Shown: positions 1 through 40,936 of the stretch, piece by piece
How the letters are laid out: each line of letters starts with the position of its first letter
Numbering within the stretch: position 1 is the first letter of the stretch
Assembly (NCBI RefSeq): GCF_000568255.1
Contig: NZ_KK037166.1
Coordinates: 6,791,874-6,832,809 of the forward strand
Source: Kutzneria sp. 744
Lineage (GTDB): Bacteria; Actinomycetota; Actinomycetes; Mycobacteriales; Pseudonocardiaceae
Length of the DNA: 40,936 bases
Direction of reading: 5' to 3'
Translations under genes and position numbers: made by a program
Notes under the pieces: generated by a model
Databases searched by the model: none
What the model was told of the DNA's origin: nothing
What the model saw: the letters and a program-made list of their open reading frames with translations, nothing else

Positions 1-1261
<1,261 letters not shown>

Positions 1262-1262
<1 letters not shown>

Positions 1263-2341
1263 TGCGCTCACTGCGTGGCAAGTTGCTGCCGCCGGTGGCG
1301 GCGATCGTGTTCTCGGCCCTGCTGTGCTCGGTGGCGCTGATCATCTCGGGCCGCAACCCGGCCTCGGCGCTGGTCGCGATGGTGGTGCAGGTCGGCCACG
1401 GCACCACCGCCGTCGACATCGTCAACAGCGCCAGCGTGTACTACCTGGTCGGCATCGCGGTGGCGATCGGGTTCAAGATGAACCTGTTCAACATCGGCGT
1501 CGAGGGCCAGTACCGGATCGGCGCGGTGTTCGCGGCCATCGTCGGCGGCGAGCTGAACCTGCCGCCGGTGCTCGGCCAGATCGTGATCATCGTGGTCGCC
1601 ATGCTCGGCGGCGCGGTGTTCGCGGCGCTGCCGGCGATCCTCAAGGTCACCCGCGGCGTCAGCGAGGTGATCACCACGATCATGCTGAACGCCATCGCCG
1701 GCGGCATCATCGCCCTGCTGATCAAGCCGGGCGCGTTCGGCGTGCTGAGCAACAACAACATCGGCACGCCGACGATCCCGTCGTCCAACTGGATCCCGGG
1801 CATCCCGCTCGGTTCGGCCGGCACCGTCTTCGGCTTCGTGGTGATCGCGATCCTGGTCGGCATCGGCTACTGGGTGATGCTCAACCGCACCCGGTTCGGC
1901 TTCGAGCTCCAGGCCTCGGGCGAGTCGCCGACCGCGGCCACCGCGGGCGGCGTCGACGCCAAGCGCATGATCGTGATCGCGATGCTGCTGTCCGGCGCGA
2001 TCGCCGGCCTCACCGCGCTGCCGGAGCTGCTCGGCCGCGACCACACGTACACCCTGATTTCCCCGCAGGGCTACGGATTCACCGGCATCGCGGTCGCGCT
2101 GCTCGGCCGCAACAACCCGGGCGGCATCGCCTTCGGCGCGGTGCTGTGGGCGTTCCTCGACCAGGCCGCGGTCTCGCTGGACGTCATCCAGGTGCCGCGC
2201 GAGATCGTCACCATCATGCAGGGCGCGATCGTGCTGTCCGTGGTTGTGTCCTACGAGGTGATCCGCCGGCTCGAACTGGCCGCCGAGCAACGCAGGGTCG
2301 GCAGCCAACTGGCCGCCGCGACCACCGGGAGCGCGTCGTGA
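1262..2341 (+). CDS. ABC transporter permease (nucleoside uptake), first subunit
   Basis: Predicted 359-residue integral membrane protein of the BPD_transp_2 family (RbsC/NupP-like). It begins MRSLRGKLLPPVAA and has about eight to ten hydrophobic segments. The conserved MNLFNIGVEGQ and VSEVITTIMLNAIAGG motifs of nucleoside/BmpA-type permeases are visible. It should form the transmembrane channel with the next gene product, driven by the upstream ATPase. ATG at 1262 overlaps the preceding TGA by one base; a longer open frame upstream is ignored because it runs antiparallel to the ATPase reading. The C-terminal tail is charged and cytoplasmic. Assignment to nucleosides rather than sugars is inferred from the operon. 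Confidence 0.93.
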
Positions 2342-3603
2342 TCGACATGAATCCGCCGGCGTCGGTCACCCGTGCCGCCGCCCCGGTCAAGCGCCGGATT
2401 CCCGGCTGGGCCAACGGAGTCCTCTGGTCGCTGGCGGCCGTCGTGCTGCTCACGGCGACCGCGGACCTGACCGGCCTGCCCAACATCACCGCCACGTCGA
2501 CCATCCAGGCCGGACTCCAGCTGGCGGTGCCGCTGCTGCTGGCTGGCCTCGGCGGTCTGTGGGCGGAACGGGCCGGTGTGGTCAACATCGGCCTTGAGGG
2601 CATGATGATCCTCGGCACCTGGGGCGCGGCCTGGGCCGGCTACCAGTGGGGGCCGTGGGCCGCCGTGCTGGGCGGCATCGTGTTCGGCGCGCTGGGCGGC
2701 CTGCTGCACGCGTTGGCCACCGTCACCTTCGGCGTCAACCACATCGTCTCCGGTGTGGCGATCAACCTGCTCGGCGCCGGTGTCGCCAAGTACCTGTCCA
2801 CGCTGCTGTTCGCGCCGGTGTCGCACAACCCGCGGCAGTCGCCGAAGGTGCCGTCCTTCGACACGTACTCGGCGCAGCCGGTCGCGGACTGGTTGGCGGA
2901 CCTGGAGAAGCAGCAGCGGTACGTCGTCTCCGACGTCGCCGGCATCCTGCACGGGGTGCTCAGCGGCGTGTCCCCGCTGACGATGATCACCATCCTGCTG
3001 GTGCCGATCAGCTTCGTCGTGTTGTGGCACACCAGGTTCGGCCTGCGGCTGCGGTCGTGCGGCGAGAACCCGGTGGCGGCCGAGTCGCTCGGCGTCAACG
3101 TGTACCTGCAGAAGTACATCGCCGTGGTGATCTCCGGCGGCTTCGCCGGCCTGGGCGGCGCGGCGCTGGTGCTGGCCCCCGGCCAGAACGGCTACCTGGA
3201 GAACCAGACCAACGGCCGCGGGTACATCGGTCTGGCCGCCATGATCTTCGGCAACTGGCGGCCCGGCGGCCTGCTCGGCGGCGCGGCCCTGTTCGGCTAC
3301 GCCGACGGCCTCCAGACGCTGACCGACGGCAAGACGGTGCTGGGCCTGTTCTACGGCATCTCCCTGCTGATCTGGGTGATCGCGCTGGTGCAGCTGATCC
3401 GTCGCAAGTGGATAGTCGGGCTGATCTCGATCGTGGTCGGCGGCGCGCTGTACCTGCTGTACCTGTCGATCGACTCGCTGCCGCAGGAGCTGACCACCTA
3501 CCTGCCGCACATCGTGACCATCGTGGTGTTGGCCATGTCGTCGCAACGACTGCGAATGCCCGCGGCCGACGGACTGATATATCGACGAGGACAGGGAAGT
3601 TAG
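2338..3603 (+). CDS. ABC transporter permease (nucleoside uptake), second subunit
   Basis: Predicted 421-residue partner permease of the same family (NupQ-like). After a short cytoplasmic N-terminus it has repeated hydrophobic helices and the family signature AERAGVVNIGLEGMMILG near residues 80-95. A second conserved stretch, GFAGLGGAALVL, lies further on. The start is GTG 2338, giving a GTGA overlap with the stop of the first permease; ATG 2347 is an alternative three codons in. An insertion around residues 175-215 (QSPKVPSFDTYSAQPVADWL) probably forms an extracytoplasmic loop. The gene is followed without a gap by cdd, so uptake and first catabolic step share one transcript. Confidence 0.92.
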   Translation: MIDMNPPASVTRAAAPVKRRIPGWANGVLWSLAAVVLLTATADLTGLPNITATSTIQAGLQLAVPLLLAGLGGLWAERAGVVNIGLEGMMILGTWGAAWAGYQWGPWAAVLGGIVFGALGGLLHALATVTFGVNHIVSGVAINLLGAGVAKYLSTLLFAPVSHNPRQSPKVPSFDTYSAQPVADWLADLEKQQRYVVSDVAGILHGVLSGVSPLTMITILLVPISFVVLWHTRFGLRLRSCGENPVAAESLGVNVYLQKYIAVVISGGFAGLGGAALVLAPGQNGYLENQTNGRGYIGLAAMIFGNWRPGGLLGGAALFGYADGLQTLTDGKTVLGLFYGISLLIWVIALVQLIRRKWIVGLISIVVGGALYLLYLSIDSLPQELTTYLPHIVTIVVLAMSSQRLRMPAADGLIYRRGQGS

Positions 3604-3993
3604 TTGTCCACTGTGGACTGGGATGAGCTGCGGCGACAGGCCGTGGCCGCGGCGGCGTCGGCCTACTGCCCCTACTCGGGGTTGCGGGTCGGGGCCGCCG
3701 CCCTGTGTGACGACGGTCGTGTCGTGACCGGCTGCAACATCGAGAACGCCGCCTACGGCGTCGCTTTGTGCGCCGAGTGCACGATGGCCGGGCAGCTGCG
3801 GCTGACCGGCGGCGGCAGGTTCGTGGCGGTGGCCTGCCGCAGCGGCGAGGGCGAGCTGCTCATGCCGTGCGGACGTTGCCGTCAGATCATCTACGAGCTG
3901 GGTGGCCCCGACTGTCTGGTGGACACCCCGCGCGGTGTGCTGACGATGCGGGAAGTTCTGCCAGACGCGTTCGGACCAGAGGACCTGCCGTGA
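3604..3993 (+). CDS. cdd: Cytidine deaminase
   Basis: Homotetramer-type cytidine deaminase of 129 residues, the usual length. It converts cytidine/deoxycytidine to uridine/deoxyuridine with a catalytic zinc. Visible motifs are NIENA at 45-49 (substrate binding), C56-A-E58 (zinc cysteine and proton-shuttle glutamate) and PCGRC at 88-92 (remaining zinc cysteines). The start is a TTG directly after the TAG of the upstream permease, preceded by a GGGAAG ribosome-binding site; no better in-frame ATG/GTG exists. The stop overlaps the GTG of deoA by four bases. It feeds uridine/deoxyuridine to the phosphorylase encoded next. Confidence 0.96.
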   Translation: MSTVDWDELRRQAVAAAASAYCPYSGLRVGAAALCDDGRVVTGCNIENAAYGVALCAECTMAGQLRLTGGGRFVAVACRSGEGELLMPCGRCRQIIYELGGPDCLVDTPRGVLTMREVLPDAFGPEDLP

Positions 3994-5270
3994 GTCACTT
4001 CAACGCTGTCGAGATCATTCGGGCCAAGCGGGACCGGCGGGTGCTGACCGGTCCGGAGATCGACTGGGTGATCGACGCCTACACCCACGGTGTGGTTGCC
4101 GACGAGCAGATGTCCGCGCTGGCCATGGCGATTCTGCTCAACGGCATGACGTCCGACGAGACCGCCCGGTGGACGCGGGCCATGGTCGAGTCGGGCGAGC
4201 GGCTGTCCCTGGACGTGGACCGGCCGACCGTGGACAAGCACTCCACCGGCGGCGTCGGCGACAAGATCACGCTGCCGCTGGCGCCCCTGGTGGCCGCCTG
4301 CGGCGCGGCCGTGCCACAGCTTTCCGGCCGCGGCCTCGGGCACACCGGCGGCACGCTGGACAAGCTGGAGTCCGTTCCCGGCTGGCGGGCCCAGCTGTCC
4401 ACTGAGGACATTCGCGCCCAGCTCCGGTCCGTGGGCGCGGTGGTCTGCGCCGCAACGGAAGGACTCGCGCCGGCCGACCGCAAGCTGTATGCGCTGCGGG
4501 ACGTCACCGGGACCGTCGAGTCGGTGCCGCTGATCGCCAGCTCCATCATGAGCAAGAAGATCGCCGAGGGCGCCGGCTCGCTCGTGCTGGACGTCAAGGT
4601 CGGCTCGGGCGCGTTCATGAAGAACCTGGCCGACGCCACGGAACTGGCCCGCGCGCTGGTGTCCATCGGCGTGGACCACGGCCTTCGCATCAGCGCCGTG
4701 CTGACCGACATGTCCGTGCCATTGGGTTATGCCGTCGGCAATGCCGTCGAGGTCGCCGAGTCGGTCGAGGTGCTCAAGGGCGGCGGCCCGGCCGACGTCG
4801 TGGCGCTGACCGTCGCGCTGGCTCAGGAGATGCTCTCGCTGGCCGGACTGTCCGATGTGGACCCGGCCGCGGTGCTGGCGTCCGGCAACGCCTACGAGAC
4901 GTGGTGCCGGATGATCGCCGCGCAGGGCGGCGACCCGGACGCCCCGCTGCCCGTGGCCAAGCACGTCGAGGTGATCGAGGCGGCCGAGGACGGCGTGCTC
5001 ACCGGCTTGGACGCCTACGCCGTCGGCGTCGCCGCCTGGCGTCTCGGGGCCGGCCGGGCCCGCAAGGAGGACCCGGTGCAGCACGCCGCCGGTGTGCTGT
5101 GCCTGGCCAAGCCCGGCGACACCGTCGAAAAGGGACAGCCGCTGCTGGAACTGCGCACCGACACCCCGGAGCTGCTCGACGCCGGCCGCGACGCCCTGGC
5201 CGACGGCATCGTCATCGGAGAGTCCGCCGAGGACCGCACCCCGCTGGTCATCGACACGATCCGCGGCTGA
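3990..5270 (+). CDS. deoA: Thymidine phosphorylase
   Basis: Pyrimidine nucleoside phosphorylase, 426 residues, which cleaves thymidine/deoxyuridine with phosphate to base and deoxyribose-1-phosphate. Family motifs are KHSTGGVGDK at 83-92 (phosphate binding) and SGRGLGHTGGTLDKLE at 112-127. An N-terminal alpha-helical domain and a C-terminal PYNP_C region (about 340-420) are present. Start is GTG 3990 in a GTGA overlap with cdd; the open frame extends further upstream only as a shadow of cdd. It is the last gene of the transporter-cdd-deoA operon and is followed by a strong palindrome. Deoxyribose-1-phosphate would be processed by PmmB and DeoC encoded elsewhere in the window. Confidence 0.96.
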   Translation: MSHFNAVEIIRAKRDRRVLTGPEIDWVIDAYTHGVVADEQMSALAMAILLNGMTSDETARWTRAMVESGERLSLDVDRPTVDKHSTGGVGDKITLPLAPLVAACGAAVPQLSGRGLGHTGGTLDKLESVPGWRAQLSTEDIRAQLRSVGAVVCAATEGLAPADRKLYALRDVTGTVESVPLIASSIMSKKIAEGAGSLVLDVKVGSGAFMKNLADATELARALVSIGVDHGLRISAVLTDMSVPLGYAVGNAVEVAESVEVLKGGGPADVVALTVALAQEMLSLAGLSDVDPAAVLASGNAYETWCRMIAAQGGDPDAPLPVAKHVEVIEAAEDGVLTGLDAYAVGVAAWRLGAGRARKEDPVQHAAGVLCLAKPGDTVEKGQPLLELRTDTPELLDAGRDALADGIVIGESAEDRTPLVIDTIRG

Positions 5271-5275
5271 CTTTG

Positions 5276-5326
5276 TCAGGAAGGGCCCCTTACTGACGTT
5301 GAACGTCAGTAAGGGGCCCTTCCTGA
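5276..5326. repeat. Perfect 25-bp inverted repeat, probable bidirectional terminator / REP-like element
   Basis: Arms 5276-5300 and 5302-5326 are perfect reverse complements around a single G. The cores are AAGGGCCCCTTACTGACG and its complement. A further partial copy of the inner motif (CTGACGTTCAACG) follows at 5323-5335, so the element looks like part of a modular repeat family. It starts six bases after the deoA stop and lies between convergent genes, fitting a transcription terminator; there is no long T tract. Confidence 0.85.
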
Positions 5327-5367
5327 CGTTCAACGAGAGGATCGGTCCCTCGATCTTGAGCGGGCTG

Positions 5368-5949
5368 CTAGCTGGTGCGCCAGTCGATGCGGCCGTCGGT
5401 GGTGGTCTCGGGGCGGCAGTGCCGCACCTTGGTCCGTTCCTCCAGCGCGGTGGCGATCTGCTCCAGCATCTCCGTGATGCTGCGCCATTCCGGCCTGTGC
5501 GCCTCGGCCCGCTCGTGGTCCCACTCCAGCACGCAGCCACGCAGCGGGCCCGCCCGCAGGTCGACCACGAGCGCGTCGCCGAGGCCGTCGAAGGCGAAGG
5601 GCACCCAGAGCGGGTGGTAGCTGATGCCGGCCGACCCCGCGTCGGGGCCGCACTCCGGCGTGTCCCAGGTGTCGGCCCACAGCTTGCGCTGCACGCGGAA
5701 GGAGTCCAGCGCGCCCTGCGGGCCGTGCGGTGTGTAGAACGGCGGGATGATCTCGGCGAACGCCGAGTTCCCGGTGCCGCCGCACACCGACCACCACTCG
5801 TGCAGGTCGTCGGGCAGCTCGACACCGATCTCCTGCTCGAGGATCACGACATCTTCCCGGTCCGCCATCGTGCGCAGCACCGACCCGGTCGACGGTGCGA
5901 AGAAGGACAGCCAGCGCACGATCCGACCCCACGCGTCGGCCACTGCCAT
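5368..5949 (-). CDS. SMI1/KNR4 (SUKH) family protein
   Basis: A 193-residue soluble protein with the SMI1/KNR4 (SUKH-1) fold pattern. An N-terminal helix precedes a segment with ELPDDLHEWWSVCGG, and later comes WVPFAFDGLGDALVVDL followed by an acidic CVLEWDHE strand. SUKH proteins are often immunity proteins in contact-dependent or polymorphic toxin systems, but many actinobacterial members stand alone. No toxin gene is adjacent here, so no function is assigned. ATG 5949 is chosen because the SUKH N-terminal helix (DAWGRIVRWL) begins there; no convincing ribosome-binding site is visible. It converges on deoA across the 5276-5326 palindrome. Confidence 0.85.
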   Translation of the reverse strand: MAVADAWGRIVRWLSFFAPSTGSVLRTMADREDVVILEQEIGVELPDDLHEWWSVCGGTGNSAFAEIIPPFYTPHGPQGALDSFRVQRKLWADTWDTPECGPDAGSAGISYHPLWVPFAFDGLGDALVVDLRAGPLRGCVLEWDHERAEAHRPEWRSITEMLEQIATALEERTKVRHCRPETTTDGRIDWRTS

Positions 5950-6080
5950 CCGTTCATGATCGAGTAAGAACGGGGGCTCCGGTACCGCTCATCGGAGGAC
6001 GATCGGGCGAATCCGGTCTCCGGCTGACGGCATCGGGCCCAACGGGTTAACCTGCCCGGACGCGTGCGAGGGAGGCTGCC

Positions 6081-6743
6081 GTGTCGGACACCGAGACGAT
6101 GTGGGCGCCCCCGGACGACGGCCGCCCGCCGCGGCGCCCGGAGCGCGGGCCGATGATCGCTTTCCTTGTCGTGCTGGTCATCGCCCTGCTGGCCGCGGCC
6201 GTGATGGGCGGCTACCTGCTGGGCCTGCACACCGCGCAGTCCGAACTGGCCGCACAGCCGTCGTCCGTCGCGCCGACCACCACCTCCACGCCGCCGCCGA
6301 CGACCACCGACACGACGACCACGACCGACACGACCACCGTCACCACCACGACGGCCATCGGCCCCGGCGCCATCCGCAACTCCACCCCGGGCGGCTCGCC
6401 GATCGTGCTCAACGTCGGCTACGGCGTGAATCTGGACAGCACCCAGCCCAACTGGGACGTGGTCCAGAACAGCGACCCGGTGTACTTCAACGACCTCCGC
6501 TTCGACAACCAGAACACCGTGTACGGCGCCGGCCGTGGCTTCGCGCCGGCCCAGCCCAACGCCGGCTACGCCGACTGCGTGGCGGCCACCGCGTACACGC
6601 CGCAGCTGGGCGTGGACCAGATCCTGGCCGGCGGCGCGTACTGCACGACCAGCGCCCAGGGCCGGTTCGCGCTGGTCGTGTTCCATCCGGCGGTCGGTGG
6701 GCAGCTCACCTTCGACCTCACCGTGTGGGAGAAGACCCCCTAG
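6081..6743 (+). CDS. Membrane-anchored protein with Thr-rich linker, unknown function
   Basis: A 220-residue protein not recognised as a named family. It has a Pro/Arg-rich cytoplasmic N-terminus of about 24 residues and one transmembrane helix (about 25-48, IAFLVVLVIALLAAAVMGGY). A low-complexity Thr/Pro linker (about 63-93, repeated TTTDTTT) then leads to an extracytoplasmic domain of about 125 residues. The two cysteines in the outer domain (in YADCVAAT and GAYCTTS) could form a disulfide. Start is GTG 6081 with a clear GGGAGG site. The layout resembles actinobacterial wall-exposed sensor or lipoprotein-like proteins, but no enzyme motif is visible. It stands alone between divergent and co-directional neighbours. 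Confidence 0.8.
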   Translation: MSDTETMWAPPDDGRPPRRPERGPMIAFLVVLVIALLAAAVMGGYLLGLHTAQSELAAQPSSVAPTTTSTPPPTTTDTTTTTDTTTVTTTTAIGPGAIRNSTPGGSPIVLNVGYGVNLDSTQPNWDVVQNSDPVYFNDLRFDNQNTVYGAGRGFAPAQPNAGYADCVAATAYTPQLGVDQILAGGAYCTTSAQGRFALVVFHPAVGGQLTFDLTVWEKTP

Positions 6744-6823
6744 TCAACTGTGATGATCGAGCGACCACGTAGGCTCTGCCCCGTTCTCGCAGACAGCGTT
6801 GGCCGTGACCGGGAGGTCTCCAG

Positions 6824-8119
6824 ATGGCTCAGGACATCGTCCCGATCGAGCTCGGGCTCCCCCAGGGTGACCTGATCACGTTGTGGGCGCCGCGCTGGCG
6901 CGAGGAAGGTGAGGAGTGGGAGGCGTTCCTCGGGCACGAGGAGGACCTCTACGCCTTCCCGGACGCCGCGCGCCTGGCCGCCTTCGTGCGCACCGTCACC
7001 GAGCACGACCTGACCGACCACCCCGCGTGGCACGTGCTGCCCGCGCTGTCGGCGGTCGAGCTCGTGCCCGACGAGAACCACCAGTTCGACCTGGTCGGCG
7101 TGCCCGAGCTGGTCTCGGAGGACCCGGACACCTGGACCATCGGCGAGCTGGCCGACGTGGTGTCGATCCTGCGGTCCCTCGCCGACGTGTGCGAGCTGGA
7201 GAAGGTCAACGAGGTGCTGGACTCGGTGGACGGCTTCGCGCTGCTGCCGCAGGGCACCTTCCCCTTCACCGGCCGCGACGGCGAGCGCCGCTGGACCGAG
7301 CTGGCCAAGGTCGTCGTCGAGCGCTGGGACGAGGTGCTGGACGCGATCGACGGCATCGTCACGGTGCCCGAGGTCGACGAGAAGGCCCTGGCCGAGGCCG
7401 AGCAGGAGCTGGCCGACGCCGAGGCCCAGCTGGCCGCCGAGACCGACGCCGACGAGGACGCCGAGCGCGCCCCCGACGACGAGCCCGAGGACCTGGGCTT
7501 CTGGGGCGAGGTCGGCATCGACCCCGTCAAGATCATCCTCGGCGACAACGAGTACTACACGCTGCGCTGCTACGTCGACGACGAGCCGGTCTTCCTCGGC
7601 CACTCCGGCGAGATCGACATCTTCACCTCGGCCAAGGCCCTGGGCCGCTTCCTGGTCAACACCGGCAACGAGCTGGCCGGCAACGACATCACCGAGGTCG
7701 CCACCTGGGACGAGGTCGCCACCAAGGCCACCGCCGGCGAGCTCGAGGTCGAGGTGCACGACGACAACGTCTACGTGTTCAACGGCATCGCCGAGGACAT
7801 CGCCGAAGGCCCCGACTCGATGGACCCGGTCCAGCTGGACCTGGCCGTCGAGCTGCTCGAGGACGCCGCCGCCTGGGCCGGCGACGACTCCGTGGCCGAG
7901 GCACTGGCCCAGTCCGAGAGCCTGGGCTGGCTGGTCTCCTTCGTCGTCCGCCCCGACCCCACCCGGCTGGCCCCCAGCGCCCCCTTCAACGCCGAGGTCG
8001 AGGCCTGGAAGGCCCTTGTCGAGGGCCTGGACGATTTGCAACCCCCTCTAACCAAAGTGTCGATTAGGGTGGATTCATTATTCATCAGAGCCAGCTGTGA
8101 TATTAGCACAAATGAGTAA
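6824..8119 (+). CDS. Acidic conserved actinobacterial protein with internal duplication (Rv3311-like)
   Basis: A 431-residue, very acidic soluble protein. From memory it resembles M. tuberculosis Rv3311 and proteins labelled primosomal protein in related genomes; that label has no support visible here. Two similar modules can be seen: FLGH at 35-38 followed by an F..A..L..F helix and W69, and FLGH at 257-260 with the same spacing to W295. They are separated by an acidic, Ala/Glu-rich coiled-coil-like linker (about 185-222). ATG 6824 has a GGGAGGTC site. Residues 406-431 are encoded by AT-rich DNA unlike the rest and probably replace the native C-terminus (see findings). Its location fits the upp-add neighbourhood of mycobacteria. 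Confidence 0.85.
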   Translation: MAQDIVPIELGLPQGDLITLWAPRWREEGEEWEAFLGHEEDLYAFPDAARLAAFVRTVTEHDLTDHPAWHVLPALSAVELVPDENHQFDLVGVPELVSEDPDTWTIGELADVVSILRSLADVCELEKVNEVLDSVDGFALLPQGTFPFTGRDGERRWTELAKVVVERWDEVLDAIDGIVTVPEVDEKALAEAEQELADAEAQLAAETDADEDAERAPDDEPEDLGFWGEVGIDPVKIILGDNEYYTLRCYVDDEPVFLGHSGEIDIFTSAKALGRFLVNTGNELAGNDITEVATWDEVATKATAGELEVEVHDDNVYVFNGIAEDIAEGPDSMDPVQLDLAVELLEDAAAWAGDDSVAEALAQSESLGWLVSFVVRPDPTRLAPSAPFNAEVEAWKALVEGLDDLQPPLTKVSIRVDSLFIRASCDISTNE

Positions 8120-8307
8120 AGGCTAGGGGAGCCCACACCCCGGAAGTTTTTCCCACTTTCTGGATTCTATCGCTGCCCAACAGGCGAACTGCCACCTTAA
8201 GCGTAAAGGAGTAACCTCGACACGATTAGAAACGTGGTAATGTATCCGGTGTTAGATCACCACTGACATCCGTAGGCAAATTTTTCTGTTTATATCAATT
8301 CCCTGCA
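8038..8307. other. AT-rich island between convergent genes
   Basis: GC content counted over 8041-8280 is about 48 percent, against roughly 70 percent or more in the flanking genes. The switch is abrupt at about 8038, inside the last 26 codons of the upstream gene, and ends at the MFS stop (8308). No convincing gene is present; a ten-codon frame (GTG 8234 to TGA 8266) is too short to call. A short CCCTG-CAT-CAGGG hairpin followed by GGTTTT sits at 8301-8317 and could terminate rightward transcripts. Confidence 0.7.
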
Positions 8308-9498
8308 TCAGGGGGTTTTCGCCTCGGCGCGGAGGTTTTCGGCGGCCACGGGCGTCGCGATGATCGCCAGCAGCGGGAAGATCGCGCCGACGGCAAAGGC
8401 GGTGGCGTAGCCGAAGCCGCCGACCAGGGCCCCGAGCAGCGGGGGCGTCAGGGCGGCGGCCACGTTCTGGGCGGTGTTCTGCGCCCCGAGCGCACGGCCC
8501 GACCACGCGGTGCCGGCCAGCTCGGCAGTGGCCGTGAAGCCCAAACCGTTGTCCGCCACGGTGATCACGGCCCCGACGGCGATCACCGCCACCGCCAGCC
8601 ACGGCGCGGCCCGGTCGCCCAGCGCCAGCAGCAGCATCACCACCGTGCTGGCCACCGCCAGCTGTCGCATCGGCCGCAGCCGGCTGCCGACCACGTCGGC
8701 CCAGCGCCCGGTGACGATGCGCCCGGCCGCGCCGGCCGCCTGCACCACGCCGAGGAACACCCCGGCCCCGCCCGGCGTCCAGTGCTGCACGCTGACCAGG
8801 TACTCCAGGCTGAAAGCCGAGATCACGAACTGCGGCACCACCAGCAGGCTGCTCGCGCCGTGCAGCCGCCACAGCGCAGACGACCCAAGATACGGCGACC
8901 TCGTCCGCTCCGACTCCTTGCGCGGCGGCCGTGGCGGATCCTGCACGAGCACGGCGACCAGCACCGCCAGCACGACGCAGAGGCCGGCCGGGAACAGCAG
9001 CGCCGCCCGATAACCGAAGGCCTGTCCCAAAAACGGCAGCGTCAGCGCCGCGATGCCGACCCCGACCGGCTGCGCCGTCTGCCGAATCCCCATGGCCAGG
9101 CCCCGCTCGCGTGGCCCGAACCAGCCCATCACCACCCGCCCGCTGGCGGCGTTCACCGACGCGCTGGCCGCGCCCGCCAACAGCAGCACCACTTCCAGCA
9201 GCGTGACGCTGTGCGTGCCGAGGCTGCCGGCGGCCAGCAGCACACCGGCCGCCCCCAACCCGAGCGCCATCACCACCCGCTCGCCGTAGCGGTCCGCCGC
9301 CGCGCCCCAGGCGATCAGCGTCAGCAGCAGCCCGACCGTCGGGGCCGACACCATCAGGCCCACCTGCGCCAGCGACAGCCCCTCCGCCGCCCGGATGTCC
9401 GGCACGAGGAACGGGAGGCCGTACAGAAACGTGCACGCCGCGGCCTGGGCCGCCAGCCCCAGGCTCAGGATCAGCCACCGGCGCGGGTTCTCGGCCAC
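8308..9498 (-). CDS. MFS transporter
   Basis: A 396-residue major facilitator superfamily protein with about twelve hydrophobic helices. The loop 2-3 signature appears as AWGAAADRYGERVVM (about 65-79), and the second-half equivalent as GRWADVVGSRLRPM. There is a charged central loop (KESERTRSPYLG). It probably acts as a drug/solute transporter in the plasma membrane; the substrate cannot be read from sequence. GTG 9498 is chosen because a GGGAGG site lies just upstream. The 9509-9540 inverted repeat overlaps this region, which suggests repression. It is downstream of and co-directional with add, with a 93-base gap. Confidence 0.9.
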   Translation of the reverse strand: MAENPRRWLILSLGLAAQAAACTFLYGLPFLVPDIRAAEGLSLAQVGLMVSAPTVGLLLTLIAWGAAADRYGERVVMALGLGAAGVLLAAGSLGTHSVTLLEVVLLLAGAASASVNAASGRVVMGWFGPRERGLAMGIRQTAQPVGVGIAALTLPFLGQAFGYRAALLFPAGLCVVLAVLVAVLVQDPPRPPRKESERTRSPYLGSSALWRLHGASSLLVVPQFVISAFSLEYLVSVQHWTPGGAGVFLGVVQAAGAAGRIVTGRWADVVGSRLRPMRQLAVASTVVMLLLALGDRAAPWLAVAVIAVGAVITVADNGLGFTATAELAGTAWSGRALGAQNTAQNVAAALTPPLLGALVGGFGYATAFAVGAIFPLLAIIATPVAAENLRAEAKTP

Positions 9499-9508
9499 CG
9501 ACCGCCTC

Positions 9509-9540
9509 CCAACATGTGGACACCACTGCCTACATGTTGG
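9509..9540 (-). promoter_or_regulatory. Inverted-repeat operator candidate upstream of the MFS gene
   Basis: CCAACATGT at 9509-9517 and ACATGTTGG at 9532-9540 are perfect 9-base inverted arms separated by 14 bases (centre-to-centre 23). The arm nearest the gene merges with the GGGAGG ribosome-binding site on the minus strand, so a bound regulator would block transcription or translation of the MFS gene. No regulator gene is adjacent. Confidence 0.55.
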
Positions 9541-9591
9541 ACGCTAGCCGTGATACTTCGGCTACGGCAACAAATTCCCGGATGCTGAAAC

Positions 9592-10671
9592 TCAGGACAG
9601 CAACTCGGCGTAGCCGGGCTTGATCACCTCGTTGATCAGGGCCAGCCGCTCGTCGAAGCCGATGAAGGCCGACTTCATCGCGTTCACGGTGAACCACTGC
9701 AGATCGGTCCAGCCGTAGTCGAAGGCCTCGACCAGCGCGCCGAACTCGCTGGACATGGTGCAGCCGCTCATCAGGCGGTTGTCGGTGTTGACGGTGACCC
9801 GGAAGCGGAGGTCGGTCAGCAGGCCGATGGGGTGCTCGGCGATGGACTTGGCCGCGCCGGTCTGCACGTTGGAGGAGGGGCACATCTCCAGCGGGATGCG
9901 CTTGTCCCGGACGAAGCCGGCCAGCCGTCCGATGTGGACGGAGCCGTCGGCGTCGCGGGTGATGTCGTCGACGATGCGCACGCCGTGGCCGAGCCGGTCG
10001 GTGCCGCAGTGCTGGATGGCCTCCCAGATCGACGGCAGCCCGAACGCCTCGCCGGCGTGAATGGTGAAGTGGGCGTTCTGCTGGCGCAGGTACTCGAACG
10101 CGTCCAGGCCGCGGGTGGGCGGGAAGCCGGCCTCGGGCCCGGCGATGTCGAAGCCGACCACGCCGGCGTCGCGGTAGCGCACGGCCAGCTCGGCGATGCG
10201 CAGCCAGCCCTCGTTCTGCCGCATCGCGCACAGCAGGGTGCCGATCCGGATCTTGTTGCCGGTGTTGCGCTCGCCCAGTCGGAAGCCCTCCTGCACGGCC
10301 TCGACGACCTGCTCCAGCGACAGGCCGCTGGGCTCGAAGAGCTCGGGGGCGTAGCGCACCTCGGCGTAGACGACGCCGTCGGCGGCCAGGTCCTCGGCCG
10401 CCTCGGCGGCCACGCGGACCAGGGCCTGCTCGGACTGCATCACGCCGCAGGTGTGGGCGAAGGTCTCCAGATAGCGGACGAGCGAGCCGGAGTCGGCCGC
10501 GTCGCGGAACCAGGCGCCCAACGCGGCCGGGTCGGTGGTGGGCAGGTCCGTGTAGCCGATCGTGTCGGCCAGTTCGATCACGGTCTTCGGCCGCAACCCG
10601 CCGTCCAGGTGGTCGTGCAGGAGCACCTTGGGGGCGCGGCGGATCGCCTCGGGGGTCATCGGCGTAGGCAT
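9592..10671 (-). CDS. add: Adenosine deaminase
   Basis: Zinc-dependent adenosine/deoxyadenosine deaminase of 359 residues, standard length; it produces inosine/deoxyinosine for purine nucleoside phosphorylase. The metal-binding H19-D-H21 lies in [17 protein letters not shown] supplies the zinc His and catalytic Glu region, LGHGVR a further His, and VNTDNR the final Asp segment in its actinobacterial form. ATG 10669-10671 is preceded by a CGGAGG about 15 bases upstream. In mycobacteria add is adjacent to deoA and cdd; here it is separated from them by about 4.3 kb of accessory genes and points the opposite way. Confidence 0.96.
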
Positions 10672-11033
10672 TGCGACACGGTACCTCCGAGCGGCCGCGT
10701 TCCTCGCTGTGGCGATCTTGGAGCGGTATGATCATGGACGGTGTTATCCGTGCCGGTGAATTCCACCCGCTCGTATGGCGAGCCCCGCCGACGAGTGGTA
10801 TCTCGGCCACGGTGTGCCACCATGTCGGGGTATGGATCACTCATATAGGGGATCTTTGGTTTCAGTCAGCAACCGGATGAAGATCGACTAAGTCCCACAC
10901 GGCTCTCGGCATGCTCCGAACGACGCAAAACAGAGCACAGCTGCGTCAAGATCCGTGGGGCCGGTTCGTGTCGCCGTGAGTAGCTGGCTAGAGTCGCTGA
11001 GTCTCCCCATCCCCATGGACGAAGGCGCCAGCC
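10672..11033. other. Divergent intergenic region between add and the coiled-coil gene
   Basis: This 362-base gap carries no convincing gene; a 69-codon plus-strand frame (10671-10880) has no ribosome-binding site and poor codon bias. It must hold promoters for both neighbours. For the rightward gene a TAGAGT -10 at 10989-10994 with a weak TTCGTG -35 at 10965-10970 (18-base spacer) is the best candidate. No riboswitch or tRNA was seen. GC content dips in the stretch 10830-10945. Confidence 0.5.
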
Positions 11034-12260
11034 GTGAACGAGAACAACAACTCCACGATGTCCTTCGATCGGATGCGCAACATGCTCACGCGCGCCGCGG
11101 AGATCCGTGAGAGCGAACAGCAGCAGATCTTCGACGCGCTCGACGAGATCCACGCGCGGATGTCCCCGCTCGAGTCGCTGGGTTCCGTTCGCAAGCGCCT
11201 GTCGGAGCTGCCGGACCGCACCGAGGTCAGCGTGCTGGCCGAGCGCCTGGACGAGGCGCTGGCCAAGCTGGAGGCGCAGGACGGCGCCATCTCCGAGCTG
11301 GGCCGCGCGCTCGAGGGCGTCGTGGACAAGCTGGCCAAGCCCTTCGCGCAGCTGGACGGCCGTCTCGACGGCGTCGGCGGCCGCTTCGAGGGCGTCGCCG
11401 GCCGGATGGACGGCCTCGAGGACAAGCTGACCCACATCCACAAGCGCCTCGACGACGTCGACGGCCACCTGGACAAGCAGGACACCAAGGCCGAAGCGCT
11501 GCCCGGCGTGCTGCACGCGCCGATCCGCGAGCGCCTCGAGGCGCTGGAGACCGCGCTGCGCAGCCGCATCGACGAGGTCGACGAGGGCGTGCACGAGCAC
11601 CTCGACGGCACCAAGGAAGCGCTGCAGCGCGCCGTCACCGAGTCCGGCGCCGCCACCGCCGCCAGCATCGGCGACTCCCGCACCTCGCTCGAGGGCAGCG
11701 TCGCCGACTCGCGCGCCGTCCTGGAGAGCAAGCTGGCCGACGTTCACGGCACCGTCAACGACCGGATCAGCGCGACGCACGACTCCGTGCACGCCAAGCT
11801 GGACGACCTCATGTCCCGCCCGGCCGTCGACCCCACCGACCGCCTCGACGCCCTGGCCCGCCGCCTGGAGCAGGTCTCCAGCCGTCTCGACGAGATCGAC
11901 ACCCGTGTCGACGCCGTCGGCACCGCCACCGGCGAGCGCATCGTCGACCTGGCCGGCACCGTCAACAGCGGCCTGCAGGACGTGCACGGCACCCTGTCCG
12001 CCCGCCCCGACGCCGACCGCCTGGTCTCCCTGGTCCGCGGGGCCAACGAGGAGTCCGAGCGCCGCAACGCCAGCCAGTTGGACGAGGCCATGGCCACCTT
12101 CGCCGAGCTCATCCTCGGCGGCGGCTCGCCCACCCCGCCCCCGCCGCCCACCGCGCTGCCCCGTCCGCAGCGTCGGGCCCGTGCCCCGAAGAACGCCATC
12201 GCCGGCAAGGGCGACAAGGTCGACATCGACGGCATCGACCTGGCCGCCGAAGGCGCCTGA
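11034..12260 (+). CDS. Long coiled-coil protein, unknown function
   Basis: A 408-residue hydrophilic protein dominated by coiled coil. Residues about 40-330 carry repeated segments of the type LDGRLDGVGGRFEGV, LDDVDGHLDKQ and LDEIDTRVDAVG, a degenerate LDxxxxRLDxxx pattern. An Ala/Ser-rich region near 205-260 follows. A Pro-rich stretch (PTPPPPPTALPRPQRR, about 362-377) then leads to a basic-then-acidic tail. No membrane segment or enzyme motif is seen. Start is GTG 11034 with GAAGG upstream. Such proteins may be structural, for example cytoskeletal or chromosome-associated, but that is speculation. It is transcribed alone and ends at a strong terminator. Confidence 0.85.
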   Translation: MNENNNSTMSFDRMRNMLTRAAEIRESEQQQIFDALDEIHARMSPLESLGSVRKRLSELPDRTEVSVLAERLDEALAKLEAQDGAISELGRALEGVVDKLAKPFAQLDGRLDGVGGRFEGVAGRMDGLEDKLTHIHKRLDDVDGHLDKQDTKAEALPGVLHAPIRERLEALETALRSRIDEVDEGVHEHLDGTKEALQRAVTESGAATAASIGDSRTSLEGSVADSRAVLESKLADVHGTVNDRISATHDSVHAKLDDLMSRPAVDPTDRLDALARRLEQVSSRLDEIDTRVDAVGTATGERIVDLAGTVNSGLQDVHGTLSARPDADRLVSLVRGANEESERRNASQLDEAMATFAELILGGGSPTPPPPPTALPRPQRRARAPKNAIAGKGDKVDIDGIDLAAEGA

Positions 12261-12283
12261 CCGCGTCCGATTGAGCAGCTCTG

Positions 12284-12320
12284 ACGGCCGCCCGCGGGAT
12301 TCCCGCGGGCGGCCGTTTTC
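12284..12320 (+). terminator. Rho-independent terminator after the coiled-coil gene
   Basis: A perfect 16-base stem (12284-12299 with 12301-12316; arm ACGGCCGCCCGCGGGA) has only one unpaired base between the arms and is followed by TTTTC. It lies 24 bases after the stop of the 11034-12260 gene. Confidence 0.85.
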
Positions 12321-12337
12321 TGTGTCAGGGGTTTTGC

Positions 12338-12386
12338 CACATGCGCTTCCCATTTGCGTCCTGGTGCCACATGGGAAGCGCATGTG
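12338..12386. repeat. 16-bp perfect inverted repeat with 17-base spacer
   Basis: CACATGCGCTTCCCAT (12338-12353) is the exact reverse complement of 12371-12386. It lies 22 bases past the terminator and about 140 bases before the thiolase gene. It has an A-rich flank (GAAGAAAAAG) on its right but no T tract, so an operator or dispersed intergenic repeat is as likely as a second terminator. Confidence 0.7.
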
Positions 12387-12524
12387 AAGAAAAAGTGGTG
12401 CGGGGTGGGGTGGCTGTGGCAGACAAGGGGGAGGGGTGACGCCGCTCACCTCAGCGTCCTTCTTTCACGATCGTGAGTCGTAAAATCCAACTCAGCAGGT
12501 AGATATCGTTGCTGAGGAGGAGTC

Positions 12525-13703
12525 ATGAGGGACGCCGTCATCGTCGACGCGGTACGGACACCGATCGGCAAGGGCAAGCCGGGCGGGGCGCTGTCCGGGA
12601 TCCATCCCGTCGACCTGCACGCCCACGCGATCCGGTCGCTGATCGAGCGCACGGGCATCGACCCGGCGCTGGTCGACGACGTGATCAGCGGCGCGGTGGG
12701 CCAGATCGGGGAGCAGAGCGGCAACACGGCCCGCTGGGCGGCGCTGGCGGCGGGGCTGCCGGAGTCGGTGCCGGCGGTGACCGTGGACCGCCAGTGCGGC
12801 AGCAGCCAGCAGGCCATCCACTTCGCGGCCCAGGGCGTGATCGCCGGCGCGTACGACGTGGTGATCGCCTCCGGCATCGAGTCCATGAGCCACATCCCGA
12901 TCGGCAGCCAGGCCGCCGGCCAGGACTTCCTCGGCCCGGGCGTCGCCGCCCGCTACCCGGAAGGCCTGGTGCCGCAGGGCATCAGCGCCGAGCTGATCGC
13001 CAAGCGTTGGGACCTGTCCCGCGAGCAGCTGGACGCCTTCGCCGCCGAGAGCCACCGCCGGGCCGCCGCCGCGTGGTCCGAGGGCCGGTTCGCGGCCGAG
13101 GTCAGCCCGATCAAGGTGGACGCCGCCGAGGTCACCTTCGACGAGACCATCCGTCCGAGCACCACTCCCGAGGTCCTGGCCGGGCTGCGGCCCGCCTTCA
13201 AGTCCGACTTCTGGCAGCAGCGCTTCCCCGAGCTGGACTGGCGGGTCACCGCCGGCAACTCCAGCCCCATCAACGACGGCTCCGCCGCCGTCCTCATCAC
13301 CAGCAGCGAGACCGCCGCCCGCCTCGGCCTGCGCCCCCGGGCCCGGCTGCACTCCTTCGCCGTCGTCGGCGACGACCCGCTCCACATGCTCACCGGCGTC
13401 ATCCCGGCCACCCGCAAGGTCCTCGACCGGGCCGGCCTCACCCTGGCCGACATCGACGCCTTCGAGGTCAACGAGGCCTTCGCCAGCGTTGTGCTGGCCT
13501 GGCAGGCCGAGACCGGCGCCGACCTGGGCAAGGTCAACGTCAACGGCGGCGCCACCGCCATCGGCCACCCCCTCGGCGCCAGCGGCGCCCGCCTGATGAC
13601 CACCCTGCTCGGCGTCCTGGAGCAGACCGGCGGCCGCTACGGCCTGCAGACCATGTGCGAGGCCGGCGGCCTGGCCAACGCCACCATCATCGAACGCCTC
13701 TGA
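12525..13703 (+). CDS. Acetyl-CoA C-acetyltransferase (thiolase)
   Basis: A 392-residue type II thiolase that interconverts acetyl-CoA and acetoacetyl-CoA or cleaves 3-ketoacyl-CoA. The nucleophile is C91 in VDRQCGSSQQA. The C-terminal half has NEAFASVVLAW, NVNGGATAIGHPLGASGAR (catalytic His) and QTMCEAGG (the acid/base Cys). Length and motif order match the FadA/AtoB family; whether it acts in fatty-acid or ketone metabolism cannot be decided. ATG 12525 has a very strong GAGGAGG site. It appears monocistronic and has no clear functional tie to the nucleoside genes. Confidence 0.95.
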   Translation: MRDAVIVDAVRTPIGKGKPGGALSGIHPVDLHAHAIRSLIERTGIDPALVDDVISGAVGQIGEQSGNTARWAALAAGLPESVPAVTVDRQCGSSQQAIHFAAQGVIAGAYDVVIASGIESMSHIPIGSQAAGQDFLGPGVAARYPEGLVPQGISAELIAKRWDLSREQLDAFAAESHRRAAAAWSEGRFAAEVSPIKVDAAEVTFDETIRPSTTPEVLAGLRPAFKSDFWQQRFPELDWRVTAGNSSPINDGSAAVLITSSETAARLGLRPRARLHSFAVVGDDPLHMLTGVIPATRKVLDRAGLTLADIDAFEVNEAFASVVLAWQAETGADLGKVNVNGGATAIGHPLGASGARLMTTLLGVLEQTGGRYGLQTMCEAGGLANATIIERL

Positions 13704-13750
13704 ACCGTCGCGATCTGGCGGGCAAGCGGCCGTCGAACGGTGTTCTGAGG

Positions 13751-13760
13751 TACCATTGGT
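13751..13760 (+). promoter_or_regulatory. Candidate autoregulatory operator of the Panacea/Fic operon
   Basis: TACCATTGGT (13751-13760) contains ACCA-T-TGGT, a short palindrome about 38 bases upstream of the antitoxin ATG. A similar TACCA-N3-TGGTA lies upstream of the other toxin-antitoxin-like pair at 25621. Arms are only four bases, so chance is possible. Confidence 0.3.
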
Positions 13761-13797
13761 TGGGGTATTTCAGCAGCTCAGGGCCGGGAGGTGAGCG

Positions 13798-14388
13798 ATG
13801 GCCGACGTGCATGACGTAGCGGCAGCCGTGATCGCGAGGACCGGCCCCGAGTCGCCGATGAAGTTGCAGAAACTGCTCTACTACGCGCAGGCGTGGCATC
13901 TCGCCGAACACGGTGAGCCGCTGTTCGATGCCGAGATCGAGGCGTGGCGCATGGGGCCTGTCGTGCGATCGGTCTGGGATCGGCACCGACACCAGAACCG
14001 AGTGGAAGCATGGGATGAGGGCGACGCGACTGCGCTGACTCCGCGCGAGAGTCAACTGGTGGCGTCGGTTGTGGCTCGGTACGGCGGATTCAACCGCGAC
14101 GACCTCAGCGCTATGACCCACGACGAGGAGCCGTGGCAGCGTGCGCGCGCTGGCCTGCCCGACTCAGAGCCGAGTAGCGCTCCGCTGTCGCGGGCGGTGA
14201 TGGCTGCGTACTTCCGCCGACAGGTGACGGATCCTCTTACTGCCGCAGCCGAGGCCCTGGCTTCCGTCCACATCGAGGGACTTCAGGTCTCGGCTGACGC
14301 GGTCACGGCGGCCGAGCGGGTGCGCAATGGTGAGCTGTCGACGGATCAAGCTGTGGCGCAACGGATTGAGGCTCTGCGCGGCCGGTGA
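13798..14388 (+). CDS. Panacea (DUF4065) antitoxin fused to a VbhA-like Fic-inhibitory domain
   Basis: A 196-residue protein with two modules. Residues about 18-125 form a Panacea/SocA-like (DUF4065) domain: MKLQKLLYYAQAWHL, IEAWRMGPVV and the later LSAMTHDEEPW are typical. Residues about 148-196 resemble antitoxin VbhA. S156-V-H-I-E160-G161 fits the Fic-inhibition motif [S/T]xxxE[G/N], and the following GLQ..A..V..AERVRNGELSTDQAV tracks the VbhA helices. In the known mechanism the motif Glu blocks productive ATP binding in the partner Fic enzyme. ATG 13798 has a GGGAGGTG site, and the stop overlaps the Fic GTG by four bases. It should neutralise, and perhaps help fold, the following toxin. 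Domain calls are by eye. Confidence 0.88.
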   Translation: MADVHDVAAAVIARTGPESPMKLQKLLYYAQAWHLAEHGEPLFDAEIEAWRMGPVVRSVWDRHRHQNRVEAWDEGDATALTPRESQLVASVVARYGGFNRDDLSAMTHDEEPWQRARAGLPDSEPSSAPLSRAVMAAYFRRQVTDPLTAAAEALASVHIEGLQVSADAVTAAERVRNGELSTDQAVAQRIEALRGR

Positions 14389-14969
14389 CGTTCGACGACC
14401 CCTACCTCGATCAGGCAGCTGGTGTCCTGAGGAACCGGCTCGACATCACCGACGCCGGCAGGCTGTGCCAGGCTGAGGCGGACATGAGCTACCTGCGTGA
14501 CCAGGAGCTCAAGCAGCGTCCGCTGCCTGGTCGCTACGACTTGGCGCATCTCGCGGCGTTCCACCGCAGGATATTTGGCGACGTGTACGACTGGGCCGGC
14601 GAGCTCAGACGGGTCGATGTCGCTCGGACGGCGCCGTTCGCGCACTGGCGGCACATCGAGTCCTACGGCGGCGAGGTACTCACCAAGCTAGCCGACGAGA
14701 AGTTGCTCGCGGGTCTGGACCGCGACGTGTTCCTCGACCGGTTCACGCACTACTTCAGCGAGGTCAATGCCCTGCACCCGTTTCGGGAGGGCAACGGTCG
14801 GACGCAGCGAGCCTTCTTCCGACAGTTCGGCCTCCAGGCCGGTTGGCGCGTGGACTTCGCGCTTGTCGACCGGGAGGAGTACCTCGACGCTTGCCGGGAG
14901 AGCATGACGGGCCCGACCGGTCCACTGCGGTCGGTGTTCGCCCAAGCCCTGGTCGGGCCCGCCTGCTAG
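14385..14969 (+). CDS. Fic family toxin (AMP-transferase)
   Basis: A 194-residue Fic-domain protein. The catalytic loop H131-PFREGNGRTQR is fully canonical (HxFx[D/E]GNGRxxR), so it is predicted to be an active nucleotidyl (AMP) transferase on Tyr/Ser/Thr of a protein target. A flap-like segment (APFAHWRHIESY, about 83-94) precedes it. There is no N-terminal inhibitory helix with its own [S/T]xxxEG motif, so inhibition in trans by the upstream protein (class I arrangement) is expected. GTG 14385 lies within the GTGA overlap. It ends three bases from the convergent aldehyde dehydrogenase. Target is unknown; DNA gyrase/topoisomerase IV are known targets of VbhT-type Fic toxins. Confidence 0.93.
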   Translation: MTFDDPYLDQAAGVLRNRLDITDAGRLCQAEADMSYLRDQELKQRPLPGRYDLAHLAAFHRRIFGDVYDWAGELRRVDVARTAPFAHWRHIESYGGEVLTKLADEKLLAGLDRDVFLDRFTHYFSEVNALHPFREGNGRTQRAFFRQFGLQAGWRVDFALVDREEYLDACRESMTGPTGPLRSVFAQALVGPAC

Positions 14970-14972
14970 CTC

Positions 14973-15833
14973 TCAGACCCCCATCGGGTGCCAGACGGTC
15001 TTGCTCTCCAGGACCGCGCGCATGCGGCTGACGTCGGGTTCGCGGGCCCAGTCGGGCTCGCCGCGGCCGCCGCGGACGAGGCGTTTGACGGTGCCGGCGG
15101 CGGCGCGTTCGAGGTCGGCCCTGATGGCCTCGGGGGCGCCGGTGAGGTCGAGGGCGTTGACGTCGGCGTGGGCGGCCAGCCATGGGGCGATCTCGGCGGT
15201 GCGGCCGGTGAGCACGTTGACGACGCCGCCGGGCACGTCGGAGGTGGCGAGCACCTCGGACAGGGTGATGGCCGGCAGCGGACGGTCCTGGCTGGCCACG
15301 ACGACGCAGGTGTTGCCGGCGGCGATGATCGGGGCGACCACGCTGACCAGACCGAGCAGCGACGAGGCCTGCGGCGCGAGCACGGCGACGACGCCGGTGG
15401 GCTCGGGCACGGTGAAGGAGAAGTACGGCCCGGCAACGGGATTGGCGGCGCCGAAGACGCTGGCGATCTTGTCGGTCCAGCCGGCGTACCAGACCCAGCG
15501 GTCGATGGCGGCGTCCACAATGGACTCACCGCGCTTGGTGCCCTCGCTGGCGGCGACCTCGGCGACGAACTGCTCGCGCCGGCCCTCCAACAGCTCGGCG
15601 ACCCGGTACAGCACCTGCCCCCGGTTGTAGGCGGTGGCGCCGGACCAGCCGGGGAACGCCTTGCGGGCGGCGCCGACGGCGTCACGGGCGTCCTTGCGCG
15701 AACCCTGCGCGGCGTTGGCCAGGAAGCCGCCGCGCGAGTCGTTCACGGGATAGGACCGGCCGGACTCGGAGCGCGGGAACGCGCCGCCGATGTAGAGCTT
15801 GTACGTCTTGGCGACGGAAATGCGGTCAGACAT
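14973..15833 (-). CDS. Short aldehyde dehydrogenase family protein lacking the catalytic half
   Basis: A 286-residue ALDH-fold protein that aligns with the N-terminal cofactor-binding part of ALDH: YIGGAFPRSESGRSYPV, then AFPGWSGATAYNRGQVLYR, VPEPTGVVAVLAP and SDVPGGVVNVLTGR. It has no MELGG glutamate and no GQxC cysteine, and ends in ESKTVWHPMGV. From memory, similar short ALDH proteins ending in KTVWHP occur beside full ALDH and deoC genes in related actinomycetes, so this is probably a conserved partner rather than a local truncation. ATG 15833 overlaps the end of the upstream ALDH by eight bases. It may form a heteromer with that enzyme; this is inference. Confidence 0.85.
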   Translation of the reverse strand: MSDRISVAKTYKLYIGGAFPRSESGRSYPVNDSRGGFLANAAQGSRKDARDAVGAARKAFPGWSGATAYNRGQVLYRVAELLEGRREQFVAEVAASEGTKRGESIVDAAIDRWVWYAGWTDKIASVFGAANPVAGPYFSFTVPEPTGVVAVLAPQASSLLGLVSVVAPIIAAGNTCVVVASQDRPLPAITLSEVLATSDVPGGVVNVLTGRTAEIAPWLAAHADVNALDLTGAPEAIRADLERAAAGTVKRLVRGGRGEPDWAREPDVSRMRAVLESKTVWHPMGV

Positions 15834-17259
15834 CGAGGTACGCCTCCAGCCCGGCGCGGCCGCCCTCGCGGCCGAAGCCCGACTCCTGGTAGCCGCCGAA
15901 CGGCGCGGTCGGGTCGAAACGGTTGAACGTGTTGGCCCACACCACGCCGGCCCGCATCCGCTGCGCGGCCCACAGGATCCGGGAACCCTTCTCGGTCCAG
16001 ATGCCGGCCGACAGCCCGTACGGGGTGTTGTTGGCCTTGGCCACGGCCTCGTCGGGAGTGCGGAAGGTGAGCACCGACAGCACCGGCCCGAAGATCTCCT
16101 CGCGGGCGATGCGCATGGACTGCTGCACGTCGGAGAACACCGTGGGGGCGAAGAAGAAACCCTTGTCCGGCACGGGAACCGGGCTGGTCCAGCGCTGCGC
16201 GCCCTCGGCGTCGCCGGCGGCCACCAGCTCCTGGATCTTCTCCAGCTGGGCGCGGGAGTTGATCGCGCCGACGTCGGTGTTCTTGTCCAGCGAGTCACCG
16301 ACGCGCAGGGTCGAGACCCGGTGGCGCAGCTTGTCCAGCAGCTCGTCGGCGATCGACTCCTGCACGAGCAGGCGGGAGCCGGCGCAGCAGACGTGGCCCT
16401 GGTTGAAGAAGATGCCGTTGACGATGCCCTCGACGGCCTGGTCCAGCGGCGCGTCGTCGAAGACGATGTTGGCCGCCTTGCCGCCGAGCTCCATGGTCAT
16501 CTTCTTGCCGGAGCCGGCCAGCGCGCGCTGGATCAGCTTGCCGACCTCGGTCGACCCGGTGAACGCCACCTTGTCGACGCCGGCGTGGTTGACCAGCTCC
16601 GAGCCCACGTCGCCGGCGCCGGGCAGGATGTTGACCACGCCCGGCGGCAGCTCGGCCTGCTGGCAGATCTCGGCCAGCACCAGCGCGGTCAGCGGGGTCG
16701 TCTCAGCCGGCTTGAGCACCACGGTGTTGCCGCAGGCCAGGGCGGGCGCGATCTTCCAGGCGGCCATCATCAGCGGGAAGTTCCACGGGATGACCTGCCC
16801 GGCCACGCCCAGCGGCCGCGGATCAGGCCCGTAGCCGGCGTAACCGAGCTTGTCGGCCCAGCCCGCGTGGTAGAAGAAGTGCGCGGCGGCCGTCGGCACG
16901 TCGACGTCGCGCGACTCCTTGATTGGCTTGCCGTTGTCCAGGCTCTCCAGCACGGCCAGCTCGCGCGAGCGCTCCTGGATCAGCCGGGCGATGCGGAAGA
17001 TGTACTTGGCCCGCTCGGCGCCGGGCATCTTGCTCCACACCCGGTCGTAGGCGCGGCGCGCGGCCTTGACCGCGGTGTCCACATCCGACGGCGAGGCCGT
17101 GCTGACCTCGGCCAGCACCTCCTCGGTGGCCGGGTTGACGGTCTTGAGCGGATCGCCCGAGCCCTCGACGAACTTGCCGTCGACGAACATGCGGTAGGCC
17201 GGCTTCAGGTTCGCGATGTCGCGCGACTCCGGCGCGGGTGCGTACTCCCAATTGCTCAT
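15826..17259 (-). CDS. Aldehyde dehydrogenase
   Basis: A 477-residue NAD(P)-dependent aldehyde dehydrogenase. Landmarks are VIPWNFPLMM (157-166), LKPAETTPL, FTGSTEVG (233-240), catalytic E257 in MELGG and nucleophile C291 in NQGHVCCAGSR, with EEIFGPVLSV later. It sits between deoC and the short ALDH and shares their direction. A plausible role is oxidation of the acetaldehyde released by DeoC to acetate during deoxynucleoside breakdown. ATG 17259 starts four bases after the deoC stop region, so the three genes form one operon. Exact substrate range is unknown. Confidence 0.94.
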   Translation of the reverse strand: MSNWEYAPAPESRDIANLKPAYRMFVDGKFVEGSGDPLKTVNPATEEVLAEVSTASPSDVDTAVKAARRAYDRVWSKMPGAERAKYIFRIARLIQERSRELAVLESLDNGKPIKESRDVDVPTAAAHFFYHAGWADKLGYAGYGPDPRPLGVAGQVIPWNFPLMMAAWKIAPALACGNTVVLKPAETTPLTALVLAEICQQAELPPGVVNILPGAGDVGSELVNHAGVDKVAFTGSTEVGKLIQRALAGSGKKMTMELGGKAANIVFDDAPLDQAVEGIVNGIFFNQGHVCCAGSRLLVQESIADELLDKLRHRVSTLRVGDSLDKNTDVGAINSRAQLEKIQELVAAGDAEGAQRWTSPVPVPDKGFFFAPTVFSDVQQSMRIAREEIFGPVLSVLTFRTPDEAVAKANNTPYGLSAGIWTEKGSRILWAAQRMRAGVVWANTFNRFDPTAPFGGYQESGFGREGGRAGLEAYLDV

Positions 17260-17262
17260 TCG

Positions 17263-18213
17263 TCAGTCCACCGTCACGTAGTCGGGGCCGCTGTAGTGGC
17301 CCTCAAGCTGGGTGCGTCGCTGCATCAACAGGTCGTTGAGCAGGCTGGACGCGCCGAATCGGAACAGCGTCGGCGTCAGCCACTCCTCGCCGGCCACCTC
17401 GTGTACCGCGACCAGGTAGCGGATCGCGTCCTTGGTGGTGCGGATGCCGCCCGCGGGCTTCACGCCGCGCAGCTCGCCGGTGCGGTCCCGCCAGTCGCGC
17501 ACCGCCTGCAGCATCACGTGCGTCACGGGCAGCGTGGCGGCGGGGGAGACCTTGCCGGTGGAGGTCTTGATGAAGTCGCCGCCGGCCAGCAGCGCCAGCC
17601 AGGAGGCCCGGCGCACGTTGTCGTACGTCGAGAGCTCGCCGGTCTCCAGGATCACCTTGAGGTGCGCGCCGCCGCAGGCCGCCTTGATCGCCACGATCTC
17701 GTCATACACCTGGCCGTAGCGGCCGGACAGGAAGGCGCCCCGGTCGATCACCATGTCGATCTCGGTGGCGCCGGCCTCGACGGCCATCGCGGTGTCGGCC
17801 AGCTTGACCGCGCGGTTGGAGCGCCCGGACGGGAAGGCCGTGGCCACGCTGGCCACGCCCACCCCGCTGTCGCCCACGCCGGCCACGGCCGTGGCGACCA
17901 TGTCCGGGTAGACGCAGACGGCGCCGACGTGCGGCACGTCCGCGTACTCGGGGTCGGGCCTGCGGGCCTTGGCGGCCAGGGTGCGGACCTTGCCAGGCGT
18001 GTCGGCGCCCTCCAGCGTGGTCAGGTCGACCATGGAGATCGCGGTGTCGATGGCCCACATCTTGGAGGCCTTCTTGATGCTCCGCGTGCCGAGGGTGGCC
18101 GCGCGCTGTTCGACGCCGACCTGGTCCACCCCGGGCAGTCCGTGCAGGAAGCGCCGCAGGGACGCGTCGTCGCGCGTGACCTCCGACAGTTCTGTCTGAG
18201 AAGGGGCTGACAT
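17263..18213 (-). CDS. deoC: Deoxyribose-phosphate aldolase
   Basis: Class I aldolase, 316 residues, cleaving 2-deoxyribose-5-phosphate to acetaldehyde and glyceraldehyde-3-phosphate. The Schiff-base lysine is K216 in GGDFIKTSTGK. Proton relay residues lie at D153 (TEIDMVID) and in the GVKPAGGIRT lysine. It is longer than E. coli DeoC at the N-terminus (about 40 extra residues), as usual in actinobacteria. ATG 18213 is preferred; the frame remains open to 18279 but would overlap the divergent gene start. First gene of the deoC-ALDH-short ALDH operon. Substrate derives from thymidine phosphorylase and PNP products after mutase action. Confidence 0.95.
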   Translation of the reverse strand: MSAPSQTELSEVTRDDASLRRFLHGLPGVDQVGVEQRAATLGTRSIKKASKMWAIDTAISMVDLTTLEGADTPGKVRTLAAKARRPDPEYADVPHVGAVCVYPDMVATAVAGVGDSGVGVASVATAFPSGRSNRAVKLADTAMAVEAGATEIDMVIDRGAFLSGRYGQVYDEIVAIKAACGGAHLKVILETGELSTYDNVRRASWLALLAGGDFIKTSTGKVSPAATLPVTHVMLQAVRDWRDRTGELRGVKPAGGIRTTKDAIRYLVAVHEVAGEEWLTPTLFRFGASSLLNDLLMQRRTQLEGHYSGPDYVTVD

Positions 18214-18272
18214 GGGATCGAGTCTAAGTGGCCATTGCGTGCGTATGTCCTCATAGACGTGAGGAGGGCGCC

Positions 18273-18995
18273 GTGACATTGACCCCGGACGAGGTGCACG
18301 CAGTCGTTTTCAACCCGCCGCCGCCCGGCCGCCGGGCCTACCACTCGGGCGAGGTGGACGACTTCGTCGACCGCATCGAGGCGACGATGCGCGGCGAGGA
18401 CACCCTCACCGGCCAGGAGGTGAACAAGGTCAAGTTCCACAAGCCGCCGGCCGGCGAGGAGGGCTATTTCGACTACGAGGTCGACCAGTTCCTGGCCCTG
18501 GCCGCCGAGTCGCTCGGCTGCGGCTACGACGTGGTCGACGTCGACGCCTTCCTGGACCGGGTGGTCAACGCCCTGCACGGCACCGAGCGGCTCACCGTCG
18601 AGGAGGTCCGGGGCGTGCAGTTCCGGCGGGCCACCGGCGGGGCCGACGGCTACAACGAGGACGGTGTCGACGCCTTCCTGCTGATCATCGCCCGGGTGCT
18701 GGAGCGCCTGGGCGGCCGGCCGCGCGCGCTGACCGCCGACGACATCGTCGCCGTCGGCTTCCACACCGCCGAGAAGGGCACCCGGGGCTACAACGAGGAC
18801 GAGGTCGACAGCTTCCTCGACCGGGTGGAGGCGACCCTGCGCGGCCGTGGCCGCCTCACCGCCGCCCAGGTCCGCGAGGTGACCTTCGGCGAGGCCCTCA
18901 TCGAGGGCGAGGGCTACGACCAGGAGGAGGTCGACGCCTTCATCGACATGATCGAGGTCCAACTGGCCGCCGCCCACTACCGCCCCGCCATGTGA
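18273..18995 (+). CDS. Protein of five and a half tandem DivIVA-type repeats
   Basis: A 240-residue protein built almost entirely of repeats. LT..EV..V.F segments begin near 3, 45, 107, 153 and 195. Each is followed by GY..DEVD.FLD.V (residues about 22-35, 65-75, 125-137, 172-184, 214-226), and there is an extra half unit at 84-102 (GYDVVDVDAFLDRV). This is the N-terminal DivIVA/Wag31 membrane-binding motif copied without the long C-terminal coiled coil. DivIVA domains sense negatively curved membrane at poles and septa, so a multivalent polar or septal protein is plausible but not shown. GTG 18273 is selected for its GAGGAGG site rather than the upstream ATG 18228. It is divergent from deoC. 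Confidence 0.87.
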   Translation: MTLTPDEVHAVVFNPPPPGRRAYHSGEVDDFVDRIEATMRGEDTLTGQEVNKVKFHKPPAGEEGYFDYEVDQFLALAAESLGCGYDVVDVDAFLDRVVNALHGTERLTVEEVRGVQFRRATGGADGYNEDGVDAFLLIIARVLERLGGRPRALTADDIVAVGFHTAEKGTRGYNEDEVDSFLDRVEATLRGRGRLTAAQVREVTFGEALIEGEGYDQEEVDAFIDMIEVQLAAAHYRPAM

Positions 18996-19001
18996 CCCCC
19001 G

Positions 19002-19069
19002 CGAGTCACGCTCTCCGGCACACCGAAACACGGTTTCCGGCACACCGCGAGTCCCGCTCTCGGGCAACC
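19002..19069 (+). repeat. Left pair of short dispersed repeats (GAGTC[A/C]CGCTCTC)
   Basis: Two copies of the motif GAGTC[A/C]CGCTCTC[C/G]GG occur here (19003-19018 and 19049-19064), with related spacer text (GGCACACCG twice). Two inverted copies lie on the other side of the small gene 19100-19375. Confidence 0.7.
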
Positions 19070-19099
19070 ATGAAACCGGTTGGGGACACGTGGGTTCGG

Positions 19100-19375
19100 C
19101 TACGGGACCCAGTTCGCCGTGATGGTGCAGCGGGCCTCCGAGGCGGTGCCGCCCGTGACCGTGAAGCCGAACTGGATGGTCACGTCGCTCGGCGGCTCAG
19201 CGCCGTTGCGGAGGTTGGCCAGCGCGGCCTGGAGTGTCGGTCGGACCTTCTCCACCGCCTCGCGCAGCGCGCCGCCGGCCTCGGTTACGAGGTTGCCGGA
19301 GCGGTCGAGCGCCCCGTCCACCTCGACCAGCACGTTGTCGCCGTCGTCCAGCGTCAAAGCCACCACGTTCACCAT
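19100..19375 (-). CDS. Small Trypco1 (CU044_2847 family) domain protein
   Basis: A 91-residue protein. It begins MVNVVALTLDDGDNVLVEVD, has a central amphipathic helix (ALREAVEKVRPTLQAALANL), then the conserved PSDVTIQFGFTVTG strand and an ITANWVP end. This matches the trypsin-co-occurring domain 1 (CU044_2847) pattern as I remember it, a domain found with proteases, STAND-type or effector-associated proteins. No such partner is adjacent here. ATG 19375 is chosen over the longer start at 19408 because AGGAG lies seven bases upstream. The gene is bracketed by two pairs of short repeats. Confidence 0.75.
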   Translation of the reverse strand: MVNVVALTLDDGDNVLVEVDGALDRSGNLVTEAGGALREAVEKVRPTLQAALANLRNGAEPPSDVTIQFGFTVTGGTASEARCTITANWVP

Positions 19376-19500
19376 GACGACTCCTGGAGTTGACCCGATG
19401 TTCGCCACAGGTTAGATCCGGGATCGCCGGCCAGGCGGGTGAAAACGCCTGGTGTCCCGCCATTGAGGGACAGGCGTGCCGAAACCGTGATTCGGTGGGT

Positions 19501-19552
19501 CCGAGAGCGTGACTCACGGAAGTCGACACAGGGTTGCCCGAGAGCGGGATTC
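19501..19552 (-). repeat. Right pair of short dispersed repeats, inverted relative to the left pair
   Basis: CCGAGAGCGTGACTC (19501-19515) and GCCCGAGAGCGGGATTC (19536-19552) are reverse complements of the left-hand motifs at 19003-19018 and 19049-19064. The second copy shares 20 of 21 bases (19532-19552) with the complement of 19049-19069. Confidence 0.7.
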
Positions 19553-19559
19553 GCGGTTT

Positions 19560-20183
19560 TCAGCGGTCCAGTTGGCGGGGGTTGGGTTTGCGGGGGCGGC
19601 GTTTGACGGAGACTTCGGCCATCAGGGCCAGGCCGGTGATGCGCAGGACGGGGGAGCCGGGGACGCCGGGGCCGTCGGCGGCGCGCTTGAACTCGCCCAT
19701 GAAGCCGATGCCGTCGATGCGCACGGTCAGGTCCGGCGGCACGATGATCCGGATCGCGCCCATGATCGCCGTGGCGGTGATGGTGCACTCGGCGGCCTCG
19801 AAGCCGGCGTCCCGCAGGTCCAGCTTCACCTCGCCCATGAACGCCGAGGCGGTGTAGTGCGCCGGCACGACCCAGTCGCCACTGCGCACGGTCTGGCTCA
19901 TGATCGCCATGGACGCCGTCGACGTGGCCGAGCCGCCGACCATCGGCGACAACTGCCCGCCCACGGCCGGCACCAGCGGCATGGGCACGGGCGCGTCCGG
20001 CAGGTCACGGGTGAACGGCACCAGCTCACCGAAGGTCTTGGCCTTGTACAGCCCGGCCAGCCGCTCGTCCAGCTCGCTCACGGTCAGCCGACCGTCGGCC
20101 ATCGCCTTGTGCAGCACCTGCGCCACCCGCTCACGGTCGGCGTCCGAGGCCCGCATGGACATGGGGTCAGGCTGCTCGCTCAC
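19560..20183 (-). CDS. DUF1707 (SHOCT-like) domain protein with LiaF-like C-terminal domain
   Basis: A 207-residue soluble protein. Residues about 10-62 form the DUF1707 domain: MRASDADRERVAQVLHKAMADGRLTVSELDERL. A linker of about 40 residues follows. A beta-rich C-terminal domain (about 100-190) alternates MGEVKLDL, IMGAIRIIVP and FMGEFKR repeats, like the cell-wall-active antibiotic response (LiaF/DUF2154-type) fold. The C-terminus is basic. In actinobacteria such proteins are common and mostly uncharacterised; a role in envelope stress is only a guess. ATG 20183 starts inside a conserved N-terminus. It is monocistronic, downstream of the efe operon. Confidence 0.87.
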   Translation of the reverse strand: MSEQPDPMSMRASDADRERVAQVLHKAMADGRLTVSELDERLAGLYKAKTFGELVPFTRDLPDAPVPMPLVPAVGGQLSPMVGGSATSTASMAIMSQTVRSGDWVVPAHYTASAFMGEVKLDLRDAGFEAAECTITATAIMGAIRIIVPPDLTVRIDGIGFMGEFKRAADGPGVPGSPVLRITGLALMAEVSVKRRPRKPNPRQLDR

Positions 20184-20227
20184 GTCGAAAGCCTAGAGCC
20201 CCGGCCTACCCCCGCGCAGGCCCATTG

Positions 20228-20252
20228 GGCGGCCGGCGCGGCACCGGCCGCC
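20228..20252. terminator. GC-rich hairpin downstream of the efe operon
   Basis: GGCGGCCGG (20228-20236) pairs perfectly with CCGGCCGCC (20244-20252) over a 7-base loop. It lies about 125 bases after the efeB stop and before the DUF1707 gene. There is no T tract, so termination is uncertain. The rest of 20184-20377 shows nothing recognisable. Confidence 0.35.
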
Positions 20253-20377
20253 GTGACCGGCGCAGGGTGCACGCCCAACATCGGCACGGCACCCCGACGC
20301 AGCCCGAATCCGCCATGCCGCACCGCCTCCCGAGACCGCTCCCGACGACGTGAACATCGCCGGGAACCGCGGGAACG

Positions 20378-21577
20378 CTACGTGAACAGGCCCTGTCCCC
20401 AGAACTGTCCCGGCGTGACCCCGGGCGGGCACGCGAACAGCCCGCTGCCGATGTGCTGGATGTACTCGTTGAGCGCGTCGGCGGCCAATGCCTTCTGCAC
20501 GGTGACGAACTGCTTGGGGTCCTTCATGAAGGCGATGAAGAACAGGCCCCCCAACAGGTTTCCGGTGGAGTCGGTGCCGTCGGTGAACGAGTAACCCCGG
20601 CGCAGCAGGTGGATGCCGCCGTTGTGCTCCGGCGAGGCGAGCCGGATGTGGGCGTCGTCGGGGATGTCGGTGCTGCCGAGGTTGGGCGTGTCGAACTCCT
20701 CGGCGCCGCCCAGCGGGGCGCCGCTGGTCTTGTAGCGCCCGAACACCTTCTGCTGGTCGCCCAGGTAGTCACGGTCCCAGGTCTCGATGTACATCCGGAT
20801 CCGCCGGGCCACCAGGTAGCTGCCGCCGCGCAGCCACTCCTGGTCGGTTTCCTGGCCCACCCACACGTTCTGGTCGATCAGGTCGGTCTGCTCCGAGCGC
20901 AGGTTGCGGGTGCCGTCCTTGAAGCCCATGAGGTTGCGCGGCGTGGCCTGCGCGCTGGAGGTCGACGCCGTGCGGCCGAATCCGAGCTGCATCCATCGCA
21001 GCACAACGGTTCCCGCCCCGAGCCGGGCCAGGTTGCGCACCGCGTGGAAGGTCACCTGCGGGTCGTCGGCGCAGGCCTGGATGCACAGATCACCGTTGGT
21101 GTAGGCGGGATCCAGGTCTTCCGGCACGAGTTTCGGCAGCGGTGTCAACGCCTTCGGCCTCTTGGCCGCCAGTCCGAACCGGTCGTCGAACAGCGACGTG
21201 CCGAAGCCGATCGTCACAGTCAGGTTGCCGGGCTTGAGACCGTCGGCCTCGCCGGTGTCGGCCGGCGGCGCCTGGAGATCGGCCGCGCCGCCCGGCACCA
21301 GGTGGCCCTTGGTCATCGCCTCGGCCGCGGCGGTCCACGTCTTCAGCACGCGGACCAGCTCGTCACGGTCCTTGGTGATCACGTCGAACGCCGCGAACGT
21401 GAGCCGATCCTGTTGCGGCGTGGTGATTCCGGCCTGGTGCTCGGCGTTGAACGGCACCACCTGGGTGGCGTTGGCCGCGCTGACCGACGTCGCCATGGCG
21501 TCGGCCGCGACGAGACCGCCGATGCCGACCGCGCCCAACCCGGAGAGCAACCGGCGGCGGGACAGACTCGGCGTCAC
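20378..21577 (-). CDS. efeB: Deferrochelatase/peroxidase EfeB (Dyp-type)
   Basis: A 399-residue secreted DyP-type heme peroxidase. A Tat signal is visible at the N-terminus (SRRRLLSGLGAVGIGGLVAA). GFKDGTRN at 218-225 carries the catalytic Asp, and H310 in DDAHIRLASPEHNG is the likely heme ligand. EfeB oxidises ferrous iron, or removes iron from heme, as part of the EfeUOB uptake system. Start is GTG 21577 in a four-base GTGA overlap with efeO. It is the last gene of the operon; regulation is likely through the iron boxes upstream of efeU. Confidence 0.95.
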   Translation of the reverse strand: MTPSLSRRRLLSGLGAVGIGGLVAADAMATSVSAANATQVVPFNAEHQAGITTPQQDRLTFAAFDVITKDRDELVRVLKTWTAAAEAMTKGHLVPGGAADLQAPPADTGEADGLKPGNLTVTIGFGTSLFDDRFGLAAKRPKALTPLPKLVPEDLDPAYTNGDLCIQACADDPQVTFHAVRNLARLGAGTVVLRWMQLGFGRTASTSSAQATPRNLMGFKDGTRNLRSEQTDLIDQNVWVGQETDQEWLRGGSYLVARRIRMYIETWDRDYLGDQQKVFGRYKTSGAPLGGAEEFDTPNLGSTDIPDDAHIRLASPEHNGGIHLLRRGYSFTDGTDSTGNLLGGLFFIAFMKDPKQFVTVQKALAADALNEYIQHIGSGLFACPPGVTPGQFWGQGLFT

Positions 21578-22731
21578 TGCGCGACCTTCCCGGCCACCTG
21601 CGACATCGCCTCACCCAACGCGTTCACGGCCTGGGACAACACCTTCTGCTGGTCCTTGGTCACCGTCGAGTAGTCGACGTAGCCGGTGTTGAGGTAGCCG
21701 GGGCTCTGCTCGTACGGCTTGAGTGCCGCCGACACCGCAGCGGCCCGGTCCTGCACCGTCTTGGCCACGTCGGGCGCATTGCGCTGCAACGCCGGAAGCA
21801 GCACGCTGAAGGCCTCCATGGAGCCGTCCAGGTTGCCCTTGAAGTCCACCAGGTCGATGTGCGAGTAGCGCTCCTCCTCGCCGGTGACCTTGGACTTCTG
21901 GATCTCGTCGACCAGCTCGGTGGCGCCGTTGGCGATCTCGGCCGGCTGGTAGCCCGCCTTGGCCACCAGCTGCTGCAGCTTGGTCACGTTGGCGACGAGC
22001 TCGTCGGCCATCGGGCCCATGCCGTCGAGCTTCTTGGCCTCGAAGACGGCCTGCTCGATCTTGTGGAAGCCCTTGAAGTCGGCGGGGTTGTCGAAGTCGT
22101 CGGCGCGGCCGTCGATGTTCTTGTCGAGGTCGCCCCAGATCTCCGCGACCGGCTCGACCTTCTCGTAGAACACGCGGGCCGGGCCGTAGGTCACACCGGC
22201 CTTGGCGATGTCGCCGGCCTTGACCGCGTCGGCGAACGTCTGCGTGCTGGTGACCAGCTGGTTGACCTGGTCGAGGACCCACTTGCCGTAGTCGGTGGTC
22301 GCCGTGACCAGGGCCGGGTTGTCCTTCCACGACTTGCTGGCCTGGCCGGTCACGTGGAAGTCCCACTTCTCCTGCTTGGCCCCGGGGCAGTAGATCTGGT
22401 AGTCGCCCTTGGCCAGCTCCAGGGAGAAGCCGCCGTCGAGGCCGGGCGTGAGGTTCTCCTGCTCGCCGAGCATCTGCGTGCCGGACATCAGCTCGGCCTC
22501 GGTGACGGCGCCCGCGTCCTTGTTGGACACCTTGAAGTTCACCGTGCCGCTGGAGATCGACGAGGGCGTCGGCTGGCAGCCGTCGGCCGTGATCGCCACC
22601 GTGACGTCGCCACCTTCGCCTGCGGGCGCGTTGTTCTGCGGGGCGCTTCCGCTGGTGCTGCTGCCCCCACAGGCGGTGAGGGCCAGGGTCGCCGCCGCCG
22701 CGATCGCGGTCAGGCCGATGGTGCTTCTCAC
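21574..22731 (-). CDS. efeO: Iron uptake lipoprotein EfeO
   Basis: A 385-residue exported iron-binding protein. The signal peptide ends in the lipobox LTAC with C21. An N-terminal cupredoxin-like domain (about 40-130) has GCQPTPSSISSGTVNFKV and YQIYCPG. An imelysin/M75-like domain (about 145-380) follows, with the HxxE motif H223-KIE226 expected to bind metal. It is thought to capture iron and pass it to EfeU. GTG 22731 overlaps the efeU stop by four bases (GTGA), and its own stop overlaps the start of efeB. The open frame continues far upstream as a shadow of efeU and is not coding there. Confidence 0.95.
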   Translation of the reverse strand: MRSTIGLTAIAAAATLALTACGGSSTSGSAPQNNAPAGEGGDVTVAITADGCQPTPSSISSGTVNFKVSNKDAGAVTEAELMSGTQMLGEQENLTPGLDGGFSLELAKGDYQIYCPGAKQEKWDFHVTGQASKSWKDNPALVTATTDYGKWVLDQVNQLVTSTQTFADAVKAGDIAKAGVTYGPARVFYEKVEPVAEIWGDLDKNIDGRADDFDNPADFKGFHKIEQAVFEAKKLDGMGPMADELVANVTKLQQLVAKAGYQPAEIANGATELVDEIQKSKVTGEEERYSHIDLVDFKGNLDGSMEAFSVLLPALQRNAPDVAKTVQDRAAAVSAALKPYEQSPGYLNTGYVDYSTVTKDQQKVLSQAVNALGEAMSQVAGKVAQ

Positions 22732-23564
22732 GGGTTGCTCGCTCCAATCAGCTTCTTCTTCGCGGCCGTCCTCGGCCACAACACGTACGCGAGCATCGGG
22801 ACGGCGTAGACCAGCCAGCCCGTCAGCTCGATCACCGTCGGGTAGGGCTGCACGCCCAGCACGCCGCTGAACAGCGAGTACAGCGGGGTTCCCTGCACCA
22901 CCAGCCACGACAGGTTCAGCGCCCGCTCCTGGCCGAACGTGAGCCAGTGCGCCTCGAACGCCGTGTGCAGCGTGGACATCACCAGGCCGGCGGCGACGAT
23001 CACCAGGACGATGCCGGTGATGCGGAAGAACCGGCTCAGGTTGAGCCGCACGCCGCCCTTGTAGATGCCGTACCCGATGGCCGCGGCGACCAGGATGCCC
23101 AGCAGCGCGCCGAGGAACGACAGCGTGGCGTTGCCGCTGGCCTGGGTCAGCGCCAGCAGGAACACCGCCGTCTCGAAGCCTTCGCGCAGCACCGCCAGGA
23201 ACGCCATGACGACCAGCGCCATGGTGGAGCCCTGGGCCAGCGCGCTGGCGGCGGCGCCCTCGAGTTCCTTCTTCAGGCCGCGGGAGTGCTTGGCCATCCA
23301 CAGCACCATGTACGTGACCATGACCACGGCCAGCGCGCCGACCACGGTCTCCAGGCCTTCCTGGCCCTGCTGCGGCAGCTCCTGGGAGACGATCCGGAGG
23401 GTGACGCCGATGACGACGCACAGCGCCACCGCGATGCCGACGCCGATCCAGACCTGCCGCAGCGTGTCCTTGCGGCCCTGTTGGGCCAGGAACGCGGCGA
23501 TGATCCCGACGATCAGCGAGGCCTCCAGGCCTTCGCGCAGTCCGATCACGAACGTGGGCAGCAT
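22728..23564 (-). CDS. efeU: Iron permease EfeU (OFeT/FTR1 family)
   Basis: A 278-residue membrane permease with about seven helices. Two iron-binding REGxE motifs are present: REGLE at 10-14 and REGFE at 127-131, each inside a hydrophobic helix. It transports ferric iron oxidised at the outer face. ATG 23564 is preferred over TTG 23576 because a GGGAG site stands six bases before the ATG, and because a predicted iron box covers 23576. It is first in the efeU-efeO-efeB operon, divergent from upp. Confidence 0.95.
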   Translation of the reverse strand: MLPTFVIGLREGLEASLIVGIIAAFLAQQGRKDTLRQVWIGVGIAVALCVVIGVTLRIVSQELPQQGQEGLETVVGALAVVMVTYMVLWMAKHSRGLKKELEGAAASALAQGSTMALVVMAFLAVLREGFETAVFLLALTQASGNATLSFLGALLGILVAAAIGYGIYKGGVRLNLSRFFRITGIVLVIVAAGLVMSTLHTAFEAHWLTFGQERALNLSWLVVQGTPLYSLFSGVLGVQPYPTVIELTGWLVYAVPMLAYVLWPRTAAKKKLIGASNP

Positions 23565-23575
23565 CAGGTCTCCCA

Positions 23576-23611
23576 ATAGGCGTGCCTAACCTGTAGGTAA
23601 GGCGAGGCTAT
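23576..23611 (-). promoter_or_regulatory. Two overlapping DtxR/IdeR-type iron boxes upstream of efeU
   Basis: Two 19-base sites each match the consensus TTAGGTTAGGCTAACCTAA at 13 of 19 positions: 23576-23594 (read on the minus strand as ACAGGTTAGGCACGCCTAT) and 23593-23611 (plus strand GTAGGTAAGGCGAGGCTAT). They share two bases and sit just upstream of the efeU ribosome-binding site. Iron-dependent repression is expected. Confidence 0.65.
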
Positions 23612-23695
23612 CTAAAACAGCCCGTGGCGCACTGTCAACCAGATGGGGGACCTGTCACGCGAAAGCCGGACATCCGGCGGCTAACGTGACCACCC

Positions 23696-24319
23696 ATGGA
23701 CGTCCTCGTCGTCGATCACCCGCTGGCCAGGGCCCGCCTGACCACCATGCGGGACGCGCGCACCGACAGCGCCGCGTTCCGGGCCGCCCTGCACGAGCTG
23801 ACTGTGATGCTCGTCTACGAGGCGACCCGGGAGGCCCCCGTGGCCACCGAGCGGATCCACACGCCCGTCGCCCGCACCGACGGCTACCGGCTGAGCAACC
23901 CGCCCCTGCTCGTGCCGGTGCTGCGGGCCGGCCTGGGCATGGCCGACCAGGCGCACAAGCTCATTCCCGACGCCCAGATGGGCTTCGTCGGGCTGGCCCG
24001 GGACGAGCAGACCCTGCAGCCGACGCCGTACATGGAGTCGCTGCCCGAGTCGCTGGCCGGCCGGCCCGTGCTGGTGCTCGACCCGATGCTGGCCACCGGC
24101 GGGTCCATGGTCCACACGATCAATCTGCTCACCGAGCGTGGCGCCACCGACGTCACCGCCGTGTGCGCCCTGGCCGCGCCCGAGGGCATCCGTCGGCTGG
24201 AGGAGTCCGGCCTGCCGGTGCGGGTTGTCACGGCGAGCATCGACGAGCGGCTCAACGAGTCCGGCTTCATCGTGCCGGGTCTCGGCGACGCCGGCGACCG
24301 TCAGTACGGGGCGGTCTGA
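23696..24319 (+). CDS. upp: Uracil phosphoribosyltransferase
   Basis: A 207-residue type I phosphoribosyltransferase that makes UMP from uracil and PRPP, the usual family length. The PRPP-binding loop is seen in [12 protein letters not shown], and the uracil-binding C-terminus in [29 protein letters not shown] is a further family motif. ATG 23696 follows closely on the divergent efe promoter; no strong ribosome-binding site is visible. It recycles uracil liberated by pyrimidine phosphorolysis. In mycobacteria upp lies beside pmmB and deoD; here those genes are 6-9 kb away. Confidence 0.96.
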
Positions 24320-24376
24320 GAAAAGCTTTACATCTAACGTTTGCCAGTTTTCCGGCTGCGTCTTTCGAGTGTCCGC

Positions 24377-24420
24377 ACTGGTCTAGACCTTGACGAAAGG
24401 TGGTCTGGACCACATTATTC
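24377..24420 (+). promoter_or_regulatory. Sigma-70-like promoter with two DasR-type (dre) sites and no clear gene
   Basis: Site 1, ACTGGTCTAGACCTTG (24377-24392), matches the DasR consensus ACTGGTCTAGACCACT at 13 of 16 positions. Site 2, GTGGTCTGGACCAC (24400-24413), is a 14-base palindrome with one central mismatch. Between and over them lie TTGACG (24390-24395) and CATTAT (24413-24418) spaced 17 bases, a good rightward promoter. Transcription would start near 24425, into the hairpin at 24427-24470 and antisense to the TetR gene. The arrangement resembles Streptomyces chitinase promoters. Confidence 0.65.
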
Positions 24421-24426
24421 GAGGGG

Positions 24427-24473
24427 CGAGGCCCGGGGAGGTCACGTGGCGGCCACTTCCCCGGGCCTCGTTT
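24427..24473 (+). terminator. Strong hairpin overlapping the tetR 3' end
   Basis: CGAGGCCCGGGGA (24427-24439) pairs perfectly with 24458-24470, and the loop contains a second stem, GTGGC-G-GCCAC. TTT follows on the plus strand. It can terminate upp transcription or the short transcript from the 24377-24420 promoter. Its right part encodes the last residues of the convergent tetR gene. Confidence 0.6.
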
Positions 24474-25077
24474 CGTGTCCGCGGACCCGGCGCCAGCCGT
24501 CGACGTGCGCCCGGACCGCCCGCTCGAAGGCCGGGTCCATCAGCTCCCGCGGCGGCAGATTCCCTTGCAGCTCCAGTGATGACAGCCCGTGCACGATGCC
24601 CCAGGCGGCCATCGCGATGAGGTCCGGGTTCTCGTCGACGAAAACGCCTCGGTCGACGCCCCGCAGCACGGTGTCGCGCAGCACGCGAAAGGCCGAGCCC
24701 GACACCTCGGCCAGCAGCACGTCCTGGTTGATGTGCGCCCGCGCGGCGTCGGTGAACAGCAGCGCATAGAGGTGGGGCTGGGCCAGCGCGTACCGGCGAT
24801 AGGCCAGGCCGAGCTGGATCAGGTCCTCGGCCGGATCGTCGGAGACCGGCGTCTCCCGCAGCTCCCGCGAGAAGCCCTCGAACGCCTCCAGGTAGACGGT
24901 TCTGATCAGGCCGGGCTTGCCGCCGAACAGCGAGTACACCGCCGTCGTCGACGTGTTCACGTCGGCCGCCAGCTTGCGCAGGCTCAGCGCGTCCACCCCG
25001 TCCAGGGAGATCAGTTCCGCCGCGCAGGTCAGCAGTCGGCCGCGCAGGGCCTCGTCGTGGGTCTTCGGTCGTGGCAC
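24442..25077 (-). CDS. TetR family transcriptional regulator
   Basis: A 211-residue repressor. The N-terminal helix-turn-helix (about 15-60) reads LLTCAAELISLDGVDALSLRKLAADVNTS followed by TAVYSLFGGKPGLI, a typical TetR DNA-binding domain. The C-terminal ligand-binding domain has LYALLFTD and AWGIVHGLSSLELQG, resembling the WHG-type C-terminal domain. Start is GTG 25077. It is divergent from the DUF4188 gene across 63 bases and probably controls it and itself. The ligand is unknown. Confidence 0.93.
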   Translation of the reverse strand: MPRPKTHDEALRGRLLTCAAELISLDGVDALSLRKLAADVNTSTTAVYSLFGGKPGLIRTVYLEAFEGFSRELRETPVSDDPAEDLIQLGLAYRRYALAQPHLYALLFTDAARAHINQDVLLAEVSGSAFRVLRDTVLRGVDRGVFVDENPDLIAMAAWGIVHGLSSLELQGNLPPRELMDPAFERAVRAHVDGWRRVRGHETRPGEVAAT

Positions 25078-25107
25078 TTGACGAGTGTATCCGAAACGGT
25101 GTTTTAT
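25078..25107 (+). promoter_or_regulatory. Candidate promoter of the DUF4188 gene
   Basis: TTGACG (25078-25083) and TTTTAT (25102-25107), 18 bases apart, lie in the short tetR/DUF4188 intergenic region. The intervening ATCCGAAACGG could carry the TetR operator, but no clean palindrome is seen. Confidence 0.35.
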
Positions 25108-25140
25108 AACGGCGTCACAAATCGCGGGGAGGGGTCAGAG

Positions 25141-25620
25141 ATGGTTTTCGACGGACGATGGACGGGACGGCTGCCGGCCGAGGGCGGTGCGGTCTTCCTG
25201 ATCGGCATGCGGGTCAACAAGCCGTGGCGGGTGGACAAGTGGCTGCCGGTGGCCTCGGCCATGCCGCGCATGCTCGTGCACCTCGGCAAGCACCCCGAGC
25301 TGGGCTTTCTCGGCGGGCACTCGTGGTTCGGGCGCACCACGATCCTCATGTCGTACTGGCGCAGCGCCGAGGACCTCATCAACTTCGCCGCGGCCAAGGA
25401 GGCGCCGCACCTGGAGGCGTGGAAGGCCTACAACCGGGCCGTCGGCGCGGACGGCACCGTCGGCGTCTGGCACGAGACCTACGTCGTGAAGCCGGGGCAG
25501 GCCGAGGTCGTCTACGCCAACATGCCGGCCTTCGGCCTCGGCGCGGCCTTCACGCACGAGCAGATCACCAAGGACAGCAACAGCTCGCGCAAGCGCCTGG
25601 CGACCGCTGGACCCGCCTGA
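25141..25620 (+). CDS. DUF4188 (monooxygenase-like) protein
   Basis: A 159-residue protein with the DUF4188 pattern: an opening GRWTG, then FLIGMRVNKPWRVDKWLPV, LGFLGGHSWFGRTTILMSYWRS and VGVWHETYVV. This is a ferredoxin-like (alpha/beta barrel) fold related to heme-dependent aldoxime dehydratase or monooxygenase-like proteins; the reaction is unknown. ATG 25141 has a GGGGAGGGG site. It is divergent from tetR, its likely repressor. The RHH gene begins 23 bases after its stop, so read-through into that pair is possible. Confidence 0.88.
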   Translation: MVFDGRWTGRLPAEGGAVFLIGMRVNKPWRVDKWLPVASAMPRMLVHLGKHPELGFLGGHSWFGRTTILMSYWRSAEDLINFAAAKEAPHLEAWKAYNRAVGADGTVGVWHETYVVKPGQAEVVYANMPAFGLGAAFTHEQITKDSNSSRKRLATAGPA

Positions 25621-25633
25621 TACCAGATTGGTA
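25621..25633 (+). promoter_or_regulatory. Operator-like palindrome before the RHH/Doc pair
   Basis: TACCA-GAT-TGG-TA (25621-25633) is a perfect 5-base inverted repeat with a 3-base centre, directly before the RHH gene and directly after the DUF4188 stop. RHH antitoxins normally bind such sites for autoregulation. Confidence 0.5.
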
Positions 25634-25643
25634 CCGTGGCCGC

Positions 25644-25850
25644 GTGGCGATGACTCTGCGGTTGAGCGAAGAGGAGAACCGCCAGCTCGACGCGCTGGCG
25701 GCGGCCGAGGGGCGCTCCAAGCAGGAGATCATGCGGCTCGCGCTGGCCGAGCGCTGGGCCCGGCTGCAGAAGGAAGAGCAGCTGGGCGAGGTGCTCGGCC
25801 GGGTCCTGCCCCGGTACCAGGGCCTGCTCGAACGGCTCGGTTCCGCCTGA
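25644..25850 (+). CDS. Ribbon-helix-helix (CopG-type) antitoxin
   Basis: A 68-residue protein. MTLRLSEEENRQLDALAAAEGRSKQEIMRLAL is a typical ribbon-helix-helix DNA-binding domain, and the C-terminal 30 residues (LQKEEQLGEVLGRVLPRYQGLLERL) form a helix that would wrap the partner toxin. GTG 25644 or ATG 25650 can start it; the former is used. It should bind the 25621-25633 palindrome and repress the operon. The gene ends one base before the Doc-like start. Confidence 0.88.
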   Translation: MAMTLRLSEEENRQLDALAAAEGRSKQEIMRLALAERWARLQKEEQLGEVLGRVLPRYQGLLERLGSA

Positions 25851-25851
25851 G

Positions 25852-26232
25852 TTGACCGAGTACCTCGACGCCGGCGACCTTCTGGTGCTGGCCACCGCCG
25901 TCACCGGCGGCGACCTGGTGGTCCGCGATCTCGGGCTGCTCGACTCCGCCGCCTACCGTCCCCGCGCCACCGTGCTCGGCGTGGAGGCCTACAACACCCT
26001 GTGGCTCAAGGCCGCCGCCGTCCTGCATTCCGTGGTCCGCACCCGGCCGCTGGCCGAGGGCAACTGGCGTCTGGGCTGGGTCGCAGCCGTCGCCCTGTGC
26101 GACATCAACGGCTGGTGGATCGACGCCGACGAGGACGAGGCCCTCGGCGTCGTCCGCGCCGTCGCCCACGGCCGCCTCGACGTCACGGACCTGGCTACTC
26201 GGTTCGAGAACTGGTCCCTGCCGAAAACCTGA
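25852..26232 (+). CDS. Doc-like (death-on-curing, Fic fold) protein with altered active site
   Basis: A 126-residue Doc family protein. MTEYLDAGDLLVLA, VVRDLGLLDSAAYRPRATVLG and YNTLWLKAAAVLHSVVR follow the family closely. The catalytic loop, however, reads R65-PLAEGNWR73 where Doc/Fic proteins have H.F.[D/E][G/A]N[K/G]R, so the general-base His is Arg and the Lys/Gly is Trp. Doc normally phosphorylates EF-Tu and is neutralised by its antitoxin; this copy is likely inactive or altered. TTG 25852 is used, one base after the antitoxin stop. Its last 38 bases overlap the convergent DinB gene. Confidence 0.83.
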   Translation: MTEYLDAGDLLVLATAVTGGDLVVRDLGLLDSAAYRPRATVLGVEAYNTLWLKAAAVLHSVVRTRPLAEGNWRLGWVAAVALCDINGWWIDADEDEALGVVRAVAHGRLDVTDLATRFENWSLPKT

Positions 26233-26776
26233 TCGCCGCTCGCTCGATCTCCGCCCGCCGCTCCTGCCAGAACGCCGCATCCCGCCGCGGGGCCGCCGTC
26301 ACGCCGTCGAGCTGCTCGCGCAGGATGTCCGCGTGCCCGGCGTGCCGGCTCGTCTCGGTGAGCATGTGGACCAGGACGTTGAACAGCATCACGTCCGGCC
26401 GCGGCCACCACGGCACGTGCCCGGCGGCGTCCACGGCCAGGGCGTCGATCGTCGCGTCCGAATGCGCGCACACGCGCCGGTAGCGGTCGACGATCTCCCC
26501 ACGGGTCTCGTGCTCGGTGGCCCACAGGTCCTTGCCGCGCTCCGCGAGGTCGTCCCACCTCGGCATGGGGTCCGGGCACGGCCGGCCGAACACCTCGCCG
26601 AAGTACCGGGCCTCCGACAGCGTCAGATGCTTGACCAGGCCGAGCAGGTTGGTCCCGGTCACGGTCAGTGGCCGCCGGATGTCGTATTCGCCCAGTCCGT
26701 CCAGCTTGCCGAGGAGCTCGGCCCGGACCTCGCGCAGGTCGCCGTGCAGATACTCCTTCGCGAATTCGTCGATCAT
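26195..26776 (-). CDS. DinB / DUF664 family protein
   Basis: A 193-residue four-helix-bundle protein of the DinB-like DUF664 group. TNLLGLVKHLTLSEARYFGEVFG carries one metal His, and LVHMLTETSRHAGHADILREQLDG the others. Members are often thiol- (mycothiol-) dependent transferases or isomerases, but the substrate is not inferable. ATG 26776 is chosen because the helix begins there; the frame extends upstream without support. It converges on and overlaps the Doc-like gene by 38 bases, and is divergent from the MerR regulator. Confidence 0.88.
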   Translation of the reverse strand: MIDEFAKEYLHGDLREVRAELLGKLDGLGEYDIRRPLTVTGTNLLGLVKHLTLSEARYFGEVFGRPCPDPMPRWDDLAERGKDLWATEHETRGEIVDRYRRVCAHSDATIDALAVDAAGHVPWWPRPDVMLFNVLVHMLTETSRHAGHADILREQLDGVTAAPRRDAAFWQERRAEIERAAIRFSAGTSSRTE

Positions 26777-26838
26777 GGATCCGAGCCTGCCACAATCGGA
26801 CCAGCAAACGTTTGCGGCACCCGGTCGGGCCTTTGCGC

Positions 26839-26869
26839 TTGACCTGGAGCGCACTCCAGCTTCTACGGT
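26839..26869 (+). promoter_or_regulatory. MerR-type promoter with 19-base spacer and dyad
   Basis: TTGACC (26839-26844) and TACGGT (26864-26869) are 19 bases apart. Between them lies CTGGAG-CGCA-CTCCAG (26844-26859), a perfect 6-base dyad. Stretched spacers with an internal dyad are characteristic of MerR-family activation. The site lies eight bases before the merR start. Confidence 0.65.
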
Positions 26870-26876
26870 CGGTGTC

Positions 26877-27275
26877 GTGACTTACTCGATCGCCCAGGCA
26901 GCGGAACGAAGCGGGTTGTCCATCGACACCCTCCGCTACTACGAACGAATCGGGCTGGTCGATCCGCCGGCCCGGGACTCCGGGGGACGTCGCTCGTACT
27001 CGGACGAGGACCTCAGCTGGCTGGAGTTCCTCACCAAGCTGCGCACCACCGGCATGCCGATCCGGATGATGCGGGAGTACGCCCAGCTCCGGCACAAGGG
27101 GCTGGCCACCGCCGGCCGTCGCAAGCAGCTGCTGCACGACCACCGGACCGACGTTCGGCAGCGCATCGCCGAACTGCAGGCGTGCCTGGCCATCCTCGAC
27201 TACAAGATCACCAACTACGCCGAGGTCGAGGCCAAGCTGGCCGGCCAGACCCTGGTCCAGGAGGTGTCGGCGTGA
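26877..27275 (+). CDS. MerR family transcriptional regulator
   Basis: A 132-residue regulator. The N-terminal winged helix reads [26 protein letters not shown], followed by the wing [21 protein letters not shown] long dimerisation helix ([31 protein letters not shown]) closes the protein. There are no metal-binding cysteines in the C-terminal loop, so an organic or electrophile signal is more likely than a metal. GTG 26877 is used. The stop overlaps the first aldo/keto reductase start (GTGA), so regulator and enzymes share a transcript and the promoter at 26839. Confidence 0.94.
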
Positions 27276-28237
27276 GGCGGCTCGGCCAGCTGGAGGTCGG
27301 CCCGCAGGGCCTGGGCTGCATGGGCATGAGCCAGTCCTACGGCCAGGGCGACGAGGCCGAGTCGGTGGCCACCATCCACCGGGCCGTCGAGCTGGGCGTG
27401 ACCCTGTTCGACACGGCCGACCAGTACGGCCTCGGCGCGAACGAGGAGCTGGTGGGACGGGCCCTCAAGGGACGCCGTGACCAGGTGGCGATCGCGACGA
27501 AGTTCGGGTTCGTGCCCGGTGACGGCGGCGGGCCCGCGGTCCGCGGCGACCGTGCCTACGTGCACGAGGCGGTGGACCGCTCGCTGGCCCGGCTCGGCGT
27601 GGACCACATCGACCTCTACTACCAGCACCGCGTGGACGAGAACGTGCCGATCGAGGAGACGATCGGGGCGATGGCCGAGCTGGTGCAGGCCGGCAAGGTC
27701 CGATTCCTGGGGATGTCGGAGGCCGGCGCGGAGACGATCCGCCGGGCCCACGCCGTGCACCCGATCACGGCGCTGCAGAGCGAATGGTCGCTGTGGACCA
27801 GGGACATCGAGGCGGAGGTCCGGCCGACCTGCCGCGAGCTGGGCATCGGCATCGTGCCGTTCTCCCCGCTCGGCCGGGGTTTCCTGACCGGCAACGTGAC
27901 CTCGGTCGAGACCCTGGCCGCGGACGACATGCGCCGCAGCCTGCCGCGGTTCGAGGGCGAGAACTTCGACCGCAACCTCGCGATCGTGCAGCGGCTCAAC
28001 ACCCTGGCCGCCGAGCGTGGGGTGACGGCCGGCCAGCTGGCCCTGGCCTGGGTCCAGCACCAGGGCGACGACGTGGTGCCGATCCCGGGCACCAAGCGCC
28101 GCAAGTACCTCGAAGAGAACGTCGCCGCCGCCGAGCTGGAGCTCACGGCCGACGACCTGGCGGCCATCGCCGGCACCGTGGACGCGGTCGCCGGCGAGCG
28201 GTACCGGCCCGAAATGCAGAAGCTCGTAGGACGCTGA
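27272..28237 (+). CDS. Aldo/keto reductase, first tandem copy
   Basis: A 321-residue AKR with NADPH-dependent aldehyde/ketone reductase motifs. [11 protein letters not shown] is at the start. The tetrad residues are visible as D and Y in [10 protein letters not shown] in IATKFGF and H in [19 protein letters not shown] and IPGTKR mark the cofactor-binding region. GTG 27272 overlaps the merR stop, and a GGAGG site is inside merR. The next gene is about three quarters identical by eye. Likely induced by an electrophile sensed by MerR. Substrate is unknown. Confidence 0.94.
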
Positions 28238-28248
28238 GAAGGAGACAG

Positions 28249-29235
28249 ATGGAATCGCGCAAGCTCGGCGACCTTGAGGTGTCCGCTCAGGGCCTCGGTT
28301 GCATGGGGATGAGCGAGTTCTACGGACAGGGCGACGACACCGAGTCGATCGCGACCGTCCACCGCGCGATCGACCTCGGCGTCACCCTGTTCGACACCGC
28401 CGACATGTACGGCATAGGCGCCAACGAGGAGCTGGTCGGGCGGGCCCTCAAGGACCGTCGCGACCAGGTCGTGCTGGCCACCAAGTTCGGTTTCGTCCGC
28501 GACCCCGACGACCCGAGCGTGCGGGGTGTCCGCGGCGACGCGGCCTACGTGCGTGCGGCCGTCGACAAGTCGCTGGCCCGGCTCGGCCTGGACCACATCG
28601 ACCTCTACTACCAGCACCGCGTCGACCCGAGCGTGCCGATCGAGGAGACCGTCGGGGCGATGGCCGAGCTGGTGCGGGCCGGCAAGGTCCGCCACCTGGG
28701 CCTGTCCGAGGCCGGCCCGCAGACGATCCGCCGCGCCGTCGCCGTGCACCCGATCGCCGCGGTGCAGACGGAGTGGTCGCTGTGGTCGCGGGACATCGAG
28801 GACGAGATCGTCCCGACCTGCCGTGAGCTGGGCGTCGGCGTCGTCGCCTACTCGCCGCTGGGCCGCGGCTTCCTCACCGGCCGCTTCACCTCCACCGACT
28901 CGTTCGGCGAGGGCGACTTCCGGGCCACCGCGCAGCCGCGGTTCAGCGAGGAGAACCTGGCCAAGAACCAGGCCATCGTCGAGGCGCTGAAGGCCGTCGC
29001 CGCCGAGCGCGGCGTCACTCCCGGCCAGCTCGCCCTGGCCTGGGTGCAGCACCGGGGCCAGGACGTCGTGCCGATCCCCGGCACGAAGCGGATCAAGTAC
29101 CTGGAGGAGAACGTCGCCGCGGCCGGTCTGGAGCTGTCCGCCGACGACCTCGCCGCCATCGAGGCCGCGGTTCCGCTCGACGCGGTCGCCGGCGCGCGCT
29201 ACCCCGAGGCGGGCATGCGCTCCCTCAGCAAGTAG
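28249..29235 (+). CDS. Aldo/keto reductase, second tandem copy
   Basis: A 328-residue AKR, a close paralogue of the preceding gene. It keeps [46 protein letters not shown] and IPGTKR, so all catalytic residues are present. Differences cluster in the substrate-facing stretch near residues 85-95 ([12 protein letters not shown]) and in the loop after GRGFLTG ([12 protein letters not shown]). ATG 28249 has GGAGA upstream. It ends before a hairpin terminator at 29241-29275 shared with the convergent gene. Confidence 0.94.
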
Positions 29236-29240
29236 CTCCA

Positions 29241-29275
29241 CAAAGCCGCCGGCCGTCGGGGGGTCGGCGGCTTTG
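29241..29275. terminator. Bidirectional terminator between convergent genes
   Basis: CAAAGCCGCCG (29241-29251) pairs perfectly with CGGCGGCTTTG (29265-29275), 11 bases with a 13-base loop. CTTTG on one side and CAAAG on the other give short U-rich ends in both directions. Confidence 0.75.
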
Positions 29276-29728
29276 TCATGCCATCAGACCGGCGGCCACG
29301 GTCGCGCCGAGCTCCCAGCACGCCTGGAGGTCGTCCTTGGACGGCGTCGCGGTGACCAGCACGTGCTCGGCGACGCGGTTCCAGCCGAGGCCCTTGGTGA
29401 TGCCCTCCACGCTGCGCACAGCCCCGGACATGTCGCTGTTGCCGTGCACGTACAGGCCGTAGGGGCGGCCCTGCGTCGCGTCCAGGCACGGGTAGTAGAC
29501 GAGGTCGAAAAACACCTTCAGCGCGCCGGACATATAGCCCAAAGAGGCGGGCGTGCCCAGGATCAGGCCGTCTGCTTCGAGGACGTCGACGGCGGTGGCG
29601 GCCAGCGCCGGTTTGCGGACGACCTCGACGCCCTCGATCTCCGGGGTTGTGGCTCCGGCCACAGTTGACTCGAACATCGCCTGCAGGTTCGGCGACGGAG
29701 TGTGGTGCACGATCAGCAGTCGGGGCAC
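29276..29728 (-). CDS. Flavodoxin-like NAD(P)H-dependent oxidoreductase
   Basis: A 150-residue flavodoxin-fold protein. It opens RLLIVHHTPSPNLQAM (phosphate-binding loop), continues ADGLILGTPASLGYMSGALKVFFDL (FMN-binding region) and ends VLVTATPSKDDLQACWELG. It probably binds FMN and reduces quinones or similar small molecules with NAD(P)H; the electron acceptor is unknown. GTG 29728 is chosen as the start of the fold; the open frame continues upstream as Arg/Pro-rich noise without a ribosome-binding site. It converges on the AKR pair. Confidence 0.85.
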   Translation of the reverse strand: MPRLLIVHHTPSPNLQAMFESTVAGATTPEIEGVEVVRKPALAATAVDVLEADGLILGTPASLGYMSGALKVFFDLVYYPCLDATQGRPYGLYVHGNSDMSGAVRSVEGITKGLGWNRVAEHVLVTATPSKDDLQACWELGATVAAGLMA

Positions 29729-29964
29729 CGGTAGGACGATGCCGAGCGGCCGCCGGGAGCGCAACCGGTCGACGGTGCGTAGTCGCCGAACCGGGCGAAA
29801 ACCGGGCTGCCAGCACGATTCCGGCGGAGCGTGTCCGATCGGGTGACGCAGTGTGGCGCACGGATGTGCCGGCGGGTCAAGGAAAAACGGTGCGGGAAAC
29901 AGGCAACCGCACCGCCACCCCGGCCGTCTCACAAAGAGGAAACGCTGGTATAGATGGAAGAACT

Positions 29965-30297
29965 GTGGACGTCACAACTACTCTCCTGTCCGGCAGCCGG
30001 CGCAAGCGTGTCATCTACGCGGGCTGGCTCGCCGTAGGCATCGGCCTGATCGGTGCACCCCTGGTGGTCCTGTCGCTGTGGCCCGGCATCGACCACACCC
30101 CCTACTCGGCCAACACGGTCCTGCTCGCCTTCGGACTGTGCCTGAGCACCATCGCCTACGCGTTCGGCCGCGCGGCCGTCGCGGGCATGACGGAAGACCG
30201 GCCCCGACCGGTGTCGGGACCGGGCAACCTGCCCTACCTGCTGGCCGGCGGATTCCTGGCGATCGCGGTGGTCTCACTGGTCATCGCGGCCGCCTGA
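29965..30297 (+). CDS. Small integral membrane protein, unknown function
   Basis: A 110-residue protein with three hydrophobic segments (about 17-37, 48-70 and 88-108) and a positively charged N-terminus (SGSRRKR). It has no recognised motif. GTG 29965 follows GGAAG; TATAGAT a few bases earlier may be a -10. The 29729-29964 stretch before it shows nothing else recognisable. It converges on pmmB. Confidence 0.72.
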   Translation: MDVTTTLLSGSRRKRVIYAGWLAVGIGLIGAPLVVLSLWPGIDHTPYSANTVLLAFGLCLSTIAYAFGRAAVAGMTEDRPRPVSGPGNLPYLLAGGFLAIAVVSLVIAAA

Positions 30298-30318
30298 GCC
30301 GCCTACTCGAACAGCGCA

Positions 30319-31968
30319 TTATTCGAACAGGGCAGCCACCTCGCCGCGCAGCGCGGCCAGCCGGGCCACGGCCCGCTCCCGCGCGGTGGCCAGCCGGTCC
30401 TTGTCCGGTACCGGTTCCACGCTCTCCAGGTACGCCTTGAGCTTCGGCTCAGTGCCGGAGGGCCGGATCAACACCCGCACCCCCTCGCCGCGCAGCGCCA
30501 GCACGTCGGCTCGCGGCCGGAGATCCTCGGCAGTCACCGAAACGCCCGCCAGCGCCGTCGGCGGATCGGTGCGCAGCTTGGCCATCAGCTCGCCGATGCG
30601 GCTCAGATCGGTCACCCGCAGCGAAACCTGGTCGGTCAGGTGCCAGCCATGGGCGACGGCCAGGTCGTCCAGCACGTCCAGCAGCGAGCGGCCCTCGGCC
30701 TTCAGCCCGGCGGCCAGGTCGCAGGCCAGCACCGCGGCCGAGATGCCGTCCTTGTCCCGCACGTGGTCCGGGTCGACGCAGTGCCCGAGCGCCTCCTCGT
30801 ACGCGTAGACGAGACCGGTTCCGGCGCCGTCCCCGGCCCGCACGAGCCACTTGAAGCCGGTCAGCGTCTCGTCGTAGCGGGCGCCGTGCGCGGCCGCGAC
30901 CTTGGACAGCAGCGAGGACGACACGATGGTGGTCGCCACCAAGGCGTCGGTGGAGTCCATTGTGGACAGAACGTGCTCGCCGAGCAGCACGCCCGTCTCG
31001 TCGCCGCGCAGCATGCGCCACGAGCCGTCGCGGTCGCGGACGCCCAGCGCGCACCGGTCGGCGTCCGGGTCCAGGGCGATCGCCAGGTCGGCGTCGACCT
31101 CGGCGGCCAGGGCCAGCAGCAGGTCCGTCGCGCCCGGCTCCTCCGGGTTCGGGAACGAGACCGTCGGGAAGTCGGCGTCCGGATCCTGCTGCTGCGTGAC
31201 GAAGTGCACATCGGTGAAGCCGGCGGCGGTCAGCACCTCGGCCAGCGTGACGGCCCCGACACCGTGCATCGGCGTCGCGGCCACCCGCAGCTCTCGAACG
31301 CCGCCGACCGGCAGGCTCGCCGCCCGCGTCACGTACTGGCCGACCTCGGCCTCCGTGACGGTGGTCCAGGTCTCGGCCCTCGGCACCGACACGGCGGCCG
31401 GCACCTGGGCGATCGCGGCCTCGATCTGGCGGTCGGTCGGCGGCACGATCTGGGCGCCATGCTCGATGTACAGCTTGTAGCCGTTGTCCGCGGGCGGGTT
31501 GTGCGACGCCGTGATCTGCACGCCGGCGACCGCGTTCAGCTGCCGCACCAGGAACGCCGTCACCGGCGTCGGCAGCGGCCGGTCCAGGACCCGCACGTCG
31601 AACCCGGCGGCCGCCAGCACGCCCGCGACGGCCCGGTGGAACTGCTCCGATCCATGCCGCGCATCCCGGCCGACGACCACCACGCCGCCGCCATGACCGT
31701 TGCGGCGCAACCAGTCCGCCAGGCCCGCGGTCGTCCGCACCACCACGGCCTCGTTCATGCCGTTCGCGCCGGCCCGCACCGGGCCACGCAGCCCGGCCGT
31801 GCCGAAGGTCAGCGGCCCGGACATCCGATCGGCCAGCTCGTCGATCGCCCCCTGGTCACCGGCCATCGCCTTGGCCACGACGCCCTGGAGCTCGGCCCGT
31901 GTGGCCTGGTCGGGGTCGTCGGCGATCCACCGGAACGCGGCGTCACGAGCAGACGGCGCCAGGCTCAC
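30319..31968 (-). CDS. pmmB: Phosphohexomutase/phosphopentomutase family protein (PmmB)
   Basis: A 549-residue alpha-D-phosphohexomutase superfamily enzyme. The phosphoserine is S155 in [13 protein letters not shown] (153-158 core), metal binding is in [10 protein letters not shown], the sugar-binding loop is [10 protein letters not shown] and EEALGH, and the phosphate-binding loop is IRPSGTEPK near the C-terminus. In nucleoside catabolism such enzymes are proposed to convert ribose- or deoxyribose-1-phosphate to the 5-phosphate. GTG 31968 overlaps the PNP stop by four bases, supporting that role. The coding end CTGTTCGAATAA is followed by a near copy CTGTTCGAGTAG (30303-30314). Confidence 0.93.
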
Positions 31969-32780
31969 GCCTTCGCCACCAGGTCACGCAGCAGGGTGCC
32001 CATGTCGGTGGCGGCCAGGCGGCCGGCCTCCAGGACCTCTTCGTGGTTGAGCGGCTCGCCCGTGATGCCGGCGGCCAGGTTCGTCACGAGCGACAGGCCG
32101 AACACCTCGGCGCCGGCCGCGCGGGCGGCGATCGCCTCCAGCGCCGTCGACATGCCGACCAGGTCCGCGCCCATCGTGCGCAGCATCCGGATCTCGGCCG
32201 GCGTCTCGAAGTGCGGGCCGGGCAGCGCCGCGTACACGCCGTCCTCAAGATCGGGGCGGATCGTCCGGGCCACGTCACGCAGCCGGGCCGAGTAGAGGTC
32301 GGTCAGGTCCACGAAACGGGCCCCGACCAGCGGCGAGCGGGCCGTCAGGTTCAGGTGGTCGCTGATCAGCACCGGCTGGCCGACGGTCATGCCCTGCCGC
32401 AGGCCGCCGGCCGCGTTGGTCAGGATCACGGTGCGGACGCCGGCCGCGGTGGCGGTGCGCACGTTGTGCACCACCGGGTCGATGCCGAAGCCCTCGTACA
32501 GGTGGGTCCGGCCGAGCATCACCAGGACGCGGTTGTCGCCCAGCTTCAGCGAACGGATCGTGCCGCCGTGCCCGACCGCGGTCGGCGCGCGGAATCCCGG
32601 CAACTCCGACATCGGCACCTCGTGCTCGGCCGCGCCGATCACGTCGGCCGCCGGCCGCCAGCCGGAGCCGAGGACGACGGCGACGTCGTGCTGGTCGACG
32701 CCGGTGCGCTCGACGAGCGCCGCCGCGGCGGCCGTCGCCAGCGCGTCGGGGGAAATGGAGTCTTCGCTGATACCGGTCAC
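31965..32780 (-). CDS. deoD: Purine nucleoside phosphorylase
   Basis: A 271-residue trimeric-type PNP that cleaves inosine/guanosine (and deoxy forms) to base and pentose-1-phosphate. VLGSGW binds phosphate. [14 protein letters not shown] and [24 protein letters not shown] are the classic motifs, and LAAGI with LNHEEV lies in the purine site. GTG 32780 is the start. It overlaps the mutase gene by four bases, an operon that hands pentose-1-phosphate on directly. It accepts inosine from adenosine deaminase. The symbol follows M. tuberculosis usage (deoD). Confidence 0.95.
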
Positions 32781-32801
32781 ACCGGCGAGCCTAAAACACC
32801 C

Positions 32802-34520
32802 TCAGCCGGTGACCTCGAACTGCGGGTAGATCTGGTTGAACAGGTTGCGGGCCGAGGCGTCGGCGTTGCTGTTGCCGCCGGTCGTGCCCTTCACCGCCAC
32901 CACCCACAGGTCGTTGCCCTTCACCAGCGCCGCCGCGACCGTCTGCGGCAGCAGCGAGCCGCCGGTGTCCTGCTTGTAGTCGAGCAGCTGGCCGTTGGTG
33001 AAGCCGGGCACCGACGCCGGCTGCACCGGCGACACGTTGACGTTGGGCAGCGCCCGGACCGCGTCCAGGTAGGCGTCCGGCTTGGGGAAGTTGGTGAAGT
33101 GCTGCACGGACAGCTCCTGAGTGCCGTCCTTGCTGAGGAAGAACACCTGGGCCCGTGCCGGCAGCGAGTCGGTGGCCGGCCGGTTCTGGGTGAACTGCTG
33201 CCAGTCGTTGGGCACGTCCACCGCGAAGTCGCTGGCGCCGTCGCCGACCTTCACGATCGCCTTCGCGCGGATCCGGGTCGTCGGCACCTTGGCCACGGTG
33301 GCCGAGGTGGGCATCGAGCTCGGCGTGCTGCCGAACGCCACCGTCGTCGGCAGCAGCACCTGGCCGCCGAGGTAGCGGGTGAGGACGAACCCGCCGGCCA
33401 TGGACACCACCACGATCGCCGCCGCGACCAGCGCCAGCACCGCCGTGGCGACCTTGCCGCGCCGCCGCCGCTGCTTCGTGGCCGGTGTTGTCGGGACCGC
33501 GGGCGCCGCCGGGTTGGTCACCATGAACGGCAGCGGGCCCGGGTCGCTGGCCAGCGGCGTGTCGGTCGGCGGGGGCGGGGCCTTCGGCGGCGCGAACTGC
33601 TGGGACAGCGAACGGCGCTTCGGCGGCGGCGCCACCGGCGGGGTGTCCGCGTGCGGCACCGGGAACAGCACCGTGCCCGGCTCCGGCAGCAGCGGGCGCA
33701 GCCGCCGGCGCATCTCGGCCAGCGTCATGCGGGAATCCGGGTCCTTCACCATCAGGCCCGTGATCACCGGCTCCAGCGGGCCGGCCGAGGTCGGCGTCGG
33801 CACGTCGCCGTGCACCACCTCGGTCACCGTGGCCAGCGGGTCGTCGTCCGCGTCGTACGGCGGCACGCCCTCCACCACCGCGAACAGCGTCGCCCCCAGG
33901 CTCCACAGGTCCGCCGCCGGCGTCACCTCCTGGCCCGAGGCCACCTCCGGCGCGATGTAGGCCGGCGAGCCCAGCATGATGCCCGTGCTGGTCATCGTGT
34001 TCTCGGCGACGTTGCGGGCGATGCCGAAGTCCGTCAGCTTGATCTGGCCGCTGTCCCCGACCAGCACGTTGCCCGGCTTCACGTCACGGTGCGTGATGCC
34101 GGCCCGGTGCGCCGCCTCCAGTCCCGCCGCCACCGCGTCGGCCACCGCCGCCGTCTGCTGCGTGTTCAGCGGGCCCTGCTGGCGCACCACCTCCGCCAGG
34201 CTGCGCGAGGGCACCAGCTCCATCACCACGAACGGCTCGCCGTCATGGCGGGCGATGTCGTGCAGCGTCACCACGTTGGGGTGCGACAGCACCGCGATCG
34301 CCCGCGCCTCCCGCAGCGTCCGCTCCCGCAGCGCGTCCGCCTCTCCCGCCGGGATGCCCGGCGGGAGCAGCACCTCCTTGACCGCCACCTTGCGTTGGAG
34401 GAACTCGTCATAGGCCGCCCACACCGTGCCCATCGACCCGTTGCCCAGCACGTGTTCGAGCCGGTACCGGCCGGCGATCACGCGGGACCGGGCGGGCGGT
34501 GGAGTTTCCGGCGTGGACAT
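32802..34520 (-). CDS. Transmembrane Ser/Thr protein kinase (PknB-like)
   Basis: A 572-residue bacterial STPK. The kinase domain (about 18-275) has glycine loop LGNGSMGTVW, ATP lysine K48, HRDVKPGN with catalytic D146, DFG at 164-166 and SPAYIAPE. A Pro-rich juxtamembrane segment follows (about 290-348), then a basic stretch (KQRRRRGK) and one transmembrane helix (356-380). The external domain of about 190 residues lacks PASTA repeats and instead looks like a folded sensor with FAVDVPNDWQQF and FTNFPKPDAYLDAVR. ATG 34520 with GGAGAA upstream is the start. It is separated from the PNP start by 21 bases and shares its direction. Confidence 0.93.
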   Translation of the reverse strand: MSTPETPPPARSRVIAGRYRLEHVLGNGSMGTVWAAYDEFLQRKVAVKEVLLPPGIPAGEADALRERTLREARAIAVLSHPNVVTLHDIARHDGEPFVVMELVPSRSLAEVVRQQGPLNTQQTAAVADAVAAGLEAAHRAGITHRDVKPGNVLVGDSGQIKLTDFGIARNVAENTMTSTGIMLGSPAYIAPEVASGQEVTPAADLWSLGATLFAVVEGVPPYDADDDPLATVTEVVHGDVPTPTSAGPLEPVITGLMVKDPDSRMTLAEMRRRLRPLLPEPGTVLFPVPHADTPPVAPPPKRRSLSQQFAPPKAPPPPTDTPLASDPGPLPFMVTNPAAPAVPTTPATKQRRRRGKVATAVLALVAAAIVVVSMAGGFVLTRYLGGQVLLPTTVAFGSTPSSMPTSATVAKVPTTRIRAKAIVKVGDGASDFAVDVPNDWQQFTQNRPATDSLPARAQVFFLSKDGTQELSVQHFTNFPKPDAYLDAVRALPNVNVSPVQPASVPGFTNGQLLDYKQDTGGSLLPQTVAAALVKGNDLWVVAVKGTTGGNSNADASARNLFNQIYPQFEVTG

Positions 34521-34588
34521 GCGGCCATTCTCCACGAGTCGCGTCCGCCCGGTTTTCGCAGACCCCCGGGTGTTGTCGGCCCCCGGCG

Positions 34589-35173
34589 TCAGCCCTGGGG
34601 CTCCCGCCAGATCGGGAAGAACCGCGGCCCGCCGGGCAGACCGAACGGCTCGCCGGCGTCGACGAAACCGTGCCGCCGCCAGAGCCGGGCGCTGTCGGGG
34701 TTGCTGGCCTCGCCGGCGCATGGGATGCCCTCGGCGTCGATCCGCCGGAAATGCTGGCGGGCGATGGCGCTGCCGAGGCCATGACGCTGGGACGTGGGCA
34801 CAACGCCGCAGAACTGCCAGTGCAGGTGCGGCTCGGGGCCCATGTGGGCGCCGAGCAGCTCGGTGACGGCGACAAGGCGGGCGAAGTCCTCGGCGTCGAG
34901 GGCGGCGAACCGGTCCAGGAACTCCTCGGGACTCTCGCCGCCCTCGCTGCGGAACCAGAGCGACGCGGCGGAGTGGTCGTGGGCCAGGTACACCTCGCCG
35001 TCGGCGAAGGCGGCCTCGGTGAAGGCCTTGAAGAACACGGGATGCGCCGAGCGCCGGTGCTCGGCGCCGGGGAACACCCACGCGTTGACCGGATCGTCCT
35101 GGAAGGACTCGGACAGGATGCGGGCCACGATGTCCACTTCGGACCGTGAGGCGGGCCGGACGACGTCGTCCAT
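34589..35173 (-). CDS. GNAT family N-acetyltransferase
   Basis: A 194-residue acetyltransferase. The acetyl-CoA loop is in CGVVPTSQRHGLGSAI (motif A, QRHGLG), with a typical GNAT N-terminus (VRPASRSEVDIVARILSESF) and a C-terminal SARLWRRHGFVDAGE strand. Substrate is unknown. ATG 35173 overlaps the stop of the permease gene by one base, so the two are co-translated; GTG 35176 is an alternative start one codon earlier. Pairing with an amino-acid-type permease suggests acetylation of an imported amine, which is inference only. Confidence 0.91.
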   Translation of the reverse strand: MDDVVRPASRSEVDIVARILSESFQDDPVNAWVFPGAEHRRSAHPVFFKAFTEAAFADGEVYLAHDHSAASLWFRSEGGESPEEFLDRFAALDAEDFARLVAVTELLGAHMGPEPHLHWQFCGVVPTSQRHGLGSAIARQHFRRIDAEGIPCAGEASNPDSARLWRRHGFVDAGEPFGLPGGPRFFPIWREPQG

Positions 35174-36615
35174 CACTCCACCTTCCCGATGCCGGCGTAG
35201 ACCTCGGGCTTGCGGCGGCGCAGGATCGAGCCGCGCACGAGGCCGATCACGGCGGCCAGCAGCAGGATGCCGGGCAGGATCCAGCGCAGCGGCGAATCCC
35301 CGGCGGTGCCGAGAAGCACGTCGAAGTTCCAGAGAATGAGCACCAGGATCACCAGCAGAGCCACGGCGGCCAGCGTGGGCGCGATGGTGTGCCGCCACGC
35401 GGGCTCGTCGTGTTCCCGTTTGCGGAAGAAGCCGATGACCGACACGGACACCGCGGCCAGCACGAAAACGACGCCGGTCGAGGCCATCGTGCCGAGCCAG
35501 CTGAACAATTCGGTGAACGGGTCCCGGCCGGCGATGGCGAACACGGCCACCACGATCAGGCCCAGCGCGGTCTGCAATCCGGACCCGGCGGCGGGCGCGC
35601 CGGTGCGGCGATTGGTGCGCGCCAAAGCCTCGGGCAGCACGCCTTCGCGGCCCAAAGCGAAGAAGTAGCGGGCGATCGAGTTGTGGAAGCTGAGCAGCGA
35701 CGCGAATTGGCTCGTGAGGAAAAGGACATAGGAGACGTCCGAGAACAGGCTGCCGAGCCGTTGCGCGTTGAGCCCGAACAACAGGCCGGGCCCCTGGGCC
35801 TGCGCGGCGCCGACGACATTGGCGGGACCGGCGGCGTCGGCCATGGCCAGTGCGGACAGGGTGTACAGCACTGCGGTCAGGGCCACCGCGAGGTAGGTCG
35901 CGCGAGCCACGGTCCGCCGGGGATCCCGCACCTCTTCGCTGTACGAGGCCGCGCCCTCGAAGCCCGTGAACACGGCGACGGAGAAGGCGAAAACCGCGCC
36001 GACACCGGTCGTGAACAGGCTGCTCGGCGCGAGCGGCGCGAGTGACGGCGCGCCGCCGCCGGCGGGCGAGCCGAGCAGCGCGATGTCGGTCACGACGATC
36101 ACCGCGCACTCCAGCAGGAGCACAACGCCCAGCACCTTGGCGTTGATGTCCACGCGAAGCACGCCGAGCACGCCGATGACCAGCGCGATCGCCAGGCCCC
36201 ACAGCCACCACGGCGTGTCCAGCCCGAGTAGCGGGTTGATCCAGTTCGACAGCGACCAGCCGAACAGGCCGTACACGCTGATCTGGATCGCGTTGTAGGC
36301 GACGAGCGCCACGAACGAGATCGCCACGCCGGCGGGCCGGCCCAGGCCGTTCACCACGTACGGATAGAACGCGCCCGCGCCGGTGATGTACCGGCTCATG
36401 GCCGCGTAGCCGACGGCGAACAGCGCGAGCACCGGCGCCAGCAGCACGAAGGACAGCGGCACGCCGACGACACCGGTCACCGCATAGGTCGCGGTGACGC
36501 CGCCGGCGATCGCGTACAGCGGGCCGGACGCGGCGACGACGAAGAACAGAATTTGCGCGACACCGAGACGAGGTCGGGCGAGGCCGCGTTCACGCAGCGG
36601 CGTACGAGTGGCCAC
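35173..36615 (-). CDS. APC superfamily amino acid permease
   Basis: A 480-residue permease with about twelve helices. The first helix carries the APC signature VAASGPLYAIAGG; FTGFEGAASYSEEVRDPRRTVARA (about 220-245) is the conserved loop after helix 6, and SFHNSIARYFFALGREGVLP is typical of the family. It likely imports amino acids or amines by symport or exchange. GTG 36615 is chosen over the upstream TTG because GGGGGAG lies about nine bases before it. It is first in an operon with the GNAT gene and is divergent from the GPP34 gene. Confidence 0.92.
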   Translation of the reverse strand: MATRTPLRERGLARPRLGVAQILFFVVAASGPLYAIAGGVTATYAVTGVVGVPLSFVLLAPVLALFAVGYAAMSRYITGAGAFYPYVVNGLGRPAGVAISFVALVAYNAIQISVYGLFGWSLSNWINPLLGLDTPWWLWGLAIALVIGVLGVLRVDINAKVLGVVLLLECAVIVVTDIALLGSPAGGGAPSLAPLAPSSLFTTGVGAVFAFSVAVFTGFEGAASYSEEVRDPRRTVARATYLAVALTAVLYTLSALAMADAAGPANVVGAAQAQGPGLLFGLNAQRLGSLFSDVSYVLFLTSQFASLLSFHNSIARYFFALGREGVLPEALARTNRRTGAPAAGSGLQTALGLIVVAVFAIAGRDPFTELFSWLGTMASTGVVFVLAAVSVSVIGFFRKREHDEPAWRHTIAPTLAAVALLVILVLILWNFDVLLGTAGDSPLRWILPGILLLAAVIGLVRGSILRRRKPEVYAGIGKVE

Positions 36616-36704
36616 CTTTGTTACTCCCCCAGGAGTCGTCCCACCATTTCCGGGCAACCCTAGCCATTCGACACCGCTTCCCGCAGCGGCTACGTTTCCG
36701 GCAC

Positions 36705-37358
36705 GTGGCCCACACGAACTCCCGGCTGCCCCTTGCGGAGGCGCTGTTCTTCCTCGCGCACGACGAGTTCACGGGAAAAGCCCAGGTGGCGCGGGCGTCG
36801 CTGGAAATATGTTTGTCGGGCGCAATTATCTGCGACCTATTGTTCACCGGGCGGATATCGGTCAACGACGGCTGTCCCGAGGCCACGGGAAAGGCCGCGC
36901 GCGGCGACCGGGCATCCGCCGAAGTGCTGGCCGAGATCGCCGCCGAGCCGACTGGATACCCGCTGCGGGAGTGGATCGACCACCTGCGGCCGGTCGTCGT
37001 GGACAAGGTCGTCACCCAGCTCGCCGACGCCGGTCTGGTCACGCCGATCGCCGAGCGGAGCCTCCTTCGCCGCACGCACCGCTATCCGCCGGTCGACCTG
37101 CTGGTGGCGGCCGGCGGCCGGGCCGAGATCCGGGCCGCGGTGCTGGGGCCGGGCAAACCGGACGTCTACAACGTGAGCCTGGCGCTGCTGGCCTGGCACC
37201 TGGGCCTGGACGACCTGTGCGAGCCGCAGCTGGACCGACGGATGCTGCGGGCGTGGCTGGACCGCGCCGCGAAGCCGATGCCGCCGGCGGCGAGCGAGGT
37301 GTTGGCGGCGGTGGAGTCGGCGATCGCGGCCTCGGTCTACGGCGGCGAGCGGCGCTGA
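36705..37358 (+). CDS. GPP34 (GOLPH3/VPS74) family phosphoprotein
   Basis: A 217-residue all-helical protein of the GPP34 family. It opens SRLPLAEALFFLAHDEFTGKA, continues SLEICLSGAIICDLLFTGRI, and ends in a VLAAVESAIAASVYGG helix. Eukaryotic homologues bind phosphatidylinositol-4-phosphate on Golgi membranes; in actinobacteria the function is unknown, though membrane association is likely. GTG 36705 is used because homology starts there; the frame remains open to 36618 without support. It is divergent from the permease. Confidence 0.9.
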   Translation: MAHTNSRLPLAEALFFLAHDEFTGKAQVARASLEICLSGAIICDLLFTGRISVNDGCPEATGKAARGDRASAEVLAEIAAEPTGYPLREWIDHLRPVVVDKVVTQLADAGLVTPIAERSLLRRTHRYPPVDLLVAAGGRAEIRAAVLGPGKPDVYNVSLALLAWHLGLDDLCEPQLDRRMLRAWLDRAAKPMPPAASEVLAAVESAIAASVYGGERR

Positions 37359-37398
37359 AGCCTTCCGCACGGCCCGCTGCTCCGGTTGGATCGACGCC

Positions 37399-38793
37399 GT
37401 GACCTTGGTGATCGGTGTCGACTCGTCGACGCAGTCGACAAAAGCGCTGGTGGTCGTGGCCGAGACGGGCCGTGTCGTGGGCGAGGGCCGGCAGCCGCAC
37501 CCGGACGGCACCGAGGTCGATCCCCGGGCCTGGCAGGTCGCCTGCGACCGGGCGATCGCCGAGGCGCGGGCCGGTGTGTCGGAGCCGATCGCCGCGATCG
37601 CGGTCGCCGGCCAGCAGCACGGCATGGTCACCGTGGACGCCGACGGCGAGCCGGTGCGTCCGGCGCTGCTGTGGAACGACACCAGGTCTGCGGCGGAAAC
37701 CGAGCAGTTCGTCGCGAAGCACGGTGCCGACCGGCTGGCCGAGCTGACCGGCTCGGTCCCGGTGCCCAGCTTCACCGTGACCAAGCTGGCCTGGCTGGCC
37801 GAGCACGAGCCGGCCGCCGCGGACCGGGTCGACCGCGTGATGCTGCCGCACGACTGGGTGAGCTGGGCGCTGGCCGAGCCGGGCACGGAACCGGCGACCG
37901 ACCGTGGCGACGCGTCCGGCACCGGCTACTTCTCGCCTCGTACCGGCGAATGGCTGCCCGACCTGCTCTCCGAGGCCTTCGGCGGCCGCACGCCCAGGCT
38001 GCCCCGGCTGCTCGGGCCGGCCGAGGTCACCGGACGTACCGCCGACGGTGTTCTGGTCGCCGCCGGCACGGGCGACAACATGGGCGCGGCCCTGGCCCTC
38101 AACGCCGGACCGGGCGATGTCGTCGTCTCGCTCGGCACCTCCGGCACGGTCTTCGCCGTCACGGAGGAGGGCACCGCCGACCCGACCGGCTTCGTCGCCG
38201 GCTTCTGCGACGCGACCGGCCGCTACCTGCCGCTGGTCTGCACGCTCAACGCCGCGCGGGTGCTGACCACGACCGCCGCGCTGCTGGGCACCGACCTCGC
38301 CGGCCTCGACGAGCTGGCCCTGCGGGCCGAACCCGGATCGGGCGGCCTGGTCTTCGTGCCCTATCTCGACGGCGAGCGCACGCCGAACCTGCCGGACGCG
38401 TCGGGCACCCTGACCGGCATCCGGCGCGGCAACCTCACGCCCGAGAACCTGGCCCGGTCGGCGGTCGAGGGCATGCTGTGCGGCCTGGCCGACGGGCTCG
38501 CCGAACTGCGTCGAGTCGGCGTGCAGGCGCGACGGGTGCTGTTGATCGGCGGCGCCGCGCGGTCGGCTGCGGTGCAGGCGGTCGCGTCTGGCCTGTTCGA
38601 CGCGCCGGTTGAGGTCCCCGAGCCCGCCGAGTACGTGGCGCTGGGCGCGGCACGGCAGGCCGCGTGGGCTTTGTCCGGCGCGGCGGAACCGGCCGAGTGG
38701 TCGATGCGGGCCGAGGCGATCGGGCGGAGCGAGGGCGGCGCGCGGTGCGCACCGCCTACACGGCGGCTGTCGCCCAGATCCACGGCCACGTAG
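37399..38793 (+). CDS. xylB: Xylulokinase (3' end probably frameshifted)
   Basis: A FGGY-family sugar kinase, 464 residues, predicted to make xylulose-5-phosphate. VIGVDSSTQSTKALVV is the ATP-phosphate loop, VAGQQHGMV the sugar site, GTGDNMGAAL has the catalytic Asp and SLGTSGTVFAV the second ATPase motif. FVPYLDGERTPN is also typical. GTG 37399 is the start. The last 20 residues (SEGGARCAPPTRRLSPRSTAT region) do not look like the family; the minus-one frame from 38748 instead reads RTAYTAAVAQIHGHVGL to TGA 38801, matching the usual helical end. An indel near 38712-38745 is likely. Its presence here fits pentose handling. Confidence 0.92.
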   Translation: MTLVIGVDSSTQSTKALVVVAETGRVVGEGRQPHPDGTEVDPRAWQVACDRAIAEARAGVSEPIAAIAVAGQQHGMVTVDADGEPVRPALLWNDTRSAAETEQFVAKHGADRLAELTGSVPVPSFTVTKLAWLAEHEPAAADRVDRVMLPHDWVSWALAEPGTEPATDRGDASGTGYFSPRTGEWLPDLLSEAFGGRTPRLPRLLGPAEVTGRTADGVLVAAGTGDNMGAALALNAGPGDVVVSLGTSGTVFAVTEEGTADPTGFVAGFCDATGRYLPLVCTLNAARVLTTTAALLGTDLAGLDELALRAEPGSGGLVFVPYLDGERTPNLPDASGTLTGIRRGNLTPENLARSAVEGMLCGLADGLAELRRVGVQARRVLLIGGAARSAAVQAVASGLFDAPVEVPEPAEYVALGAARQAAWALSGAAEPAEWSMRAEAIGRSEGGARCAPPTRRLSPRSTAT

Positions 38794-38821
38794 GCTTGTG
38801 ATCAACAGGAGGAGGCGGTTC

Positions 38822-39055
38822 ATGGCCCGGGTGACTGCGTTCGTCACCGTGCTGGTGTTCGGCGTGCTGTTCGCGGGCCCGGCCTGGGCGCAGACCACCA
38901 CACCGCCGCCCGGACCGTCGCTCAACCCGCCGCAGAACCAGAGCCTCAGCGACGACGCCCGACAGCGCGTGATCATCTTCGTGGTGGTCGTCGTGCTGTT
39001 CGCGATCGTCTGGTACGGCCGCCGGGTGCGCAAGAAGCGCCAGAAGGCCAGCTGA
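38822..39055 (+). CDS. Small exported membrane protein, unknown function
   Basis: A 77-residue protein. It has a cleavable-looking signal (ARVTAFVTVLVFGVLFAGPAWA, residues 2-23) and a Pro/Thr-rich external stretch (QTTTPPPGPSLNPPQNQ). A transmembrane helix (about 47-66, VIIFVVVVVLFAIVWYG) ends in a basic cytoplasmic tail (RRVRKKRQKAS). ATG 38822 has AGGAGGAGG upstream. No family recognised; it is co-directional with xylB, 28 bases downstream of the stop. Confidence 0.75.
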   Translation: MARVTAFVTVLVFGVLFAGPAWAQTTTPPPGPSLNPPQNQSLSDDARQRVIIFVVVVVLFAIVWYGRRVRKKRQKAS

Positions 39056-39059
39056 TCCC

Positions 39060-39080
39060 CTGTCTCACTATGTGGGACAG
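39060..39080. promoter_or_regulatory. Near-perfect 21-base palindrome upstream of the amidohydrolase genes
   Basis: CTGTCTCAC-TAT-GTGGGACAG (39060-39080) has arms matching at 8 of 9 positions and is followed by TTGACC (39081-39086), a possible -35. It lies four bases after the previous stop. An operator for the amiB/amiA operon or a weak terminator are both possible. The rest of 39081-39236 shows nothing definite. Confidence 0.45.
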
Positions 39081-39236
39081 TTGACCGCCTGTCGCCGATT
39101 TCATGATCATCGGCCGGGCACCCGCTACAGCCAGGCATAACTTCCACGGGTCGGTTGCGCCGTTCGTCGCAATATGGCTGCCGGCTAGCCCTGGAAGGGC
39201 GAAAGTCGAGCGAGCCCCCAGCACGCTTGGTGCAGG

Positions 39237-40438
39237 ATGAACAGGGTGAGCCACCCCAAGGCGACCTGCCGTTCATCCGTTGAGCGGTACGCGGACGCCC
39301 TCGTGGGACTCTCCCGGAGCATCCACGCCGAGCCCGAACTGGCCTATCGGGAGCACCGCAGCGCCGCCAAGGTCGCCGATCTGGCCGAGCGCGAGGGCTT
39401 CCAGGTCGAGCGGGGCGTCGCCGGCCTCGAGACCGCGTTCACCGCCACCTACGGCTCGGGCGACCTGGTCGTCGGCCTGTGCGCCGAGTACGACGCGCTG
39501 CCCGAGGTCGGCCACGCCTGTGGACATAACATCATCGCCGCCGCGTCGACCGGGGCCGCCATCGCGCTGCGCGATGTGGCGGACGATCTAGGTGTGACGG
39601 TCAAACTGGTGGGCACCCCCGCTGAGGAATCCGGCGGCGGCAAGGTCCAACTGTTGGAACACGGAGTGTTCGACGGCGTCGGGCTGGCGATGATGGTGCA
39701 CCCGGCGCCGTGGGAGGCGGTCGCCTCGCCGTCGCTGGCCATCGTCGACCTGGAGGTCGAGTACTCCGGCCGGGCCTCGCACGCCGCCGCCGCCCCCGAG
39801 CTGGGCGTGAACGCGGCCGACGCGCTGACCATCGCGCAGGTCGCGATCGGCCTGGCCAGGCAGCACTTGGAGCCCAAGCAGATGGTGCACGGCATAGTCA
39901 CGCACGGCGGGGCCGCCCCGAACATCGTCCCGTGACGGCCGCCGGCCAGTTCTACCTGCGCGCGGCCGATCACGAATCCCTTGAGCGCCTGGTCCACCGG
40001 ATCCAGGGCTGCTTCACCGCCGGCGCCGTCGGCACCGGGTGCACGCACGAGGTCAGGGCGATCTCGGCGGAGTACACCGAGCTGGCGCCCGACCCTTGGC
40101 TGGCCTCCGCGTACCGCGAGGCCGTGACGGAACTCGGCCGCGCGCCGATGAGTCACGAAGACGAGCTGCTCCGCCTGACCGGCAGCACCGACATGGGCAA
40201 CGTCACCCGAGCGCTGCCCGGTATCCACCCGTCAATATCGATCGACTGCGGAGACGCGGTGAACCACCAGCCGGAGTTCGCCGCCGCCTGCGCCACGCCG
40301 ACCGGGGACCGAGCCGTGCTGGACGGCGCGCTCGCCCTGGCGTGGACGGCGGTGGCCGCGGCGACCGACCCCGTACAGCGGGAGCGGTTGCTGACCGGCG
40401 CTGGACACCGCGTGGCACGCGCTGGAGGTGCGGCGTGA
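39237..40438 (+). pseudogene. amiB: M20 family amidohydrolase (AmiB-like), split by a frameshift
   Basis: Two adjacent frames together make a 400-residue M20 peptidase/amidohydrolase. Part 1 (39237-39935, 232 codons) has the metal-site motifs GLCAEYDALPEVGHACGHN and GTPAEESGGGK, then begins the lid domain and stops after APNIVP. Part 2 (39932-40438) continues with TAAGQFYLRAADHESLERL and ends with the remaining catalytic domain (LTGSTDMGNVTRALPGIHP). The break falls inside the lid domain, where homologues continue without interruption. A GTG (39932) overlaps the TGA in a GTGA, so part 2 could be re-initiated and two halves might assemble, or this is a broken gene or a sequencing error. Either way the product likely hydrolyses an N-acyl or peptide amide bond. 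Confidence 0.8.
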
Positions 40439-40936
40439 CCGTGCTGGATTCGCGGCCCGAACTGCCCATGGAGGGCGACGGCCGCCGGCACGACGAGGCG
40501 TCCGACGTGCTGATCACCGATTCCGGGGTCAGCATGTCCGACGTGGTGGACATGGGCGCCGGGCGCGGCCCGGCCTGGCTCGACGAGTGGCTGACATCGG
40601 GAGCGGCCGACGTCGTGGCCTGGCGACGGCACATCCATGCCCACCCTGAGGTGTCCCGGCAGGAACACGAGACGACGGAGCTGATCGCCGGCGTGCTCCG
40701 GTCCGTGGGCCTGCACCCCGAGATCCTGCCCGGCGGCACCGGCCTGATCTGCGACATCGGCTCCGGCGAGCGCTGCGTGGCGCTGCGTGCGGACATCGAC
40801 GCGCTGCCGCTGACCGAGAACACCGGCCTGCCGTTCTCGTCCACCAACGAGGGTGCCTGCCACGCCTGCGGGCATGACGCCCACACGGCCGTGCTGCTCG
40901 GCGCGGCGATGGCCCTGGCCTCCGCGCCGGAGCTGC
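40435..40936 (+). CDS. amiA: M20 family amidohydrolase (AmiA-like), 3' partial
   Basis: The first 167 codons of a second M20 metallo-amidohydrolase, cut by the window edge. It shows AWRRHIHAHPEVSRQE, VALRADIDALPLTENTG and the zinc motif CHACGHDAHTAVLLG, so the fold begins normally. GTG 40435 overlaps the previous stop by four bases (GTGA); the leader MTVLDSRPELPMEGDG is not typical, and ATG 40534 (MSDVVDMGAGRG) is an alternative start. In M. tuberculosis amiA1 and amiB1 are also neighbours beside deoD. Substrate is unknown; the family includes N-acyl-amino acid hydrolases. Confidence 0.9.
   Translation, partial: MTVLDSRPELPMEGDGRRHDEASDVLITDSGVSMSDVVDMGAGRGPAWLDEWLTSGAADVVAWRRHIHAHPEVSRQEHETTELIAGVLRSVGLHPEILPGGTGLICDIGSGERCVALRADIDALPLTENTGLPFSSTNEGACHACGHDAHTAVLLGAAMALASAPEL

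Follow-up and report, generated by a model that had tools for sequence, protein, structure and literature searches.

The window, that is, the whole 40,936-nt stretch of Kutzneria DNA analysed here, carries between the convergent genes upp and tetR a compact element made up of two dre palindromes, a promoter and a hairpin. The position between the two genes and the palindromes astride a promoter with no gene behind it had been described in the earlier note, and both are borne out by direct reading, with upp ending at 24319 and tetR at 24442. The features are:

23696..24319, + strand: upp, uracil phosphoribosyltransferase (PF14681, E 3.4e-65), the upstream neighbour in the ancestral order
24377..24389, + strand: dre site 1, ACTGGTCTAGACC, upstream of the -35 hexamer; sequence read directly
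24390..24395, + strand: -35 hexamer TTGACG, from a consensus scan; TTGAC in 6/6 Kutzneria loci
24400..24413, + strand: dre site 2, GTGGTCTGGACCAC, overlapping the spacer and the -10 hexamer; identical in 6/6 Kutzneria loci
24413..24418, + strand: -10 hexamer CATTAT (CATCAT in G006, CATTCT in G004)
24424..24426, + strand: likely RNA start, 6-8 bases past the -10 hexamer, as judged from the promoter position
24425..24472, + strand: hairpin, with stem 24425-24442 paired to 24455-24472 and loop 24443-24454; overlaps the end of tetR
24473..24480, + strand: tail 3' of the hairpin, without a proper T run
24442..25077, - strand: tetR family regulator (PF13305 and PF00440), convergent

The two promoter hexamers are 17 bases apart, and across 23300-26200 the dre promoter is the sole sigma-70-like site in a consensus scan, against a mean of 0.2 in 50 shuffles. 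Both palindromes fit the DasR consensus A(G/C)TGGTCTAGACCA(G/C)T given in PMC4398421. The 11.6-Mb genome contains 10 perfect TGGTCTRGACCA cores; allowing one mismatch gives 99 and 105 matches, barely above the 90 and 98 of the control, so that a single dre-like core is weak evidence. The looser pattern GGTCYNGACC, with 311 and 305 matches in the genome against 345 and 338 in the control, was discarded as uninformative. The + strand frames listed downstream of the promoter run antisense to tetR, and alignments of the element, read by eye, contain no conserved reading frame.

The earlier note had placed a hairpin of 13 pairs directly behind the promoter. The hairpin is indeed present, but it is longer, with an 18-bp stem and a 12-nt loop. 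The fold of 24424-24485 has an energy of -39.7 kcal/mol (z -3.0; 2 of 200 shuffles equally good), and the hairpin folds on either strand. Its loop is conserved and contains GGCGGCC. Intrinsic terminators, defined as a stem followed by a T run, number zero in 23300-26200, the hairpin tails being of the kind GTTTCGT, and Rfam covariance models give no match up to E 1 in 23000-26500.

The element is found at the same place in six of the seven genomes of the genus, the window's own included; the seventh (G003, 4.7 Mb) has upp without the element. A pattern scan of public genomes gave five matching records, three of them Kutzneria and two Allokutzneria. Both dre cores are identical in the six loci, tetR adjoins the element in each, and the short distance from the -10 hexamer to the hairpin is preserved, although 4-5 of the 6 bases of this spacer are themselves changed across the other five genomes. 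Divergence was counted with the window as reference, over the promoter (24377-24418, 42 bases) and the hairpin (48 bases), and compared by one-sided Fisher tests with the pooled fourfold sites of upp and tetR, which differ at 22-37% and from which the last 12 tetR alignment columns were excluded:

G001: promoter 0/42 different (p 1.5e-5); hairpin 2/48 (p 3.4e-4); fourfold sites 63/250
G002: promoter 2/42 (p 0.0045); hairpin 2/48 (p 0.0016); fourfold sites 53/242
G005: promoter 0/42 (p 1.7e-6); hairpin 3/48 (p 2.4e-4); fourfold sites 74/252
G006: promoter 2/42 (p 2.8e-4); hairpin 2/48 (p 6.5e-5); fourfold sites 69/241
G004: promoter 2/42 (p 5e-6); hairpin 9/48, or 6/48 by BLAST alignment (p 0.009); fourfold sites 80/214

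By conservation, the promoter ranks 368th of 20960 42-base segments between 14000 and 35000. The element has its own promoter and is more conserved than the neutral expectation, which is what is asked of a bacterial sRNA. We also considered that the hairpin might be kept as the coding end of TetR, whose last codons (ending GEVAAT) reach into it in four of the six Kutzneria genomes. In the other two, G002 and G004, the TetR coding sequence stops short of the hairpin, whose inner 30 nt nevertheless carry only 0 and 1 changes; the hairpin is therefore not kept for coding.

When the element was used as a DNA query beyond the genus, its matches were chitinase promoters, and 92 of 297 genomes gave some match. 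In a sample of 24 fetched non-genus loci, a second dre and a chitinase (identified by tblastn) stand behind the promoter in 23, and the 24th (L104) is like them in promoter and type of ORF, the scripted count having caught another site. The end of upp lies at most 0.4 kb upstream of the dre promoter in nine of the 24 and 0.9-1.2 kb upstream in three more. About 1 kb of other DNA separates upp from the dre-chitinase promoter in L093 and L095 (g37) and L097 (g59).

A covariance model built from the Kutzneria hairpins (R1) matches in 64 of 297 family genomes, and we read 59 of its 60 non-Kutzneria places (G305:C6 was left out). Nine of these (L191, L207, L208, L210, and L212-L216) lack matches to upp, tetR and chitinase in their vicinity and were rejected as chance hairpins, although L208 lies at a contig edge, where neighbours could be cut off. 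In 45 of the remaining 50 loci, a GH18 chitinase ends directly before the hairpin; the family assignment comes from the one chitinase that was family-scanned (L184; GH18, E 4.7e-72), and several gene names in the relatives rest on tblastn with proteins of the window or the family, or on inspection by eye. The GGTCTAGACC core precedes the chitinase in 44 of these 45 loci and is absent from the L174 stretch, and tetR directly follows the hairpin in 49 of the 50, with L174 again the exception. This shared order of upp, dre promoter, chitinase, hairpin and tetR identifies it as the ancestral one at the locus.

It is close to certain, from this comparison, that Kutzneria has lost the chitinase coding region from between the gene's own promoter and its own 3' hairpin. 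The suggestion that the element is the remnant of a lost chitinase promoter was right as to its origin, and the missing downstream gene, which was to be sought in close relatives, is the GH18 chitinase; the hairpin is a further part of the same lost gene, overlooked in the earlier note. The Kutzneria genome has 15 GH18 loci, of which four match a chiB-type query at 36-43% identity and a CBM2-GH18 query, chiA, at 41-57%. A relocation of the chitinase within the genome was rejected: no GH18 locus resembles the lost gene, the closest being no more than 43% identical to a relative of it.

Five of the 50 non-Kutzneria loci likewise have no chitinase: G199, G042, G079 and G262, all of g37, and G023 of g18. 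As read by eye, G199 is half-deleted and retains both dre sites, the ribosome-binding site, the ATG, a short N-terminal remnant, the chitinase 3' end and the hairpin. In G042, G079 and G262, the hairpin is kept and the promoter has decayed after the loss, so the promoter is not always retained once the chitinase is gone. These cases were found through the hairpin, and its presence in them therefore proves nothing.

The hairpin was examined as RNA in an alignment of 56 hairpins (41 distinct), six from Kutzneria and 50 from relatives. Of the stem cells, 96.3% are paired, with double-sided changes in 24, and none of 500 shuffles reaches any of five covariation measures, in a control that ignores relatedness and on an alignment fitted to the model. 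Covariation among the Kutzneria sequences alone is weak, with 32 to 404 of 500 shuffles reaching the measures. Read on the chitinase-sense strand, the pairs comprise 554 Watson-Crick, 92 G-U, 8 A-C and 17 others, with G-U outnumbering A-C by 20 to 0 in Kutzneria and by 72 to 8 elsewhere. Since a G-U pair is A-C on the opposite strand, the strand required to fold is the one that would be transcribed from the dre promoter. R1 was itself built on the chitinase-sense strand; the strand is nonetheless fixed by the neighbouring genes.

Between G043 (g38) and G268 (g8), the core and loop of the hairpin differ at 0 of 31 positions, as against 57 of 126 upp fourfold sites. The Kutzneria core and loop differ from both at 5 of 31 (p 5e-4 and 9e-4). 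Against G042 (g37) or G023 (g18), the Kutzneria hairpin core shows no significant slowing relative to fourfold sites (p 0.05 and 0.09). Taken together, this conservation appears to exceed that of a generic terminator. A common non-regulatory repeat, which the earlier note had named as a finding that would speak against the element, is not what we see: 61 of the 64 genomes matching the hairpin model have one match, and three have two (G006, where the second is on the antisense strand, G255, and G305).

A promoter set directly against a hairpin is also found in other genera. The pattern GGTCTAGACCTTGAC-N40..70-GGCGGC occurs in 10 of 390 family genomes (0 for the reversed pattern), namely, the six Kutzneria, G016 (g11), G007 (g2) and two of g61. 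In G016 and G007, upp is followed by a dre and TTGAC leading straight into a strong hairpin with CGGCGGC in its loop, and beyond the hairpin a larger chitinase has a dre promoter of its own, with tetR coming next; the second dre is not intact in either genome. G068, the other g2 genome, likewise carries this hairpin loop behind a dre, with TTGATT as the -35 hexamer. The hairpin model scores 31 bits in G016 and 18 bits in G007 (E 0.056, not significant alone), and the position right behind a dre is a stronger argument for these hairpins than the score. The two g61 matches (G194 and G098) were set aside, having other, branched folds and no chitinase nearby.

The genome encodes a GntR protein with a UTRA domain (L141) that matches the PDB entries for YvoA (2.5e-39) and DasR (9.5e-38); it is the one examined among 13 UTRA matches and is a protein of the NagR/DasR type, not proven to be DasR itself. 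Its gene adjoins a PTS-permease-like frame and a dre-like site, and perfect dre cores precede two GH18 genes (at 2354746 and 7592020). Control of the element by DasR is a prediction from site similarity. A precedent exists in Streptomyces coelicolor, where, according to PMC7025569 and PMC4398421, DasR represses the sRNA scr5239 via a dre site and is released by GlcN-6-P. As in the Kutzneria element, a dre there precedes a non-coding RNA, and lifting DasR repression would raise the RNA. By description, the two also differ: scr5239 is 159 nt long with five stem-loops (PMC7025569), has its dre core TGGTCTAGTCCA 49 nt before the RNA and lies near dasR, whereas the element would yield one hairpin of about 50 nt, has two dre sites astride its promoter, lies beside upp and descends from a chitinase gene.

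Two further known classes resemble parts of the element. Actinobacterial dre-controlled chitinase promoters likewise have tandem dre sites around TTGAC, and the Kutzneria promoter is homologous to those of the relatives in place and sequence, but it has no chitinase downstream. Small RNAs derived from mRNA 3' ends, as described in a review (PMC9438474), likewise involve a stable 3' hairpin as a possible sRNA; in the element, the coding sequence of the parent gene has disappeared, and the parent promoter directly drives the 3' hairpin. That review makes no use of the term pseudogene. In the open-licence literature, we found no report of the element or of a chitinase-gene-derived sRNA, and the main text of a study of Saccharopolyspora erythraea sRNAs (PMC3827479) mentions no chitinase, DasR or uracil phosphoribosyltransferase. 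While dre-controlled chitinase promoters, DasR-controlled sRNAs and 3'-end-derived sRNAs are known kinds, their combination is new, in that the promoter of a lost mRNA has been joined to its 3' hairpin to give a unit without an ORF.

We lean, on balance, toward reading the element as a chitinase unit without its coding region that is under selection, controlled by DasR and expressed as a hairpin sRNA of about 50 nt. From the ancestral arrangement (upp > tandem-dre promoter > GH18 chitinase > 3' hairpin < tetR), the DNA between the approximate RNA start and the hairpin was lost in the ancestor of the six Kutzneria, setting the DasR-type promoter directly against the hairpin. Promoter and hairpin have likely been kept by selection since then, as their low divergence and the pairing maintained on one strand suggest. 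When amino sugars are scarce, DasR would occupy both dre sites; a rise in glucosamine-6-phosphate would take it off, and RNA polymerase would transcribe a short RNA of about 50 nt. With a start near 24425, the transcript would consist of the hairpin itself, and the RNA would be released at or soon after 24472 despite the lack of a proper T run. A hairpin RNA of this size is the best reading of the element's present role given the conserved promoter and the pairing on the + strand, and a function as a small regulatory RNA acting in trans is plausible; action through the loop would be a guess.

The chitinase mRNA 3' end may have played this sRNA role already before the coding region was lost. 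An extension of the same idea, which we put forward tentatively and hold to be possible rather than probable, is a family of chitin-signal sRNAs in which the 3' hairpin of the chitinase mRNA is regulatory and the protein was dropped in two lineages (Kutzneria, and genera g2 and g11), with the RNA keeping the chitinase promoter. A former mRNA gene would then have turned into a pure RNA gene.

The main rival to a hairpin sRNA is a plain relic, in which the hairpin would serve upp and tetR only as a common terminator and the promoter would fire into it, or not, to no use. Such a relic is unlikely in our view, though it deserves serious weight. Like an intrinsic terminator, the hairpin has a G+C-rich stem between convergent genes (chitinase, or upp, to tetR) and folds on both strands, and the three g37 genomes show it persisting behind a decayed promoter. 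The four nearer relatives also show good conservation of other intergenic DNA close by, with 49-55 of 57 bases identical in 24320-24376, 109-113 of 119 between efeU and upp, and 52-59 of 63 between tetR and the DUF4188 gene. A useless promoter should drift, however, and in the most distant genome (G004) the promoter retains 40 of 42 bases while only 26 of 57 remain identical in the DNA before it. A T run is lacking, the loop and inner stem are conserved across genera past what a terminator needs (the 0/31 of g38 versus g8), and the wobble pairs favor one strand. The identity of both dre cores in the six loci could alternatively reflect DasR binding as such, with the pair serving as a DasR sponge or as a roadblock between upp and tetR and the RNA being irrelevant. 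We consider this improbable: TTGAC is equally invariant, the hairpin is kept as well, as is the short gap between it and the -10 hexamer, and one extra pair of sites beside 10 perfect cores elsewhere would make a weak sponge.

Two other roles were also weighed. The earlier note had proposed an antisense RNA controlling tetR and, via tetR, the divergent DUF4188 gene, and the promoter does point across a tetR that adjoins it in every Kutzneria locus. This coupling fares poorly and seems to us very improbable: an 18-bp hairpin stands at the very start of the predicted RNA, pairing in cis would need no conserved loop, TetR stops before the hairpin in two of the six genomes, tblastn finds no DUF4188 match in the 3.1-kb stretch of G004, and tetR is convergent at this same place in many genera without any dre. 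Less credible still is a small protein read from a short frame inside the hairpin, starting at a GTG at 24446 after GGGGAGG. All six Kutzneria loci share the segment GGGGAGGTCACGTG unchanged, but the sequence past the hairpin is unconserved and antisense to tetR, and most relatives' hairpins have TTTCGCGG at this point, without the GTG.

If a DasR-controlled hairpin sRNA is the correct reading, Kutzneria should make a DasR- and GlcNAc-dependent RNA of about 50 nt, the relatives should contain a stable fragment from the 3' end of the chitinase mRNA, and the link between DasR and RNA would widen from Streptomyces coelicolor to another family. The element would be a case of a gene that no longer makes a protein but whose switch and 3' RNA structure remain under selection, bearing on the origin of sRNA genes from mRNA genes. 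Weak matches to the hairpin model extend beyond the family: model R2, searched order-wide, has matches in 18 of 397 genomes, and six matching genomes outside the family score 32-42 bits (L232 in G460, L234-L238, and L240).

The surroundings of the element show several further features. Upstream of upp lies an FTR1-type iron permease gene (22728-23576, PF03239), preceded by repeat-rich DNA (AGGTAAGGCGAGGCTATCTAAAA) that, by eye, may be an iron-regulator site. The gene at 25141-25620, earlier named for DUF4188, corresponds to Pfam PF13826, currently called Monooxy_af470-like, and is followed at 25650-26232 by a small RHH protein (PF01402) and then a Fic/Doc-family protein (PF02661) in a toxin-antitoxin-like arrangement. 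A tandem pair of similar aldo-keto-reductase-like frames at 27182-29235 looks, by eye, like a duplication. In G003 (L114), the dre element, tetR, the DUF4188 gene and the RHH-Fic pair, which follow upp in the window, are all absent, and MerR-like and aldo-keto-reductase-like frames, recognised by eye and located further downstream in the window, come directly after upp.
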